Shown one piece after another: positions 1-64,000 of a DNA stretch of 64,000 nt (positions within the stretch are counted from its first letter, which is position 1; the number at the start of each line of letters is the position of its first letter). Position numbers and translations under genes: made by a program. The notes under the pieces were generated by a model. That model saw only the letters and a program-made list of their open reading frames with translations, was not told the DNA's origin and made no database searches. This stretch comes from Leptolyngbya sp. NIES-2104 (lineage in GTDB: Bacteria > Cyanobacteriota > Cyanobacteriia > Leptolyngbyales > Leptolyngbyaceae). The stretch spans positions 4,092,001 through 4,156,000 of the forward strand of contig NZ_BBWW01000001.1 of NCBI RefSeq assembly GCF_001485215.1, given 5' to 3'.

Positions 1-150
1 AAGGCGACCACAACCGCGAAGAAAACGACTGCGAAGAAGACCAGCACGAAGACTGCGACTAAAACGACTGCTAAGCGATCGACAACCACGAAAGCTGCCG
101 CCGCCAAAAAATCGACAGGTACGAGCAAGCGGGTCAAAACTAACGATTAA
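1..150 (+). CDS. C-terminal tail of a truncated CDS, Lys/Thr/Ala-rich
   Basis: The window opens inside a reading frame that ends with TAA at 148-150. The 49 visible residues are almost only Lys, Thr, Ala, Ser and Arg in repeats such as AKKTTAKKTSTK. Such basic tails are known at the C-terminus of cyanobacterial DNA topoisomerase I and of histone H1-like proteins; they bind DNA non-specifically. Topoisomerase I is a guess because the catalytic part lies outside the window. The antitoxin gene follows after 15 bp. Confidence 0.7.
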   Translation, partial: KATTTAKKTTAKKTSTKTATKTTAKRSTTTKAAAAKKSTGTSKRVKTND

Positions 151-165
151 CTCCGGAGAAAATGG

Positions 166-396
166 ATGAAATCGATCGAGCAACTGACCGAGGAAGTTCT
201 ATCTCTACCGAGTACTTCACGGGCACTGCTGGCTGAAAAGCTAGTAGAGAGCTTGGAATTTGACACTGACTCAGCGATTCAAGCGACTTGGACAACTGAG
301 GCGAAACGGCGACGAGATGAAGTACGAACGGGTGAGATTCAGCCTAGTCCAGGCGAAGAGGCTCTCGCTCAGGTGCGCCAACTTCTTAATCCATGA
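166..396 (+). CDS. Putative addiction module antitoxin (Unstab_antitox family)
   Basis: This 76-residue protein has the layout of the TIGR02574/Unstab_antitox family: an N-terminal helix (KSIEQLTEEVLSLP), the SRALLAEKLVESL segment around residues 18-30, and a C-terminal half with WTTEAKRRRDEV around residues 42-53. In this family the protein neutralises a RelE/ParE-type toxin encoded just downstream. A purine-rich CTCCGGAG stretch lies about 10 bases before the ATG. The stop overlaps the ATG of a toxin-like frame (ATGA), the usual coupling, but that frame is broken, so this is probably an orphan antitoxin. Confidence 0.8.
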   Translation: MKSIEQLTEEVLSLPSTSRALLAEKLVESLEFDTDSAIQATWTTEAKRRRDEVRTGEIQPSPGEEALAQVRQLLNP

Positions 397-494
397 AGTT
401 CGTATTTCATTCTCGATCGATTTTCTTCTGCATTGCTTCTCCAACAACAGAATTGAACAATCCACCTAAGAGCATCGAAAAGGCACTGAAATAG
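393..494 (+). pseudogene. Remnant of a RelE/ParE-type toxin, 5' end only
   Basis: An ATG at 393 overlaps the antitoxin stop as ATGA, as in intact modules of this family. The first residues, MKFVFHSR, fit the start of RelE/ParE toxins (consensus like MKVVFHPEA). Similarity stops after about eight codons, where the frame runs into the 3' end of the convergent yihY-like gene (its stop codon is at 407-409). The frame closes at 494 after 33 codons of unrelated sequence. I read this as a toxin cut off by a deletion; eight codons is thin evidence. Confidence 0.5.
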
Positions 495-1327
495 AGCCAT
501 AGCAGCAACACGATTACAGCCCCGATCGCGCCATACACTTGATTGAAATTGCTAACTCGTGCTACATAAAACCGCAGCAGTCCAGAGAGAATCGCCCAGA
601 GTATTGCCGCCAAAATCGCACCGGGCATAATCGGTCTACCGTGTTTCCAGTGGCTTGTGCCGTGTCGGTAGATGAAGCCGAGCGCCAATGCCACGATCGA
701 TAATGCGATCGGTAAACTCAAATGATGCCAAAGCTGGAATAGAACATGAGCAAAACTTCCACTCTGAAACGCCACAATCTGAACGGTGATATCGCTGAGA
801 ACTACGATTAGTAGAGCAGCAACGAGTAGAAGAACGGTTCCTAATGCAAGCGCGATCGCGATTAATTTCATTTGCCAAAACGGTCGAACGCGATCGCGTG
901 GAATTCGATAAATCTGATCCAAAGCTGCCATTGTTGCACCCGTCACGCTCGAAGACACCCAGATTGCAGCAACGAAACTCAGCGAAAATAAGCTCTGACT
1001 GCTCCTCGATCGCAAGTATTGAAGGGCATCGCTAGTCAGAATCAGAGCCTGTTCTGGAATCACTTGGCTGACTTGATTGGTGAGTGTTCTGAAGTTGTTT
1101 TCTGAAAGCTCGAAAAGCCCGATCGCGCTTAAAACTGCCAACGCTGCCGGGAATAGCGCAAATATTGCATTGAAAGCAATCTCAGCCGAAAGTCCAGGAA
1201 GCCGATGATATGCTGCTCGTCGAACAATCTTGATTAGTGTTTTGAAGTTGAGATATTTGAAGACTTGAAAGAAACGGATGAGCAGATCAAACCCTGAGTG
1301 GCTGAGGCGTTTCAGCATTGTGAACAA
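407..1327 (-). CDS. YihY/BrkB family inner membrane protein
   Basis: This 306-residue protein has a basic N-terminal cytoplasmic stretch and about six hydrophobic segments. It carries the family hallmark near residues 38-65 (LPGLSAEIAFNAIFALFPA) and the C-terminal YGAIGAVIVLLLWLYFSA segment. The family was once called RNase BN by mistake; its function as an envelope protein is unknown. The length is typical (about 280-320). The 3' end abuts the broken toxin frame on the other strand. The C-terminus KKIDRE is short and may have been altered by the same rearrangement. Confidence 0.88.
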   Translation of the reverse strand: MFTMLKRLSHSGFDLLIRFFQVFKYLNFKTLIKIVRRAAYHRLPGLSAEIAFNAIFALFPAALAVLSAIGLFELSENNFRTLTNQVSQVIPEQALILTSDALQYLRSRSSQSLFSLSFVAAIWVSSSVTGATMAALDQIYRIPRDRVRPFWQMKLIAIALALGTVLLLVAALLIVVLSDITVQIVAFQSGSFAHVLFQLWHHLSLPIALSIVALALGFIYRHGTSHWKHGRPIMPGAILAAILWAILSGLLRFYVARVSNFNQVYGAIGAVIVLLLWLYFSAFSMLLGGLFNSVVGEAMQKKIDRE

Positions 1328-1445
1328 GTATGAAGACTATCTGAATTTTAGAACAATCCTGCTGAAATTCATGCCCCTGAAGAGCGATCGAGGGCTATCC
1401 GCAGAGGAACTGTTACACTAAACCCATACTATTTCTTGAGCGGTT

Positions 1446-2099
1446 ATGGTTGCGATTCAGCTTCGGCAACTCATCGTTTATCCTGGTCAGCGGATTCAGC
1501 TTCAAGAGGTAGATTGGCAAAAATTTGAAGCTATTCTAGATGAGCTTGGAGAAAAGCGTGCTTGTCGGATCGCTTACAGTGGTGGCGTGTTAGAAATTCG
1601 GATGCCGCTACCAGAACATGAAAAAGCGAAAGGTTTGATCGGGGATATGGTCAAAATTTTGCTAGAGGAGCTTGATATTGAGAATGAATGTTTTGGCTCT
1701 ACCACATTCAAGCGACAAGAGATGGCAAAAGGAATTGAACCAGATCAATGCTTTTACATCGAAAACGCTGCGGTGATGATTGGTAAGAGGCGGGTTGATT
1801 TAACCATCGACCCACCTCCGGATCTCGCGATCGAAGTCGATGTGACTTCCAAAACTGGACTCGATGCGTATCAGGGTTTAGGAGTTCCAGAACTGTGGCG
1901 ATTTGAAGAAGGGCGTTTGCGGATTAGCGTTTTAGACGATGGGCAATATCGCGATTCAAACGTTAGTCCGCACTTTCCAAACTTAGCGATCATGGATCTC
2001 ATCTCTGAGTTTGTCGATCGCGCCCAAGCAGAAGGGCGCAGTCGGGCACTCAAAGCATTTCGTCAAACGGTTCGATCAACCCCCTGCACTTCCCAGTAA
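1446..2099 (+). CDS. Uma2 family (DUF820) putative endonuclease
   Basis: This 217-residue protein belongs to the PD-(D/E)xK-fold Uma2/DUF820 family, which is greatly expanded in cyanobacteria. Visible marks are EPDQCFYI near residue 98, the core strand PPPDLAIEVDVTS near residues 122-134 holding the acidic E and D, and an aromatic GVPELWRFEEGRL segment. Nuclease activity is predicted from the fold; the biological role is unknown. It is one of three Uma2 genes in this window. Its last 24 bp overlap the 3' end of the convergent CPBP protease gene. Confidence 0.88.
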   Translation: MVAIQLRQLIVYPGQRIQLQEVDWQKFEAILDELGEKRACRIAYSGGVLEIRMPLPEHEKAKGLIGDMVKILLEELDIENECFGSTTFKRQEMAKGIEPDQCFYIENAAVMIGKRRVDLTIDPPPDLAIEVDVTSKTGLDAYQGLGVPELWRFEEGRLRISVLDDGQYRDSNVSPHFPNLAIMDLISEFVDRAQAEGRSRALKAFRQTVRSTPCTSQ

Positions 2100-3587
2100 G
2101 AACAATGTTAACAACATTCCACTGTTCCAAAGGGCATGAAGTAGCACTGAAGCCATCAGATTTTGAGTTCGGGTGTACACAAAGCCTAAGATAATTCCGA
2201 GAACAGTTAAAGGTAAGACTTCGGATAAGCTCAGGTGAACGATTGCGAAAATTAAAGCACTAATCAAAATCGCTTGCCAAGTGCTGAAATAGCGAGTGAG
2301 TGAAGGTAACAGGAATCCACGAAAGAACGTTTCTTCAAAGAAGGGAGCCGCGATCGCTGCCGTGACAAAGAAGAGAATAATCGCGATCGAATCTCGACCT
2401 TCAAGTGCGATCGATAAAAGTGGATTACTTCCCCCTCGACCTTGCCAAATCCGTTCATTGATCCAAGAAATTCCAGCAACTAATGGATAAGCTGCGGCAT
2501 ATCCGCCAATTCCCCAAAGTAGCCAGCGACCTTTGAGACTGAAGCGAAACCAATTATTCTCAAGCGGTAGATATCTGCGGATTGAATAATACAGAACGCC
2601 TAATCCGCCCGCTGCTAAGAGAATGTAAGTGAAGAGTGCAAAAACAGCGCGATCGCGAGTTGTAAACATGGCGGGATCAACTTGGAAGGCAGATTTGACA
2701 ATCAACAGCGACAGCGGCACAACAATCTGACCGAGTAAAAGCTGTCCAACTGCAAAAAATCCGACCACTAAAACTTGCCAAGTGATTTCATAGTCCCAAG
2801 GCACTGTCCACCGAATCGAATTTGTCCCAACCAATAAAGCATTCTTTCGATTGAATAGCCATTGTCCGCCTAAGAATAGCAACACTCCAAAACCAAGCAG
2901 AATTGCAACGGTTGGAACTGCATTTGCGCTGATCCATTTTACTAATGCTTGTTGTGCGGCTTGCTGTTCTGCGGTGCGAAGTTCGGTTAACGCATCCGAT
3001 CGCTGTTCTAAGGTATAAAGCTTTTCTAATCCTCGATTGCGAAACCAGCCTGTGAGATTTTGTTTTAAAATCGGTTCGGCTCTAGGTGGTAATGTATTTT
3101 GCCAAAGTGCGCTTAAGGTATCCGCCGTTAGTTTTAGATTGCGACTAGTCTGAGTTTGGGGAGCAGTTAAATTTGCCCAACTTTTCAAAGCAGCATCGAC
3201 TTGATTCTGCTGAGCCTGAAGAATCCCAATTCGCACATCAAGTTCATCGCGTAAGGTGACTTGTTTTGCCAGTTCCACAGTTAGCGGTTTAGCACTATCC
3301 GGAGCGGGACTTGCCTCGATTTGGGTTTGGGCTGAGGAAATTGCTTTTTCGACCGACGATCGCGTTTTTTGATATGCCTCTAATGCGGTTTTTTGAGGAT
3401 TGCGATCGGTTAATGCTGCGGTGTTTGAATCGCCTTGATACTGGGCTGCTTGCAGAAGCAGATCGGTTTGCGAAAGTTCTAATCGGCTTTGGAATTGGGG
3501 CTGATTCCAACTATTGATCAGATCGAGCGCGATCGCAAAAATCGCCACTAAGGTCAGTCCCCACAATAAAATCCGCTTCGGTGTCAT
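2076..3587 (-). CDS. CPBP family intramembrane glutamic protease, long N-terminal extension
   Basis: About 503 residues from the start MTPKRILLWG; an upstream ATG would add six residues. A first transmembrane helix is followed by a long polar, helical, Gln-rich region (about residues 30-220), then seven to eight hydrophobic segments. The C-terminal Abi/CPBP domain shows EETFFRGFLL, the FAIVH segment and HALWN, which carry the glutamate, histidine and asparagine expected for the active site. CPBP proteases cut within membranes (Rce1-like); the cyanobacterial substrate is unknown. It overlaps the Uma2 gene by 24 bp. Confidence 0.87.
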   Translation of the reverse strand: MTPKRILLWGLTLVAIFAIALDLINSWNQPQFQSRLELSQTDLLLQAAQYQGDSNTAALTDRNPQKTALEAYQKTRSSVEKAISSAQTQIEASPAPDSAKPLTVELAKQVTLRDELDVRIGILQAQQNQVDAALKSWANLTAPQTQTSRNLKLTADTLSALWQNTLPPRAEPILKQNLTGWFRNRGLEKLYTLEQRSDALTELRTAEQQAAQQALVKWISANAVPTVAILLGFGVLLFLGGQWLFNRKNALLVGTNSIRWTVPWDYEITWQVLVVGFFAVGQLLLGQIVVPLSLLIVKSAFQVDPAMFTTRDRAVFALFTYILLAAGGLGVLYYSIRRYLPLENNWFRFSLKGRWLLWGIGGYAAAYPLVAGISWINERIWQGRGGSNPLLSIALEGRDSIAIILFFVTAAIAAPFFEETFFRGFLLPSLTRYFSTWQAILISALIFAIVHLSLSEVLPLTVLGIILGFVYTRTQNLMASVLLHALWNSGMLLTLFLLGSAGG

Positions 3588-3655
3588 GCCAGTTTTACAA
3601 ATCATCTCTTCGTTATTGTAGGAAACGAAGCCACGATCGCACTGCCTTTCTCACC

Positions 3656-3676
3656 CCCTACTCCCCACTCCCTACT
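3656..3676. repeat. Heptanucleotide short tandem repeat (STRR-like), 3 units
   Basis: Three consecutive 7-bp units read CCCTACT, CCCCACT and CCCTACT. Short tandem heptamers of this C-rich type are known from many filamentous cyanobacteria. They lie between the divergent CPBP and histidine phosphatase genes. Confidence 0.6.
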
Positions 3677-3740
3677 CTTTTAAAATTTCGCAACCCGAAC
3701 ACGATAGAATCAGGCTGACTTTTCGCCCTAAACAATTTCT

Positions 3741-5066
3741 ATGACGACTCGTGTAATTCTTGTGCGCCACGGTGAGAGCAGCTACAACGTTGAAAAACGG
3801 GCACAGGGACATTGTGATCTCTCCACGCTGACCGAGAAGGGCGAAAAGATGGCAGCCCAAGTTGCAACCGCTCTGAAAGATTTGAAGTTCGATGCGGTCT
3901 ATAGCAGTCCACTCCAACGGGCTAAACGAACGGCTGAAATTATTTTGAATGGGTCAGACAATCCGCCAGCACTCCAAACCACCGATGATTTGAAAGAAAT
4001 CAATATCTTGCTTTGGGAAGGGATGCTCTTTAGTGAAGTGGCTGAGAAGTATCCAGAAATGTATGCTCACTGGCATTCTGAGCCGCATAAGGTGAGAATG
4101 ACTTTGCCGGATGGGAGTGAACTGGTTCCAGTGTTGGATTTGTATGAGCAGGCGGAACGACTTTGGCGATCGCTCATTCCCCAACACAAAAATCAAACGA
4201 TTCTAATCGTCGCACATAGCGGGATTAATCGAGCACTGATCAATACTGCGATCGGACTTGAACCCGCTGATTACCAACGCTTCCATATTTCTAATTGCGG
4301 CATTAGTGTGCTGAATTTCTCCGGTGATTTTGGCGATCAAGTGCAAATCGAATCGCTGAATGTCACCTCTCATTTAGGCGAAACGATTCCCAAGATCAGA
4401 CCGAATCATAAAGGCGCACGTCTTCTACTAGTGCGACATGGTGAAACCGAATGGAATCGGCAGGGACGGTTTCAAGGTCAGATTGATGTGCCGTTGAATG
4501 ACAATGGACGAGTGCAAGCTGGACAAGCCGCAGAATTTCTAAAATCGGTGCAGATTGATTCCGCTGTGAGTAGTTCGATGGCGCGACCGAAAGAAACCGC
4601 AGAAATTATTCTCAAATATCATCCTGAAATTGAACTGAAATTGCGGGACGACTTGCGCGAAATCAGTCACGGACTTTGGGAAGGGAAATTTGAATCTGAA
4701 ATTGAGGCAGGCTATCCAGGTTTGCTGCATCAATGGCAAAGTCAACCGGAAACCGTACAGATGCCGGAAGGTGAGAATTTGCAGCAGGTGTGGGATCGGG
4801 CGGTTGCGGGATGGAATGCGATCGTACAATCCGCCCGACCCGGAGAAACCATTCTCGTCGTCGCTCACGATGCCATTAACAAAGCGATTCTCTGTTATGT
4901 TTCGGGTTTAACCTCTGCTGCATTCTGGAATTTCAAACAGGGCAATGGTGCGGTGAGCGTGATTGATTACGTAAATGGAGCCGATCAACCTCCGATGTTG
5001 ATGGCGATGAATATCACGACGCATTTGGGCGGCGTATTGGATAAGACGGCAGCGGGTGCACTTTAA
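3741..5066 (+). CDS. Tandem histidine phosphatase (phosphoglycerate mutase-like) protein
   Basis: The 441 residues contain two complete histidine phosphatase domains. Domain 1 (about 1-205) has RHGESSYN with His10, LKEINILLWEG and AHSG with His159. Domain 2 (about 225-435) has RHGETEWN with His233, LREISHGLWEG and AHDA with His376. Both thus keep the phospho-acceptor His, the acid Glu and the second His. Annotations for cyanobacterial relatives vary between cofactor-dependent phosphoglycerate mutase and metal-independent phosphoserine phosphatase; the sequence alone does not settle the substrate. Confidence 0.88.
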   Translation: MTTRVILVRHGESSYNVEKRAQGHCDLSTLTEKGEKMAAQVATALKDLKFDAVYSSPLQRAKRTAEIILNGSDNPPALQTTDDLKEINILLWEGMLFSEVAEKYPEMYAHWHSEPHKVRMTLPDGSELVPVLDLYEQAERLWRSLIPQHKNQTILIVAHSGINRALINTAIGLEPADYQRFHISNCGISVLNFSGDFGDQVQIESLNVTSHLGETIPKIRPNHKGARLLLVRHGETEWNRQGRFQGQIDVPLNDNGRVQAGQAAEFLKSVQIDSAVSSSMARPKETAEIILKYHPEIELKLRDDLREISHGLWEGKFESEIEAGYPGLLHQWQSQPETVQMPEGENLQQVWDRAVAGWNAIVQSARPGETILVVAHDAINKAILCYVSGLTSAAFWNFKQGNGAVSVIDYVNGADQPPMLMAMNITTHLGGVLDKTAAGAL

Positions 5067-5080
5067 TTTACAACTTTAAG

Positions 5081-5105
5081 ACCTGGTGACATTGACGCGC
5101 CAGGT
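5081..5105. terminator. Possible bidirectional terminator between convergent genes
   Basis: A 6-bp inverted repeat (ACCTGG / CCAGGT) with a 13-base loop and a short T-rich stretch lies exactly between the two convergent genes. The stem is short, so support is weak. Confidence 0.3.
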
Positions 5106-6170
5106 TTATCCAATTCGGGCAACCGATCGCACATTCTCGATCGCGCTCACCACCTGCTGCAATTTCCGCTCCGCCTGTCCCAATTCCAAAATCGCCTTAG
5201 CTTGCGAAAATCCCGCCTCAATACTTGTACAAGCCCCCGCCCGCCACAGATAAAATCCACTATTCCAAACGATCGCCTGCAACAATTCCGAAGGTTCACC
5301 CTTCAACGCTGATTTCATTTCATCGGCAAATTGATCGAGAGGCACTAACGGCAGTTCTTTCGCTGCAAACCCGTAATCACGCGGGACTAAGGTTAATCGA
5401 TCGAACTTTTCCCCCTGACCCATGCCAATAATCGCAGTGCGATCGCGGGGTAAATCACAACTCCCTTCCAACCCTTTGACACTAGTAAAATTCGTAGTCC
5501 CCCGGAGCGCAAACGCATCTCGGAACATCCCTTCGGTCGGTGGATGCACATAGCCACAGACTAGATGTGATTCGCCTGCATACGGATTCCACATCAGTTC
5601 TAAAGTCGCAAACGGCGGACGCTTACCGATTTGGTCGCGATAGGGAACTAAGCCTTGAGCTAAGGGAAAATGAGTCGGGAGATAAACAAAGCCTAAACCT
5701 GTACTTTCTAGAACTTGATGAACTTGGGAAATGGATAAGGGTTTCCAATTTACGCCCAATCCATCCCAGAGTTCGATCAGCGGAACACCATCTTTTGTCG
5801 GCATTCGATCGCCTCCATGCAGCACTACTGGAACTCCTGCCGCAGAGAGTACCAGCGCAATTAATGGACTAAATGGAGCCGTACGCGATCGACCATCGTA
5901 AGGATTGCACATCACAGTTACGGGAATTTTTGATGCGATCGCTGGTAGTTTCTCGCTCAACGCATCATACGCATCTAACATTCCTGCCAGTTCTTCCCCG
6001 GTCGGACGTTTGATCCGGTGAGAAATCATAAAGGCTCCAATCTGTGCGGGAGTTGCTTCTTGGAGCAGCATTAATCGAGTCGCGGTTTCTGCTTCTTCGC
6101 GGGTTAAATCCTCGCTCGTATGAGGTCCGCTTCCAACTTTTCTTAGCAACTCCCGAAACTCGATGCTCAT
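5106..6170 (-). CDS. Anthranilate phosphoribosyltransferase family protein (TrpD2-like)
   Basis: The protein has 354 residues from MSIEFRELLRKVG; the frame is open 12 codons further upstream, but this start matches the family. The N-terminal helical domain (LTREEAETATRLML) and the following alpha/beta domain follow the TrpD fold. The phosphoribosyl pyrophosphate loop GTGGD of true TrpD is replaced by PYDGRSRT near residue 98. This argues against anthranilate phosphoribosyl transfer and for the TrpD2/YbiB-like branch, whose members bind nucleic acids. No trp gene is adjacent. Confidence 0.8.
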   Translation of the reverse strand: MSIEFRELLRKVGSGPHTSEDLTREEAETATRLMLLQEATPAQIGAFMISHRIKRPTGEELAGMLDAYDALSEKLPAIASKIPVTVMCNPYDGRSRTAPFSPLIALVLSAAGVPVVLHGGDRMPTKDGVPLIELWDGLGVNWKPLSISQVHQVLESTGLGFVYLPTHFPLAQGLVPYRDQIGKRPPFATLELMWNPYAGESHLVCGYVHPPTEGMFRDAFALRGTTNFTSVKGLEGSCDLPRDRTAIIGMGQGEKFDRLTLVPRDYGFAAKELPLVPLDQFADEMKSALKGEPSELLQAIVWNSGFYLWRAGACTSIEAGFSQAKAILELGQAERKLQQVVSAIENVRSVARIG

Positions 6171-6230
6171 AGCTCTTAACCTAGAATGAATAGTTGCACA
6201 GGGCAAAGTGTTTTATCATATCAAATCAAT

Positions 6231-7157
6231 TTAGACGATCGCTTTTGGCAACCGTGTGAGAAATGCAGGGTGCATCACCTCTCGGACTAACTCTCGGAAT
6301 CGCTGAATCGGCGGAATCTGCAATCGATCTTGAGTCGTCACAAGCACAACCTGGCGAACGAGTGTCGGATCAGCCGTCGATCGCACAACTAAAGTCGGAT
6401 CAAGATGAATGTCATGAATTGCACCTTGAGGCAGTAGTGCAATCAATTCTCCTTGCCTAACCACTCCTCGAAACGCATCTAATGTGTTTAGTTCTAGTGC
6501 AGCTTTGAGAATAGCTCCTTGGCGTTGGAATTGTTCTTGCACCAATCGCTGCATTCCGTAGCCATCTTTGAATACCACTTGCGGATAGTGAACCAGTTCC
6601 GACCACGGCACAGATTCAAATTGAGTTAATGGATGATCGGCTGACATTAAGATGCGAACTGGCTCATCGTAAAGCACATCAACAACCATTTCTGATCCAG
6701 CGGTGAGAAAACGATTGTTCATCACGATCGCAATATCTACCAGTCCATCTTTGAGCACTTTCAAAGCGCGATCGCTGCCCAATGAAGTCACCCGCAACTG
6801 AACTTCCGGATAGTCCTGACAAAATTGCTGCAATACGGGCGGTAAATGAAACGCACAGACGGAATGAATTGCAGCAATACACAACTCTGGCTGTTTGCCT
6901 AATCGAAGTTCTTCGAGTTCAGCGATCGCATTTTTCCACTCTTGGCAAATCTTTCGAGCGCGAGGTAAAAATTGCTCACCCGCGACCGTTAATTTTGCTT
7001 GTGCGGTTCGGTGGAAAAGCTGCATTCCCAAATCCGTCTCCAACGATTGAAGCTGGCGGCTAATCGTTGATTGGGTCACATCACATTTTCGGGCAGCTTG
7101 TTGAAAACTTCCGGTTTCTGCGATCGCTAAAAATGCCTGCAATTGCTCTAGGCGCAT
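6231..7157 (-). CDS. LysR family transcriptional regulator
   Basis: The 308 residues have an N-terminal winged helix-turn-helix (FLAIAETGSFQQAARKCDVTQSTISRQLQ, about residues 9-37) and a periplasmic-binding-like effector domain from about residue 90. The gene is divergent from acnB with 228 bp between the starts, an arrangement common for LysR regulators and their targets. Control of acnB is therefore possible but inferred. Cyanobacterial LysR proteins include carbon-status regulators (NdhR, CmpR); I cannot assign this one. Confidence 0.9.
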   Translation of the reverse strand: MRLEQLQAFLAIAETGSFQQAARKCDVTQSTISRQLQSLETDLGMQLFHRTAQAKLTVAGEQFLPRARKICQEWKNAIAELEELRLGKQPELCIAAIHSVCAFHLPPVLQQFCQDYPEVQLRVTSLGSDRALKVLKDGLVDIAIVMNNRFLTAGSEMVVDVLYDEPVRILMSADHPLTQFESVPWSELVHYPQVVFKDGYGMQRLVQEQFQRQGAILKAALELNTLDAFRGVVRQGELIALLPQGAIHDIHLDPTLVVRSTADPTLVRQVVLVTTQDRLQIPPIQRFRELVREVMHPAFLTRLPKAIV

Positions 7158-7385
7158 GAATTGTGGTCTGAGTCACATTCTAGTGACGGTAGCGGATCTG
7201 CAAAACAAGTTTCGTAAGAGTTGATACAGGAAAATTATCGCGGTTGAAAAGATTTTGAAGTACAGACATTTTACCTTGAGAGGGTTGTCAAGTTCTCCAG
7301 ATTACTTTTCTTTGAAAAGACGTAGATTCAAAGTTCGCGATAGAGTGATAAAGCTGCTGAATCTACACACTCAATACCTCCGAAT

Positions 7386-9980
7386 ATGCTTGAATCTTAC
7401 CGTCAACACGTCGCGCAACGGGCTGAATTAGGAATTCCACCGCTTCCCCTGAGTCCGCAGCAAACTTCGGAACTGTGCGAATTGCTCAAGGCTCCGCCTG
7501 CGGGTGAAGAAGCGTTTTTATTGTCTCTGTTACGCGATCGTGTTCCGCCTGGAGTTGATCAAGCCGCTTATGTGAAAGCGAGTTTCTTAAGCGCGATCGC
7601 AAAAGGTGAAACGACTAGCCCGCTGATTTCGCCTCAGGAAGCCGTCGAACTGCTCGGTACGATGATGGGCGGCTACAACGTGCATTCTTTGATCGAATTG
7701 CTCAAGTCATCGAATCCTGAAATTGCAGAAACGGCAACAGCGGCTCTAAGTAAAACGCTGCTCGTGTATGATGCCTTTCACGATGTGCAAGAACTGGCAG
7801 AGAGCGGAAATTCTTACGCTCAGAATGTGCTGAATTCTTGGGCAAATGCGGACTGGTTTACCAATCGCGCTCCGTTGCCTGAAATGATTACGGTGACGGT
7901 GTTCAAAGTTCCGGGTGAAACAAATACAGATGATTTATCACCCGCTACTCATGCCACGACACGCCCAGACATTCCCCTTCACGCGCTGGCAATGTTGGAA
8001 ACGCGACAACCGGGATCGCTCGAAACGATCGCGCAATTAAAACAGAAAGGTCATCCGCTGGCGTATGTGGGCGATGTCGTGGGAACGGGATCTTCTCGAA
8101 AATCCGCGATTAACTCGGTACTATGGCACATTGGCGAGGATATTCCGTTTGTGCCGAATAAGCGATCGAGCGGTTACATTCTCGGTGGCAAGATTGCGCC
8201 GATCTTCTTCAACACGGCGGAAGATTCGGGTGCTTTACCGATCGAATGTGATGTCACGAATCTCAATACAGGTGATGTAATCACGATTTACCCCTACAAA
8301 GGTGAGATCACGAATGGATCGGGCGAAGTGGTTTCGACCTTCACCTTAAAACCAGACACGATTCTAGATGAAGTTCGTGCGGGTGGACGGATTCCATTAC
8401 TGATTGGGCGAACGCTGACCGATAAAATTCGATCGGCAATGGGCTTACCGATTTCCGATCTGTTTGTGCGTCCCAAAATGCCGACCGATACCGGAAAAGG
8501 ATTCACCCTCGCTCAAAAGATGGTGGGTAAAGCCTGTGGACTTCCCGGCGTTCGTCCCGGAACTTCTTGTGAGCCGATCATGACCACGGTTGGATCGCAG
8601 GACACAACCGGACCCATGACCCGCGACGAACTCAAAGAACTCGCTTGCCTCGGATTCAGTGCCGATCTAGTGATGCAAAGTTTCTGTCATACGGCAGCTT
8701 ATCCGAAACCCGTAGACATCAAAACGCATAACGAACTTCCAGACTTTATCAATTCTCGCGGCGGCGTTTCTCTGCGTCCAGGTGATGGCATTATTCACTC
8801 CTGGCTGAACCGAATGCTGCTACCTGACACGGTTGGAACAGGCGGCGATTCGCACACTCGCTTCCCGCTTGGGATCTCGTTTCCGGCGGGATCGGGTTTA
8901 GTCGCGTTTGCGGCGGCGCTCGGTGCAATGCCACTTGATATGCCGGAATCCGTTCTAGTTCGATTCAAAGGTAAATTGCAGCCCGGTGTCACTCTACGTG
9001 ATGTAGTGAATGCGATTCCTTATGTTGCGATGCAGCAAGGAAAACTCACGGTTTCTAAAGAAAACAAGAAAAACGTTTACTCTGGCAAAATTATCGAGAT
9101 GGAAGGATTGCCAGATTTGCAGTTAGAGCAAGCGTTTGAATTGACGGATGCCACGGCTGAACGATCGGCGGCGGGATGTACGATCGCGCTTTCGGTTGAG
9201 ACCGTTTCCGAATATCTGCGATCGAATGTGGCTCTACTGAAAAACATGGTTGCCCGTGGATACGGCGATGCTCGTACGATTCTGCGTCGCGTTCGTCAGA
9301 TGGAAGACTGGCTCGCTGATCCCCATTTGTTACAAGCGGATTCCGATGCCGAATATGCGGACATTATCGAGGTCGATTTGGATCAGCTTAAAGAACCGAT
9401 CGTCGCCGCTCCGAATGATCCCGATAACATCAAGCTCATGACCGAATGTGCAGGCGATCCGATCCACGAAGTCTTCATCGGTTCCTGCATGACCAACATT
9501 GGACATTACCGCGCCGCTGCCAAAATCCTCGAAGGTGCAGGAGTCGCCAAAGCCAGACTTTGGATCGCTCCCCCGACTCGCATGGATGAACAGCAGCTAA
9601 GAGCCGAAGGCGTTTACGACATCTTCCAGGCGACCGGAGCTAGAACCGAGATGCCGGGATGTTCGCTCTGTATGGGCAACCAAGCACGAGTTGATGACGG
9701 TGTAACGGTGTTCTCAACTTCGACCCGGAACTTTAACAATCGGATGGGCAAAGGAGCACAGGTCTATCTGGGTTCTGCGGAACTTGCAGCAGTGTGTGCC
9801 CTTCTCGGTAAGATTCCAACCCTTGAGGAATACATGAGCGTCGTGCAAGCGAAGATCGATCCATTTGCGGCAGATCTGTATCAGTACTTGAACTTCGATC
9901 GTATTTCCGGCTTTGAAGATGAAGGTCGCGTCTTGTCGAAAGAAGAAGAAGCCAAACTGGTTTCGTCGATCGGCGCTTAG
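7386..9980 (+). CDS. acnB: Bifunctional aconitate hydratase 2 / 2-methylisocitrate dehydratase
   Basis: The 864 residues match AcnB in length and order: an N-terminal HEAT-like domain (1-160), the swivel domain (about 165-370, [10 protein letters not shown]), then the catalytic core. The three cysteines for the 4Fe-4S cluster are Cys701 (IGSCMTN) and Cys759 and Cys762 (GCSLCMG). The enzyme interconverts citrate and isocitrate in the cytosol and supplies 2-oxoglutarate for nitrogen assimilation. The last 35 codons have a second, degraded copy about 670 bp downstream. An intrinsic terminator follows directly. Confidence 0.97.
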
Positions 9981-9994
9981 TGTGCAAAGTAAAT

Positions 9995-10026
9995 GAAGGG
10001 TGAACAAGGCTTCGCCCTTCTTTATT
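9995..10026 (+). terminator. Intrinsic terminator of acnB
   Basis: A 10-bp stem with one G-U pair (GAAGGGTGAA / TTCGCCCTTC), a 6-base loop and a T-rich run begin 14 bp after the acnB stop. The terminator lies between acnB and the DUF4258 gene, so the latter needs its own promoter or read-through. Confidence 0.8.
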
Positions 10027-10036
10027 AATCAACTTC

Positions 10037-10297
10037 ATGAGTTTCTATATTTCTCGACACGCCGCAGAGAAATTGCAGCAGCGAAGAATTCCAGAAGATT
10101 TACTAGACGCAGTACTACAAAATCCTCAGCAAATTATTGACGATAGTGATGGAGCAAAAATCTATCAGTCGCAAGTCTTGTTTCCTAACGGTAAGCTTTA
10201 TCTACTTAGAGCAGTAGTGTATGAGCGAACGCAGCCCTTGATTGTATCCATGGTTTACAAAACGACTCAAATTTCTCGATATTGGAGGTCAGAATGA
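10037..10297 (+). CDS. DUF4258 domain protein, putative toxin partner
   Basis: The 86-residue protein begins SFYISRHAAEKLQQRRIPEDLL and ends with a strand-rich LYLLRAVVYERTQPLIVSMVYKT segment, the pattern of DUF4258. The family is RelE-like in fold and often paired with DUF2283 genes in a toxin-antitoxin-like order. Its stop overlaps the ATG of the next gene (ATGA), so translation is coupled. It sits in a segment flanked by two copies of the acnB 3' end. Confidence 0.82.
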   Translation: MSFYISRHAAEKLQQRRIPEDLLDAVLQNPQQIIDDSDGAKIYQSQVLFPNGKLYLLRAVVYERTQPLIVSMVYKTTQISRYWRSE

Positions 10298-10506
10298 AAG
10301 TTACCTATGATTCAGAAGTCGATATTCTGACGATTCTGTTATCAGATGCTGCTTCTGAGGATAGTCGTGAGGACAGTCCTGGTGTGATCTTGGACTATGA
10401 CATTGAGGGAAATTTAATTGGTTTGGAGATTCTTAATGCCTCGAAGCGCGTCGAGAATCCACTCCACCTAGAACACGTCATTACTGGAATTTCCGCACAG
10501 ATTTGA
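10294..10506 (+). CDS. DUF2283 domain protein, putative antitoxin partner
   Basis: I choose the ATG at 10294 (protein MKVTYDSEVDILTILL, 70 residues) because GGAGG lies five bases upstream; a TTG at 10282 would add four residues. DUF2283 proteins are small, acidic, strand-rich and start with this YDxExDxL pattern. The gene overlaps the DUF4258 gene by 4 bp. A toxin-antitoxin role is inferred from pairing and size only. Confidence 0.82.
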   Translation: MKVTYDSEVDILTILLSDAASEDSREDSPGVILDYDIEGNLIGLEILNASKRVENPLHLEHVITGISAQI

Positions 10507-10534
10507 GAAGAAAGCTTTATTTTGACTGGTTTAA

Positions 10535-10618
10535 GTGAAGGTTGATTTGTATCGGTACTTGAACTTCGATCGCATTTCCGGTTTCGAGGACGAAGGACGA
10601 GTGTTATTGAAAGAAGAA
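10535..10618 (+). pseudogene. Degraded second copy of the acnB 3' end
   Basis: In the frame starting at 10535 the DNA encodes [20 protein letters not shown] and following residues, matching AcnB residues 830-854 at 23 of 25 positions over 10544-10618. I count 12 base differences, 10 of them synonymous. A stop (TAA) directly precedes 10535, and similarity ends after codon GAA at 10616-10618. Upstream, K-V-D at 10538-10546 may align with AcnB K-I-D if 15 bases are missing. This is a remnant, not a gene. Confidence 0.85.
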
Positions 10619-10794
10619 ACTGATTGTCAGTGTTTGAATTTTACAGTAGCGATGTCAATAACACTGCGATCGTGTCTCCTTCTCTAGTATTCTCAGAGTA
10701 GTCAAGACTTCAGAATTGCTTTAATCACCGCAAAAATACTGACTTTTGTGAAGCTCTGTCAAAAAATCGATGTAAGTTTTACGAAGTTCAGCGA

Positions 10795-10890
10795 AGGGGG
10801 TTACACCCCTCACCCTATCAATGGCATACTGTGATAAGTAGATGCACCCTGATGACAGGGGGGAATCGCCCAGCGCGACCCTCCTTTTTT
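10795..10890 (+). ncRNA. Possible small RNA or 5' leader ahead of argJ
   Basis: About 250 bp between the acnB remnant and argJ hold no gene. Near the end there is a hairpin (AGGGG / CCCCT at 10795-10810), a roughly 45-base C-rich unpaired stretch, and a terminator at 10857-10890. Two hairpins around an unpaired C-rich stretch recall cyanobacterial Yfr-type small RNAs, but the Yfr1 core motif is absent. No clear promoter was found, so this stays a candidate. Confidence 0.3.
10857..10890 (+). terminator. Intrinsic terminator upstream of argJ
   Basis: A 7-bp stem (AGGGGGG with CCCTCCT, one G-U pair) and a 15-base loop are followed by six T. It lies about 75 bp before argJ and upstream of the argJ -10 box, so it ends a transcript arriving from the left. 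Confidence 0.6.
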
Positions 10891-10927
10891 CTTGTTTAAA
10901 CCCCTAGCTCCAAATCGCGACTCTCGA

Positions 10928-10933
10928 TATAAT
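10928..10933 (+). promoter_or_regulatory. Likely -10 box of the argJ promoter
   Basis: A consensus TATAAT lies 31 bp before the argJ ATG. No good -35 box is found 16-18 bp upstream, which fits a promoter that depends on an activator or an extended context. Confidence 0.5.
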
Positions 10934-10964
10934 CGCTGTTTCAGGAACTTAGGAAGGGCATATC

Positions 10965-12221
10965 ATGGCAGACTGGCAGCAAATCGAAGGTGGAGTGACC
11001 GCCCCCAAAGGCTTCAAGGCAGCAGGAATTACCGCTGGACTCAAACCATCTGGTTTACCGGATTTAGCCTTAATCGTCTCTGAAGTCGATGCGATCGCGG
11101 CTGGAGTCTTTACCGTATCTCAAGTTCGCGCTGCCTGCGTCGATTACTGCCGCGAACGCCTTCAAACGAAATCGAATACCCGTGCGATTCTCTGTAATGC
11201 CGGACAAGCCAACGCTGCCACAGGCGCACAAGGCATGATTGACGCGCTCGAATCGGCTCAACTAGTCGCCCAAGCGTTGAATCTTGCCTCAGACACGATT
11301 TTGCTGGCTTCAACTGGAGTGATCGGTCAGCGGATCAAAATGGATGTATTGCGATCGGCAATTCCAAATTTGGTCGCAAGTCTAAGCGACACCGGAAATG
11401 CCGCGGCTTCCAAAGCAATTACGACTACCGATTTAGTCACGAAATCGATCGCGCTCGAAACCGCGATCGGCGATCGCCCGGTTCGTGTCGGCGGCATTGC
11501 CAAAGGTTCCGGCATGATTCACCCAAACATGGCGACGATGTTAGCGTTCGTTACTTGTGATGCAGCAGTTTCTTCACACCTCTGGCAGGAAATGTTAAGT
11601 CGGGCTGCCGATCGTAGTTTTAACCAAATCACCGTTGATGGCGATACCAGCACGAATGACAGTTTGATTGCATTAGCAAATGGACAATCAAGAACGCCAG
11701 CGATTACGGAATCCGGAGCTGAAGCGGACAAACTCGAAGCGATGCTAACTGAGGTGTGTATTTATTTAGCGAAAGCGATCGCACGAGATGGCGAGGGAGC
11801 AACCTGTTTAATCGAAGTTCAGGTCACAGGTGCCGTAGATGATGAATCGGCGCGAAAAGTGGCACGAACGATCGCAGGTTCGTCTTTAGTCAAATCTGCG
11901 ATCTTTGGACGCGATCCGAACTGGGGGAGAATTGCTGGAGCCGCAGGACGAGCTGATGTGACATTCGACCAGGAAGAATTGCAGATCAAGCTCGGTGAGT
12001 TTGTTTTGATGCAGAATGGACAGCCGCAGCCGTTCGATCGAGCAGGCGCGAGTGAGTATTTGAAGCAACAAGCGGCGAAAAGTTTAGACGGCGATCGACA
12101 AGTGCTGGATCATCCTGTAATTATTGCCGTCAGTATTGGAAACGGGACAGGAAGTGGAAAAGCTTGGGGCTGTGATTTGAGCTATGACTATGTGAAAATC
12201 AACGCTGAATATACAACTTGA
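10965..12221 (+). CDS. argJ: Bifunctional glutamate N-acetyltransferase / ornithine acetyltransferase
   Basis: The 418 residues match ArgJ. The self-cleavage site is visible in HPNMATMLAFV, with the nucleophile Thr191 after Met-Ala; cleavage gives the alpha and beta chains. The enzyme moves acetyl from N-acetylornithine to glutamate (recycling step of arginine synthesis) and often also makes N-acetylglutamate from acetyl-CoA. AGGAAG lies eight bases before the ATG. A TATAAT box is upstream. It appears monocistronic; no other arg gene is nearby. Confidence 0.96.
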   Translation: MADWQQIEGGVTAPKGFKAAGITAGLKPSGLPDLALIVSEVDAIAAGVFTVSQVRAACVDYCRERLQTKSNTRAILCNAGQANAATGAQGMIDALESAQLVAQALNLASDTILLASTGVIGQRIKMDVLRSAIPNLVASLSDTGNAAASKAITTTDLVTKSIALETAIGDRPVRVGGIAKGSGMIHPNMATMLAFVTCDAAVSSHLWQEMLSRAADRSFNQITVDGDTSTNDSLIALANGQSRTPAITESGAEADKLEAMLTEVCIYLAKAIARDGEGATCLIEVQVTGAVDDESARKVARTIAGSSLVKSAIFGRDPNWGRIAGAAGRADVTFDQEELQIKLGEFVLMQNGQPQPFDRAGASEYLKQQAAKSLDGDRQVLDHPVIIAVSIGNGTGSGKAWGCDLSYDYVKINAEYTT

Positions 12222-12242
12222 GGATAAGAGATGAGCAGTATG

Positions 12243-12860
12243 CTATGAATTGATGCGCTCTAGAATTTGATTGAGACTGAGCTGTAATTCGGGGAAGACT
12301 TTTGATGCGATCGCTTGCTCTCCCCGAAATTGTCTCAGTTCGTACTCCCCTTCTTTGTTTAATTGATAGACCGAGAACGTGGGCTGCTTGGGTGAACCGA
12401 TGTAGCGCTTTCCGCCTAATCCAAGATAGTCACAAATCCAGTATTCCTGAATGCCTAAAGCCTCGTAATCTTCCAGCTTTAAAGCATAATCATCACTCCA
12501 GTTTGTACTTGTCACTTCGATTACAAGTTTGGCGGATTTACCCTGAGTGATAGTAGATTCTTTTTCCCATCGCGGGTCATCTTCAAGTGCCTGCTCGTCG
12601 AGAACAATGGCATCTGGTTCATATCCAGACTCACGGTACTTCACGACGCAATCTTTCGGTACAAAGTAAGGGATCTGCAATCGTTCAATCTCATTCCCTA
12701 GCTTCAGAGCAATGTAGCCGCCCAAATTTGAGTGTTTACCAGTTGGTTTAGTCATTTGAACGACATCGCCGTTACGCAATTCATAACGATGCTCTGACTG
12801 TTCTGGATACCAAACGATAAATTCATCAAAGGTAATTTGCTTGGGAAGAGATTGAAACAT
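12243..12860 (-). CDS. Uma2 family putative endonuclease
   Basis: The 205-residue protein shows the Uma2 N-terminal FDEFIVWYPEQSEHRYELRNG, the middle YEPDAIVLDEQ and the core KLVIEVTSTNWSDD, with acidic residues in the PD-(D/E)xK positions, then GIQEYWICDYLG. This sub-type resembles the group that starts with a YEL(R/I)NG motif and differs from the other two Uma2 proteins here, so it is not a recent local duplicate. It ends 21 bp from the argJ stop, convergent. Confidence 0.88.
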   Translation of the reverse strand: MFQSLPKQITFDEFIVWYPEQSEHRYELRNGDVVQMTKPTGKHSNLGGYIALKLGNEIERLQIPYFVPKDCVVKYRESGYEPDAIVLDEQALEDDPRWEKESTITQGKSAKLVIEVTSTNWSDDYALKLEDYEALGIQEYWICDYLGLGGKRYIGSPKQPTFSVYQLNKEGEYELRQFRGEQAIASKVFPELQLSLNQILERINS

Positions 12861-12865
12861 GCAAC

Positions 12866-15613
12866 TTACTGCGATTGCAATTGAGCATCTAGAGCTTTTG
12901 CAATACGATCGCGAGCTTCTTCTAGATGTGCCTTTGTATAAATCTCCTTTTCATTAACGCGGCGCATGGCTCGATCGATTGCCTGATGAAGCTGTTTTAA
13001 TTCGTACCTTGCAACTGTTCGCGCATCATCAGGAGCATCCGCCTGCCGCAACATCATTGCAATCATGGCTTCCATGTATTGTCGCTGCAAGGCACGACGT
13101 AACCCGGATAGTTTGAGATTGTCTTGCGGCTTGATCACATCGCCCCAAATGCTCGATTGCAGCGTATCGAATAGATCAGGAATCGTCATTCCTTGTCCGG
13201 CTTGGGTTCTGAGTTCCGAATCTCTTAGACGGGCTAAGCGATCGTAGTCCAACAGCGAATACAACACAAAGCTTTGGAGAAACAGAATGTTGTCGTGAAT
13301 TGGATAATCTAAGTTCGAGGTTGGCTCAGTTCCCCAGTGTGACCAGCGAGAAGGTGCTAACTTGTTGAGGAAATCAGGTGAGAACCGGAAGGGATCTTCA
13401 CTAAAGACGTACTGCTGAATTAGGGCGAGGGCGCGACGTTGTTGATCGATCGGCACTGATTCAAACGGCAATCGTCCCTGAGCATCTCCCGCTTTGAATC
13501 GATTAAAGTACTGTCCTCCGATGTACTCGCTCAAGAAAGTGGAGAACTGGAAGTAGTAGTCAAACACCGAATTGAATGCGACTCGAACTTCGTTGAAGCT
13601 ATCCCCTTGGAATGGGAAGCGTTGATCGACGCGATTCCACATTTCACGGGCATTCTTTAGTTGCCATTCGCTGTAGGTGAGCAAATCGTCGCTCATATCG
13701 AAGACATTCGTTTTCGGATCAAGATAAGTGAGATCTTCATCAGTCGCGTAGGTGAGTTCAGGCTGGGGGGCGCGTTGAGCAATTTTATCGAGTTCGCGGC
13801 GTTCAGCTTGTGGAACTCTGGCATCTAAGAGCGTGTAACCGTATTCGATCGCCCATTCGTCATAAGGTCCGATCGTGTGTGAGAAATAGTCTCCCTGCTT
13901 GGTTCCTTGCGGTGCTAAGTTCACAGGTGCATAGTCCATCACTGATCCGGTTAGTCCTTTGCTCTGGGTGATGGCTGTGTTATTTAGCTCTTCTGGTTTG
14001 AGCATTGCGCTCGATCGGAAGTTGTGCCGCAGTCCCAAAGTATGACCGACTTCATGAGCAATCAAATTCCGCATGAATTCCTGAGCAAAGGCTTTCATCT
14101 CAGGACTACTTGGTAAAACGTTTTGCATCAGAGATAAAGACATATTTCCGACTGCAAACTGTTTCGCGGTATCGACTCCAAAGCAAAGGTCTTGATAGTT
14201 GCCGAGATGCGAACCAAACCGTAATCGAGGAGCTTGCTTTTTCGCGTCGGTTTTTGCTTGTTTGCGGATTGCTTGAGCAGCCATTCCATAGCTACAGAGG
14301 TTCGGATTGCTCGTTAGTTGAGCAACAAATGGAGCCGATCGCATTTGATTCTGTTCAACCAGGGTGCGATAGTCTTCTTTCATTGCTCTAGCAAAGTCAG
14401 CCGAAACAATGATATCTGCATCGAGAATTTCACCTGTGAGTGGATTGACGCGGGAGGGTCCCATCGCGAAAATCGCGTCGTTGGTATTGAACCAGCGAAT
14501 CGTGTTGTAACGGACATCTGCCGGGTCCCAATCGGCTTTATCGGGCATTTGTTTGACTTCGATCGCATTTTTGAATCCAATCTTTTCAAAGGCGCGATTC
14601 CACAATAAAGCACCTTCACGCACCGCATCGCGATACTCTAGCGGAACACTGTTTTCGATCCAAAAAACGATCGGTTTTACAGGTTCAGACAATGGAGCGT
14701 TTGGATCTTTCTTTTGTAAGTTCCAGCGGTTGATGTATCGGACAAACGGTCGTCTGGACGTATCAGTCGTATAGTCTTTGTAGGCAGTGATAAAGTAACC
14801 AATTCGATCGTCTGCTAATCTTGGACGATAGCTATTGTTTTCGGGCAGTTGAGAGAGGCTGTATCGCACTTTTAGGCTAAACGCTCGACTGTCCGGAAGG
14901 GTTTCGATATAGGTCGGAAAATTGTCACCGTTGCCGCTTCCACTAAAAGCAAAGACGGATTCAACTTCGATATTTTCTGGAAAGGCTTTGATCCGATCGA
15001 AGTAAGAATTTCCAGACTCCAGATTGTATGATCCTTGCAGCGAAGCCGATAAGAAAGGCATCAATCCAGGTAAATCTGATAATAATAATGGATTGAGTTC
15101 AACCAGAAAGCTTTTCCGTTCTGCGTGAATGCTGCGAATCGGCAAGGTTTCTAGCACAGAATCACTGAACGATCGCTGAATCGATCGCTCGATCGGAATG
15201 CCTTGATCCGCTCGGAAATAAAAATTTGGAACTACAAACTGAATGCTATTATTGACGCGGCGGAACGTGAAGAGAAAATCGCCGAGTGGTAAACCGCTAT
15301 AGATTCCGCGTTCTCCGACTCCGGTTTCGAGCGTCATCGCTGCAAAGAAATTGCGATCAAGTTGATTCGGCGAAATCTCTAGTAGAACTCTTCCTATTTT
15401 TTCGTTCTGATACAGCGTGAACAATCCTTTGAGGGGTTTAGTGTCTTTAATGACTTCATCAAAGGGGCGAAGCTGTGATCGATCGACTTCGGCATTGGGT
15501 CGCTGAGCGGGTTTTGATTGAGCCACTCCGGGCATCACCCAATTGGTGCTAATCGGCAATATAACTAGCAGGAACCCCAACAGAAAGGCTAGGAAGCGCG
15601 ATATTCGTTTCAT
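12866..15613 (-). CDS. Secreted zinc-dependent metalloprotease (DUF5117/DUF4953 type)
   Basis: The protein has 915 residues from MKRISRFLAFLLG; upstream codons in the open frame lack the signal-peptide look. Residues 1-35 form a signal peptide. The DUF5117-like N-terminal domain follows, and the zinc site HEVGHTLGLRHNF begins at His520 (zinc ligands His520, His524, His530; catalytic Glu521), a metzincin-like pattern. The tail is helical and charged. The family occurs in Bacteroidetes and cyanobacteria; its substrate is unknown. It ends 5 bp before the next gene on the same strand. Confidence 0.87.
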   Translation of the reverse strand: MKRISRFLAFLLGFLLVILPISTNWVMPGVAQSKPAQRPNAEVDRSQLRPFDEVIKDTKPLKGLFTLYQNEKIGRVLLEISPNQLDRNFFAAMTLETGVGERGIYSGLPLGDFLFTFRRVNNSIQFVVPNFYFRADQGIPIERSIQRSFSDSVLETLPIRSIHAERKSFLVELNPLLLSDLPGLMPFLSASLQGSYNLESGNSYFDRIKAFPENIEVESVFAFSGSGNGDNFPTYIETLPDSRAFSLKVRYSLSQLPENNSYRPRLADDRIGYFITAYKDYTTDTSRRPFVRYINRWNLQKKDPNAPLSEPVKPIVFWIENSVPLEYRDAVREGALLWNRAFEKIGFKNAIEVKQMPDKADWDPADVRYNTIRWFNTNDAIFAMGPSRVNPLTGEILDADIIVSADFARAMKEDYRTLVEQNQMRSAPFVAQLTSNPNLCSYGMAAQAIRKQAKTDAKKQAPRLRFGSHLGNYQDLCFGVDTAKQFAVGNMSLSLMQNVLPSSPEMKAFAQEFMRNLIAHEVGHTLGLRHNFRSSAMLKPEELNNTAITQSKGLTGSVMDYAPVNLAPQGTKQGDYFSHTIGPYDEWAIEYGYTLLDARVPQAERRELDKIAQRAPQPELTYATDEDLTYLDPKTNVFDMSDDLLTYSEWQLKNAREMWNRVDQRFPFQGDSFNEVRVAFNSVFDYYFQFSTFLSEYIGGQYFNRFKAGDAQGRLPFESVPIDQQRRALALIQQYVFSEDPFRFSPDFLNKLAPSRWSHWGTEPTSNLDYPIHDNILFLQSFVLYSLLDYDRLARLRDSELRTQAGQGMTIPDLFDTLQSSIWGDVIKPQDNLKLSGLRRALQRQYMEAMIAMMLRQADAPDDARTVARYELKQLHQAIDRAMRRVNEKEIYTKAHLEEARDRIAKALDAQLQSQ

Positions 15614-15776
15614 TCGTGTCGTTCTACTCAGTGAGATTGTGGGAGCGTAACGCTTGGAACACAAGGGAATCGATCGATACTATCTTGCCAATAGCACTCT
15701 GATCGGAATTTAAGATATTTTTAATCCGTTTGTTGAGTGTACACGCATTGCCCGATCTTGACATGGCGGTTTTATG

Positions 15777-18131
15777 TCAACGTCGATCGAACATCAGAAG
15801 CACCGCCCAGATTGCCATTGCTCTTAAATAGTGGCTGGCTCGAAAGGTTCCTGCTGCTGTGATCGCTTCTGGTGTTCTAAATTGCAGTCCGTTGTTGTAA
15901 ATTTGTTGCACAACGGATTCTGTTAGCGTCCAAGCTTGCGTTTTCATTTCCATTTGCATTAAAAATGCTGCGATTCCAAAGTTAATGCCTGTCCAAACTT
16001 CTAACGGATGAGTGGCATTCGGATTTTCAGGGGAACCGTCAGGTAAAACGCCGTTTGCGGCTCCGATTTGTACGCCCATTTTCTGGCTAAATCGTACAAA
16101 ACAAGCATCGTAAACGGTGTGAAGTGCGGATTGTAAACATTCGATCGGTACAATGTCGGGTAAGTTCAACAATCTGGCATAGAACTGTCCGCAGAGTTGA
16201 TCTGCCATGACGACCTCGGAACCGCTACCACTGTCTAATCGATAGTAGGTTCCATTCCAGAGCTTGTCTTGATAAATTGTGCGAGATTGAGCTAACCAGG
16301 ATTGATAAAGATCAACAGGTCGATCGAGAATTTTACCAATTGCGATCGCACTTTCGAGTGCAGCAATCCACAAGCCGCCACAATAAGCGCTTACTCCCTG
16401 TAACCGCCAGTCATCAAAGGTTTGATCCGGTGCGCCTGAGTTTTCTGGAATGCCATCATTATCGAGATCGAACTGTTTGAGATAGAGGAGTGTTTCTACG
16501 ATCGCATCCCAACATTCTTCTAAAAATGCTTTATCCGTTGCACCTGTGAGTAGATAGTCCCGATAAACTTGCAAAACAAAATCAGAGCCTAAATCTTTCC
16601 ACAGATTGCAATCTTGATACGCGGTATAGTTCGTTTTCTCCCAAACGTGTTCATTCGGTGCACCTAGATCGTGTGGAGTTGCACCTTTAGCTTTTCTCAG
16701 CGCCATCGGAATATCCGCGCCGATCGTATAGTAATAACCGATGACACGAGTGCGATCGTCTTGTTGAGGAATGGCACGAGCAAACGATCGCATGACTGAT
16801 TTTTCAAGTTCTGCCCACAGCATCAACAATCCAAACGATCCATACAATCGCACATCTAAGCTTTCATACCAGCGATAATCGATGCACTCTAGCACCGCAA
16901 ATTGTCCCACCGGATCGCGCTCATCGGCAGCACTCCACACGGTTCCACCTTGAGTGAGATCATAGAGTTCGTTGAACAATGCCATCTTGAACCAATCGGG
17001 AAGATCCGATCGATCGAGAATCGGAGCTTGCCAAGTCTGAATTTTTTCCTGCCACGATCGATGATACTTCAAAGCAGTTCGAGCGATCGACACAGCATTT
17101 TGACCGTTGCGACCAAAGAAATCGGTATAGCGGCGAAAATACTCGACACCTTCTGCAAATTCGGTGATCGGAAAGTCCCAACTGAGGACGAATGGGATTT
17201 GCAATGTTTGACCGGGCTTTAAAGTGAAACGAACTGCGATCGCGCTTCCGATTCGTTCTCCGGTCGATCGTGTTTCATCATCTCGATCGCTTAATGATCC
17301 ATCGCGTGAAAAGCTTTCCCATAGTTCCGAACCGTCTTCGGGATTCCAACGAGTGTGATAGAAAACTTCCCAAAGGTACGGATTGAGCGAAGTTGCGATC
17401 GCCCATTGTCCGTCACCTTCTTTCGGTTGATCTACATCGCGGGACATGACGATCGCTAATTGTTGCTCATTTCCCGTTAGCTGATTAAAGTTACCCGCAC
17501 TTTGATACATTCGGGGCTGGTATTCATACACGGGGCTACCGTCATCCCTGATCCGAATTTCCGGCGATTTGAGCGTATTTGTAAACCATCCCACCATATT
17601 TTCCCAAGTCAGCATAATGCTGAGCGTGATGGGCTGATTTGTAGGATTGTGTGCTGTCCATTGAAACACTGCAACTGGATAGCTCGTTTCTTGATAGTTA
17701 TTAGCAATGATTGGTGAAAGCTGCTCACAAGTTAATTGAGCTTGAAAGACATTCTCATATTTGAACCAACTGCGCGGATACAATGCGGCATAAGTTCCAG
17801 AATTTTGAGGATACGATCGCCAATTTGCCAACGTTTGATCCGTCGTGAGTGCACACGCTTGTGATTGTTCTCCCACCTGTTCAAACACACTGAACTGACA
17901 AGCGCTCATCGATTCAAAGATATGTTCTCCGCCATCAATGTGCCACAGATTAAAATCACCTTTTGACGATCGACCAATACATCCTGCGCCAAATCCGCCC
18001 AACGGTGCACCATGCCACGCGCCATCATCTAAATTACTCGCGTAGCGGACGGTATAAGGCTTTTCCCACCCTTGCCCGATCGGGCGTGTCCAAGCACAAG
18101 CGGGAATCTGAACAGAATTAGATTGACTCAT
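15777..18131 (-). CDS. GH116 family beta-glucosidase-like protein (GBA2-like)
   Basis: The protein has 784 residues from MSQSNSVQIPACAW. The N-terminal beta-sandwich carries GAPLGGFGAGCIGRSSKGDF, typical of non-lysosomal glucosylceramidases. The (alpha/alpha)6 catalytic part has FNELYDLTQGGTVW with Glu388 as the probable nucleophile, and PDQTFDDW (from Asp569) in the acid/base region. No signal peptide is visible, so it is probably cytosolic. GH116 enzymes hydrolyse beta-glucosides or beta-xylosides; the natural substrate here is unknown. Confidence 0.9.
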   Translation of the reverse strand: MSQSNSVQIPACAWTRPIGQGWEKPYTVRYASNLDDGAWHGAPLGGFGAGCIGRSSKGDFNLWHIDGGEHIFESMSACQFSVFEQVGEQSQACALTTDQTLANWRSYPQNSGTYAALYPRSWFKYENVFQAQLTCEQLSPIIANNYQETSYPVAVFQWTAHNPTNQPITLSIMLTWENMVGWFTNTLKSPEIRIRDDGSPVYEYQPRMYQSAGNFNQLTGNEQQLAIVMSRDVDQPKEGDGQWAIATSLNPYLWEVFYHTRWNPEDGSELWESFSRDGSLSDRDDETRSTGERIGSAIAVRFTLKPGQTLQIPFVLSWDFPITEFAEGVEYFRRYTDFFGRNGQNAVSIARTALKYHRSWQEKIQTWQAPILDRSDLPDWFKMALFNELYDLTQGGTVWSAADERDPVGQFAVLECIDYRWYESLDVRLYGSFGLLMLWAELEKSVMRSFARAIPQQDDRTRVIGYYYTIGADIPMALRKAKGATPHDLGAPNEHVWEKTNYTAYQDCNLWKDLGSDFVLQVYRDYLLTGATDKAFLEECWDAIVETLLYLKQFDLDNDGIPENSGAPDQTFDDWRLQGVSAYCGGLWIAALESAIAIGKILDRPVDLYQSWLAQSRTIYQDKLWNGTYYRLDSGSGSEVVMADQLCGQFYARLLNLPDIVPIECLQSALHTVYDACFVRFSQKMGVQIGAANGVLPDGSPENPNATHPLEVWTGINFGIAAFLMQMEMKTQAWTLTESVVQQIYNNGLQFRTPEAITAAGTFRASHYLRAMAIWAVLLMFDRR

Positions 18132-18217
18132 CGTTAAGTTTGGCGAACGCGAAGCGCGGTGCAAGCATCGGCATTGCCCAATATACTACGATCGATCAAC
18201 CTCAATTACTGATTTCC

Positions 18218-18733
18218 ATGACTGAAATTCCCGCGCTAACCGATTTAGAATTCCTACCGTTCATCGATTCAAACGGTCAACTTTTGGAACAGTTTCAAGG
18301 CAAAGTTGGCATTTATGCAATTTTTGATCAAACGAAGACATTAAAGTATGTTGGTTTTTCTAGAGATGTTTTCTTGAGCTTGAGACAGCATTTAGTTCGA
18401 TGCGTTTCTGAATGCTATTGGGTGAAAGTTCAAGTTATCGATCGACCCAATCGCACCATTCTCGAAACGATTCGTGCTGCTTGGTTGGAAGGGACAGCGA
18501 TCAGCGATGAAGCGAAATGGACGCAGCCGATTCAGGTTAAAGAATTCATGACTGATGAAGAGCGATCGACTTACGAAAAAGCGATCGACGAACTTGGACA
18601 AATCAAAGCACTGAAAAATGCTGCTCGGCGTGTGGAATCTGAAATCATGACGCAACTCAAAGCGCGAAATGTTCAAGCCGAAATTCGATTTAATCCAAAA
18701 TTGAAAGAAGAAGGATTGCTAGATTTGAAGTGA
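18218..18733 (+). CDS. GIY-YIG nuclease family protein
   Basis: The protein has 171 residues from MTEIPALTDLEF; the frame is open 26 codons further but overlaps the divergent GH116 gene. The domain is at about residues 30-100: GIYAIFDQTKTLKYVGFSRD gives the GIY and YVG strands, followed by a helix. A C-terminal charged helical part may bind DNA. Cyanobacterial members of this length are of unknown function. It converges with the Uma2 gene 1 bp away. Confidence 0.8.
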   Translation: MTEIPALTDLEFLPFIDSNGQLLEQFQGKVGIYAIFDQTKTLKYVGFSRDVFLSLRQHLVRCVSECYWVKVQVIDRPNRTILETIRAAWLEGTAISDEAKWTQPIQVKEFMTDEERSTYEKAIDELGQIKALKNAARRVESEIMTQLKARNVQAEIRFNPKLKEEGLLDLK

Positions 18734-18734
18734 A

Positions 18735-19376
18735 TTAAAGTTGTTCTCTGATCCCAGATCTAAGCGATCGTTTTGCTGCTGTTTCTCCTTTCTGAGCGCA
18801 ATTTCTAAGAAACTGGTACAGACGCTCTTTCTGTACCCAAGAGAAGGTTGGACTTGCTGCTACCTCAACATATTGACCTTCTTGCAGTTGATAAATTGTT
18901 AGGATTCTTCCGTTGTAGCGCCAGAATTCACCAACTCCCATTTCTGCGTATAGTGCGTTCTTGTTAATGTCAGTGTGAGTGATATCGACTTCAATCACTA
19001 GATCAGGCGGCGGATCAATATTGAGGTCAACTCTCCTACCCCGCACTAATGGTTCATTTGCAATGTAAAAAGCACTATCTGGCTCTGCTCCTACGGCTAG
19101 ATCCTTTCGATTTAGCGTTGTCGATGCCATACTCTTAAGATTCTGATCGAGTTCCTCAACCAGAATTTTGATGAAATCGCTAACTAAGGCGTTTCCATTT
19201 TCGTGTTCTTCGCGTGGAGACATGATCTCTAACGTACCGTGATAATAAGCAAGGCGCGGTACAGAACGCTCTCCAAATGCCGCTAACAAAGCTTCATAGG
19301 TGTCCCATTCTACGTTATGAAGCACGACCCGATTTTCACCGAGTTGAATTTGAGACACTTCTGGTGTGCTGACCAT
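18735..19376 (-). CDS. Uma2 family putative endonuclease
   Basis: The 213-residue protein is organised like the one at 1446: HNVEWDTYEALLAAFGERSVPRLAYYHGTLEIMSP, GAEPDSAFYI, PPPDLVIEVDITHTD and GVGEFWRYNG. It therefore belongs to the same Uma2 sub-type as the 1446 protein. The E and D of VIEVD supply the acidic site. Function is unknown beyond the predicted nuclease fold. Confidence 0.88.
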   Translation of the reverse strand: MVSTPEVSQIQLGENRVVLHNVEWDTYEALLAAFGERSVPRLAYYHGTLEIMSPREEHENGNALVSDFIKILVEELDQNLKSMASTTLNRKDLAVGAEPDSAFYIANEPLVRGRRVDLNIDPPPDLVIEVDITHTDINKNALYAEMGVGEFWRYNGRILTIYQLQEGQYVEVAASPTFSWVQKERLYQFLRNCAQKGETAAKRSLRSGIREQL

Positions 19377-19454
19377 AAGAATCCTCCGCTTTGCCTTGCC
19401 CTAATCATAACGATAGAAGTAGCGATCGAAGTTTTCACCCCGATCGCCCTTCTA

Positions 19455-19871
19455 TCAATGTCGATCGCGCTGCAAATCGTACTTCACTTTCTCAATACAC
19501 CACTGCCGCGATCGTTCGGGGTGTTTGCGCTGCATTTGATCCACGAGCCGTTCCGCCGCTGCCCGATCTTGGTGCATCAGGAGCAACAGTTGTCGATCGA
19601 TTTGACCGTAATGGACTCGAGAACCAGACGGCTTTCTCGATTGCACCCAACCGTAACCAACAGCGCCCAGACCTAAAGCTGTAAGCACGAAAGCAGCCGT
19701 CGATCGAGTGTCAGCGTCTGGAGCTTCGACTTGAATCGATCGAGGTTCAGAAAATTGAGCCGTGGTCACTGGACGTGAAGCGAGTCCAAAAAATCCTTGA
19801 GCGGTCACCACACTCCCGACCAGTGCCGCCATCCAAACTGAGGAACGTTTAGCGATAGAGAATTGAAACAT
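19455..19871 (-). CDS. Small membrane protein of unknown function
   Basis: I do not recognise this 138-residue protein. Residues 10-30 (SVWMAALVGSVVTAQGFFGL) and 60-78 (AFVLTALGLGAVGYGWV) are hydrophobic, the first possibly a signal anchor. The C-terminal half is charged and helical (QIDRQLLLLMHQDRAAAERLVDQ) and ends in WCIEKVKYDL. The composition is normal for a real gene. Confidence 0.65.
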   Translation of the reverse strand: MFQFSIAKRSSVWMAALVGSVVTAQGFFGLASRPVTTAQFSEPRSIQVEAPDADTRSTAAFVLTALGLGAVGYGWVQSRKPSGSRVHYGQIDRQLLLLMHQDRAAAERLVDQMQRKHPERSRQWCIEKVKYDLQRDRH

Positions 19872-19932
19872 CGTAGAGAAGATGAATCAGAAACGATATT
19901 TTTATGATGATGAAGATTTATGACACCAGAAT

Positions 19933-19964
19933 GACAAAAAAAGAAGGGTGTGCTGCCCTTCTTT
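19933..19964 (-). terminator. Intrinsic terminator of the DUF6679-like gene
   Basis: A perfect 9-bp inverted repeat (AAAGAAGGG / CCCTTCTTT) with a 7-base loop is followed, on the minus strand, by a run of eight T. It lies 22 bp after the stop of the minus-strand gene ending at 19986. Confidence 0.8.
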
Positions 19965-19985
19965 CGTTTCTAAATTCAATGCTGA

Positions 19986-20294
19986 TTAATCTTCGCGTTT
20001 GTCAAACGGATTGGAAATCTGTTCCGCTTCGGGGCAATCGTCCGACACCAGCGGATCAACACATCCTTTCGGCACAGAGGACAACTTTTGAGTCACAGCC
20101 CCAATACTTTCGAGGCGAACCATTTCTTCCCAAGAGCAGTTTTCGTCTTCCTCATCGGTTTCATAGCGCAACGTGACCAAATCTCCTTCGATGTCGAGAA
20201 TTTTGGCGCGTTCGATCCAGCGCTGTTGATCCCGCAAGAAGATCCAGACTTCGCGACCATCACAACAGAGTTGATAGATCTTGCGGTGTAGCAT
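19986..20294 (-). CDS. Conserved cyanobacterial protein, DUF6679-like
   Basis: The 102-residue protein begins MLHRKIYQLCCDGREVWIFLRDQQ and continues with a strand-rich core (IEGDLVTLRYETDEEDE, CSWEEMVRLESIGAVT). I recall this pattern from a short, highly conserved cyanobacterial family of unknown function, probably DUF6679. The C-terminal third is acidic and likely disordered. Function is unknown. Confidence 0.75.
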   Translation of the reverse strand: MLHRKIYQLCCDGREVWIFLRDQQRWIERAKILDIEGDLVTLRYETDEEDENCSWEEMVRLESIGAVTQKLSSVPKGCVDPLVSDDCPEAEQISNPFDKRED

Positions 20295-20786
20295 TATGCT
20301 TCTCCTGAGCGAATTACTCGAATATCACTAAATTAGACCGCAGCTTGGCATCTGCCACAGTCTTCCATCAAACAGAATCGATCGCACTTTCACGGATTAG
20401 AAGAAAAGCGATCACGAAACAACAGGTCTGATCCAAAGTTAGTAGATTCATGGCATTAAGCGTAACGTTGGATCAGGAAAAAACTCTCTCGCCAAGGACG
20501 GGATCTGAAGCGCAACACGGTCGCAGTTTGGGAGTTGGGACTGAGGAGACACTTTTAAAGTCATTGTTGAGGCAGTAAAGGGACTTGGCGCAACGCTTGA
20601 AGGGAGCATAGAGCTTCGATTCAAGTGGGTAGAGAACACAGGGGATTGGGATCAATCCGATGTCCGAAACGTTTCCATAGGCAATCTGCCCATTGGGTAT
20701 TCGATTCTACTCTCATTTTAGCGAACCCATCGCTGTTTGAATAGAACATTTTTACTATATTTCAATTGTTCTGCGCGTTCCTATCA
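20295..20786. other. About 490 bp without a convincing gene
   Basis: No protein or RNA family is recognised. A 42-codon frame starts at ATG 20450, and an overlapping open stretch at about 20545-20720 in another plus frame reads protein-like (for example ELRFKWVENTGDWDQSD) but has no start codon and a TGA just before it. This could be a frameshifted remnant of a short gene. Minus-strand frames across the same bases look like shadows. Confidence 0.4.
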
Positions 20787-20824
20787 ACAAAATAAAAGGA
20801 TGTGGCAGAAACGTCACATCCTTT
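20787..20824 (-). terminator. Intrinsic terminator of the M16 peptidase gene
   Basis: A 10-bp inverted repeat (AAAGGATGTG / CACATCCTTT) with a 10-base loop is followed on the minus strand by TTTTATTTTG. It starts 28 bp after the stop of the gene ending at 20853. Confidence 0.8.
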
Positions 20825-20852
20825 AAGAAATCTTAATTTTTGTCGCAAGGAA

Positions 20853-23615
20853 TTACGCTTTTGGCGGTCCGGCAGTCACAATAATCAGATTTTCAGGTCG
20901 GATCAATTCTTGAGCCGATTCGTTGACTTGCGCGGGTGTGACGGAATTGATCTGAGTCGGATACTGACGGAGTTCGGTCGGATTCAATCCATATAACTCG
21001 TTCATCAGTACGACTGAGGCAAGCTGATCGGGATTCGCTAAATCGACCGGGTAGCCGCTGGTAATTGATCGCTGTGCAGTCGTGACTTCAGTTGGACTCA
21101 CGCCTTTTGTGCGAACTTGATCTAGAAGTTTAACGGTGCTGGCGATCGCTTTATCGGCATCTTCAGGTGCGGTTTGCATTGAGATTACAAACGGACCCGG
21201 ACGATTTCCAGCTTGGAAATAGCTGTAGATGCCGTAGGTTAATCCTTGTCGATCGCGCACTTCTGCCCCCAATCGACTCGATAACGTATCGCCTCCAAGG
21301 ATTTGATTCATCACCGAGGCGTTATAGAAGCGTTGATCGCGTCGATCGATACCCGCTGATCCGATCAGTGTCACCGATTGCGTCTTTCCAGGAATGGGAG
21401 CATAGCGACGAACGGTCGAAGTCGGAGCGGAAACGGGCGGGAAGGTCAAACTCGGTGCTCTACCTGTCGCTTTCCAGCCGCCCAGTTCTTTTTCGATCAG
21501 CGCTTTTACCTGAGTTGGATCAAAATCGCCCACGAGAGAAACGATCGTGGTATCTGGTCGGTAATGCGTTTGATAGAAATTGAGCAAATCCTGACGCTGA
21601 ATTGCTTTTAAGCTAGATTCAGTCGGGAAACTGTGGAACGGGTGATTTTCGGGGTAAACCGTTTGCTGAAAGACGCGACGAGCCAGAACCGCTGGATTAT
21701 CTAATTGGATTTTGAGAGCGGTTAGCGATCGAGCACGAGACAGTTCTAATTCTCGTTCTGGAAATGCTGCATTTTGCGCCACATCTGCCAGCGTTTGCAC
21801 CAGAATCGGAAGGTGTTCAGAAAGCGCGTTCCCGTTCACCAAAACGCTTTCGCGATTCGTATCAATCCCGAAATTAATACCGCGATCTTCCAACGTTTTC
21901 GCCAAAGTCAGCGCATCTTTGGTCTTTGTTCCGTTGGTTAAATTATCTGCGGTGAGTTTTGCGATTCCAGCTTTTGCAGTTGAATCGAATTCTGAACCTG
22001 CTTGCATTGCGGCAGTGAGCGACACCGTTGGGGTACTGGTATCACGCATCAGTAGCACTTTCAAGCCGTTCGGTAACACGTATCGTTCTGGTAGCGCTTG
22101 CGTGGTTCGATCGCCCGATTGCACCGCAGGCAGATATTTTGCCACTTGAGCCGGATCAACTGGAGGACCTGCATTAAATTTCTCAGCAGTTTGACCTGCA
22201 TTCACAGAACCGCCCGCTTTTCCATCGATCGTCGTCGGTTGGAAAAATCCGATCGTGGCTTTATCTGGCGCAAAGTACGTTTTCGCGACTCGCTGTAAAT
22301 CGGCGGAAGTGACTCGATCGACATTTGCCAAAAAGCGATCGGTAAACTTGTAATCGCCTGTGACGGTTTGATCATCTCCAAGTTGAAATGCTTGGCTTGT
22401 GATGTCGCGATTTCTGAGCAGAACCGAGGATTTTAGCTGAGTTTTAGCGCGATCGAGTTCTTCTTGGGTCACACCTTTCGATCGAACATCTGCTAGGACT
22501 GCTTGAACTGTTTCATTGACTTTGTTCAAATCTTGATTCGGGGCAGCGGTTGCAGACAGGTCATACCAGCCACCAGAGATCATATTGGCAGGATAGCCGC
22601 TAAATCCGCTGACTAATCCCGTTTCAACCAACGCTTGATACAGTCGAGAACTCCGCCCCTCAGTCAGAACGAGATCTAAAACGTGCAGTGCTGGAACATC
22701 TGGATTAGTTGCTTTTGGTAATGGGTACACCACATTCAGCAAGGGAGCGCTACCCGCTTCGCGAAGCACGATCGGTTGAGTTGGCTTTGCAGGTGTTGCA
22801 CTCGTTGAAGTCGGTTTCTCGGTGGTCGGTTTTGCCTTTTCTCGCTTCGGCACTTTGCCAAAGAGTTCTTTCACCGTTTGCAAAGTCGGCTCTGTTTTAA
22901 AGTCGCCCACCAGAATCAAAGTTGCATTGTCGGGGCTGTAATAGTTGCGGTAATAGTTGCGAACTTGCTCAACTTCAAACTTTTCGACATCGGCTTTCGT
23001 TCCGCCCACAGGCAAACCGTAGGGAGAGTTTGGAAAAGCGGCTTTCATCACTGCTCGATCGAGTCGATAATCGGGGCTATTCTCATACCCTTGCAGCTCT
23101 GAAATGACGACGCGCTTTTCGCTGGTCAATGAATCGGAATTAATCAGTGCACTTTGCATTCGATCGGCTTCGAGTGCTAGAAGCGCAGATAATTTCTCCC
23201 GCGCAACGGTGCCATAATAAGCGGTCTGATCGTAGCTAGTAAAGGCATTCGATTGACTACCGAGCGCATTAAATAAGCGACCGAATTGAATGGGCCGATC
23301 GCTCGTTCCTTTGAACATCAAATGTTCTAATTGGTGTGCGATGCCGTTCACGCCTTGCGCTTCATCTCGTGATCCAATGCGGTACCAAACTTGTACCGTT
23401 ACTACCGGAGCCGTCGGAACTTCTTTCGTCAGAACGGTTAACCCATTTTCGAGCACTGTTTTACGAACGCTATCGGTCGTGGTCATCGAAGCCATCGGAA
23501 CAGCAGACGCGGATTGCAAGAAAGGAACAGAGTTCGAGAGCAGTACCGCGCCTAGACAGAGCACGAACAGAATGCTGGCAAAGCGATGTTGCCGAAGAAA
23601 TTTCAGAAAAAACAT
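20853..23615 (-). CDS. Tandem M16 family zinc peptidase (pitrilysin-like)
   Basis: The protein has 920 residues from MFFLKFLRQHR; a GTG six codons upstream is possible. Residues 10-40 form a signal peptide or anchor. The first M16 half carries the inverted zinc motif HQLEHLMF (His94, Glu97, His98) and a downstream Glu region (SEKRVVISEL). The second half, from about residue 480, lacks HxxEH and is the usual inactive partner. Such proteins degrade peptides in the periplasm or at the envelope. A Pro/Thr-rich linker lies near residue 275. Confidence 0.9.
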   Translation of the reverse strand: MFFLKFLRQHRFASILFVLCLGAVLLSNSVPFLQSASAVPMASMTTTDSVRKTVLENGLTVLTKEVPTAPVVTVQVWYRIGSRDEAQGVNGIAHQLEHLMFKGTSDRPIQFGRLFNALGSQSNAFTSYDQTAYYGTVAREKLSALLALEADRMQSALINSDSLTSEKRVVISELQGYENSPDYRLDRAVMKAAFPNSPYGLPVGGTKADVEKFEVEQVRNYYRNYYSPDNATLILVGDFKTEPTLQTVKELFGKVPKREKAKPTTEKPTSTSATPAKPTQPIVLREAGSAPLLNVVYPLPKATNPDVPALHVLDLVLTEGRSSRLYQALVETGLVSGFSGYPANMISGGWYDLSATAAPNQDLNKVNETVQAVLADVRSKGVTQEELDRAKTQLKSSVLLRNRDITSQAFQLGDDQTVTGDYKFTDRFLANVDRVTSADLQRVAKTYFAPDKATIGFFQPTTIDGKAGGSVNAGQTAEKFNAGPPVDPAQVAKYLPAVQSGDRTTQALPERYVLPNGLKVLLMRDTSTPTVSLTAAMQAGSEFDSTAKAGIAKLTADNLTNGTKTKDALTLAKTLEDRGINFGIDTNRESVLVNGNALSEHLPILVQTLADVAQNAAFPERELELSRARSLTALKIQLDNPAVLARRVFQQTVYPENHPFHSFPTESSLKAIQRQDLLNFYQTHYRPDTTIVSLVGDFDPTQVKALIEKELGGWKATGRAPSLTFPPVSAPTSTVRRYAPIPGKTQSVTLIGSAGIDRRDQRFYNASVMNQILGGDTLSSRLGAEVRDRQGLTYGIYSYFQAGNRPGPFVISMQTAPEDADKAIASTVKLLDQVRTKGVSPTEVTTAQRSITSGYPVDLANPDQLASVVLMNELYGLNPTELRQYPTQINSVTPAQVNESAQELIRPENLIIVTAGPPKA

Positions 23616-23775
23616 AGGAATAATGGAAAGCACCTATGGAAGAAAATACTCGGTCTGTGAAGGGTTGACCCCAGAATTTCGAGCAAGTTCCACTCTAGCT
23701 TTTTGATGAGCGATCGAGAGAACGATCAATACAATGCTGTCAAGAAATGTAAACTAGAGAAGTAGTTTCACATCA

Positions 23776-24276
23776 ATGGTTATGACTACACAAACATCGC
23801 CATCTATCTATGACTTTTCGGTGAATACGATCGAAGGTCAGTCTGTTTCACTCAGCACCTATCAAGATAAAGTGCTGTTGATTGTGAATACTGCAAGTCA
23901 ATGTGGTTTTACGCCTCAGTATCAAGGTCTACAATCGGTTTATAACAAGTACAAAGATCAAGGCTTGGAAGTTTTAGGATTTCCTTGTAATCAGTTTGGA
24001 CAACAAGAACCTGGAAGCGCAAATGACATTCAATCCTTCTGTGAAATGCGCTTTGGTGTGACGTTTCCTCTGTTTGAAAAAATCGATGTGAACGGTGCAA
24101 ATGCACATCCGTTGTTCAAGTATTTGACCAAAGCGGCACCCGGAATTTTTGGAACGGAAGGAATTAAGTGGAATTTCACGAAATTTTTAGTCGATCGTTC
24201 TGGAAAAGTGGTGAAACGCTATCCTTCGACGACTAAGCCTGAAGATATTGAGAGAGACATTCAGGCTCTGTTGTAG
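23776..24276 (+). CDS. Glutathione peroxidase-family thiol peroxidase
   Basis: The 166 residues match the GPx fold. The peroxidatic Cys43 sits in NTASQCGFT, then [13 protein letters not shown] gives Cys71 and the tetrad Gln, FC places Cys89, and [13 protein letters not shown] supplies Trp and Asn. Cysteine replaces selenocysteine, as in plant and cyanobacterial enzymes, which act as NADPH- or thioredoxin-dependent peroxidases on lipid hydroperoxides. A second ATG two codons in is possible. The gene is alone on its strand. Confidence 0.93.
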
Positions 24277-24286
24277 GACGATGTTC

Positions 24287-24337
24287 GAGGATTGTTGTTA
24301 TTAGAGGATTGTTGTTATTTGAGGTTTGTCGTTCATT
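24287..24337. repeat. Tandem 17-bp repeat, two perfect 16-bp copies and a degenerate third
   Basis: GAGGATTGTTGTTATT occurs at 24287-24302 and again at 24304-24319. A third, diverged copy (GAGGTTTGTCGTTCATT) lies at 24321-24337. The array is directly downstream of the peroxidase gene and just before a GC-rich hairpin. Confidence 0.7.
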
Positions 24338-24344
24338 GCATTCA

Positions 24345-24372
24345 CCCGCCCCGGAATAGAATTCGGGGCGGA
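24345..24372. terminator. GC-rich hairpin between convergent genes
   Basis: A perfect 8-bp inverted repeat (CCGCCCCG / CGGGGCGG) with a 10-base AT-rich loop lies between the peroxidase and cbiO 3' ends. There is no T run on either side, so it may be a factor-dependent terminator or an mRNA-stabilising hairpin. Confidence 0.5.
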
Positions 24373-24408
24373 CTGAGAACGGAGCCGACAAACCCAATCA
24401 AGTTCCCC

Positions 24409-25170
24409 TCAAGCATCCTCAATCTGACAGTAAGGGCGACTGTAACTTAAAGGCGGCTCTAATGCATGTTCCGTTAATAACTCTGGATCGCTCATAATCC
24501 GCTCAGTCGCTCCATCGAACACAATTTCCCCTTTGCTAAGCACGATCGTTCGACTACACAATTCCAAAGCCAAATCCAAATCATGCGTTGCAATCAACTG
24601 TGTGAGCGGCAACGTATCGAGTAACTCAATCAACTGACGACGCGATCGCGGATCTAACTGTGCTGACGGTTCATCGAGTACGAGAACTTGAGGCTGCATT
24701 GCGAGAACTCCCGCGATCGCAACTCTTTTCTTTTCTCCTCCTGATAAACCGTTTGCGCTTCTTGGTCCATATGCCTCAGGATCAAGCCCCACACAGCGCA
24801 TCGCATGAACACATCGATCGATTAATGCCTGTCCGGTCACGCTTTGATTGAGTGGACCAAAAGTAATATCCTCCCAAACCGTCGGCATAAACAATTGATC
24901 ATCTGGATTTTGAAACACAATTCCCACAAAATCACGAATCTGTTTTAAGTACTGTGTTTCGACTGGATATTCACCCACAATCACTTGACCCACTTGCGGT
25001 GTAATTAATCCATTAAAGTGCATCAATAACGTGGATTTTCCAGAACCGTTTGCGCCCACGATCGCGACTCGTTCAGTAGCGCGAACTGAGACAGTCATAC
25101 CGTTTAAGGCTTGAGTGCCATCAGGATAAGAGTATGAGAGATTGTAAATCTCGATCGGATTATGGTGCAT
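24409..25170 (-). CDS. cbiO: ECF transporter ATP-binding protein (cobalt/nickel, CbiO-type)
   Basis: The protein has 253 residues from MHHNPIEIYNLSYSY; the open frame extends upstream but overlaps cbiQ deeply. It has Walker A (GANGSGKST), Q-loop FQNPDDQLF, signature LSGGEKKRVAIAG, Walker B VLVLDEPSAQLD and the H-loop ATHDLDLAL. It powers uptake through CbiQ and CbiM in the inner membrane. It overlaps cbiQ by 11 bp and is the last gene of the four-gene operon. Confidence 0.92.
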   Translation of the reverse strand: MHHNPIEIYNLSYSYPDGTQALNGMTVSVRATERVAIVGANGSGKSTLLMHFNGLITPQVGQVIVGEYPVETQYLKQIRDFVGIVFQNPDDQLFMPTVWEDITFGPLNQSVTGQALIDRCVHAMRCVGLDPEAYGPRSANGLSGGEKKRVAIAGVLAMQPQVLVLDEPSAQLDPRSRRQLIELLDTLPLTQLIATHDLDLALELCSRTIVLSKGEIVFDGATERIMSDPELLTEHALEPPLSYSRPYCQIEDA

Positions 25171-25945
25171 GAAACAAATACAGTGCCTGACCGAACAATA
25201 AAACTGCAACCGTTAAAGTCAACGCTAGAATATCGCGCCGTCCTCCTTTCTGAACCTCTGCTAATGGAGGTAAACCTTGATACCCTCTAGATAACATGGC
25301 TTGGTGCACTCGTTCACCCCGCTCATACGTGCGGATGAACAACGAGCCGAACATGTTACCGATGATAATTCTCTGCCGTTTGGGATTTCGCATGAGATTT
25401 CTCGATCGAGCTGCTTTCTGCATCGATGCAAATTCTTCACCCAACACCGAAATATACCGATACATCGACGCAAGAATCGCTACGAGCAACGGCGGCATTT
25501 TCAAAGCGGCTAACGCATGAAGCAATGCCGGAATCGAAGTCGTTAAAACTAATGTATTCAGAATCAGTAACGATAAAAATGCTTTAAGCGCAACACTACC
25601 GAGAACAGTTAAGCCCTCAGTCGTAATTTGTATCCAACCCCATTGAAATAAAACATCACCGCCTCCTCGAAACAACGTGCCAAGAATGACGACACCAATA
25701 AAAACAAATTCAACAGCAACCCGCTTTAACAGAACCGATAATTGAACGCGACTCGCGAGAATAATTAGCGCGATCGCGCTTCCATAAATTGCCCAAGTCC
25801 ACCACCGACCATTCGGAGTCAGCGCGATCGCAAAAACTAATAGCAACACACACAATACCCGCGATCGAGGGGTCAACCGATGCCAAGGAGTTTTCTTTTC
25901 CTCAGCATCAGCTAAATGAAGTGCGCCAATGTGCAGCAAGATCAT
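25160..25945 (-). CDS. cbiQ: ECF transporter T component (CbiQ-type)
   Basis: The 261 residues have five or six hydrophobic segments and the coupling-helix motifs typical of EcfT/CbiQ (AARSRNLMRN near residue 180, and RGERVHQAMLSRGY near 215, containing the A-R-G type signature). The protein links the ATPase to the metal-binding CbiM. It overlaps the PDGLE gene by 4 bp (ATGA) and cbiO by 11 bp. Confidence 0.92.
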   Translation of the reverse strand: MILLHIGALHLADAEEKKTPWHRLTPRSRVLCVLLLVFAIALTPNGRWWTWAIYGSAIALIILASRVQLSVLLKRVAVEFVFIGVVILGTLFRGGGDVLFQWGWIQITTEGLTVLGSVALKAFLSLLILNTLVLTTSIPALLHALAALKMPPLLVAILASMYRYISVLGEEFASMQKAARSRNLMRNPKRQRIIIGNMFGSLFIRTYERGERVHQAMLSRGYQGLPPLAEVQKGGRRDILALTLTVAVLLFGQALYLFHAP

Positions 25946-26271
25946 TGATGCTCACGATTCCGTATAAGAACTTTGCCAGCACCCCAAGCTAAGCCAAAGG
26001 TGGCTAATGTTCCAAGTAAACCTGCTGCGGGAGTGGCAATCTGCTCTGGAACACCCCGCAATTGGTATTCTTCAAAAATTTGATAAAACGGCAGCTTGTG
26101 CGCGATCGGTTCCTCAGTCGCTTTGTTCTCAAAGCCCTGATCTTGAGCAACCCGATCAAGTCCATCTGGATTAGAACTCGCAAACGGGGATAAAAACACT
26201 GCAACGAGTAAGGCAATTCCTAATCCAGAGATAACAAAAGCACGATTTCGAGTTTGTGAAGCTTGAGACAT
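25942..26271 (-). CDS. PDGLE domain protein (CbiN-like small subunit)
   Basis: The 109-residue protein has one N-terminal and one C-terminal hydrophobic segment with the signature SNPDGLDRVAQDQGF between them; PDGLD replaces PDGLE. In other cobalt/nickel ECF systems this domain is fused to the C-terminus of CbiM or replaces CbiN. Here it is a separate gene between cbiM and cbiQ. It probably stabilises the transporter or helps metal loading. Confidence 0.85.
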   Translation of the reverse strand: MSQASQTRNRAFVISGLGIALLVAVFLSPFASSNPDGLDRVAQDQGFENKATEEPIAHKLPFYQIFEEYQLRGVPEQIATPAAGLLGTLATFGLAWGAGKVLIRNREHQ

Positions 26272-26283
26272 AATCAGTTTCCT

Positions 26284-26991
26284 TTAGCGTGAAGAGTACG
26301 ATCGCGACATGTCCTCTCTAGCAGCGCGAGGTGCTCGGTGAATCAAATCCGGGCGAGTTTTCAAGATGTAGCTCAAAGCAATCACTGTGATGACTGCCTC
26401 ACCAATCCCGATCATCAAATGCCAGAACGTCATTGCAGACAAAGCAACCGGAAGCGGCACCGCACCTGAAATGGCAAGCTGAAATGCACACACGATCGCC
26501 GCAATCATCACACTGACCCAAGCCGCGATCGCTGCCCCAGTCAAAATTGCCTTGGAGTCATCACGTCCCATTGCATTCCGAATCGATCGGTACAAGTAAT
26601 AGCCGCCAAACGTTCCGATCAATCCCATATTAAAAATATTGGCTCCCAGTGCAGTCACGCCGCCATCCTGAAACAAAAACGCCTGCACGATAAACACAAC
26701 CGTCATCACCAGCGATCCCGCCCAAGGACCCAGCAGCACACCTGCCAGCGTTCCACCCAGCAAATGTCCCGAAGTTCCACCCGGAATCGGAAAATTAATC
26801 ATTTGAGCTGCAAAAATAAACGCAGCACACACTCCCATCAGCGGTACAGTGCGCTCTTGATACTCCGCTTGAACGCGATTCAAACTCACTGCAATGAGCA
26901 CGATCGCAAATATCCAAGTCAGCAACGTTACGGGCACATTCAAGAAACCATCTGGAATGTGCAGCGCCAAATGATGTGGAAAAAAAACCAT
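26284..26991 (-). CDS. cbiM: ECF transporter metal-binding S component (CbiM-type)
   Basis: The protein has 235 residues from MVFFPHHLALHIPDGFL, chosen because AAGGATG precedes it; an earlier in-frame start would place the N-terminus inside the inverted repeat upstream. The HIPDGFL motif and later NFPIPGGTSGHLLGG form the metal site. In studied CbiM/NikM the histidine is residue 2 of the mature protein; here about ten residues precede it, so N-terminal processing may be needed. Whether cobalt or nickel is carried cannot be read from the sequence. Confidence 0.9.
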   Translation of the reverse strand: MVFFPHHLALHIPDGFLNVPVTLLTWIFAIVLIAVSLNRVQAEYQERTVPLMGVCAAFIFAAQMINFPIPGGTSGHLLGGTLAGVLLGPWAGSLVMTVVFIVQAFLFQDGGVTALGANIFNMGLIGTFGGYYLYRSIRNAMGRDDSKAILTGAAIAAWVSVMIAAIVCAFQLAISGAVPLPVALSAMTFWHLMIGIGEAVITVIALSYILKTRPDLIHRAPRAAREDMSRSYSSR

Positions 26992-27002
26992 AGATTCATC
27001 CT

Positions 27003-27072
27003 TGAGAGAGACAATCTTGAAGCGGATCAAGTCGTGAGTTCTAAACGTTCAGTAGAGTTGATCCATCTCTCA
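27003..27072 (-). promoter_or_regulatory. Nested inverted repeat in the cbiM leader, possible metal-responsive RNA
   Basis: Two 7-bp inverted repeats are nested: an outer TGAGAGA (27003-27009) / TCTCTCA (27066-27072) and an inner GGATCAA (27024-27030) / TTGATCC (27058-27064). In the RNA they would form an interrupted stem-loop whose 3' arm ends next to the AAGGATG Shine-Dalgarno, 11 bases before the cbiM ATG. No cobalamin-riboswitch consensus is visible. It could instead be an operator for a dimeric repressor. Confidence 0.45.
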
Positions 27073-27218
27073 GAATTCAATCCCAGGTAGGGGGATAATC
27101 GGCGGAATTTAAGCCTGACTTAAGATTCAAGCCTTTCTGCAAAAGAAACTTCAGAGTCTCTATAGACGAAGTGGCAGTTCATACGTTAAGATACGCGATT
27201 GTGAGTTTTGTTACCCCT

Positions 27219-27584
27219 ATGAACGCGCAAGAAATCATCCGCTCGATCGAAGCGGAGCAGCTAAAAGACAATATCCCCACGATCTATATCGGGGATACGG
27301 TTCGTGTCGGCGTGATCATTCAAGAGGGCGACAAGGAACGGACGCAGCCCTATGAAGGTGTCGTGATTGCAAAAGGTAGTGCTGGCATCACGAAAAACAT
27401 CACAGTGCGACGTGTGTTTCAGGGCGTTGGAGTGGAGCGGGTTTTCCTGATTCATTCTCCGCGCATCGAAAGCATCAAAGTGATTCGTCGGGCAAAAGTG
27501 CGTCGGGCGAAACTGTACTACCTACGCGATCGTGTGGGCAAGGCAACTCGCTTGAAACAGCGTTTCGATCGTCCTTTGACCTAG
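27219..27584 (+). CDS. rplS: 50S ribosomal protein L19
   Basis: The protein has 121 residues from [15 protein letters not shown]; the open frame begins earlier but this start fits L19. The core [21 protein letters not shown], the loop [14 protein letters not shown] and [17 protein letters not shown] are typical. L19 lies at the 30S-50S interface. It is followed by tRNA-Trp, then secE-nusG, the common cyanobacterial order. Confidence 0.97.
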
Positions 27585-27661
27585 TTTTTTCAGGTTTTAG
27601 ACGCAAGTGTCCATTCCCTGATAAACTAGATACAGAACGCAATCAGAGTCGTTCAGCATAT

Positions 27662-27734
27662 GCGCTCTTAGTTCAGTTGGTAGAACGCAGGTCTCCAAAA
27701 CCTGATGTCGGGGGTTCAAGTCCTCCAGGGCGCG
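27662..27734 (+). tRNA. tRNA-Trp (anticodon CCA)
   Basis: The 73 bases fold as a cloverleaf: acceptor GCGCTCT / AGGGCGC with one wobble pair, discriminator G, D-arm TTCAGTTGGTAGAA, anticodon stem CAGGT / ACCTG with loop CTCCAAA (CCA), and T-arm GGGGGTTCAAGTCCTCC. CCA is not encoded. It lies between rplS and secE. Confidence 0.95.
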
Positions 27735-27848
27735 CTGAATTACTCTGATTTTGTGTGTGAGTGCGATTTTGATCGGATCGTGTGCCGCGATCGAGAAAAG
27801 TCTTTATGATAGGAATTCGGTCGAGCGCAAATTTGGGAGTCAAGAGCG

Positions 27849-28061
27849 GTGGCAAAGACAGAAGAGGTCAAAAAATCAGGATTCAACCCCAACGAGTTCG
27901 CTAAGGAAACGAAAGAAGAACTCGACAAAGTGGTGTGGCCCAGCCGACAGCAACTGATCGGTGAATCCATTTCAGTAATTTTGATGGTCACGCTCTCCGC
28001 AACCACAATCTATTTCGTTGATCAACTCTTTCATTGGGCACAAGTGAAGGTGTTCGGATGA
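27849..28061 (+). CDS. secE: Preprotein translocase subunit SecE
   Basis: The 70 residues start at GTG. The N-terminal amphipathic helix (FAKETKEELDKVVWPSRQQL) and one C-terminal transmembrane helix (residues 43-62) are the minimal SecE. It stabilises SecY in the translocon of the plasma and thylakoid membranes. The stop overlaps the nusG ATG (ATGA). Confidence 0.94.
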   Translation: MAKTEEVKKSGFNPNEFAKETKEELDKVVWPSRQQLIGESISVILMVTLSATTIYFVDQLFHWAQVKVFG

Positions 28062-28684
28062 CATACACTTCAGACGAAACTCAGAACGATCGCACTGATG
28101 ACAACCCGGATGATCAGTTGACGAGAAGTGCCCGTTGGTACGCCGTCCAGGTAGCATCGGGCTGTGAAAAGCGCGTCAAAATGAATTTAGAACAGCGCAT
28201 CGAAACGCTCGATGTCGCGAATCGAATTTTGGATGTTCAGATTCCTGAAACGCCGATTCTGAGGCACCAAAAAGACGGACGACCCAAGGAAGCCGCTGAG
28301 AAAGTATTCCCTGGATACGTCCTTGTGAAAATGGTGATGGACGATGAAACGTGGCAGGTAATTAAGAATACTCCCAACGTGATCAACTTCGTCGGAGCCG
28401 AACAAAAGCGGCGTTATGGGCGGGGGCGTGGTCACGTCAAACCAATGCCATTGGGACATGGAGAAGTCGAACGCATCTTCAAACAATCCCAAGAGCAGGA
28501 GCCAGTCAGAAAAATCGACATGGCAACAGGCGACAAGATTACGGTGCTTTCGGGTCCGTTTAAGGACTTTGAAGGGGAAGTGATCGAAGTTAGCCCAGAG
28601 CGGAACAAGCTCAAAGCACTTCTGTCTATCTTTGGGCGAGAAACCCCGGTAGAACTCGAAGTAAACCAAGTAGAGAAAATTTAA
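28058..28684 (+). CDS. nusG: Transcription termination/antitermination protein NusG
   Basis: The protein has 208 residues from MTYTSDETQND; an upstream TTG is inside secE. The NGN domain starts at RWYAVQVASGCEKRVKMNL, and the KOW domain is near residues 155-205 (GDKITVLSGPFKDFEGEV). NusG binds RNA polymerase and the ribosome. The first 28 residues are acidic and probably disordered. It overlaps secE by 4 bp and precedes rplK by 26 bp. Confidence 0.96.
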   Translation: MTYTSDETQNDRTDDNPDDQLTRSARWYAVQVASGCEKRVKMNLEQRIETLDVANRILDVQIPETPILRHQKDGRPKEAAEKVFPGYVLVKMVMDDETWQVIKNTPNVINFVGAEQKRRYGRGRGHVKPMPLGHGEVERIFKQSQEQEPVRKIDMATGDKITVLSGPFKDFEGEVIEVSPERNKLKALLSIFGRETPVELEVNQVEKI

Positions 28685-28710
28685 CCGACTTTCACTAAAG
28701 TCAAGAATCG

Positions 28711-29136
28711 ATGGCAAAAAAAGTAACCGCAGTGATCAAGCTGGCGATTAATGCTGGCAAGGCGAACCCTGCGCCGCCGATCGGACCTGCGCTCGGTCAG
28801 CACGGGGTCAATATCATGATGTTCTGCAAGGAATACAACGCCAGAACCGCAGACCAAGCGGGAATGGTCGTTCCTGTAGAAATCTCAGTTTACGAAGACC
28901 GCAGTTTCACATTTATCCTCAAAACCCCGCCTGCATCGAAACTGATCGCAAAAGCGGCTGGAATTGAGACCGGTTCTGGTGAGCCAAACAAGAAGAAAGT
29001 GGGCAAAATTTCCCGCACTCAATTAGAAGACATCGCCAAGACCAAATTGCCTGACCTCAATGCAAATGACATCGAGGCAGCAATGAAAATCATCGAAGGA
29101 ACCGCTCGTAACATGGGCGTGACCATCGCCGACTAA
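28711..29136 (+). CDS. rplK: 50S ribosomal protein L11
   Basis: The 141 residues are full length. The N-terminal domain has [20 protein letters not shown], with the proline-rich loop that binds thiostrepton-type drugs, and the C-terminal RNA-binding domain ends GTARNMGV. L11 forms the GTPase-associated centre with 23S rRNA. It lies in the secE-nusG-rplK-rplA operon. Confidence 0.97.
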
Positions 29137-29183
29137 ACCTTTATTCGGGGGAGAGACTTTCTCGCGATTACCCCAGGAGACAC

Positions 29184-29900
29184 ATGGTAAAGAAACTATC
29201 CAAGCGCACGAGAGAACTTCGTGCCAAAGTCGAAGATAAGGCTTACACTCCTTTAGAAGCCTTAGAACTGCTAAAAGAGACTGCAACGGCGAAATTTCCC
29301 GAATCCGCAGAAGCTCACATCCGTCTCGGCATTGATCCGAAGTACAGTGACCAACAGTTAAGAACTACCGTTGCACTACCGAAGGGAACCGGGCAAGAAG
29401 TCCGAGTTGCGGTGATTGCACGAGGCGAGAAAGTCACTGAGGCAACAAATGCAGGTGCTGACATTGCAGGTTCGGAAGAACTGATCGACGAAATCCAAAA
29501 AGGGCGGATGGATTTCGATCTGTTGATTGCAACCCCGGATGTGATGCCGCAGGTGGCGAAATTGGGTCGGGTATTGGGTCCGCGTGGTTTGATGCCATCC
29601 CCGAAAGGCGGCACTGTGACCTTTGACCTACCGCAAGCGATCGCTGAATTCAAAGCAGGGAAACTCGAATTCCGGGCAGATCGTACCGGAATCGTTCACG
29701 TCCTGTTTGGCAAAGCAACCTTCTCGGCTGACGATTTGCTCACCAACTTGAAAGCGCTGCAAGAAACGATCGACAGAAACAGACCATCCGGCGCAAAAGG
29801 ACGCTATTGGCGTACAATGTATGTGTCGTCAACGATGGGACCTTCGATCGAGGTCGATATCAACAGTTTGCGCGACCTCAAGGTTGGAGATGCTGCCTAG
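29184..29900 (+). CDS. rplA: 50S ribosomal protein L1
   Basis: The 238 residues show the L1 signature: [16 protein letters not shown], then [19 protein letters not shown] and the C-terminal [24 protein letters not shown]1 forms the mobile L1 stalk and in many bacteria represses its own operon. AGGAGA precedes the ATG. The L10 leader follows 24 bp later. Confidence 0.97.
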
Positions 29901-29924
29901 ACAAAAGTTTTTCAACTGAATATC

Positions 29925-30056
29925 CAAACCAAAGACAGCGGGTGTGAGTTTTTCACTTAATGTCCTGCCGAGGTTTGATTTTTGCAAGACACAGCTTTTT
30001 GTGTTCTCAAGAAATCATGCGAACTCGGCTTTTCACAAGGTCGAGTTTTTTGTTTT
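29925..30056 (+). promoter_or_regulatory. Ribosomal protein L10 leader of rplJ-rplL
   Basis: The sequence matches the known L10 leader: a closing stem CAAACC (29925-29930) / GGTTTG (29972-29977) around the kink-turn element AAAGACAGCGGG and TCCTGCCGA, the mimic of the L10(L12) binding site on 23S rRNA. A second hairpin (ACACA / TGTGT) and a terminator follow before rplJ. Excess L10(L12) complex would bind and lower expression of both genes. Confidence 0.85.
30021..30056 (+). terminator. Attenuator-like terminator within the L10 leader
   Basis: AACTCG (30022-30027) pairs with CGAGTT (30042-30047) and is followed by TTTTTTGTTTTT. It ends 40 bp before rplJ, so it probably attenuates read-through from rplA into rplJ-rplL. 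Confidence 0.65.
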
Positions 30057-30096
30057 TGGATATTCTCATTCGTCCCAAATCAGGAGGTGAGAAAGA

Positions 30097-30630
30097 GTGG
30101 GAAGAACGTTAGCGAGCAAAAAGGAAATCGTTGCGGATCTGAAAGAAACGCTAAGTGAAACACAGTTGGTGTTTATCATCGGCTACAGTGGCTTGTCGGT
30201 CGCAGAAATCACAGATTTACGGAATCGCTTGCGTCCAAAAGGTGCCATTTGCCGCGTGGCGAAAAACACCTTTATGGAGAAAGCAACCGAAGGCGACGAT
30301 CGCTGGCAAGCGGTGAGCGAATTACTCAAAGGTGATTCCGCGTTTGTCATGGTCAAAGACGATCTGGGTGGTGCAATCAAGGCATACCAAGAGTTCCAAA
30401 AGGCTGCCAAGAAGACCGAGATTCGCGGCGGTGTGATGGATGGCAGAGTGCTCAAAGAAGCGGATTTGAAAGCGATCGCTGATCTACCGTCGAAAGAGCA
30501 ACTCATTGCCCAAATCGCCGGAGCAATCAACGGAGTCGCGACCCAGTTGGCAGTCGGTATCAACGAAGTGCCGTCTGGATTGGCAAGAGCGCTTCAACAA
30601 CTGTCCGAAAAAGACCAAGAAGCAGCGTAA
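30097..30630 (+). CDS. rplJ: 50S ribosomal protein L10
   Basis: The 177 residues start at GTG, fixed by AGGAGGTGA at 30081-30089. The N-terminal RNA-binding domain has LASKKEIVADLKETL and LRNRLRPKGAICRVAKNT; the C-terminal helix (about 145-177) binds L7/L12 dimers. It anchors the ribosomal stalk. A 33-bp gap leads to rplL. Confidence 0.97.
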   Translation: MGRTLASKKEIVADLKETLSETQLVFIIGYSGLSVAEITDLRNRLRPKGAICRVAKNTFMEKATEGDDRWQAVSELLKGDSAFVMVKDDLGGAIKAYQEFQKAAKKTEIRGGVMDGRVLKEADLKAIADLPSKEQLIAQIAGAINGVATQLAVGINEVPSGLARALQQLSEKDQEAA

Positions 30631-30663
30631 GCTGAACATCATTCAATTTAGGGAGTTAGTTCC

Positions 30664-31059
30664 ATGTCTGCTGTAACCGATGAAATTGTAGAAAAGTTAA
30701 AGGGTTTGACCCTGCTCGAAGCGTCTGAACTCGTCAAACAAATTGAAGAAACGTTTGGCGTGAGTGCTGCGGCTCCGGCTGGTGGCATGATGATGATGGC
30801 TCCTGGCGGCGGCGGTGCTGCTGCGGCTGAAGAAGTCGAAGAGAAGACCGAATTCGATGCAGTCCTCGAAGAAGTTCCGGCTGATAAGAAGATCGCGGTT
30901 CTTAAAGTCGTTCGGGGTATCACAGGTCTGGGTCTGAAAGAAGCGAAAGACCTGGTGGAAGCTGCACCGAAAGCGGTCAAAGAAGGTGTCGCGAAGGCTG
31001 AAGCTGAAGATATCAAGAAACAGATCGAAGAAGCTGGCGGTAAGGTTTCGGTCAAATAG
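30664..31059 (+). CDS. rplL: 50S ribosomal protein L7/L12
   Basis: The 131 residues comprise the dimerising N-terminal domain (1-36), a flexible Ala/Gly/Met-rich hinge ([18 protein letters not shown], about 38-55) and the C-terminal factor-binding domain with [20 protein letters not shown]. The Met-rich hinge is typical of cyanobacteria. GGGAGTTAG lies just upstream of the ATG. A terminator follows. Confidence 0.97.
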
Positions 31060-31083
31060 TTTCGTTTGATTCTGATGATGTTG

Positions 31084-31111
31084 GGAGTCTCTAGTTTGAG
31101 GCTCCTTTTTT
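31084..31111 (+). terminator. Intrinsic terminator of the rplJ-rplL operon
   Basis: GGAGTCTC pairs with GAGGCTCC (8 bp, one G-U), the loop is TAGTTT, and six T follow directly. Confidence 0.88.
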
Positions 31112-31112
31112 A

Positions 31113-31397
31113 TTAGACAAATTTATTCCAGATTGACCGAAATCCTAACCAAACCGCGCAAAATCCGCCAACTGCAAAAGCAATCAGACCATCCCAACCT
31201 AAGCATTCCTGTACTTTCTGAAGTGTGAATGCTTGATGGAGTGATTGAAATCCAATAATCGTACTTCCAACTCCAAAAGCTAAATCTGCAACTTCTCCAA
31301 AAGGTGGAATCTGCTGACCTCGAAGTGTTTTGACGGTTGCAAGTATTGCGATGAATATGGCGGTGCAAATTCCCCAAACTGTAAATAGCAAATTCAT
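31113..31397 (-). CDS. Small three-helix membrane protein in the CHAT operon
   Basis: I do not recognise this 94-residue protein. Three hydrophobic segments are visible: residues 2-21, about 38-60 (VADLAFGVGSTIIGF) and 70-88 (GLIAFAVGGFCAVWLGF), the latter two rich in glycine. There is no signal peptide cleavage site. It is the third gene after the CHAT protein; its ATG overlaps the previous stop (ATGA). It may be a membrane effector or anchor for the CHAT system, but this rests on context only. Confidence 0.7.
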   Translation of the reverse strand: MNLLFTVWGICTAIFIAILATVKTLRGQQIPPFGEVADLAFGVGSTIIGFQSLHQAFTLQKVQECLGWDGLIAFAVGGFCAVWLGFRSIWNKFV

Positions 31398-31936
31398 CGA
31401 CGCATTCCATCTGGTCTAAATTTGGCGGAGCTAGTATACCATCCGTAAATTGCAGCTAGAACACTGCCGATGATGGCTCCTGGGACTTGTCCGATCGTTC
31501 CTCCCAAGAAGGCTCCCCCTGCAATGATGGTAACGATTCGATCGCCTTTTTCCCAAAAATCAGATTTAGCAGAATCGCGTTTTGAAGGATCGGTAAATAG
31601 TTCACGAGTTCGATCGCTGAATCGAGTGAGCAACAGAATTGCGTCTTGTTCGAGATCAGTACCCGTTTTTTCGAGCGTGGCGATCGCGCTTTTTGATCGT
31701 TCTTGTGCTTTGTATTGGCGTTTGAGATCGAGCCGAGCGGTATCGTAGCGTTCTTGCAAGTGTGGGTTACTTTGGGTTAGTTCGTGAATGATGGCGATCG
31801 CTTGGTCGAAGTGTTGTTGTGCGATCGCAATTCCGATTTGATTGATTTTGGCATAATCTTCAGCGGCTAAAGGCGGATCGAGACGGTCGATCGCGAGGAG
31901 AAAGGCTTTTAACGTGGTTTCGTCGTTTGCTTTCAT
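31394..31936 (-). CDS. Protein with helical domain and glycine-rich membrane hairpin, coupled to CHAT gene
   Basis: The protein has 180 residues from MKANDETTLKAFLLA; this ATG overlaps the stop of the CHAT gene (ATGA). Residues 1-110 are helical and charged, with a TPR-like stretch (INQIGIAIAQQHFDQAIAIIHELTQ). Residues about 135-170 contain a glycine-zipper-like pair of hydrophobic segments (IVTIIAGGAFLGGTIGQVPG, then AIIGSVLAAIYGWY). Such segments can form pores or insert in membranes. No family is recognised. Confidence 0.7.
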   Translation of the reverse strand: MKANDETTLKAFLLAIDRLDPPLAAEDYAKINQIGIAIAQQHFDQAIAIIHELTQSNPHLQERYDTARLDLKRQYKAQERSKSAIATLEKTGTDLEQDAILLLTRFSDRTRELFTDPSKRDSAKSDFWEKGDRIVTIIAGGAFLGGTIGQVPGAIIGSVLAAIYGWYTSSAKFRPDGMRR

Positions 31937-34875
31937 TGGTGTGTACCTGTGAGCGTGAAGGCTGCCCAATGATAGGGATCAGAATAGGGAGTGTCTTGTA
32001 GCTCTATCTTACGTGCGTTGAGGTTTTCTTGAATCAGTGTAATTTCATCTTGAATGTCTTGGTGATAATCGTGATTTGGAGAAAGTTGAGTGAGCCAACG
32101 ATCGAGCCATTCGAGCAGGGCTTGATAGGTCAGCGATCGTAACCAGGTTTGAGCAGTTTTGAGGGCTTGGGCGGCGGGAATTTCGGGATAGAGTTCGTAG
32201 AACTTGAGAATGAGCCAAGTGTTTGAGATTTCGTTGACGTTCCAGAGGGTGCTAAGGACAGCGGTGGCTCCAGCTTGTAAGAAAGCGCTAACGAGTCCGA
32301 CAAATTCGGTGTCGATCGATTGGTTTCCAGTGAGTGCAGTTTCGCAGGCTGAAAGGGTGATGAGTTCATAAGCAGTCAGATTGAGATGACGAATCGTTTT
32401 AGCGGTGAGAGGTTCGTCATCGGTGAGGATGAGGGCAGAGTGTTCGGGTGGAGTGTTGTAACCTGCGTGTCCGGTGAAGTGGAAATGCGTATGCTGATCG
32501 CTCAATGCGTGAATGACGTTTTCTGCGGTTGCTTTAGTTTCGTCGAGTCGCGTGTGGTGTGGAAAGAGATAGCAAGCTAGGGCGGATTCAAGTTGTGCGT
32601 AGGGCATCTGAGCGCGATCTGTTTTCGGGTCTTCGACGCTGAGTAAGTTGAGATGTGTCGATCGGGGTTTCTTTTGCAAAGTTAAGCCGATTTGAAGGCT
32701 CGGAAGGTAGCTAACTGCGAGGGTTTCTGAGAATAGAGCGTGAAGGGGAAAGCGATGTAGATCGCGATGGGGTAAAAGGATCAGGTTTTGGATATTGGAG
32801 AGATGGGATTCGATCGCGCTAATTTGCAGAATTTCTTTTAGCTTTGCAAGTTGCGTCTTTAAACTTCTACGCCAAGGATGATCAGATTGATTTGCTTTTT
32901 TGTTTCGATAATCGTTGTATTGAGTATTCCAGGATTTGATCCAGGACTGGAGTTTTTGACATCGATCGTAAGGCAAAGCATTCTCTAAAAGGATTGGATC
33001 TTCTGAAGTTGGGGTGAGAATGAAGGTGGCGAGGGAATCATCGCTGAAATGCCAGTAAACGATCGCGGTTTGCGGGTTGAGCAGTTGGCGCATTTCTGCA
33101 TAGCTTGGACTGACGACTTGTTCTTTCCATTCGTCGAGAATCCAAGTGAGACAGCGATTTTTATAGCGTTCTGCGGTTTCGAGAGCGGTGATGGTTTCGT
33201 CTTGGGCGATTAAGCGATCGACAGCGATCTGGCTAAAGCCTGAGAATTTTGCTTCGAGGTTGCGTTTCTGTAAGGGTGTCGATTGAGCATTAATCAATTG
33301 CCGAAACACTTCTAATCCTGTGACGTGCCATTTATCAGCAGCTTTGGGATTGCCTAAGCCAAGATAGGCTTTAATGAGGTTTTGAATGAGTTCTAAATAA
33401 TGCTTCGGGAATGATTCTAATGTCTGTCTTGCGGTGTTGTAACTCGTGATTACTCGACCGTAGTAAATTTTGGCAGCTTGAATATTTTGTTCGCGTTGTG
33501 CTTGGTAAAAATAGGTATTGCCTTTGCCACGATGAAGATTTCCCCATCCTTCAGGGTCAGCTTCTTTTAGAACATGGGTAAGTCCTTGATTGTAATTCGC
33601 GATTGCCCCTTCGTATCGTCCTAAATTATCGAGTGAAATGCCGCGATTGTACCAAGCTGCGTGAAAATCCGGTTTGATTTTGATCGCTTTGTCACAACTT
33701 ACGATTGCGTCTTCGTACTGTCCTAGATTATGGAGTGAATTGCCACGATTCGTCCAAGCTGAATGGTTATCTGGTTTAATATCGAGCGCTTTGTCGCAAC
33801 TTACGATCGCATCTTCGTACTGTCCTAGATTATGGAGTGAAATACTACGATTGTTCCAAGCTTCATTCTTACCTGGTTTAATGTGGAGCGCTTTGTCAAA
33901 GCTTGCAATCGCATCTTCGTACCGATCTAGATCATTGAGTAAAATGCCGCGATTGTACCAAGCTTCATCAAGATCTGGTTTGATGTCGAGCGCTTTATCA
34001 AAGCTTGCAATCGCATCTTCGTCCCGTCCTAAATTGTGGAGTGAACTGCCACGATTGCACCAAGCTGCATGAGAATCCGATTCGATGTCGAGTGCTTTAT
34101 CAAAGCTTGCGACCGCATCTTCGCACCGTCCTAAATTGTGAAGTGAAATACCGCGATTGTACAAAGCTTGATAATTTGGTTCGATGTCGAGTGCTTTATC
34201 AAAGCTTGCGACCGCATCTTCGTCCCGTCCTAAATTGTGGAGTGAATCGCCGCGAATGATCCATACTTCTGGAAGATCCGATGTGATGCCGAGCGCTTTA
34301 TCGTAGCTTGCAATCGCATCTTCGTATCTTCCTAGATTATCAAGTGAAATGCCACGAATGATCCGTACTCCTGGGAGATCCGGTTTGATGTCGAGCACTT
34401 TGTCATAGCTTACGATCGCCCCCTCAAAATTCCCTGCACGGTAACATTCATTTCCCCGCTCAAACCAAGCCTCCGCTTCATCGTTCGGAGCCTGCGATCG
34501 ATTCTCTCGCTCTAACCGTTGCCCGATCGACTCCGCCACCCAACACAACTCCCCCTCCTGCAACCGCCCCAACCTCAACAACCGTTCCCCTAACTCCCGA
34601 TGCTCCTCCCCACCCTGCAACCGCTCTCCAAACCCACGCAACCACTCTGCCAAACCCTCCCGCGTCACCCCTCGCTGTTGCAAAAATCCCCGAATCCATC
34701 CGCGATTAAACTCCGATCGCCGTTCCACTTCATTCAGCAACGCAAAAAATACCGCTTCATACTCAGCAGCAGAAAGCGTCTGTTGAACCGGAGAAATAGC
34801 AGGTTCAACTTGAGAACGAGTACCAAACCAGTGACGAAACGATTGCTTTAACCAGCGCCAGAGCTTTGCAAACAT
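31933..34875 (-). CDS. TPR-repeat CHAT domain (caspase-like) protein
   Basis: The 980 residues form three parts: a helical N-terminal domain (1-130, Arg/Glu-rich), about nine 34-residue TPR repeats (136-430), a helical linker, and a C-terminal CHAT domain (about 680-980). The catalytic dyad is intact: His803 in HFHFTGHAGYNTP and Cys844 in LITLSACETAL. CHAT proteins are cysteine peptidases of the caspase-separase clan; TPR-CHAT proteins act in CRISPR-linked and gasdermin-linked defence. Two small membrane proteins are translationally coupled downstream. The substrate is unknown. Confidence 0.9.
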   Translation of the reverse strand: MFAKLWRWLKQSFRHWFGTRSQVEPAISPVQQTLSAAEYEAVFFALLNEVERRSEFNRGWIRGFLQQRGVTREGLAEWLRGFGERLQGGEEHRELGERLLRLGRLQEGELCWVAESIGQRLERENRSQAPNDEAEAWFERGNECYRAGNFEGAIVSYDKVLDIKPDLPGVRIIRGISLDNLGRYEDAIASYDKALGITSDLPEVWIIRGDSLHNLGRDEDAVASFDKALDIEPNYQALYNRGISLHNLGRCEDAVASFDKALDIESDSHAAWCNRGSSLHNLGRDEDAIASFDKALDIKPDLDEAWYNRGILLNDLDRYEDAIASFDKALHIKPGKNEAWNNRSISLHNLGQYEDAIVSCDKALDIKPDNHSAWTNRGNSLHNLGQYEDAIVSCDKAIKIKPDFHAAWYNRGISLDNLGRYEGAIANYNQGLTHVLKEADPEGWGNLHRGKGNTYFYQAQREQNIQAAKIYYGRVITSYNTARQTLESFPKHYLELIQNLIKAYLGLGNPKAADKWHVTGLEVFRQLINAQSTPLQKRNLEAKFSGFSQIAVDRLIAQDETITALETAERYKNRCLTWILDEWKEQVVSPSYAEMRQLLNPQTAIVYWHFSDDSLATFILTPTSEDPILLENALPYDRCQKLQSWIKSWNTQYNDYRNKKANQSDHPWRRSLKTQLAKLKEILQISAIESHLSNIQNLILLPHRDLHRFPLHALFSETLAVSYLPSLQIGLTLQKKPRSTHLNLLSVEDPKTDRAQMPYAQLESALACYLFPHHTRLDETKATAENVIHALSDQHTHFHFTGHAGYNTPPEHSALILTDDEPLTAKTIRHLNLTAYELITLSACETALTGNQSIDTEFVGLVSAFLQAGATAVLSTLWNVNEISNTWLILKFYELYPEIPAAQALKTAQTWLRSLTYQALLEWLDRWLTQLSPNHDYHQDIQDEITLIQENLNARKIELQDTPYSDPYHWAAFTLTGTHQ
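33590..34470. repeat. About nine 102-bp tandem repeats encoding TPR motifs
   Basis: The CHAT gene carries direct repeats of about 102 bp (34 codons), with near-identical blocks such as the sequence encoding SLHNLG and EDAIASFDKALDI. High similarity at DNA level suggests recent expansion or gene conversion; one unit is a codon shorter. These are coding repeats without spacers, not a CRISPR array. Confidence 0.85.
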
Positions 34876-34946
34876 CGATCAATCTTGACACGACATCTCA
34901 TTCTACAGAACGAAAATTTGGAGTCTGCAAAATTTATCGATCGATT

Positions 34947-35216
34947 TTATACTTGTTGTCGCAATCGTTCTAGTGTTTGTCGATCGTCTTCCAGATCCGA
35001 TTCATCGTAATGTAGATATACGTTAGACTGCTTTAGAAAGGTATCAACGGCAAAGCGCGATCGTAATCCTAAAATTTGTCTGACTTGAAACCGAGTGATA
35101 ATATCATTTCGATAGGCTTCAATCACCAAAGCCTCTAAAGCTTTGCGCGACAAATCATCACCGTTACGTTGCAGAGTTTCGGCAAAGTCATCAGGAATAT
35201 TGATCGTTACTTGCAT
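34947..35216 (-). CDS. UPF0175 family protein (antitoxin-like)
   Basis: The 89-residue protein starts MQVTINIPDDFAETLQ and has the helix-turn-helix-like ALVIEAYRNDIITRFQVRQILGL typical of UPF0175, a small family often paired with a DUF3368/PIN toxin. No PIN gene is found on either side: the 71 bp to the CHAT start are empty. It may be an orphan antitoxin or a transcription regulator of the CHAT operon, which it precedes on the same strand. Confidence 0.82.
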   Translation of the reverse strand: MQVTINIPDDFAETLQRNGDDLSRKALEALVIEAYRNDIITRFQVRQILGLRSRFAVDTFLKQSNVYLHYDESDLEDDRQTLERLRQQV

Positions 35217-35394
35217 AAAGATACAGGATGATGCTTTGACTCTAGTTTACTGGTAGATGTTCGATCATGTCGGTAAAGACATTGCGATCGCACTTCCAAA
35301 TAACTCATTCCACAACTCGAAGAAAAGTACGATCGCTTAAAACATCCGCTTTCCTTCTATGTCAAAATAGCCTTAGCAGGAAAAGTTGCATTTT

Positions 35395-35646
35395 ATGACC
35401 GTTCAAGAAACCCTACAACGCTATCATCTTGTTCACTCTGATCCAGAAATCATGAGTGGGATGCCTGTTTTTGTAGGAACCCGTGTACCCGTTCAGACCT
35501 TTTTCGATTATTTGGAAGGCGAAAATGGGTTGAACGAATTCATTGACGATTTTCCACACTTACAGCATCAAGCGATCCAAGTGCTAGAAGCGATCGCGAA
35601 ATCCACAATCGAACAAGAACGGAAGGCGCGTGCAGGTTCTACTTGA
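35395..35646 (+). CDS. DUF433 domain protein, antitoxin partner
   Basis: The protein has 83 residues from MTVQETLQRYHLVHSD; a TTG three codons earlier is possible. The motif PEIMSGMPVFVGTRVPVQTFFDYLEGE is the DUF433 winged-helix core. In cyanobacteria this family pairs with DUF5615 PIN-like proteins as a type II toxin-antitoxin module. It overlaps the next gene by 17 bp. Confidence 0.88.
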   Translation: MTVQETLQRYHLVHSDPEIMSGMPVFVGTRVPVQTFFDYLEGENGLNEFIDDFPHLQHQAIQVLEAIAKSTIEQERKARAGST

Positions 35647-35989
35647 CGAAAATCTCTTGAGTAAAAAACTCAAACGCCCTTTGATAGAAGCTGGCTATTC
35701 GGTCAGTAATGTAGACGACATGGGTTGGCGAGGCTTCAAAGATCGCGAAATCCTGAATCTGGCAGAAGCACATCCTTTCGATATTTTCATCACGGCTGAT
35801 AAAAATTTGGTCTATCAGCAAAATCTTGTGCAGCGATCGCTTAGACTCGTTATTCTAGATTCCAGCAGTACTCGCCCTGATCATTTACTGCCGCTCATTG
35901 TGCAATTGAGTACGGTTCTTTCGCAACTCTCAAGCGGAACTGCAATCTCAATTAATGACGCGGCTGAAATTGCTCAAATTTATCCTTAA
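35630..35989 (+). CDS. DUF5615 PIN-like protein, toxin partner
   Basis: The 119 residues start at GTG 35630, inside the DUF433 gene. The PIN-like fold is marked by the first acidic pair in VLLDENLLSKKL, then GWRGFKDREILNLAEAH and FIFITADKNL-type strand (DIFITADKNL) with Asp. Such Mut7-C/DUF5615 proteins are predicted RNases. The pair with DUF433 is complete and looks intact. Confidence 0.88.
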   Translation: MQVLLDENLLSKKLKRPLIEAGYSVSNVDDMGWRGFKDREILNLAEAHPFDIFITADKNLVYQQNLVQRSLRLVILDSSSTRPDHLLPLIVQLSTVLSQLSSGTAISINDAAEIAQIYP

Positions 35990-36046
35990 CATCAGCGACG
36001 ATTGATCGATTGAGTCTTTTATCAGGTTTGGACAGTCTGAAGTGAA

Positions 36047-36841
36047 ATGCTAGATTGGATTCACCGTTGTGAGTCTGCCCGTATGTCGAACAATCTCTTC
36101 ACGACTTCAGAGCCATCTTCTACGCCGATCGTCATTTCTCCGAATTCGCCCATCGTCGGTTGGGGCATTGTTTTAATTGCATTTGGAATTGCTCTAGGGA
36201 GTCAAGCATTGCGAAAAGATCGATCGCAGCCCGAACTCGATCCTTATCAACCGTTACCGTTTACTCAACCGCTGCAATGGCTCGGATACGGCAAACAATT
36301 GGAAAATGCGAAGAATCTCGAAGGCGCGATCGCAGTTTACGAACAAGGCTTAAAACAGCACCCGAATGATTTTCGACTGTGGCACGAACGGGGGTTGGCA
36401 TTGGCGAAACATCAGCGATTTGAAGCAGCATTAGAGAGTTACGATCGCGCTTATGAACTGCGTCCAGACTGTCGGGATTTGGCACATGAGCGGGGAGATG
36501 CACTCTTGCAGCTTAGACGATATGAAGAAGCGATCACATCACTGGAATTTTATTTGCGGTATGTGCGGGAAAGTGCTCATATCTCAAGTGATATTGGTAT
36601 GGCGCAGTATCGGTTAGGACGGTATGAAGACGCATTACGATCGCTCAATGCTGCCATTAACAGCGCTCAGCGTGATCCTTATTCTCTGACTCAGGCAAGA
36701 TACTATCAAATTGAAAGTTTGCGGCAGTTGGGGCGATTGGATGAGGCGATTCAGGCGGCGGTATTGGGAATGAAGGAAAGTGCTGACCCGTACTTTAAGG
36801 CGCAATATGAAGCATTGCAAAGTCAGATGGGGATTCACTAG
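36047..36841 (+). CDS. Membrane-anchored TPR protein
   Basis: The 264 residues have one hydrophobic segment (about 38-54, IVGWGIVLIAFGIALG) and then about five TPR motifs (LEGAIAVYEQGLKQHPND and following). A second ATG at 36083 (MSNNLFTTSE) is an equally possible start. TPR repeats mediate protein contacts; no partner is evident. It stands alone between the DUF433/DUF5615 module and a dehydrogenase-like gene. Confidence 0.82.
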   Translation: MLDWIHRCESARMSNNLFTTSEPSSTPIVISPNSPIVGWGIVLIAFGIALGSQALRKDRSQPELDPYQPLPFTQPLQWLGYGKQLENAKNLEGAIAVYEQGLKQHPNDFRLWHERGLALAKHQRFEAALESYDRAYELRPDCRDLAHERGDALLQLRRYEEAITSLEFYLRYVRESAHISSDIGMAQYRLGRYEDALRSLNAAINSAQRDPYSLTQARYYQIESLRQLGRLDEAIQAAVLGMKESADPYFKAQYEALQSQMGIH

Positions 36842-36888
36842 CAGCGTACCTCTACAATGAGAATCAGAAACGTAACGCGCAGATTCTC

Positions 36889-37992
36889 ATGACACAGCAA
36901 GTTCTTATTCTCGGTGGCAGTGGACGCATCGGGAGCAAAGTTGCCGCTGATTTGATTGCTCACACTTCAGCCGAGATTACGATCGCAGGACGCAATTTAG
37001 TCACGGGAGCAGAAGCTAGTCAGCGACTGGGAGAACGGGTGAAGTTTAGCGCGATCGATTTGTCTACAGGTTCGGGATTGAGAGCCGCGATCGATCAGGC
37101 TGATTTAGTGATTCACTGTGCGGGACCGTTTCACTATCGGGATGCGAGTGTGTTGCAGGTGTGCATTGATCAAGGTGTGAACTATGTTGATGTCAGCGAT
37201 CATCCTTCGTTTACTCGGAAGGCGTTAGCTTTTCGATCGAATGCTGAATCTGTTGGTGTTACTGCAATTATTAACACTGGCATTTTTCCTGGTATTTCTA
37301 ATAGCATGGTGCGGCGTGATGTCGAACAGTTAGACCATGCGGAGAAAATTCATTTAAGTTATGTGGTGGCAGGTTCGGGTGGTGCGGGTGTGACGGTGAT
37401 GCGGACGACGTTTTTAGGGTTACAGCGACCGTTTGAGGCTTGGATTGATGGCGACTGGAAGAGTGTGAAGCCGTATAGCGATCGAGAAGTCGTGGAGTTT
37501 CCCCAATACGGTAAAGTCGGCGTTTACTGGTTTGATATGCCCGAAGCGTTTACCCTGCCTGATACGTTTCCGGTCAAGACTGTCGTGACTAAGTTTGCAA
37601 CAGTTCCCACTTTTTATAACTATCTCACTTGGAGTGTGGCGCGTTGGTGGCATCCGCGATTGTTGCAGACCAAAGCGGTGATTGAGTTTCTATCGCACGT
37701 CAGTCACTCGATGACGGATGTCAGCGATCGCTTTAGTGGCATTGGAGTTGCAATTCGATCGGAAGTGATTGGCGAAAAAAATGGTCGATCGATGCGCTGT
37801 ATTTCAACATTGACGCACCCAGATACGGCAGTTTCAGCGGGAATTGGAACGGGAACGGTCGCGGAAATGTTGCTGTCTGGAGAATTGAAAAAACCGGGAG
37901 TTTGGGCGATCGAGCAAGCGTTACCGACTGCATTGTTTGATCAAGCGATGCAAAGTCGAGGAATTGAAATTCAACAGCAGTTAGTGGAGTAA
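36889..37992 (+). CDS. Saccharopine dehydrogenase-like NAD(P)-binding protein
   Basis: The 367 residues start with a Rossmann motif (QVLILGGSGRIGSKVAADL), followed by FSAIDLSTGSGLRAAIDQADLVIHCAGPF, the saccharopine dehydrogenase NADP-binding pattern. The catalytic C-terminal part does not resemble lysine enzymes. Related proteins act on lipids or are uncharacterised, so the substrate is open. Its last 12 bp overlap the convergent TlyA gene. Confidence 0.85.
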   Translation: MTQQVLILGGSGRIGSKVAADLIAHTSAEITIAGRNLVTGAEASQRLGERVKFSAIDLSTGSGLRAAIDQADLVIHCAGPFHYRDASVLQVCIDQGVNYVDVSDHPSFTRKALAFRSNAESVGVTAIINTGIFPGISNSMVRRDVEQLDHAEKIHLSYVVAGSGGAGVTVMRTTFLGLQRPFEAWIDGDWKSVKPYSDREVVEFPQYGKVGVYWFDMPEAFTLPDTFPVKTVVTKFATVPTFYNYLTWSVARWWHPRLLQTKAVIEFLSHVSHSMTDVSDRFSGIGVAIRSEVIGEKNGRSMRCISTLTHPDTAVSAGIGTGTVAEMLLSGELKKPGVWAIEQALPTALFDQAMQSRGIEIQQQLVE

Positions 37993-38796
37993 AGTTTTCT
38001 GGGCTGATCGCACCAATTGTTTAATGTGGTCAAAATCCGGTGATATTGTTTCAGAGTCCGATCGCATCCACAGCAAAAATTCAATGTTTCCCGCTGGACC
38101 CAAGAGCGGCGACCATGTAAGACCTTGATAGTACCAACCAATCGATCGAGCCGATTCCAGAACCTGCACGATCGCATCCGTCTGATCTTTCACATCGCGC
38201 ACTACGCCTTTTTTTCCAATGCGATCGCGTCCCACTTCAAACTGAGGTTTGACGAGCAAAACAGCTTCTTTCGGTGACTGCAACAGTTCCCAGAGTGCAG
38301 GCAAAATCTTAGTTAATGAAATAAACGAAACATCAACTACCGCCAAATCGGGAATTGGTTGATCAGGAGCATATAACTCTTCAGGTTTAAGATGCCGAAT
38401 ATTCGTCCGTTCTCTCAAAATCACACGCGGATCTTGGCGCAAACTCCAGGCAACTTGTCCATACCCAACATCAATTCCATAGACCAGTTTTGCACCCGAT
38501 TGCAGCAAACAATCGGTAAAGCCACCTGTTGAAATGCCACCATCAAGACAAACGCGATCGCGAATCTCGATCGGGAATTCCTCCAAAGCCTTACTCAGCT
38601 TTTCACCGCCACGAGAAACAAACGGCGATCGCGCTTTAATCTCGATCGTGGCATCGATCTCAACTTCAGTTCCTGGTTTATCAACTAACTGCTGATCGAC
38701 CCGAACTTCACCCGCCTGAATCAGTCGCTGAGCTTGTTGGCGAGACGTGCAAAGATCACGATCGACGAGAAGCGTATCAAGCCGCTGTTTAGGCAT
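37981..38796 (-). CDS. TlyA family rRNA (cytidine-2'-O)-methyltransferase
   Basis: The 271 residues have an S4 RNA-binding domain (1-62, RLDTLLVDRDLCTSRQQAQRLIQAGEVRV) and an FtsJ-like SAM domain (from about 82, CLDGGISTGGFTDCLLQSGA), where the catalytic K-D-K set is plausible. TlyA methylates 16S and/or 23S rRNA cytidines; some homologues were named hemolysins by mistake. It follows a methyltransferase gene on the same strand with a 2-bp gap. Confidence 0.92.
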   Translation of the reverse strand: MPKQRLDTLLVDRDLCTSRQQAQRLIQAGEVRVDQQLVDKPGTEVEIDATIEIKARSPFVSRGGEKLSKALEEFPIEIRDRVCLDGGISTGGFTDCLLQSGAKLVYGIDVGYGQVAWSLRQDPRVILRERTNIRHLKPEELYAPDQPIPDLAVVDVSFISLTKILPALWELLQSPKEAVLLVKPQFEVGRDRIGKKGVVRDVKDQTDAIVQVLESARSIGWYYQGLTWSPLLGPAGNIEFLLWMRSDSETISPDFDHIKQLVRSAQKTLLH

Positions 38797-38798
38797 TG

Positions 38799-39476
38799 TT
38801 AAAATGTCACCTTGTATAACTGAAACAATTCTCCAGGCTGTGTTTTTACAAGTTTACCGCCTTCAGATTGAATCAGTTTTTTCCAGTCTTCTAAAGATTC
38901 GAGAAACACTTCTGTACCTGAATAGGTTTCAAGAATTGCCCAACTTTCCGCTAGAGGTGCATCTGGGTCAAGCACATCGAAAATGAAGACTCCACCAGGT
39001 TTAAGGACTCGTTTTGTTTCGGACAACACTTGTGACCAGTAATCGATCGACGAATAGCAACTCACTCCCGTCGAAACCACATAATCAAACTGGTCTGCAT
39101 CGTATTGCAACTGATGAGCGGCTTCGAGTTTCACGCCCTTGAACAGTTTGGAATTGAGTTGAGGCGCACGAGCATTCATCGCATCACAGGCAACTTTGCT
39201 GACATCCTGACCGAAATAGTAAGCATTCCAATCGCGCCAGTTGTAAATCAAAAAACCAACGCCGCAACCGATATCGAGACAGCGTTGATTCTTTTGAGGT
39301 TGCGCGAGTTTCCAAAATGGAGATGTCACTTTCTCCTGAAGTTGTCCAGAAACCCGATCGCGGAAAATTGGCATCGATTCGACTTCTTCGGGCAGCGCGA
39401 TCGCTTCACCGCGATATTCTCGGTTAAAGCGATCGGCAATTGCCGCAATGTGCGGAGTCCAGTCTTGTACAGTCAA
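38799..39476 (-). CDS. Class I SAM-dependent methyltransferase
   Basis: The 225 residues carry motif I at CLDIGCGVGFLIYNW (about 72-86) and a post-I DFDYVVSTGVSCYSSI-like region; motif VLKPGGVFIFDVLDPD is also clear. The acceptor is unknown. A conserved opening (WTPHIAAIADRFNREYRGEAIALPEEVESMP-like, about 6-35) is seen in a cyanobacterial group. It sits in a run of three minus-strand genes with TlyA and a small protein. Confidence 0.86.
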   Translation of the reverse strand: MTVQDWTPHIAAIADRFNREYRGEAIALPEEVESMPIFRDRVSGQLQEKVTSPFWKLAQPQKNQRCLDIGCGVGFLIYNWRDWNAYYFGQDVSKVACDAMNARAPQLNSKLFKGVKLEAAHQLQYDADQFDYVVSTGVSCYSSIDYWSQVLSETKRVLKPGGVFIFDVLDPDAPLAESWAILETYSGTEVFLESLEDWKKLIQSEGGKLVKTQPGELFQLYKVTF

Positions 39477-39480
39477 TGAT

Positions 39481-39660
39481 TTAGCCTTTGAGTGCGCGAG
39501 TGAAGTTTTGACGGTAAGAACGATTAAACATCAAAGCGGGCCAAAGTAATGCTAAATACATCCGACCTTGACTAAAGTTTGTGCGTCGAAAGCCTTTCCA
39601 AAAACGATAAGCGCCGACGACATAAACCGCTAAAGCAATAATCAGCAATAGATTGCCCAT
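39481..39660 (-). CDS. Small single-helix membrane protein
   Basis: The protein has 59 residues from MGNLLLIIALAVYVVGAYRF; this start is fixed by GGAAG six bases upstream. One transmembrane helix (2-18) is followed by a basic tail (WKGFRRTNFSQGRMY, NRSYRQNFTRALKG). It is 4 bp upstream of the methyltransferase gene, so likely co-transcribed. Function is unknown. Confidence 0.7.
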   Translation of the reverse strand: MGNLLLIIALAVYVVGAYRFWKGFRRTNFSQGRMYLALLWPALMFNRSYRQNFTRALKG

Positions 39661-39825
39661 ACCAAACTTCCTCGATCGATATAGTTCAAATTTTAGCAAT
39701 CCAGATTCAGAGTCGGGGGAATTTTTCGATTGCTAATAATTGTGAGGTTCCTTGTCCGAAAAAAGCGAGCACTGTCACATTAAGTGAAGAGCGATCTAAT
39801 ATCGAGAAAGTAAGAGGGAGACTGT

Positions 39826-42369
39826 ATGCGTGCGGTGTTAATGGCAGGGGGGTCAGGAACTCGACTTAGACCGCTGACCTGTGATCTACCTAAGCCAATG
39901 GTTCCGATTCTCAATCGCCCGATCGCGGAACATATTATCGATCTGCTCAAACGTCACCAAATTCGAGAAGTGATCGCAACGCTGCATTATTTACCCGATG
40001 TGATGCGCGATCATTTCCAGGATGGAAGCGAGTTCGGGGTGCAGATGACCTATGCCGTTGAAGAAGATCAACCGCTCGGAACGGCGGGCTGTGTCAAAAA
40101 TATCGCGGAATTGCTAGACGATACATTTTTAGTGATTAGCGGCGATAGTGTCACGGATTTTGATTTGAGTGCAGCGATCGAGTTTCATTACCGCAAAGGT
40201 TCAAAAGCAACCTTGGTTTTAACTCGTGTGCAAAATCCGATCGAATTTGGTGTGGTCATCACCGATGAAGAATATCGAATTCGTCGCTTTCTAGAGAAAC
40301 CTTCAAGCAGCGAGATTTTTTCGGATACCGTCAACACCGGAATTTATATTCTCGATCCAGATGTTCTGAAGTACTTGCCCGAAAACGAAGAAGCGGATTT
40401 CTCGAAAGATCTTTTTCCGCTGCTGCTCGAAAAAGGTGAACCGATGTATGGCTATGTTGCAGAAGGCTATTGGTGCGATGTGGGTCACTTGGATGCGTAC
40501 CGAGAAGCGCAGTATGCAGGACTCTCGCGCCGAGTTAAGTTAGAGTTCGATTACACGGAGCGATCGCCCGGAATCTGGGTAGGAGACAACACTTATATCG
40601 ATTCGTCGGCTCGCATCGAAACGCCTGTGATCATTGGCAACAATTGCCGAATTGGATCGCGAGTGACGATCGAGGCTGGAACCGCGATCGGGGATAACGT
40701 GACGATCGGAGCCGAAGCCGATTTGAAGCGTCCGATCATTTGGAATGGGGCGATGATCGGGGAAGAGGTGCATTTGAGAGCCTGTGTGATTGCGCGGGGG
40801 GCAAGGATCGATCGACGATCGCACGTTTTAGAAGGCGCAGTCGTCGGACCGCTTTCGACCGTGGGCGAGGAAGCGCTGATTAGTCCGAATGTAAGGGTGT
40901 GGCCCAGTAAGAACGTGGAAGCTGGGGCAACTCTAAACACGAATTTGATTTGGGGATACACTGCCCATCGAAATTTATTCGGGCAGCGGGGTGTTTCGGG
41001 ACTTGCGAACGTCGATATCATTCCAGAATTTGCGGTGAAACTAGGGGCGGCTTATGGCTCGACTTTGAAACCTGGATCGCAAGTGACGGTTTCACGAGAT
41101 CAAAGAACGATTTCGCGGATGGTTTCTCGATCGATGATTGCTGGCTTGATGTCCGTTGGTATTAATATTCAAAACCTTGAAGCAACCGCAATTCCGGTTT
41201 CGCGATCGGTGGTTCCTACGCTCGGTGTCGCGGGTGGGTTACACATTCGGATTCACCCGGATAAGTCGGATCATATTTTGATTGAATTCTTCGATCGTAA
41301 TGGGATTAACGTCTCGAAGGCGATCGAGAAAAAGATCGAAGGCGCATTTTTCAAAGAAGATTTTCGTCGTGCTCCGATTCAAGAAATTGGCGGCGTGATC
41401 AATGTGCATCAAGCAACGGAAATGTACAGCCGTGGATTTGAGCGGCATTTGAACATTCAAGCAGTTCAGCACAGTAGCTCGAAAGTCATCATCGATTATG
41501 CTTATGCGGTTTCGGGTGCAGTTTTGCCGCAGTTACTTGCGAAATTCGGCTGTGATGCGGTTGTGCTCAATGCGAGTCTGACGCAAACGGCTCCATCGGT
41601 CAACGATCGAGAAACGCTTCTCAACCAACTCGGTCACGTCGTCGAAGCCCTCAAAGCGACGTTTGGCGTACAAGTTTCGGCAAACGGTGAGCAGTTTATC
41701 CTAGTAGACGAAACAGGCAGCCCGATTCGCGGTGAAACTTTAACTGCGCTCATGGTCGATATGATTTTAACCTCAAATCCACGTGGGACGGTTGTAGTTC
41801 CGGTTCATGCGTCGAGTGCGATCGAACAAATCGCTCGCCGCCACGATGGAAAAGTCGTCCGCACAAAAGCAAATCCAACTTCATTGATGGAAGCGTGTCA
41901 TGCTCATGCTAGTACGGTCTTGGGAGGCAGTGGCGAAATGGGCTTTATTTTCCCACAGTTGCATCCTGGATTCGATGCGATGTTCTGTATCGCGAAACTG
42001 ATCGAGATGCTGACATTGCAAGATCGCACCTTGGGTCAAATTCGGGCAGAGTGTCCGCGTGTGTCTCACAAAACTTATTCGGTGCGCTGTCCTTGGACGG
42101 TGAAAGGGGCACTGATGCGGCATTTAGTCGAAAGTCATCCCGCCGAAATGTTAGAAACGTTTGACGGCGTGAAGATTTTTAACCCCGATCGTAATGATAG
42201 CTGGGTGCTGATTTTGCCGGATGCGACTGAACCGCTGATTCATGTGTATGCAAACAGTCCGAATCGCGGCTGGGTCGATGAGATTTTGCGCGAATATCGA
42301 CTGAAAGTGCAAGAGTTTGTTTATCAGGAGCAGGGCATTGAAGAGACGAGAATAGAGCAAGTGTACTAA
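39826..42369 (+). CDS. Mannose-1-phosphate guanylyltransferase fused to a degenerate phosphomannomutase domain
   Basis: The 847 residues comprise a nucleotidyltransferase (1-235, [20 protein letters not shown] with the GGxGxRL and pyrophosphorylase K), a left-handed beta-helix (about 250-370), and a phosphohexomutase-like part (380-847). In the mutase part the phosphoserine loop TASHNP is replaced by [10 protein letters not shown] and the metal loop DGDxDR by a VDETGSP stretch, so the mutase half is probably inactive. It makes GDP-mannose or a related NDP-sugar for envelope glycans. Confidence 0.88.
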
Positions 42370-42445
42370 AATAAAAATAGAAACTCGCTCGAAACAAATC
42401 AGCGATCGGCAGTAGAATAACGTTCACTCACTTCTCAATAAGCTC

Positions 42446-42904
42446 ATGAATAGCATTATTTTGTTAGCGGACATCGTACAAGAACCGCAGCTTCGATTCA
42501 CTTCAGACAACCAAACCCCGATCGCAGAATTACGAGTCGAGTTTGCTGGACTGCGCCCTGAAGATCCCACGACTCAACTCAAAGCGGTCGGCTGGGGCAA
42601 TTTGGCTCAAGAAATTCAGGCAAATTATCATGAAGGCGATCGTGTCATTCTCGAAGGTCGGCTGACGATGAACACCGTCGATCGTCCTGAAGGCTTCAAA
42701 GAAAAGCAAGCCGAACTCACGATTCAAAGAATTCATTCGCTCAATGGCGCGACGATTTCGAGTTCGGTCACGACTCCAACAGCAGTTCCCACTCGCGCTC
42801 CGAGTACTCCTCCACCTGCCGCATCCACGCCAAAACGAACCACGAAAGCGCCTGCCGCTCCCGCACTCGAATCGCAGCCTGAATTAGACGACATTCCGTT
42901 CTAG
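42446..42904 (+). CDS. ssb: Single-stranded DNA-binding protein
   Basis: The 152 residues have an OB fold (1-108, NSIILLADIVQEPQLRFT, AVGWGNLAQEI, GDRVILEGRL), a Pro/Thr/Ala-rich linker and the acidic C-terminal tip DDIPF that recruits repair and replication proteins. It starts 76 bp after the guanylyltransferase gene. Many cyanobacteria have two ssb genes; this could be the main or the second form. Confidence 0.88.
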   Translation: MNSIILLADIVQEPQLRFTSDNQTPIAELRVEFAGLRPEDPTTQLKAVGWGNLAQEIQANYHEGDRVILEGRLTMNTVDRPEGFKEKQAELTIQRIHSLNGATISSSVTTPTAVPTRAPSTPPPAASTPKRTTKAPAAPALESQPELDDIPF

Positions 42905-42935
42905 AATCAAGGTCTGATTTTAAGAGAGACACGGT

Positions 42936-44099
42936 ATGGAGCGCGATTTTCGGCAATTGGCAGACCAGTACAGAACTGCGCTCCTCGATAACGTGTTGCC
43001 GTTTTGGGAGAATCACTCGATCGATGTCCAAGGCGGGTATTTCACCTGTCTCGATCGAACAGGCAAGGTTTACGACACCGATAAATTCATTTGGTTGCAA
43101 AACCGTCAGGTCTGGACGTTTTCAATGTTGTGTAACCGATTGGAAAAGCGATCAGATTGGATGTCGATCGCTGAACACGGTGCGAAATTTTTAGCCCAAC
43201 ACGGACGAGATGCCGAGGGAAACTGGTATTTTTCGCTCGATCGTTCGGGTCAACCGCTGATCCAGCCGTACAATATTTTCTCGGATTGTTTTGCTGCGAT
43301 GGCGTTTAGTCAGTTTGCACTTGCTTCAGGGCAAGATTGGGCGCGAGAGGTGGCACTTCAGGCATATCAGAACGTATTGCGTCGCCAGGATAATCCGAAA
43401 GGAAGTTATAACAAGGCTTATCCTGGAACGCGATCGATGAAAGGCTTATCCGTTCCAATGATTCTGGCAAATCTCACTCTAGAGATGGAATGGTTATTGC
43501 CAAAGGAAACTCTCGATCGCGTTCTAGCCGCAACCGTTCAGGAAGTCACAACCGATTTTCTAGACGAGAACTTACTTTATGAAAACGTTGCTCCAGATGG
43601 TTCACACATTGATAGTTTTGAAGGGCGATTAATCAATCCAGGTCACGGGATCGAAGCAATGTGGTTCATGATGGACATTGCAAGCCGCACCAATAATCTC
43701 GGTCTGATCAATCAATGCGTTGATGTGGTGTTGAACACTTTGGAATTCGCTTGGGATCAGAAGTACGGCGGGATTTACTATTTTCTAGATATCAAAGGCT
43801 ATCCCACTCAACAGCTAGAGTGGGATCAAAAACTCTGGTGGGTGCATGTTGAAACCTTGGTCGCGCTTTTAATGGGATATCGACTGACTGGGCGCGAAGA
43901 ATGCTGGAACTGGTATGAGAAAGTGCATCACTATACCTGGTCACACTTTGCGGATTCGGAATATGGCGAATGGTTTGGGTATCTCGATCGACGTGGAGAA
44001 GTCTTGCTCAATCTCAAGGGCGGCAAATGGAAAGGCTGTTTTCATGTGCCGCGATCGCTCTATCTCTGTTGGCAAGAGTTCGAGAAACTGGCGATGTGA
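42936..44099 (+). CDS. AGE family epimerase/isomerase
   Basis: The 387 residues follow the (alpha/alpha)6-barrel of N-acylglucosamine 2-epimerase: [39 protein letters not shown] with the catalytic His, and the second active-site His in [14 protein letters not shown]. Family members epimerise N-acetylglucosamine to N-acetylmannosamine or act on cellobiose or renin-binding substrates. Substrate is uncertain, though the AnmK gene nearby hints at amino-sugar handling. Confidence 0.88.
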
Positions 44100-44103
44100 T
44101 CTT

Positions 44104-44532
44104 CTATTCCGGCTGTCGTTCTAACGTCGCCTCCATTACGCTCGTTAACGCATGTCCCGTTAGCATCGTACTCGCTAAATAATATCGATCGTCATTCAAC
44201 CGATAAATCGTCTCAAATCCGCTGCGCCGCTGTCGATCGCCTAACACCCAATGTCGCTGCACTAATGATTCTGGCGCGATCCAGCCTTCTCCTTCAATTC
44301 GCCCTAACACACTGTGCTGCATCACAAAGGCATAGCGCTGATCACCCGAATCTAACCGCCCTCGATATTGCATCGTGATTTCTTCGCGATCGTCATTGAG
44401 AAACGTCAGTTTGGTGATCAGCGTAAACCAATTATCTCGGCTCCAAGCGACGAGTAATTTTCCTTTGACTGGGCGCGGGAGACTCTCCCGATCTAGCCAA
44501 TTTCCCTGGAGCGTCCAACGTCCTGATTCCAT
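44104..44532 (-). CDS. Conserved hypothetical, probably small beta-barrel
   Basis: The protein has 142 residues from MESGRWTLQGNWLDRE; a GTG six codons earlier is possible. Alternating strands (GKLLVAWSRDNWFTLITKLTF, ITMQYRGRLDSGDQRYAFVMQ, EGEGWIAPESLVQRHWVL) suggest a lipocalin- or FABP-like barrel. I do not recognise the family. It converges with the epimerase gene 5 bp away. Confidence 0.65.
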   Translation of the reverse strand: MESGRWTLQGNWLDRESLPRPVKGKLLVAWSRDNWFTLITKLTFLNDDREEITMQYRGRLDSGDQRYAFVMQHSVLGRIEGEGWIAPESLVQRHWVLGDRQRRSGFETIYRLNDDRYYLASTMLTGHALTSVMEATLERQPE

Positions 44533-44596
44533 TAAAAACGTGTGGTTCACGGCAAGTTCTCGGCTCAGTGGCTCCCCATGCTATCACGGGGATCTT

Positions 44597-45712
44597 TTAG
44601 CCTACGTGGTAGATTTCCCCTAAAAGTACAGATTTGGGTGCGCCTGTCACCTCCGGGAGATTACCAGGCAAATCGTGATATCGCCAATACGCGAGAATTG
44701 CGAACGCGATCGCTTCTTTAAAGTCCGCATTCAATCCCGCTTCATCCGTTGTTGTGACAATACTATTGGGTAGTAATGCTTGAATTCGAGATTTGAGATA
44801 AGTGTTTCGACTGCCACCCCCGCATAGGAAAACGCGATCGGGCAACTGTGGCAAAAATGTTTGATAACTTTGAGCGATCGAAGCTGCCGTAAATTCCGTC
44901 AGCGTTGCCAAAATATCCGCAGGACTGAGATTTATAGCATCACTCAAGCAAGATTCTAAATACGCTGCTCCAAACTGTTCTCGCCCCGTAGATTTAGGTG
45001 GTGGCTGTTGGAAAAAGTCTTGTTCTAACCAGCGATCGACTAATCTTTGATTCGGAGTTCCACTCGCTGCCCAAGCTCCGTCGCGATCGTATTTTTGGTC
45101 TGAAAATCGTGCCACCGCCAAATCAATCAGCATATTTCCAGGTCCCGTGTCCCAGCCTCGAATCGCCAATCCCGATTTCACAGACGGCAAATCAGTGACG
45201 TTTCCAATTCCCCCAATGTTTTGCACACAGCGATGCTCGATCGAATCTCTCAGCAATGCCGCATCGATCGGCGGAACCAGTGGTGCACCTTGTCCCCCGA
45301 TCGCGATATCTGCGGCTCGGAAATTACTAATTGTTGCAATTTTGGTTCGCTGTGAGATTGCTGCTCCGCGTCCAAGCTGCAAACTGTAGCCCAACTGATT
45401 CGCAGGCGGACGATGAAACACGGTTTGCCCATGTGATCCAATCAGAACGGCTGAAGTTTGATTCGCCTGAATTTGAAGCGCCGCTTGCGCGAATTGTTCT
45501 GCAATCTCGTCATCGAGTGCTGCGAGTTCTGCGATCGACAATGCGGCTCCGCTACAAACTGCAAGAATGCGATCGCGCAATTCTGCCGGGTATGCGTACG
45601 TTTCACCTGCAATTAACGTCGCTTGTAAATCATCAGTAGACCCTGTAATCTCAACTAACGCCGCATCGATTCCATCGATCGAAGTCCCGCTCATTAAGCC
45701 AATGACACGCAT
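44597..45712 (-). CDS. anmK: Anhydro-N-acetylmuramic acid kinase
   Basis: The 371 residues start [20 protein letters not shown] and contain [27 protein letters not shown] and [12 protein letters not shown], the signature blocks of AnmK. It phosphorylates and opens 1,6-anhydro-MurNAc from cell wall recycling, giving MurNAc-6-phosphate. It lies 4 bp after pyrB on the same strand, a spacing that suggests co-transcription. Confidence 0.94.
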
Positions 45713-45716
45713 AGAT

Positions 45717-46712
45717 TTAACCTACCTTACCGCCGCCCATCAAATATAACAGCGCCATCCTAACCGCCACGCCGCTTGTGACTTGTTGAGAAATCAAACT
45801 TACCACTGGATCATCCATCAAATCCGAACTAATCTCCACCCCCCGATTCACCGGACCGGGATGTAAGACTCTCACATCCGGCTGACACAACTTTAAGCGA
45901 TCGCGGGTAATGCCAAACTGCTGATGATACTCCCGCAAACTCGGCAGTAGATAACTCGTCATCCGTTCTTTCTGCAATCTCAGAGTCATGACAAAATCTG
46001 CATCGATCAAAGCAGGTTCCAGCGTCCAATGAATGAATAGTTGACGAGGAATCTCTGGGTCGCTCTCTTTAACGAATGCCGCGAATTCTTTGGGCAACAA
46101 GGTCGGCGGTGCAGCTAAATGAACTTCTGCCCCACTTGCGGTCAAACTCCAAATATTCGATCGCGCCACTCGCGAATGCAAAATATCACCGACGATCGCG
46201 ATTTTTTTGCCTTTTAGTAATGTCGATCGAGGTTTCTCCGCATCCATCAGCGAACAAATCGTAAACAAATCTAACAACGCTTGCGACGGATGTTCATGCT
46301 GTCCATCTCCCGCATTGAGAACGCCCACTTTCACATTTAAACGATCCATCTCATCTGCGATCGCTTGTGGCACTCCGGCTTCTTTGTGCCGAATCACCAT
46401 CATGTCCGTCCCCATCGCCAAATACGTTTTCGCCGTGTCGAGAATCGTTTCACCTTTAGTAATCGAAGACGTACTCGCCGCAAAATTTAGTGTATCCGCA
46501 GACAATCGTTTTGCTGCTAGCTCGAAACTACTCCGCGTTCTCGTCGAAGGCTCAAAAAACAGATTTGCAACCACTTGCCCTTGCAGCGTCGGCACTTTCT
46601 TAGTGCGGCGCGTCAAGACTTCTTGAAAGCTACTTGCTGTTTGCAGAACCGTGTCGTATTCCGCAGGTGTAAAATCCGCAAGTGACAGAACGTGGCGACG
46701 ATTCCAACTCAT
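45717..46712 (-). CDS. pyrB: Aspartate carbamoyltransferase catalytic subunit
   Basis: The protein has 331 residues from [15 protein letters not shown]. The carbamoyl phosphate motif [12 protein letters not shown], the [13 protein letters not shown] loop, [12 protein letters not shown] and the aspartate-binding [11 protein letters not shown] are present. It makes carbamoyl-aspartate in pyrimidine synthesis. No pyrI is adjacent. Confidence 0.96.
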
Positions 46713-46882
46713 ATCTCGCGTCAACTAGGGACAGGACTCACTATTCATACCGCAAAATGGCGCAGTGTCAATCATCTGTTCTGCACTGCGGTGCTGTTTA
46801 AGCAAGGAATTTGAAAAAGGTTCAAATTGCACCGAGTTCTGCTATGATATGATTCCTGTGGCTTGTGAAAGTCGCGCATGTT

Positions 46883-46969
46883 GGAGAGATGGCCGAGCGG
46901 TTTAAGGCGCAGCACTGGAAATGCTGTGATGGGGTGACTTATCCGAGGGTTCGAATCCCTCTCTCTCCG
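46883..46969 (+). tRNA. tRNA-Ser (anticodon GGA)
   Basis: The 87 bases start GGAGAGA and end TCTCTCC plus G. The anticodon stem CAGCA / TGCTG holds CTGGAAA (GGA). The long variable arm (GTGATGGGGTGACTTATCC) marks a class II tRNA, and GGTTCGAATCC is the T loop. CCA is not encoded. Confidence 0.95.
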
Positions 46970-47000
46970 TTTTAAAGCATTGACATAACAAGGCTTTCAA

Positions 47001-47031
47001 AGAACCCCCGAAGTTTCGGGGGTTCTTTTTT
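47001..47031 (+). terminator. Strong intrinsic terminator after tRNA-Ser
   Basis: A 12-bp inverted repeat (AGAACCCCCGAA / TTCGGGGGTTCT) with a minimal loop is followed by a run of six T, 32 bp after the tRNA. Confidence 0.88.
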
Positions 47032-47145
47032 GCGCGATCGATCGGGTATTTTTAGAGGTCTTTGGACACCTTTTGACTATCAATTGACTGCTTTCGACTC
47101 GGAAAAAACTGGGGAAGCGTCTTTCTCTTAAAGCCTGAAACCGAA

Positions 47146-47218
47146 TGGGCGATGAGGGACTCGAACCCCCGGCATCCTCCTTGTAAGGGAGGCGCTCTAC
47201 CAACTGAGCTAATCGCCC
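47146..47218 (-). tRNA. tRNA-Val (anticodon TAC)
   Basis: On the minus strand the 73 bases start GGGCGAT and end ATCGCCC plus A. The anticodon stem CTCCC / GGGAG region holds CTTACAA (TAC), and GGTTCGAGTCC forms the T loop. It differs in sequence from the second tRNA-Val at 49565. Confidence 0.95.
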
Positions 47219-47287
47219 GGATTTGATTAATATAGCAGATAATTCAGAATCGATTACGATTTGATCCAGATTCTTTTTTTATCTGCA

Positions 47288-47836
47288 ATGCCTTCTGGTC
47301 GTACTCATGACAGCATTACCTTGTGGAGTTTGCCGATCGTGGCTCTCTCCACATTCGGACTCACCCAAAGCAGCAATCTGACTTTGCTTGTTTCGGGTGG
47401 ATTTCTTTTTGCTGGCTTAATGTTTGGACCGGATTTAGACATTTATTCGCAACAGTACAAGCGATGGGGAATTCTGCGCTGGATTTGGCTGCCGTATCGT
47501 CGGAGTTTGCGACATCGATCGATCTTTTCTCACGGCGCAATCATCGGCACAATCGGACGAATTCTTTACCTCGGAATTTGGATTGCCTTGTTCGGAATGA
47601 CCGGAATTTTAATGAGTTCGATCGCTCAACAGCTTCTTGGCATGACTGCTCAATGGCAAACAGTTGCACAATCGACGATCGCAACAACCTTTCAGCAGAC
47701 TGTGAATTTCGCTCAGAAAGCCTCGATCGAATGTTTCACGCTCATCATCGGATTAGAACTTGGTGCGATGAGTCACAGTTTGAGTGATTGGATTGGCTCT
47801 ACGATCAAACGCTGGAACAAGCGACGAAAGCGCTAA
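47288..47836 (+). CDS. DUF2227 membrane protein, putative metal-binding
   Basis: The protein has 182 residues from MPSGRTHDSITLWSLP. The family marks are the N-terminal SGRTHD, the GPDLDIYSQQYKRWG block and RHRSIFSHG, which supply conserved His and Asp residues, and a late MSHSLSDW. There are about four transmembrane segments. DUF2227 members are described as metal-binding, with no defined function. The next gene starts 29 bp later on the same strand. Confidence 0.86.
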   Translation: MPSGRTHDSITLWSLPIVALSTFGLTQSSNLTLLVSGGFLFAGLMFGPDLDIYSQQYKRWGILRWIWLPYRRSLRHRSIFSHGAIIGTIGRILYLGIWIALFGMTGILMSSIAQQLLGMTAQWQTVAQSTIATTFQQTVNFAQKASIECFTLIIGLELGAMSHSLSDWIGSTIKRWNKRRKR

Positions 47837-47865
47837 AGTGTTGAGTGGAATTTCCAGAACAATCT

Positions 47866-48675
47866 ATGAATGCTTCACTGTCTGAAACCCTGAAGGCACT
47901 ACAAGAATTGATCGAGGTCGTTGCTCAACTGAGAAATCCAGAAGGGGGCTGTCCTTGGGATTTAGCGCAAACTCCACAAAGTTTGATGCCTTACGTGATT
48001 GAGGAAGCGTATGAGGTCGTAGATGCGCTTCGGAGTGGGGATGAAACCGCGATCGCAGATGAACTCGGTGATCTACTACTTCAAGTCGTCTTACAAGCTC
48101 AAGTTGCAAAAGATCAAGACCAATTCGATCTATCTACAGTTGCCCAAAATATCACCGCCAAACTGATTCGTCGCCATCCGCACGTTTTCGACAATCTCGA
48201 AGTTCAGAGCGTGGATGAAGTGCATCAGAACTGGGAAAAAATTAAAGCGACCGAGAATGGTGCAGAGCCGAAATTAAGCGACAAACTGAGAAAATATGCT
48301 CGATCGCTGCCTCCATTGATGGCGGGAATGAAAATTTCTCAGAAAGCGGCGAAAGCTGGCTTTGAATGGGACTCGATCGACGGAGTTTGGGACAAGTTTC
48401 ACGAAGAATTAGCTGAATTCCAACACGCACTCCAACACGAGAGCAAAGAAAATCAACAAGCAGAACTCGGAGACTTATTATTCACAATCATCAATTTGGC
48501 GAGATGGACGGATCTTGATCCAGCGGAAGCACTTCAAGGAACCAACGATCGCTTTATCCAGCGATTAGTGCAAATGGAAAATGTCGTCGATCGACCTTTA
48601 TCCGAATATTCGTTAGAAGAACTAGAGCAATTCTGGCAGCAGGCGAAAGCAAAATTGGCAAAAGAGCGATCGTAA
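47866..48675 (+). CDS. mazG: Nucleoside triphosphate pyrophosphohydrolase MazG
   Basis: The protein has 269 residues from MNASLSETLKALQEL. Two MazG domains are seen; the first has CPWDLAQTPQSLMPYVIEEAYEV-like and DELGDLLLQVVLQAQ with Mg-binding acids, the second, from about 165, FEWDSIDGVWDKFHEELAEF and ELGDLLFTIINLARW. MazG hydrolyses NTPs to NMPs and pyrophosphate to remove abnormal nucleotides and lower ppGpp. It is the usual length. Confidence 0.94.
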   Translation: MNASLSETLKALQELIEVVAQLRNPEGGCPWDLAQTPQSLMPYVIEEAYEVVDALRSGDETAIADELGDLLLQVVLQAQVAKDQDQFDLSTVAQNITAKLIRRHPHVFDNLEVQSVDEVHQNWEKIKATENGAEPKLSDKLRKYARSLPPLMAGMKISQKAAKAGFEWDSIDGVWDKFHEELAEFQHALQHESKENQQAELGDLLFTIINLARWTDLDPAEALQGTNDRFIQRLVQMENVVDRPLSEYSLEELEQFWQQAKAKLAKERS

Positions 48676-48708
48676 ACCGTCTCTTTCTCCGGTATGATAA
48701 ACACAGTT

Positions 48709-48811
48709 TGAAGGGGAGTAGCTGCTGACTGGTTCAGCCCGCTTGAATCAACATACTGGCGATGAGCCTGGTTCAAGCGACAAAGACACATCTTTGTAAG
48801 CGAGACTTTCA
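48709..48811 (+). promoter_or_regulatory. yybP-ykoY manganese riboswitch aptamer
   Basis: The P1 stem is TGAAGG (48709-48714) / CTTTCA (48806-48811). The conserved GGGGAGTAGC lies right after the 5' strand, and AAGCGAGAC right before the 3' strand; these are the consensus boxes of the Mn2+-sensing yybP-ykoY RNA. A TATGAT -10 box at 48693-48698 places the transcript start near 48705. The gene downstream is a Mn exporter of the GDT1 family, an established target. Confidence 0.85.
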
Positions 48812-48829
48812 CGAAGTTCACGAATTGGC

Positions 48830-48904
48830 GTGAGCTTGGTGGAGTCTTTTAACTCTCCAACATCAAGCTCACCTCAGTTCATCTCTATACCGATCTGAGG
48901 AGAG
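48830..48904 (+). promoter_or_regulatory. Expression platform of the Mn riboswitch with SD-sequestering hairpin
   Basis: A large hairpin (GTGAGCTTG 48830-48838 / CAAGCTCAC 48864-48872) is followed by CCTCAG (48872-48877), which pairs with CTGAGG (48895-48900) of the Shine-Dalgarno region. No T run follows either hairpin. This points to control of translation, not of termination. How the aptamer switches the SD hairpin is inferred. Confidence 0.6.
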
Positions 48905-48907
48905 CAT

Positions 48908-49555
48908 ATGTTAGCAGCATTTACGGCAGGTTTGTTACTAATCACTGTGTCAGAGTTGGGCGATAAAACGTTCTTTATCGCCATGTGTCTGGCAATGCGT
49001 CATTCACGCCGATATGTTTTCCTCGGATCGATCTTAGCCTTGGCAGCGATGACCCTTCTTTCTGTCGTCATTGGGCAGTTCGCAACGTTTTTGCCAAAAC
49101 AGGTGATTCACTATGGAACGATTCTGCTGTTCATCGTGTTCGGTTTCAAAATGCTCTACGATGCCAGCAAAATGTCGATCGCATGCCGAGAAAAATCTTT
49201 AGTTACAAGTACAGATTGTGCTTCTGATGCGGAACGAGAAGCCCTCGAAGCCGTTTCGCAAGCGGAAGGGAATCTGCGGAAAAAGACACCGTTTGCGATT
49301 TCCTTGGAGGCTTTTACGCTGACCTTTATCGCGGAATGGGGCGATCGGACTCAAATTAATACCATGGTTCTCGCTGCGTCTAATCATGCGATCGGGGTTA
49401 CGATCGGCTCAATTGTGGGTCATGCGATTTGTTGTGCGATCGCGGTCTTCGGAGGTCGCCTCATCGCGTCTCACATCTCAGAACGAACGGTCACACTCTT
49501 AGGCGGAATCCTATTCTTCGTGTTCGCGCTCGTTACCTGGTTTGAGAAGGTATAG
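48908..49555 (+). CDS. TMEM165/GDT1 family manganese exporter (Mnx-like)
   Basis: The 215 residues have six transmembrane segments and two family motifs ExGD(K/R)T: SELGDKTFF (Glu16, Asp19) and AEWGDRTQI (about residue 140). A charged loop with a run of Glu and Lys (about 87-125) joins the halves. Cyanobacterial Mnx moves Mn2+ from the cytoplasm across the thylakoid membrane, towards photosystem II and away from toxic build-up. The Mn riboswitch upstream supports this role. Confidence 0.9.
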   Translation: MLAAFTAGLLLITVSELGDKTFFIAMCLAMRHSRRYVFLGSILALAAMTLLSVVIGQFATFLPKQVIHYGTILLFIVFGFKMLYDASKMSIACREKSLVTSTDCASDAEREALEAVSQAEGNLRKKTPFAISLEAFTLTFIAEWGDRTQINTMVLAASNHAIGVTIGSIVGHAICCAIAVFGGRLIASHISERTVTLLGGILFFVFALVTWFEKV

Positions 49556-49564
49556 CGTAAGAAA

Positions 49565-49636
49565 TGGGCGATACAAGATTCGAACTTGTGGCTTCATCCC
49601 TGTCAAGGATGCACTCTACCACTGAGTTAATCGCCC
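49565..49636 (-). tRNA. tRNA-Val (anticodon GAC)
   Basis: On the minus strand the 72 bases start GGGCGAT and end ATCGCCC plus A. The anticodon stem CATCC / GGATG holds TTGACAG (GAC, reads GUC), and AGTTCGAATCT forms the T arm. No CCA is encoded. Confidence 0.93.
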
Positions 49637-49718
49637 GTAGATACTTAGAGTATCAAACCTGGGAGAAATTGTCTAGTCTATTGAGAACTCCGAGATCGAT
49701 CGAAGTTCTCAAATTTTT

Positions 49719-50120
49719 CTAATCCGGCTTTCGTACTCGTTCTTCAATTTCTTGCAAAGTTTGCAGAACCAGTCGTTTTGCTTGAAGTCGCCAGCCTGTT
49801 TTCTGAATCTGAAATGCGATCGCGCCTCCTGCGATCGTGGCGATAAAATCCAACGACTGCGACATCGAAATGCCAAAGAGTAACCCCAATCCCGCAATTC
49901 CCCAGAACGGTAGAGCAACGGTCTGACGCTGTTCGGTGATTAGTTTGTTAATCGGATCAGTCGGCATCTCTGCTAAAAGTTGCTCTTTGACTTGTTTTTG
50001 TTCTGCTGCTGAGACGGACAATCCAATTTTTTGCCGCAATTTCTCGATTTTTCGAGCATCAGTGCTGTACTGCGTCAGTTCATCCTCTGCCATTAGAATT
50101 AAGCGATCGTACTGTCCCAT
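49719..50120 (-). CDS. Two-helix membrane protein of unknown function
   Basis: The 133 residues start MGQYDRLILMAEDELTQYS. Residues 1-65 are a charged helical region, then two adjacent hydrophobic segments (LPFWGIAGLGLLFGIS and SLDFIATIAGGAIAF) are followed by a basic C-terminal helix. I do not recognise the family. It stands alone between a tRNA and the HepT/MntA module. Confidence 0.68.
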   Translation of the reverse strand: MGQYDRLILMAEDELTQYSTDARKIEKLRQKIGLSVSAAEQKQVKEQLLAEMPTDPINKLITEQRQTVALPFWGIAGLGLLFGISMSQSLDFIATIAGGAIAFQIQKTGWRLQAKRLVLQTLQEIEERVRKPD

Positions 50121-50143
50121 GCTTTTTCAATAACTCGCCTCTT

Positions 50144-50494
50144 CTATTGTTCATCAAATTCCTGCGCTAACAAATTCTCAATTTGGATTTTTAACGGCTG
50201 TATTTTGTTCTGTACCGTATCCCAAATGATTTCATCTCTAATTTGAAAATATGCGTGGGCAATAATATCTCGCAAACCTGCAATATTTCGCCATTCTGTT
50301 TCTGGAGAACGATTTCGTAAATCTTGCGGAACTTTCTTCGCCGCCTCACCTAAAATTTCCAAGTTCCGAATCACTGCATCATACCGAAGTTCGTCTGAGA
50401 GAAATTCTTCAAAGGTCATTGCGTTCGTATACCTCAGAATCTTCTCACAGCTTTTCACCATATCTTCCAAGTACAGACGGATGTTACGAGACAT
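50144..50494 (-). CDS. hepT: HepT-like (DUF86) ribonuclease toxin
   Basis: The protein has 116 residues from MSRNIRLYLEDMVKSC, the usual start; six more codons upstream are open. The catalytic RxxxxHxY motif is RDIIAHAY. HepT is the RNase-type toxin of the HepT/MntA type VII module, where MntA inactivates it by adding AMP to the tyrosine of this motif. It overlaps mntA by 11 bp. Confidence 0.9.
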   Translation of the reverse strand: MSRNIRLYLEDMVKSCEKILRYTNAMTFEEFLSDELRYDAVIRNLEILGEAAKKVPQDLRNRSPETEWRNIAGLRDIIAHAYFQIRDEIIWDTVQNKIQPLKIQIENLLAQEFDEQ

Positions 50495-50774
50495 AGATTG
50501 CCTCTCGTTCAACCGTTTCTCGGATTTGAGGTCTTAAGCCATCTTGCATCACCAAATCAACCGAAACTCCTAAGTTATCCTCAAGAAAAAATTTTACATC
50601 CATGTAGCGATCGAGCGTGTAAGGCGGTTCCAAATCCACGAGAAGATCGACATCGCTATCAGGACGCGCCTCATCTCGTGCCACCGATCCAAAAATGGCA
50701 AGCGATCGCACTCCCATTTCTCTCAAAGTTGCCTCATGTTCCTTTAATGTTGCCAAGACCTGATCACGCTTCAT
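50484..50774 (-). CDS. mntA: MntA-type nucleotidyltransferase antitoxin
   Basis: The 96 residues carry GSVARDEARPDSDVDLLVD, the GSX10DXD motif of MntA, preceded by RSLAIFGS. The product adds AMP to HepT. The gene is upstream of hepT on the minus strand, the normal order. It ends inside hepT. Confidence 0.9.
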   Translation of the reverse strand: MKRDQVLATLKEHEATLREMGVRSLAIFGSVARDEARPDSDVDLLVDLEPPYTLDRYMDVKFFLEDNLGVSVDLVMQDGLRPQIRETVEREAIYVS

Positions 50775-50775
50775 C

Positions 50776-51615
50776 TCAATGCCTCAACTCAGTGCTTCTA
50801 TTGTGCAACGCCCTTGATCGCATGAAGAACGCGATCGCACTCAGCGCCGAAATTCCCACGATCCCCGCTAATGGATTGCGATCGATCCCCGTCACCCAAG
50901 CCGGAACTTGATTTGTAAATGTGACCAGTTGCCCCACGTTTACCAGGTAATAGCCCCAAACAACACCCGCATGAAAGCCGATCGACAATCCCAATCGTCC
51001 CCGTGTTGCTCGTTTCGCCCACACCAAAATCGATCCCAAGATAACGAGCGCAAAAAATTGCGGACGAAATCCATGTACAGCGGCGTAAACGACACTACTA
51101 ACAAGCAGCGAAATTTGAGGAGAATAGTCGCGATCGAGTTCGTTCAACAACCATCCGCGAAACAGCAATTCCTCAACAAATCCAACCGCGATCGCCATTA
51201 GCCCCCCTTCTAAAGCGATTCGCGCAAACGTGCTCGACGGAATTTGCCACTGTACCCAACCGAAAACGCCCTGTAGCGCAAACATCAGAAGCAAACTTCC
51301 AAGACCGATCGCTAACCCTTGCAGAAAATTCCGAAAACTTTGGCGCGGCTGGCTTAATCCATAAACTCTAAACAGCGGCTCATGGTAAACGAATCGTCCC
51401 CAGAACTTCACAAGAATGATGAATTCTAGATACAAGACGATGTAAGTGAAAATCGAAGCCAAGTTTCGAGCCGCATCGTTTACGCCATAGATCACGCTGA
51501 TCGCCCATTCGATCGGAATCTTCAGCGGTAACCACATCAGAAACAGCATCAACACAAATAGCCCAATCCGGATCGGAGTTGGGCGGTGGGAAATTGCAGC
51601 AAAATTGAATTTCAA
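50776..51615 (-). CDS. CPBP family intramembrane glutamic protease
   Basis: The 279 residues have about eight hydrophobic segments. The CPBP motifs are EELLFRGWLL, SSVVYAAVHGF and FHAGVVWG; the last has His but lacks the HxxxN seen in the protein at 2076. It stops 1 bp before mntA. Unlike the other CPBP protease here it lacks a long polar N-terminal region. Substrate is unknown. Confidence 0.87.
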   Translation of the reverse strand: MKFNFAAISHRPTPIRIGLFVLMLFLMWLPLKIPIEWAISVIYGVNDAARNLASIFTYIVLYLEFIILVKFWGRFVYHEPLFRVYGLSQPRQSFRNFLQGLAIGLGSLLLMFALQGVFGWVQWQIPSSTFARIALEGGLMAIAVGFVEELLFRGWLLNELDRDYSPQISLLVSSVVYAAVHGFRPQFFALVILGSILVWAKRATRGRLGLSIGFHAGVVWGYYLVNVGQLVTFTNQVPAWVTGIDRNPLAGIVGISALSAIAFFMRSRALHNRSTELRH

Positions 51616-51629
51616 GCGGATTTTGGGGG

Positions 51630-51911
51630 TTATTCGTCAGGCTCGATCGTACTCTCCAAGCCCTTCATTTTCAGAGTTTCGCTATAAAACTCTGCGTGTT
51701 CCTGAGCACAAGTAATGACCAGCCCAACCCCACTATTGTGAGTCTCCATCATGATGTCGACGGCTTGAGGCTGAGTCAGACTCGGAACGGTTTCAATCAA
51801 CGCCTGCACCACGTATTCCATTGTGTTGTAGTCGTCGTTATGAAGCAAAACACGGTAACGCGGTGCAAGTTTTCGGGTTGTTGAACGCTTTTCAATAGTT
51901 TCAACAGACAC
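51630..51911 (-). CDS. clpS: ATP-dependent Clp protease adaptor ClpS
   Basis: The 93 residues have RYRVLLHNDDYNTMEYVVQAL, the ClpS binding pocket block, then the MMETHNSGVGLVITC block with the His that contacts the N-degron. It delivers N-end-rule substrates to ClpC-P. Cyanobacteria usually have ClpS1 and ClpS2; which this is cannot be told. Confidence 0.93.
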   Translation of the reverse strand: MSVETIEKRSTTRKLAPRYRVLLHNDDYNTMEYVVQALIETVPSLTQPQAVDIMMETHNSGVGLVITCAQEHAEFYSETLKMKGLESTIEPDE

Positions 51912-52187
51912 AGTTCTATCCTCTCCGTTAGCGATTAGGGGACAATTTAGGGATTTTCCACCCCATTGATTGTAATGATGATCGATCGTGAACTGAGAGT
52001 TTCAGTCCAACCCTTCGTCCGGGTAGAAAATCAGGGTGGCACATCGCGTCTTAGCGTTTCTTCACGATGCACGTCATTGTCATTCTAGCCAAACCCTGAA
52101 AAATCGATCAATCCGAACGGACAGTAGCAGGTTATTGCAACCGAATTTTAGAATAGAAAATGCTTTGATAAAACCTTCATAAAGTCT

Positions 52188-52571
52188 ATGGCTGCCGAAT
52201 TTCAGCAGTTTCACTCTTCCCAAATCGTCTTTCTTGAACACAACGGCGTTCGTCTTTACGCTGAGGTGGTGCAATTCGTGGAATCCAGGCGACTGTGCTG
52301 GGTTCGTCCGATCGCACTTGTGACTTCCGAAGGCGACTGGACTGATGGCGATCGTCTAACGCTACAGGATTTGCAGGACGGCTCTGATCTGATGTGTCCT
52401 GCTGTGCTCTTTCGAGAAGCCTTGGATGTTGAAGTGTTGCCGATCTTGGCTCGACTGGGAGCCGAATCAAAAGAGAAAAATCCGCTTTCTCATCGTCATC
52501 TACACCAATTTATTCAGCAGATTTGGCAAGCGCGTCCAGAAGTCTTCGAGAATCGATCGACCCAACATTAG
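52188..52571 (+). CDS. Conserved cyanobacterial hypothetical protein
   Basis: The 127-residue protein starts AAEFQQFHSSQIVFLEHNGVRLYAEVVQF. It is strand-rich in the first half (RLCWVRPIALV) and has a helical C-terminal end with HRHLHQFIQQIWQARPEVF. No family or membrane segment is recognised. It seems co-oriented with, but unlinked to, the STAS gene 235 bp on. Confidence 0.65.
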   Translation: MAAEFQQFHSSQIVFLEHNGVRLYAEVVQFVESRRLCWVRPIALVTSEGDWTDGDRLTLQDLQDGSDLMCPAVLFREALDVEVLPILARLGAESKEKNPLSHRHLHQFIQQIWQARPEVFENRSTQH

Positions 52572-52806
52572 TGTTTTGAATGTTACATAAGGAAGAAGCT
52601 GATTCTATGGTTTGATGAAGCTGCGCCGGATGCGATTATGTATATTTGCATACATTATTCGTAGATCTACTTACTGAAAACTTTAAACAAAGCTCTGAAT
52701 CGAATAAAGTTTCTGCGAACCCACGAGCCTGCCCTAGGCGTTCTTTAGTCAGTCCAGTTATCGTCAAAACGTCCACCAGAAAACCTTGTTTGAGATCGGT
52801 ACATTT

Positions 52807-53142
52807 ATGCAGAGTTTGCTCATTCGTTCACAAGCTGCCATCCTTCGCCCGTGCGGTGCTCTCAATGCTGCAACTGCCGCAGAATTTCAATCCCAATTTC
52901 ATTCTGCGATTCTCTCCGAACAAAACAGCGCTCTCCTCATTGATATGAGCCAGGTTGAATCATTAGACAGCGCAGGTTTAATGGCTCTGGTTTCGACGTT
53001 GAACTTGGCACAAGCGAACGGAAAACGATTAAGCCTCTGTGCAGTTTCGGTATCGATCCGAATCGTATTTGAACTGACGCAGCTCGATCGAGTCTTCGAG
53101 ATTTTCGACAGTATGACCGCGTTTGAACTCGCGATCGCTTGA
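52807..53142 (+). CDS. STAS domain anti-sigma factor antagonist
   Basis: The protein has 111 residues from MQSLLIRSQAAILRP; a TTG seven codons earlier is possible. The STAS core includes LLIDMSQVESLDSAGLMALVSTL, with the phosphorylatable Ser of DSAG, as in SpoIIAA. Such proteins bind anti-sigma kinases until phosphorylated. No kinase or sigma gene is adjacent, so it may act with a distant partner. Confidence 0.87.
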   Translation: MQSLLIRSQAAILRPCGALNAATAAEFQSQFHSAILSEQNSALLIDMSQVESLDSAGLMALVSTLNLAQANGKRLSLCAVSVSIRIVFELTQLDRVFEIFDSMTAFELAIA

Positions 53143-53224
53143 ATTCATTGATTCACCTTGCTTTTCAATCCGCCATCGTCGCTATACTGGAAAGTCGATC
53201 GCGCTCAAAAAGGCAAGGTGAACT

Positions 53225-55786
53225 GTGACAATTGCAGTTGAAAATCTCTTAAATACTGATATTCTGCGTCCGGCTCGATATCTTGGTAACGAACTCGGAG
53301 CCGTTCACAAGCCTTGGACTGATGCGAGTGTTCGATGGGTGTTGACCTATCCCGAAATCTACGAAGTAGGAGCCTCGAACCTCGGTCACATCATTCTTTA
53401 CAGCATTCTGAATACCCAGCCTCGGCAGTTATGCGATCGAGCTTATCTCCCTGCACCCGATCTCGCCGCCAAACTCCGAGAAACGAACACGCCTCTATTT
53501 GCGGTGGAGTCCCGTCGTCCGCTGACTGATTTCGATATTCTCGGATTCAGCTTGAGTTACGAACTCGGCGCGACGAACATTCTCGAAATGCTCGATCTTG
53601 CGGGAATTCCCTTGACTTGGAAAGCGCGATCGGAGTCTGATCCCCTCATTTTTGCAGGCGGACAAACCGCAACCTCAAACCCTGAGCCGTATGCTGATTT
53701 CTTCGATTTCGTGGCACTGGGTGACGGAGAAGAACTTCTCCCCGAAATCGGCTTAGTCGTCGAAGAAGGCAAAGCCGCAGGATTGAGCCGTGAGGAATTA
53801 TTGCTTGATCTAGCTCAAGTTCCGGGCGTTTATGTGCCCAGATTCTACGATATGGCTCCAGATGGTTCCGTCCATCCGAATCGTCCAGACGTGCCACAAC
53901 GGATTCTCAGACGGGTAGCAACTCCGATTCCGGCATATTCGATCGGGCTAGTTCCGTATGTGCAAACAGTACACGATCGATTAACGATCGAAATCCGTCG
54001 CGGTTGCACTAGAGGGTGTCGATTCTGCCAGCCGGGAATGTTGACTCGTCCCGCTCGCGATGTCGAACCGGAAGAGGTTGTAGACGCGATCGAGGCGGGT
54101 ATGAGAGCGACCGGATACAACGAATTTTCGCTGCTGTCCCTCAGTTGCTCGGATTATCTTGCTTTGCCTGCGGTTGGAGTCGAGATCAAAAATCGGCTGA
54201 AAGGTGAAAATATTTCGCTCTCCTTACCGAGTCAGAGAGTAGATCGCTTTGATGAAAATATCGCCAATATCATCGGTGGCACTCGTCAAACCGGACTCAC
54301 GTTCGCGCCCGAAGCTGGAACCCAGAGAATGCGCGACATTATCAATAAAGGTCTGACGAATGAAGAACTACTGCGAGGCGTGAAAACCGCTTTTGAACAA
54401 GGTTGGGACAAAATTAAGCTGTATTTCATGATTGGGCTTCCGGGTGAAACCGATCCGGACGTGTTGGGAATTGCAGACACGATTCGCTGGTTGCGTCGGG
54501 AATGTACGAAACAAGGACGCAGACGGTTAGATTTCAATGTGACGATTTCTAATTTCACGCCGAAACCTCATACGCCGTTTCAGTGGCACTCGGTTTCGAC
54601 GACGGAATTTAAGCGGAAACAGGCATTACTCAGAGAAGCATTTCGATCGATCAAAGGCGTGAAAATCAATTTCACCGACACCCGAATCTCAGCAATGGAA
54701 GATTTTGTCGGTAGAGGCGATCGACGTTTAGCCCCGGTCGTTCAACGCGCTTGGGAACTTGGTGCAGGAATGGACTCTTGGTGGGAGAGTTTAGAAAAAG
54801 CGTTTGGAGCGTGGACGCAAGCGATCGAGGAAGCGGGTGTTACTTGGAAATACCGCCAAGTCGAAAATGGTGAATGGAATATTTTCGAGGCGGATGAATC
54901 CAGTACACTCGATGCCCCGTTGCCTTGGGATCACTTGGATACAGGAATTGATAAGAAATGGCTGAAAGAAGATTTACAGAAAGCTCTAGAAGCCGCAATC
55001 GTTCCCGATTGTTCGTTTGAAGGCTGTTCTCACTGCGGTGTCTGTGGAGTCGATTTTGGTCACAATATCGTGATTCCGCCGCCTGAAATTCCTGGATTTA
55101 CAGGACATTTCGAGCCGAACCAGACACGGGCGCAACGCTTACGGGTACGAATGGGGAAAGAAGGGGAAATGGCACTGTTAAGCCATTTAGACATTATGCG
55201 ATTGTTCGATCGTGCGGTTCGTCGCGCTTCGATTCCAGTCGCATTTACGGGTGGATTTCATCCCTCGCCCCGAATTGTCCCCGCGAGTGCGTTACCGCTT
55301 GGGGTCAGTAGCTCCGGAGAACTGGTGGATTTTGAACTGACACGATCGATGAATGTCGAAGAGTTTCGCGATCAGCTTTCTGCCCAACTTCCCGCAGAGA
55401 TTCCGATTTACTCGATCGAGGAAATTGACCCACAACAACCCGCGACCGCCGTTCTCCTGCAAAAAGCAGAATACCGAATCGAAGTCGAGTCTGAAACCGA
55501 AGCAGCCTGGGAGACTTGGATCGAGGAAACTTTGGCAAAATCTGAGATTTGGTTAGAGCAAACCACGAAGAAGGGTAAAACCTACCCGCTCGATGTACGC
55601 GATCGCTTATTTGATCTGCAAGTCATTGAGTCAACCGTGCAGAAAGCAACTCTGCAATACATCGGTAGCTGTCAGAATGATGGAACGCTATTACGTCCAG
55701 AGCAAATGATTACGATTCTTGAACAAGTTTCTGGACAAGAATTACATCTATTAACGATTCATCGCAATCAGCTATTTTTGGCGTAA
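53225..55786 (+). CDS. Radical SAM protein (TIGR03960) fused to DUF2344 (TIGR03936)
   Basis: The 853 residues start at GTG. An N-terminal B12-binding-like domain (1-240) precedes a radical SAM domain with CTRGCRFCQPG (CxxxCxxC, about residue 261), and the DUF2344 part begins near residue 640 (RVRMGKEGEMALLSHLDIMRLF). A Cys-rich insert (CSFEGCSHCGVCG, about 600-612) may hold a further cluster. In many bacteria the two parts are separate genes next to rne/rng; here they are fused and precede rne. Confidence 0.9.
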   Translation: MTIAVENLLNTDILRPARYLGNELGAVHKPWTDASVRWVLTYPEIYEVGASNLGHIILYSILNTQPRQLCDRAYLPAPDLAAKLRETNTPLFAVESRRPLTDFDILGFSLSYELGATNILEMLDLAGIPLTWKARSESDPLIFAGGQTATSNPEPYADFFDFVALGDGEELLPEIGLVVEEGKAAGLSREELLLDLAQVPGVYVPRFYDMAPDGSVHPNRPDVPQRILRRVATPIPAYSIGLVPYVQTVHDRLTIEIRRGCTRGCRFCQPGMLTRPARDVEPEEVVDAIEAGMRATGYNEFSLLSLSCSDYLALPAVGVEIKNRLKGENISLSLPSQRVDRFDENIANIIGGTRQTGLTFAPEAGTQRMRDIINKGLTNEELLRGVKTAFEQGWDKIKLYFMIGLPGETDPDVLGIADTIRWLRRECTKQGRRRLDFNVTISNFTPKPHTPFQWHSVSTTEFKRKQALLREAFRSIKGVKINFTDTRISAMEDFVGRGDRRLAPVVQRAWELGAGMDSWWESLEKAFGAWTQAIEEAGVTWKYRQVENGEWNIFEADESSTLDAPLPWDHLDTGIDKKWLKEDLQKALEAAIVPDCSFEGCSHCGVCGVDFGHNIVIPPPEIPGFTGHFEPNQTRAQRLRVRMGKEGEMALLSHLDIMRLFDRAVRRASIPVAFTGGFHPSPRIVPASALPLGVSSSGELVDFELTRSMNVEEFRDQLSAQLPAEIPIYSIEEIDPQQPATAVLLQKAEYRIEVESETEAAWETWIEETLAKSEIWLEQTTKKGKTYPLDVRDRLFDLQVIESTVQKATLQYIGSCQNDGTLLRPEQMITILEQVSGQELHLLTIHRNQLFLA

Positions 55787-55830
55787 TTAAACTTTCCTTT
55801 CTGACCCTACACAAAATCAAATCGTCAAAA

Positions 55831-55861
55831 TTGGTACGGATGCAAATTCGCACGTTATAAT
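55831..55861 (+). promoter_or_regulatory. Probable rne promoter
   Basis: TATAAT at 55856-55861 is preceded by TTGGTA at 55831-55836, with a 19-bp spacer, slightly long. The transcript start would be near 55868, giving a leader of about 320 bases. Confidence 0.5.
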
Positions 55862-55867
55862 GCTTTG

Positions 55868-56191
55868 CATCACAGACTGTGGTGAGCTAGGGAAACCCGT
55901 AGATGCGTCGGGTGTTGGTCTTAGAAACTCACTCAGGCTGTTAGCCAGATTTTCGCAATTCTTCATCCAGATGCAGCGGACGAAATATCTCCGATCGCTG
56001 CCTGCTTGATCGAAGTTCACTCATTGACTGTCCAAAGTCAGAGTGAGGATCGGTTTGAGGTCGTTTTTCCAAACCTCTCACGTCGAGCACTACTCAGACT
56101 TCATCGTGATAGAGCGTTCACGTTTTTGTGTTATCTGCGAAAGAAGCAAAACTTCAAAGGCTTCGATCGCGCCCCGTTTTGAGGAAATTGA
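55868..56191 (+). promoter_or_regulatory. Long 5' leader of rne, about 320 bases, no gene
   Basis: No coding frame is convincing here. RNase E mRNAs are known to carry long 5' UTRs used for auto-regulation by cleavage. Single-stranded T- and A-rich stretches occur (for example around 56120-56140). Confidence 0.45.
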
Positions 56192-58318
56192 ATGCCAAAG
56201 CAAATTGTGATTGCTGAGCAGCATAGAATCGCTGCTGTATTTTCAGAAGATCAGATCCAAGAATTAATTGTTGCTACCGGAAGTCATCAGGTCAGCGACA
56301 TTTATCTAGGAATCGTCGAAAACGTTCTCCCCGGAATTGATGCCGCATTTGTCAACATCGGTGATTCTGAACGAAATGGATTTATCCACGTTTCAGATTT
56401 AGGTCCACTAAGACTAAAGCGATCGGCAGGTTCGATCACAGAACTGCTTGCCCCCCAGCAAAAAGTTCTTGTGCAGGTGATGAAGGAGCCGACCGGAAAT
56501 AAAGGTCCGCGCCTCACCGGAAATATTTCGATGCCGGGTCGCTATTTAGTGCTGATGCCGTACGGTCGGGGAGTTAATCTCTCCCGCCGAATTCGCAACG
56601 AAAATGAGCGAAACCGTCTCAGAGCCTTAGCGATTTTGATTAAACCCGCTGGTATGGGAATTGTGATCCGTACCGAAGCCGAAGGAATGCCCGAAGAGGC
56701 AATCATGGAGGACTTAGAAGCCCTTCAGCGGCAGTGGGAAGCGATTTTACAAGAAGCAGGTTCGACTCGTGCACCTGCACTTTTAAATCGCGATGACGAC
56801 TTTATTCAAAAAGTTCTACGGGATGTTTACAGTTCTGATGTCAATCGAATCGTTGTAGATTCTCACACCGGATTAAAGCGAGTTAAACAACAGTTATTAA
56901 ACTGGGGTGGGGGGAAATCTCCGCAAGGAATTCTGACCGAGCATCACCGCGATCGTATTTCCATTCTCGATTACTTCCGCGTTAATGCCGCGATTCGAGA
57001 AGCCCTCAAACCGAGAGTTGACTTACCTTCTGGCGGTTATATCATCATCGAGCGAACCGAGGCGCTGACTGTAATTGATGTCAACTCTGGATCATTTACG
57101 CGATCGGCAACCGCGAGAGAAACGGTACTTTGGACAAACTGCGAAGCGGCAACCGAAATCGCTCGACAGCTTCGTTTAAGAAATATTGCCGGGGTGATCA
57201 TCGTAGACTTCATCGACATGGAGTCGCGCCGCGATCAGTTGCAAGTTCTGGAGCATTTCAATAAAGCACTGCGATCGGACAAAGCGAAACCGCAAATTTC
57301 CCAGCTTTCCGAACTCGGTTTAGTCGAACTCACCCGGAAACGTCAAGGAAAAAACATTTACGAATTGTTCGGTCGTCCCTGTCCAACCTGTGGCGGTTTG
57401 GGTCACGTCGTTCATCTGCCAGGTGAAACTGAACCCGAAGAAGGCAGTGAAAGTCTCGATTCCCGTCCTGCCGCTCGATACGAGAGCACTCCCCGACGCG
57501 CTGAACCTCGCCGCGATCTGACTCCTTCCCCCGCAGCAGAAGCCTTCTGGGAAGGCGATGATTTAGAAGGGGAGGCAGGCGAAAACGATCTCGAATTGCT
57601 GCATCATCCGAGCTATCAAGAACGCGGTCGATCGGCAAGAAATCGTCGTCAACGTCGTCCTCGCATCGGTGAAGAAGCTCCACGCGCTGAGTTTCCGCGC
57701 AGTGATGCTCCAGTCCGGGAAGCACCCCCCAGACCGAGCCGTTGGGAAGAGTCCGGCACACGTCCGAATGGCTCAACTCCTGCACCAACGCTAGTGAACC
57801 GATCGCTGCCCGAATTCGCACCCGAACCCGCGATCGATGCTGCCCCCGTCGAGGAAGCTCCTCGCGAAAATCGGTACGAAGATCGGCGCAATAATCGCAA
57901 TCAAAGACGCGATCGGTTCAACAAAACCCCGGCTGAACCCCCAGAAGTGGTTTATGTCGAAATGACTCCAGACGAGCAAGATGTTTACGCTTGGATGGGA
58001 ATTTCGCCGCTGATCCTGTCGGGTCAGGAAGTGAAGAATCCGAAATCTGCGATCGTGTCGATTCTCCTTCCCGGTGAGGCTCCCCCACCTGAGGCGGCTC
58101 AATCTGCACCGACTGAGGAACTAACAACGATCGACGTTTCCTCACTCGAAGAACCCGTCGAAGTGCCCGTCGAAGCGGATTTCCCTGAACTTGCTGCACC
58201 TGAAATTGTCGCAGCAGTGGAAACACCAGAACCGGAAGCCGCATCCGCCGAAGAACCAGAGGAAGAAGCCCCGGTCAGAAGAAGAAGAAGACGATCGTCT
58301 GCAACCGCAGGCGAGTAA
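56192..58318 (+). CDS. rne: Ribonuclease E/G (Rne/Rng family)
   Basis: The 708 residues have an S1 domain (about 35-120), the DNase I-like catalytic site with VIDVNSGSFTRS and VIIVDFIDM (Mg-binding Asp), and a Zn-link CPTCGGLGHV (about 398). The C-terminal half from 410 is disordered and rich in Glu, Pro and Arg. The tail RRRRRRSS is the cyanobacterial motif that binds polynucleotide phosphorylase. It cuts mRNA and rRNA precursors. rnhB starts 2 bp after the stop. Confidence 0.95.
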   Translation: MPKQIVIAEQHRIAAVFSEDQIQELIVATGSHQVSDIYLGIVENVLPGIDAAFVNIGDSERNGFIHVSDLGPLRLKRSAGSITELLAPQQKVLVQVMKEPTGNKGPRLTGNISMPGRYLVLMPYGRGVNLSRRIRNENERNRLRALAILIKPAGMGIVIRTEAEGMPEEAIMEDLEALQRQWEAILQEAGSTRAPALLNRDDDFIQKVLRDVYSSDVNRIVVDSHTGLKRVKQQLLNWGGGKSPQGILTEHHRDRISILDYFRVNAAIREALKPRVDLPSGGYIIIERTEALTVIDVNSGSFTRSATARETVLWTNCEAATEIARQLRLRNIAGVIIVDFIDMESRRDQLQVLEHFNKALRSDKAKPQISQLSELGLVELTRKRQGKNIYELFGRPCPTCGGLGHVVHLPGETEPEEGSESLDSRPAARYESTPRRAEPRRDLTPSPAAEAFWEGDDLEGEAGENDLELLHHPSYQERGRSARNRRQRRPRIGEEAPRAEFPRSDAPVREAPPRPSRWEESGTRPNGSTPAPTLVNRSLPEFAPEPAIDAAPVEEAPRENRYEDRRNNRNQRRDRFNKTPAEPPEVVYVEMTPDEQDVYAWMGISPLILSGQEVKNPKSAIVSILLPGEAPPPEAAQSAPTEELTTIDVSSLEEPVEVPVEADFPELAAPEIVAAVETPEPEAASAEEPEEEAPVRRRRRRSSATAGE

Positions 58319-58319
58319 C

Positions 58320-58955
58320 GTGCCTCAGAATCCGACTTTAGAAATGGAGCAGTCCTTGTGGAAACAGGGACTGCTTCGTGTTGCAGGTGTGGATGAAGCG
58401 GGTTTAGGTTGCCTTGCAGGTCCGCTCGTTGCCGCAGCCGTCCTTTTACCGTCTTACTGTGAGATGATCGAAGGTGTTCGAGATTCTAAACTTCTATCTG
58501 CGTCCGCTCGATCGCGTCTTTTCAATCCAGTCAAAGAGAACGCGATCGCAGTCGGAGTCGGAATCGCAACTGTCCAAGAGATTGAACAGATCAACGTTCT
58601 TCGCGCTTCCTATCTCGCAATGCAACGGGCACTGAAGCGAATTGCACCTTACGATCATGCTTTGATCGATGGTCGCCCGATTAAACAGGCCGATTTAGGT
58701 TCACACACTGCAATCATTGATGGTGACGCGACTTGTTACGCGATCGCGTGTGCCTCGATTATTGCGAAAGTGAGACGCGATCGATTTATGCAGCGACTTG
58801 CAATGCGATATCCTCACTACGGATGGGAACGCAATGCAGGCTACGGAACGAAACAGCATTTGGAAGCGATCGACCAATTCGGCATCACTCCTTATCACCG
58901 TCGAACTTACGCACCGATTCAGAAAGCGATCGAGCAATTAGAGCTTTTTCGCTAG
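58320..58955 (+). CDS. rnhB: Ribonuclease HII
   Basis: I choose GTG 58320 (coupled to rne, GGCGAG upstream); ATG 58344 is the alternative. The protein has 211 residues. [15 protein letters not shown] (first two catalytic acids), VRDSKLL, then SIIAKVRRD and [11 protein letters not shown] fit RNase HII. Unusually, the GRG motif that reads the 2'-OH at the RNA-DNA junction is GLG: Leu replaces Arg. It removes single ribonucleotides from DNA if active. Confidence 0.92.
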
Positions 58956-58995
58956 ATCATTTAAGCTATGTTTATCTAAATCTAGGAGCCTAAAT

Positions 58996-59184
58996 ATGAA
59001 GGCGAATTCGATTAAACAAGAAGCGCAGCGGCTGATCGACGAACTCGACGAAACCGCAACTTGGGAAGACTTGATGTACAAAATTTACGTTCGACAAGCG
59101 ATCGAAAAGGGCATCAAAGACAGCGACGAGGGAAAAACGCTAGATGTCGAGCAAGTTCGCGCTAGATTTGGGCTGAATCCGTGA
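58996..59184 (+). CDS. Small antitoxin-like protein of a ParE-type pair
   Basis: The 62-residue protein (starts KANSIKQEAQRLIDELDETA) is helical and has the tail TLDVEQVRARFGL, seen in antitoxins that occur with ParE toxins. AGGAG lies eight bases before the ATG. The stop overlaps the GTG start of the toxin gene (GTGA). Confidence 0.83.
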   Translation: MKANSIKQEAQRLIDELDETATWEDLMYKIYVRQAIEKGIKDSDEGKTLDVEQVRARFGLNP

Positions 59185-59456
59185 GAGTTGTCTGGACAGA
59201 AATAGCCATAAATCAGTTACAAGGCATTTACGATTACATTGCTCAGACCTCAATCGCTTATGCAGATCAGACTGTCGATCGACTAACTCGACGCTCTCAA
59301 CAAATTGCAAGCTTTCCGCGCTCAGGAAGAATGGTTCCAGAATTTCAAGATGATAGTATCCGCGAAGTGATTGAGAATCCGTACAGGCTGATCTATCGGA
59401 TTCTGCCGGAGCAAATCGACGTGATTGCAGTCGTACACGGCTCACAGATTCTATAA
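59181..59456 (+). CDS. RelE/ParE family toxin
   Basis: The 91 residues start at GTG 59181: VVWTEIAINQLQGIYDYIAQTS, then RRSQQIASFPRSGRMVPEFQ, REVIENPYRLIYRIL and VVHGSQIL, the whole ParE/RelE pattern. It appears intact. Toxins of this type inhibit gyrase or cleave mRNA at the ribosome. Confidence 0.9.
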   Translation: MRVVWTEIAINQLQGIYDYIAQTSIAYADQTVDRLTRRSQQIASFPRSGRMVPEFQDDSIREVIENPYRLIYRILPEQIDVIAVVHGSQIL

Positions 59457-59460
59457 CGGG

Positions 59461-60039
59461 TCAATTCAAAGGATTAACAGCGATCGAATCAGTTGGCGCA
59501 TTATTTTCCATCTGCACAGCCACCCAGTTTCGATAATCGTCTAACAATTGCTGCATCAAGCGCTGTTTAATCGTTGATAACACACTCATCAGCAAGCCAT
59601 TTCCAGCAGTTTCGAGCAGCGGACGCGGCATAAATGTAAATGGTGGCGGAAGTTCAACCTGCACAACCAAATCAGCTTTTCCCTTCAAATAGGTGATTCC
59701 ATGTTGCTGACACGGAGCAAGTTTTCCGTTCAAGTCTAATGAAAACTTGTCTCGGTTGTACTCAATCCCGCGCACATCACAAGCGATCGACTTTAAATTA
59801 ATCGTTGCAGGTTCCGTTAACCAAACCTGCATATCCACCACAGGTTGAATACACAACGTCATGAAGTTAAGTTGACGCATTTTCAGTCGGTAAACATCTT
59901 CGCCCATCGGTTCAATCTGGCTAGATGCGGCAAGTGCATTCACGACTCGTTGCGGCTGTCGTAAATAATTTGTGATATGAATGGGCTGTTCTGGAACAAC
60001 CAGATCGACTCCCAGCGAGGCAGAAAACCGAATATCCAT
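59461..60039 (-). CDS. DUF1997 family protein
   Basis: The 192 residues show the strands IRFSASLGVDLVVPEQPIHI, EPMGEDVYRLKMRQLNFM and VVQVELPPPFTFMPRPLLE of DUF1997, a family in cyanobacteria and plastids with a START-like or lipid-binding fold proposed. A C-terminal helix ends the protein. It converges with the ParE gene 4 bp away. Function is unknown. Confidence 0.85.
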   Translation of the reverse strand: MDIRFSASLGVDLVVPEQPIHITNYLRQPQRVVNALAASSQIEPMGEDVYRLKMRQLNFMTLCIQPVVDMQVWLTEPATINLKSIACDVRGIEYNRDKFSLDLNGKLAPCQQHGITYLKGKADLVVQVELPPPFTFMPRPLLETAGNGLLMSVLSTIKQRLMQQLLDDYRNWVAVQMENNAPTDSIAVNPLN

Positions 60040-60214
60040 CAGGGAAGGTTTGTGAGAAGGTTCTTACTAATTATGAACTGATTTTAAGGAGCTTATTCTG
60101 ATTGCACGTTCACCTTTTGAAATATAAACATATTTAGTTGAGCAAAAGATTACGGTTTTACAAAATGCAGCAGATTATAGAAATGACGGGAGTTTGAAAG
60201 CTGGGGACTTGACG

Positions 60215-61069
60215 ATGACACAGACGATCGCACATTTAGGACCACACGGAACGTATACAGAATCTGCGGCACTAAAGTATCTAACTTGGCTGTCACAGAC
60301 TCAACATGATACGGCGTTTCTTTGTCCTTATCCCAGCATTACCCAGACAATTGAAGCTGCCGCCAAAGGTCAAGCACAGTTTGCCGTCGTTCCGGTCGAA
60401 AACTCGATCGAAGGAAGTGTAACGATGACGCTCGATGCCCTCTGGCGATTGGACACTCTGAGAATTCAACACGCGATCGTACTTCCGATTCATCATGCGT
60501 TGTTATCGATCGCAGAACGTTTAGACGAAATTCAAACCGTTTATTCTCATCCTCAAGCGCTGTCTCAGTGTCAAAATTGGCTCGATCGTAATCTTCCAAA
60601 CGTTCAGTTAATCGCTGCGAATTCAACCACTGAAGCACTACAGCACTTGGGAGAAGATCAAACGATCGCAGCAATTTCCTCACAAAGAGCCGCACAACTC
60701 TACAGCTTGCCGATTCTCGCTTCACCGATTAATGATCATCCAGAAAACTGCACTCGCTTTCTCGTTCTGAGTCTAAACGCTTCGTCGGGTGGAAGTCGGA
60801 CTTCTCTAGCCTTCAGTGTCAGCGCAAATCAGCCTGGAGTCTTAGTGAAACCACTCCAGATTTTTGCAGAACGAGGAATTAATTTAAGTCGAATTGAATC
60901 ACGACCGACAAAGCGATCGCTGGGAGATTACGTCTTTTTCATGGATTTAGAAGCAGACAGCCGTGAAACTGCAATGCAATCTGCACTAGCAGAATTAGCA
61001 ACTTGCACAGAAACATTAAAGATCTTTGGAAGTTATAACGTTCTTCCTTCGATTAATTCAGGTTCTTGA
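60215..61069 (+). CDS. pheA: Prephenate dehydratase
   Basis: The protein has 284 residues from MTQTIAHLGPHGTYTESAAL; a TTG seven codons upstream is possible. The catalytic domain carries PVENSIEGSVTMTLD and NCTRFLVLS, and an ACT domain (about 195-280, GVLVKPLQIFAERGINLSRIESRP) binds phenylalanine. It makes phenylpyruvate. The 3' end overlaps the convergent GTPase gene by 37 bp. Confidence 0.94.
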   Translation: MTQTIAHLGPHGTYTESAALKYLTWLSQTQHDTAFLCPYPSITQTIEAAAKGQAQFAVVPVENSIEGSVTMTLDALWRLDTLRIQHAIVLPIHHALLSIAERLDEIQTVYSHPQALSQCQNWLDRNLPNVQLIAANSTTEALQHLGEDQTIAAISSQRAAQLYSLPILASPINDHPENCTRFLVLSLNASSGGSRTSLAFSVSANQPGVLVKPLQIFAERGINLSRIESRPTKRSLGDYVFFMDLEADSRETAMQSALAELATCTETLKIFGSYNVLPSINSGS

Positions 61070-62649
61070 TGAGTCACCAAGACAGGCTCAGGAACCGCTA
61101 AAGGTGGAAGCGGTTTTGCATCTTCAAGTTTTGCACCAATTTCTAAAGGCGCTTCTTGAGGAGCAGGTAAACCGTCCAGCGGCTTAGATACTTCTGGAGC
61201 AGGAGTGGAACTTGCTTGAATCGTGGGTTTCACCAACTGATCGACTGCCTGCTTTACAAACGCTTGCAGGAAGGGCAAACGCCGATTTTGCTCGAAGACT
61301 TTCTGCATTACTTGTTGCAGCACGTCCTGTTTAATCTCTCCGCTCGGCTGCCCTTCAAAGTATTCAATCAGCGTCAATCCAGCCATCCGCGTCAGATAAG
61401 CGGCACTCACCCCTTGCATCAATCCACCTGCAACAAACGTAATCGCGTTCGTTTTGAGAATCGATGCGATCGCTTGTGTGGAAACTTCCACCAGTCCCAA
61501 TTTCACCATCACACTCGCCATCGTTGCCGCAACCGTTTTCGCCTGCTCTACTGTGAATTTGCGCTGATATAAACTGCTCAGGTCGTAAACCATTTGTCCA
61601 TTAATCGCTGCGGTCGCTAACAAATCCAAGGCTGGAAACGGATTTGCAAACGCGGTTCCCGCCACAATCCACTGAGCTTGATCGATTTTCGGCGTTGCTC
61701 GATCGCGTCTCACTCGATTCAATGCCATTTTCGCTTCAGCTTGAACCGCCGTTACATTGCTGAGCGAACTGCTTAAAACGAGTTGCTGTCCCTCATTTAA
61801 CAGAATTTGATTTAAGCGATCGAGCAATGGCAAAATCTGCGGATCTGGTTTTTCGAGCCATTCTTTAACTGTGCCATCCGATCGATGTTGTCTGATTTTT
61901 AATGATTTTGGATTTGTTGCGATCGCAATCACATCTTGAGGCGCAAGAATTCCCGTCATCCGTTCCCGCAAATGATTCAAAATCGTTTGCTGAACTTCAG
62001 GCAAATATTGATCTTGCTTGTTGAATACAAGAACTAATCGCTTTCCAACTGAGGTGATTTTTTGAATTGCTTGAAATTCAGTGGCAGTTAAATCGCCATT
62101 TGTCACGAACAGAACGACATCCGACGATCGCGCTAATTTCCAAGCATCTCTTTCTGCAATAATCCCACCATCGGTCGCTGCAAATAATTCTGGCGTATCT
62201 TGCAAAACTAATTTCTGTGAAATGCCTTCCGCCCAGCGATGTTGTAAGAGATTCACGAGCATCGTTTTACCAACGGACTTTCCACCCATGACCGCAAAGC
62301 GAATTTCATCACGATTAAGATCTGAAGTGATGGATTGAATCTGCGATCGTAGATCGGACAATTGTTGAGCGCTACCATCGATCGTTAAATCCTGAGACTC
62401 GATCGCCAGCAGATCTAATAAACTTTTTGCCTCAACTAATTCGGTTTGAACCCGATTTAATGTCACTGGCTCAACTTTAATTTTCGGCGTGTCGTCTTTC
62501 TGAAATTTCAACGCCACCCAAGCAATCCCGCTTCCAATGACGATCGCGGGAAGCCAATCGCCCAGAGTATGCGTCAAATTCTCTAAAAACCACAGGGAAA
62601 GGGACGCACCAATACCACCGAAAATTAACGATCGCTGCCAGCTAGACAT
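61033..62649 (-). CDS. DUF697 domain GTPase-like membrane protein
   Basis: The protein has 538 residues from MSSWQRSLIFGGIGA; a TTG six codons upstream is possible. One to two N-terminal membrane segments are followed by a GTPase domain: G1 MGGKSVGKT (about 124), G4 NKQD and a switch-like region. The C-terminal half has the DUF697 helices (TVAATMASVMVKLGLVEV) and a Pro/Ala/Glu-rich tail. Cyanobacteria have several such proteins of unknown role. Confidence 0.85.
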   Translation of the reverse strand: MSSWQRSLIFGGIGASLSLWFLENLTHTLGDWLPAIVIGSGIAWVALKFQKDDTPKIKVEPVTLNRVQTELVEAKSLLDLLAIESQDLTIDGSAQQLSDLRSQIQSITSDLNRDEIRFAVMGGKSVGKTMLVNLLQHRWAEGISQKLVLQDTPELFAATDGGIIAERDAWKLARSSDVVLFVTNGDLTATEFQAIQKITSVGKRLVLVFNKQDQYLPEVQQTILNHLRERMTGILAPQDVIAIATNPKSLKIRQHRSDGTVKEWLEKPDPQILPLLDRLNQILLNEGQQLVLSSSLSNVTAVQAEAKMALNRVRRDRATPKIDQAQWIVAGTAFANPFPALDLLATAAINGQMVYDLSSLYQRKFTVEQAKTVAATMASVMVKLGLVEVSTQAIASILKTNAITFVAGGLMQGVSAAYLTRMAGLTLIEYFEGQPSGEIKQDVLQQVMQKVFEQNRRLPFLQAFVKQAVDQLVKPTIQASSTPAPEVSKPLDGLPAPQEAPLEIGAKLEDAKPLPPLAVPEPVLVTHQEPELIEGRTL

Positions 62650-62736
62650 TTCTGATCCATTTTGCAAGTCACTGATTCCCAGGATAAGCGATAGTTCTTC
62701 AGTTGACTTGCCCCAAACGAATCAAATTTAAACGCG

Positions 62737-62764
62737 AAAAAGCCCCCCAGTCGTGGAGGGCTTT
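62737..62764 (-). terminator. Intrinsic terminator of psbA
   Basis: AAAGCCCCCC (62739-62748) pairs with GGAGGGCTTT (62755-62764) with one G-U pair and a 6-base loop; on the minus strand the stem is followed by TTTTT. It begins 20 bp after the psbA stop. Confidence 0.88.
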
Positions 62765-62783
62765 GTGCTAGCTCTGTTGAGAA

Positions 62784-63866
62784 TTAGCCGTGGATTGCAG
62801 GTGCACTCAGTGCAACCGGTGCCGCTTCACCTGCCGCCAAGTCGAGCGGGAAGTTGTGAGCGTTCCGCTCGTGCATCACTTCCATACCCAAGTTCGCACG
62901 GTTGATCACGTCAGACCAGGTGCTGACCACACGACCTTGCGAGTCGATGATCGATTGGTTGAAGTTGAATCCGTTCAGGTTGAATGCCATCGTGGACACA
63001 CCCAAGGCGGTCATCCAGATACCAACCACGGGCCATGCTCCCAAGAAGAAGTGCAATGCGCGTGAGTTGTTGAACGATGCGTATTGGAAGATCAACCGAC
63101 CGAAATAGCCGTGTGCTGCAACGATGTTGTAGGTCTCTTCTTCTTGTCCGAACTTGTAGCCGTAGTTTTGGCTTTCTGCTTCGGTGGTTTCACGAACCAA
63201 CGAGGAGGTGACCAACGAACCGTGCATTGCACTGAACAAGCTGCCGCCGAATACACCTGCTACGCCGAGCATGTGGAAGGGGTGCATCAAGATGTTGTGC
63301 TCTGCTTGGAACACCAACATGAAGTTGAAGGTTCCAGAGATTCCGAGGGGCATACCATCGGAGAACGAGCCTTGTCCGATCGGGTAGATCAAGAAGACTG
63401 CGGTTGCGGCTGCAACAGGGGCAGAGTAAGCAACGCAGATCCAAGGACGCATGCCGAGACGGTAGGAGAGTTCCCATTCACGTCCCATGTAGCAGAAGAC
63501 TCCGATGAGGAAGTGGAACACGACCAGTTGGTAAGGTCCACCGTTGTACAGCCACTCGTCGAGTGATGCTGCTTCCCAGATCGGGTAGAAGTGCAAGCCA
63601 ATTGCGTTCGATGAAGGAACGACTGCACCGGAGATGATGTTGTTACCGAACATCAACGAACCTGCAACGGGTTCGCGGATGCCGTCGATGTCCACGGGGG
63701 GTGCTGCGATGAAGGCAACGATGTAGCAGATGGTAGCAGCGAGCAAGGTGGGGATCATCAACACGCCGAACCAGCCTACGTACAGGCGGTTTTCGGTGGA
63801 GGTGACCCAGTTGCAGAACTGCGCCCACAGGTTGGCGCTTTCGCGTCTCTGTAAGGTGGTTGTCAT
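62784..63866 (-). CDS. psbA: Photosystem II reaction centre protein D1
   Basis: The protein has 360 residues from [14 protein letters not shown]; the open frame above it is not part of it. All five transmembrane helices, the Tyr161 and His190 region, His215 and His272 (Fe/QB) segments and the C-terminal 16-residue extension after Ala344 ([16 protein letters not shown]) are present. Residue 130 is Glu (GREWELS), the high-light type (D1:2, PsbA3-like). It binds the Mn4CaO5 cluster and P680. A promoter, leader hairpin and terminator are visible. Confidence 0.98.
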
Positions 63867-63903
63867 GGTTCTGTATGAGTGCTTAATTGGTTTACTCAAA
63901 GAT

Positions 63904-63923
63904 TAGATTGACGAATCAATCTA
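63904..63923 (-). promoter_or_regulatory. Hairpin at the 5' end of the psbA transcript
   Basis: TAGATTG (63904-63910) and CAATCTA (63917-63923) form a perfect 7-bp stem with a 6-base loop that starts at the predicted +1. Such 5' hairpins can protect psbA mRNA against RNases. The leader after it is about 37 bases long. Confidence 0.6.
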
Positions 63924-63930
63924 TGAAACT

Positions 63931-63959
63931 AGATTAAGCGAGTTATTTCGTTTTGTAAA
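63931..63959 (-). promoter_or_regulatory. psbA promoter
   Basis: On the minus strand TTTACA (63959-63954) and TAATCT (63936-63931) are separated by exactly 17 bp, as in psbA promoters of other cyanobacteria. The start of transcription would be near 63924. Confidence 0.8.
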
Positions 63960-64000
63960 GGGGTGAATTAAGTTTCTGCTCATTTTCTGTAACAGTGAAT

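Follow-up and report, generated by a model that had tools for sequence, protein, structure and literature searches.

We found, before a gene for a GDT1-family exporter in Leptolyngbya sp. NIES-2104, a leader that is very likely a yybP-ykoY-type Mn2+ riboswitch with a cyanobacterial translational platform, turning on the manganese exporter at high Mn2+. The elements, mutually exclusive helices, covariation, spread and gene context on which this reading is based were all observed in the present analysis. From the conserved aptamer, published work on the Xanthomonas P1.1 helix and the association with two exporter families, we infer that Mn2+ is bound; the direction of the switch is inferred as well, as is a decision that would fall during transcription, before the Shine–Dalgarno (SD) sequence is made. 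In plain terms, a manganese-sensing RNA probably stands before the exporter gene, with a four-strand switch that admits the ribosome only when manganese is plentiful. Manganese is required by cyanobacteria for photosystem II and toxic to them in excess, and the four-strand platform is common to many of these organisms (143 of 291 genomes of the class, as matched by R1, a model of the platform alone that does not include the aptamer).

Aptamer and regulated gene

The window, that is, the whole 64,000-nucleotide stretch of DNA analyzed, contains the following elements of the leader and its gene:

48693–48698, + strand: −10-like box TATGAT, 20 nt before GGGG
48709–48811, + strand: predicted Mn riboswitch aptamer (RF00080, 34.0 bits at 48701–48797; fold)
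48709–48714/48806–48811, + strand: P1, with pairs TA, GC, AT, AT, GU and GC
48713–48722, + strand: L1 GGGGAGTAGC, facing GCGAGAC at 48800–48806
48724–48728/48734–48738, + strand: P2 (predicted fold)
48740–48749/48770–48779, + strand: P3 (predicted fold), with L3 AACATACT at 48750–48757
48780–48786/48791–48797, + strand: P4 (predicted fold)
48807–48821, + strand: platform strand 1, its 5′ part being the 3′ strand of P1; pairs with strand 2
48830–48844, + strand: platform strand 2, partner of strand 1 (OFF) or strand 3 (ON)
48861–48877, + strand: platform strand 3; 48861–48872 pairs with strand 2 (ON) and 48868–48877 is the anti-SD (OFF)
48895–48904, + strand: platform strand 4, CTGAGGAGAG, containing the SD sequence GAGGAG at 48897–48902
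48908–49555, + strand: regulated gene, GDT1/UPF0016 (Mnx-type) cation/proton antiporter (ORF, 215 aa; PF01169)

A permissive scan in a 601-base search matched RF00080 with an E value of 1.3e-7, while an Rfam scan at the gathering score misses the aptamer, its 34.0 bits standing against a cut-off of 45. The features that define the class are present in part. Both the L1 motif GGGGAGUAGC and the L3 motif AACAUACU are conserved and in the correct order, the P1 switch helix and P2, P3 and P4 are given by the predicted fold, and the downstream genes belong to Mn homeostasis (GDT1 in the window, GDT1 and MntP in relatives); the curated gathering score of 45 bits is reached neither in the window nor in any of the 291 class genomes. 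Judged from its sequence, this is a Mn-riboswitch-type aptamer of a divergent cyanobacterial form and not a member of RF00080 as curated. The region 48693–48930 folds with z = −5.3, none of 200 shuffles being equally good.

Among 101 distinct cyanobacterial platforms assembled as described below, 56, the window included, carry a match to TATAAT at five or six of its six positions starting 19–22 nt before GGGG, compared with 1 to 4 of the 101 when any of six other intervals of equal width was examined. No −35 consensus was seen at the leader. The predicted transcript start lies at about 48705, so that the mRNA would carry the aptamer at its 5′ end. The gene itself begins with the ATG at 48908, and a Pfam scan matched its product to PF01169 in two stretches (E = 2.1e-46). 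It is preceded by a MazG-domain gene and followed by a convergent tRNA-Val. Elsewhere in the window, positions 29911–30061 (+ strand) hold an ordinary ribosomal protein L10 leader (RF00557, 69 bits).

A four-strand platform between aptamer and start codon

The platform consists of four strands in line, of which 1:2, 2:3 and 3:4 can each pair, adjacent helices being mutually exclusive. Helix 1:2 spans 15 positions with 14 pairs and one G·G mismatch (48813/48838), and 2:3 is a long hairpin of 12 pairs (48830–48841/48861–48872). Helix 3:4 joins the anti-SD CCTCAG (48872–48877) to CTGAGG on the SD side (48895–48900), and this duplex can extend further, with 48868–48870 pairing to 48902–48904 (C–G, U–A, C–G). 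GAGGAG ends five bases upstream of the ATG. When the partner strand was shuffled, the window duplexes were matched by 1 (1:2), 2 (2:3) and 0 (3:4) of 2,000 shuffles.

An earlier note on this DNA had read it as a Mn riboswitch with translational control of a Mn-induced exporter. The aptamer, P1, the boxes GGGGAGTAGC and GCGAGAC, the long hairpin, CCTCAG and CTGAGG all lie where that note placed them, and conservation, covariation and gene context support its reading in kind; its mechanism is incomplete. The note had the hairpin and the anti-SD share the single base 48872, a contact that would give no link to Mn, but the overlap comprises five bases (48868–48872). It also took the hairpin and CCTCAG for the entire platform and overlooked the linking helix of 48807–48821 with 48830–48844. 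Because this helix 1:2 takes up the 3′ strand of P1 together with the 5′ arm of the hairpin, it would couple the platform to the aptamer and so to Mn.

The sequence bears out the absence of a T-run terminator: no T-run follows the hairpin in the window leader, and the longest run in the platform 3′ part (from base 60) is at most four in 95 of the 101 platforms. An intrinsic-terminator riboswitch was rejected because a T-run behind the hairpin is missing in the window and in most platforms. The hairpin region also matched mir-1017 (E = 0.46 and 3.3), which was dismissed as chance.

Signs of selection on the platform helices

Loci from GDT1 and RF00080 searches yielded the 101 distinct platforms, the window’s own included. 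Duplicates were excluded, and so were matches that had no GDT1 motif in range and 13 loci without a motif match (L015, L023, L025, L052, L090, L091, L100, L101, L103, L115, L122, L125 and L126), in a screen that covered all loci then in the set except L001–L003. Six of these 13 (L090, L091, L100, L101, L103 and L115) have, by eye, a switch before GDT1 and come from genomes matched by R1, yet stand outside the 101; in L052, L122, L125 and L126, visual inspection found none, and their RF00080 matches probably arose by chance. Since all 101 platforms were picked by the L1, L3 and GAGAC motifs, the conservation of these three elements is partly a product of selection, which applies to the almost invariant L1 and to L3, which reads AACATACT in 86 of the 101. 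At the P1 pair 48713/48807, GC occurs in 83 platforms, AU in 12 and GU, as in the window, in 6. Conservation of the leader extends far beyond the aptamer.

We compared the duplex energy of cognate strands with that of permuted partners in 100 of the 101 platforms, one having failed the strand-2 pattern. Mean cognate energy gave z = −11.8 for 1:2, −13.3 for 2:3, −11.1 for 3:4 and −4.0 for P1, values inflated by kinship among the sequences; the control pairings 1:4 and 1:3, drawn from the same related sequences, gave z = +3.9 and −0.6. Against dissimilar partners, the mean gain of the cognate was 2.9 (1:2), 4.2 (2:3), 3.1 (3:4) and 0.7 kcal/mol (P1), and for P1 only a fraction of 0.47 of the dissimilar partners was worse than the cognate. 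Compared with shuffled partner strands, z fell below −2 in 100 (1:2), 95 (2:3) and 66 (3:4) of 100 sequences.

Pairs were counted in an alignment, A1, of 55 of the 101 platforms hand-picked for spread; because of this selectivity, families whose strands are shifted (L067, L072, L093 and L113, for example) lie outside the pair counts and within the swap test. Helix 1:2, the only one to overlap P1, was the best conserved of the three platform helices, with 98.5% of cells paired and 19 double-changed cells (5.7 in shuffles), for example UA to CG in 15 platforms at alignment columns 19/38. Helix 2:3 had 93.3% of cells paired and 17 double-changed cells (5.2 in shuffles), and 3:4 had 73.2% and 43 (22.0 in shuffles). 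Each of the three exceeded every slid version of itself in cells paired. Of 500 shuffles, 70 attained the value of 3:4 for pairs changed on both sides and 47 its value for additional pair types, two of the five measures used, and sliding this helix by one column gave 36 double-changed cells compared with 43 and an equal number of pair types. Going by these counts, 3:4 is the weakest helix and its compensatory changes are the least convincing. Start codons were assigned by rule, in some cases probably wrongly (L024, L029, L036 and L037 are examples), and such errors weaken the 3:4 signal. The CCTCAG/CTGAGG pairing, on whose conservation the earlier note had let its proposal depend, is retained in relatives, usually as CTCAG/CTGAG plus an extension, with compensatory changes and less strictly than the other helices.

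Distribution among cyanobacteria

A GDT1 homologue was detected at E ≤ 1e-20 in 47 of 58 genomes searched, and of the 30 loci first taken, the window’s included, 27 had the L1 and L3 motifs ahead of GDT1. RF00080 matched 108 of the 291 class genomes at E ≤ 0.01 and none above the gathering score; all of these aptamers score below that cut-off and are missed by a search that applies it. R1 matched its 143 genomes at E ≤ 0.001. In a draw from the phylum, which overlaps in genomes with the class draw, it matched 35 of 194 genomes, all 35 within the class. Among the R1 matches listed, 37 loci lay outside both the R1 alignment and the RF00080 list, a few of them close kin of sequences in R1; L1 followed by L3 was present upstream in 33 and a GDT1 motif downstream in 36. 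Such L1–L3 pairs occurred in 393 of 20,000 random background stretches, an overestimate because the background contained real sites. Proteins of PF01169, short ones included, were present in 285 of the 291 class genomes, which makes the switch common but not universal, and the 148 genomes without an R1 match indicate that many cyanobacteria manage without it.

Scanning genome contigs for the pattern of strands 1 and 2 returned at least 118 loci, 80 of them listed, and all 80 listed loci have cyanobacterial titles, including Nostoc, Anabaena, Scytonema, Oscillatoria, Microcoleus, Pseudanabaena, Leptolyngbya and Synechocystis salina; in S. salina LEGE 00031, the switch precedes a Mnx-type gene. 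Aptamer motifs lay upstream in 79 of the 80 listed loci (113 of the at least 118), the exception, L178, having a GDT1 motif and no recognized aptamer. The motif E-x-G-D-K-T or a similar one followed within 420 bases in 72 of the 80 (107 of the at least 118). Seven of the eight listed loci without an E-x-G-D-K-T-type motif were scanned with Pfam. L143, L157, L159 and L175 proved to encode GDT1 proteins of an E-L-P-D-K-T type, and L194 has the same opening sequence as L175. L199 and L179, the latter from Pseudanabaena biceps O153 on a record titled plasmid, carry switch and platform before MntP-family genes (PF02659), and the presence of MntP genes under the same switch supports Mn as the ligand.

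Several loci depart from this arrangement. In L211, the switch is followed by a 56-codon open frame without a Pfam match, which by eye resembles an alcohol-dehydrogenase-type start; here and in L310, the gene may have been disrupted or the switch displaced. L078 has the aptamer motifs twice, at 164 and 1296, 1.1 kb apart, with the second copy preceding GDT1. Three GDT1 genes that lack the riboswitch (L015, L023 and L025, from genomes G029, G030 and G021) share the motif TCTCATAGTTNNNTCATYTTC shortly upstream. Across the 291 class genomes, only these three sites match TCTCATAGTTNNNTCATYTTC without mismatch, with six more elsewhere at one mismatch, and a protein may bind at this motif, which would then stand in for the riboswitch.

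Folding and proposed mechanism

We propose that the OFF state combines 1:2 with 3:4 and the ON state P1 with 2:3. At low Mn, strand 1, which comprises most of the P1 3′ strand and the next ten bases, would pair with strand 2, acting here as the invader of P1; strand 3 would stay free, and its anti-SD would hold the SD sequence in strand 4. With Mn bound, docking of L1 and L3 would stabilize P1 and keep strand 1 in the aptamer, so that strand 2 would form the long hairpin with strand 3 and the SD sequence would be free.

In a model that includes neither tertiary docking nor Mn, the window leader without ligand had 1:2 and 3:4 in its minimum-energy fold, with an SD unpaired probability of 0.14. 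Enforcing P1 and 2:3 raised this value to 0.41, at −71.8 compared with −86.6 kcal/mol for the free fold. Shielding was modeled for the 99 platforms that passed into these folds. In transcripts ending before the SD sequence, shielding seven P1-side bases increased the number with 2:3 above 0.5 from 29 to 98; 2:3 rose by more than 0.3 in 72 of the transcripts and dropped by as much in none. In full-length leaders with the P1 side shielded, 2:3 gained more than 0.1 in 65, and the SD sequence opened by more than 0.1 in only 28, stayed within 0.1 in 69 and became less open in 2. The finished leader favors OFF at equilibrium, so ON probably needs cotranscriptional folding; either the ribosome would bind before the leader refolds, making the choice a kinetic one, or the part of strand 1 shielded by docking would be larger than that in P1. 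The pre-SD transcript of the window prefers 2:3 with or without shielding, and its switch must therefore depend on events at the appearance of the SD sequence, the weakest step of the mechanism.

A more specific proposal, which could equally well hold or fail, is that P1 guards a toehold. With P1 in place, strand 3 would be able to start pairing on the distal half of strand 2 and drive strand 1 off it ahead of SD synthesis; when P1 is not formed, strand 2 would be fully paired and the SD sequence caught. The device would then be a main sensor of Mn excess in many cyanobacteria, serving two exporter families (GDT1 and MntP) and overlooked as its aptamer falls below the Rfam cut-off.

Alternative explanations

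Action on the transcript instead of on translation, by premature termination or by access of Rho or RNase, appears unlikely. A sequestered ribosome-binding site could also expose the mRNA to decay. In addition, the Xanthomonas aptamer is treated as a transcription antitermination switch in the available part of PMC6754395. Against such a route speak the missing terminator T-run in the window and in nearly all platforms (95 of 101 with runs of at most four), a last helix that covers the SD sequence and whose two strands covary, and the mnx mRNA of Synechocystis PCC 6803, which, in the accessible text of PMC11649195, stays unchanged under Mn excess, as translational control predicts.

That the structured leader responds to another divalent ion or in a mixed manner, and not chiefly to Mn2+, is very unlikely, although none of the 291 genomes searched gives an Rfam score up to the gathering cut-off. 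The nearly invariant L1 and the L3 shared by 86 of the 101 platforms, albeit in a motif-chosen set, argue for Mn2+, as do the downstream exporters GDT1, a divalent cation/proton antiporter, and MntP, a putative manganese efflux pump. Least probable is a switch of two parts, in which the long hairpin competes with the CCTCAG anti-SD at base 48872 and helix 1:2 plays no role. Both of its elements, 2:3 and 3:4, are supported, but they overlap by five bases and not one, and the helix it omits is the best conserved and the sole one to overlap P1.

Comparison with known systems

Neither the yybP-ykoY aptamer class nor Mn-induced exporters are new. The portions available of a review on GDT1 assign 328 of 333 strains a UPF0016 gene under yybP-ykoY (PMC7380456), a count that may already contain cyanobacterial cases, and those of PMC3766115 report yybP-ykoY in more than 75% of taxonomic groups, Cyanobacteria being one group. 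We found no description of a cyanobacterial Mn riboswitch in the available text of the literature searched, a metagenome survey (PMC2211319) included, and no mention of a riboswitch at Synechocystis mnx in the excerpts of PMC7020235 and PMC11649195. In these excerpts, the former, a 2019 review, regards ManS/ManR as the only reliably identified transcriptional control of cyanobacterial Mn homeostasis, and the latter, a 2024 study, contrasts the riboswitches of heterotrophs with scant cyanobacterial knowledge and names only ManS/ManR. Because the aptamer class is known and cyanobacterial cases may be counted already, we limit our claim to the variant: what appears new is the union of the known sensor with a translational platform, below the Rfam cut-off and, among the 80 listed titles, in cyanobacteria only.

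If true, a Mn switch that acts on translation and is conserved upstream of the exporter gene would explain the Mn-independent mnx mRNA; the gene in question, Synechocystis mnx (sll0615, UPF0016), encodes a member of the same exporter family as the window gene. The case also exposes a group of sequences lying under a curated Rfam cut-off, and as a natural four-strand RNA device it could serve as a useful model and as a Mn sensor part.

With the RF00080 yybP-ykoY aptamer, the window leader shares the L1 and L3 motifs, GAGAC at the 3′ side of L1, the order of P2–P4 and a downstream Mn exporter; it differs in scoring 34 bits against a gathering score of 45, which 0 of the 291 class genomes reach. 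The leader of Escherichia coli mntP is a translational Mn riboswitch. There, as here, the bases from GAGACC on pair downstream (duplex −16.6 kcal/mol) and P1 would be taken apart, whereas, compared by eye and without alignment, its sequence bears no likeness to the four-strand cyanobacterial one. Single-molecule work on the Mn riboswitch of Xanthomonas oryzae, in the part available, describes Mn2+ as stabilizing the switch helix P1.1 and hindering strand invasion (PMC6754395); the competitor is a terminator there and a four-strand, SD-sequestering platform here.
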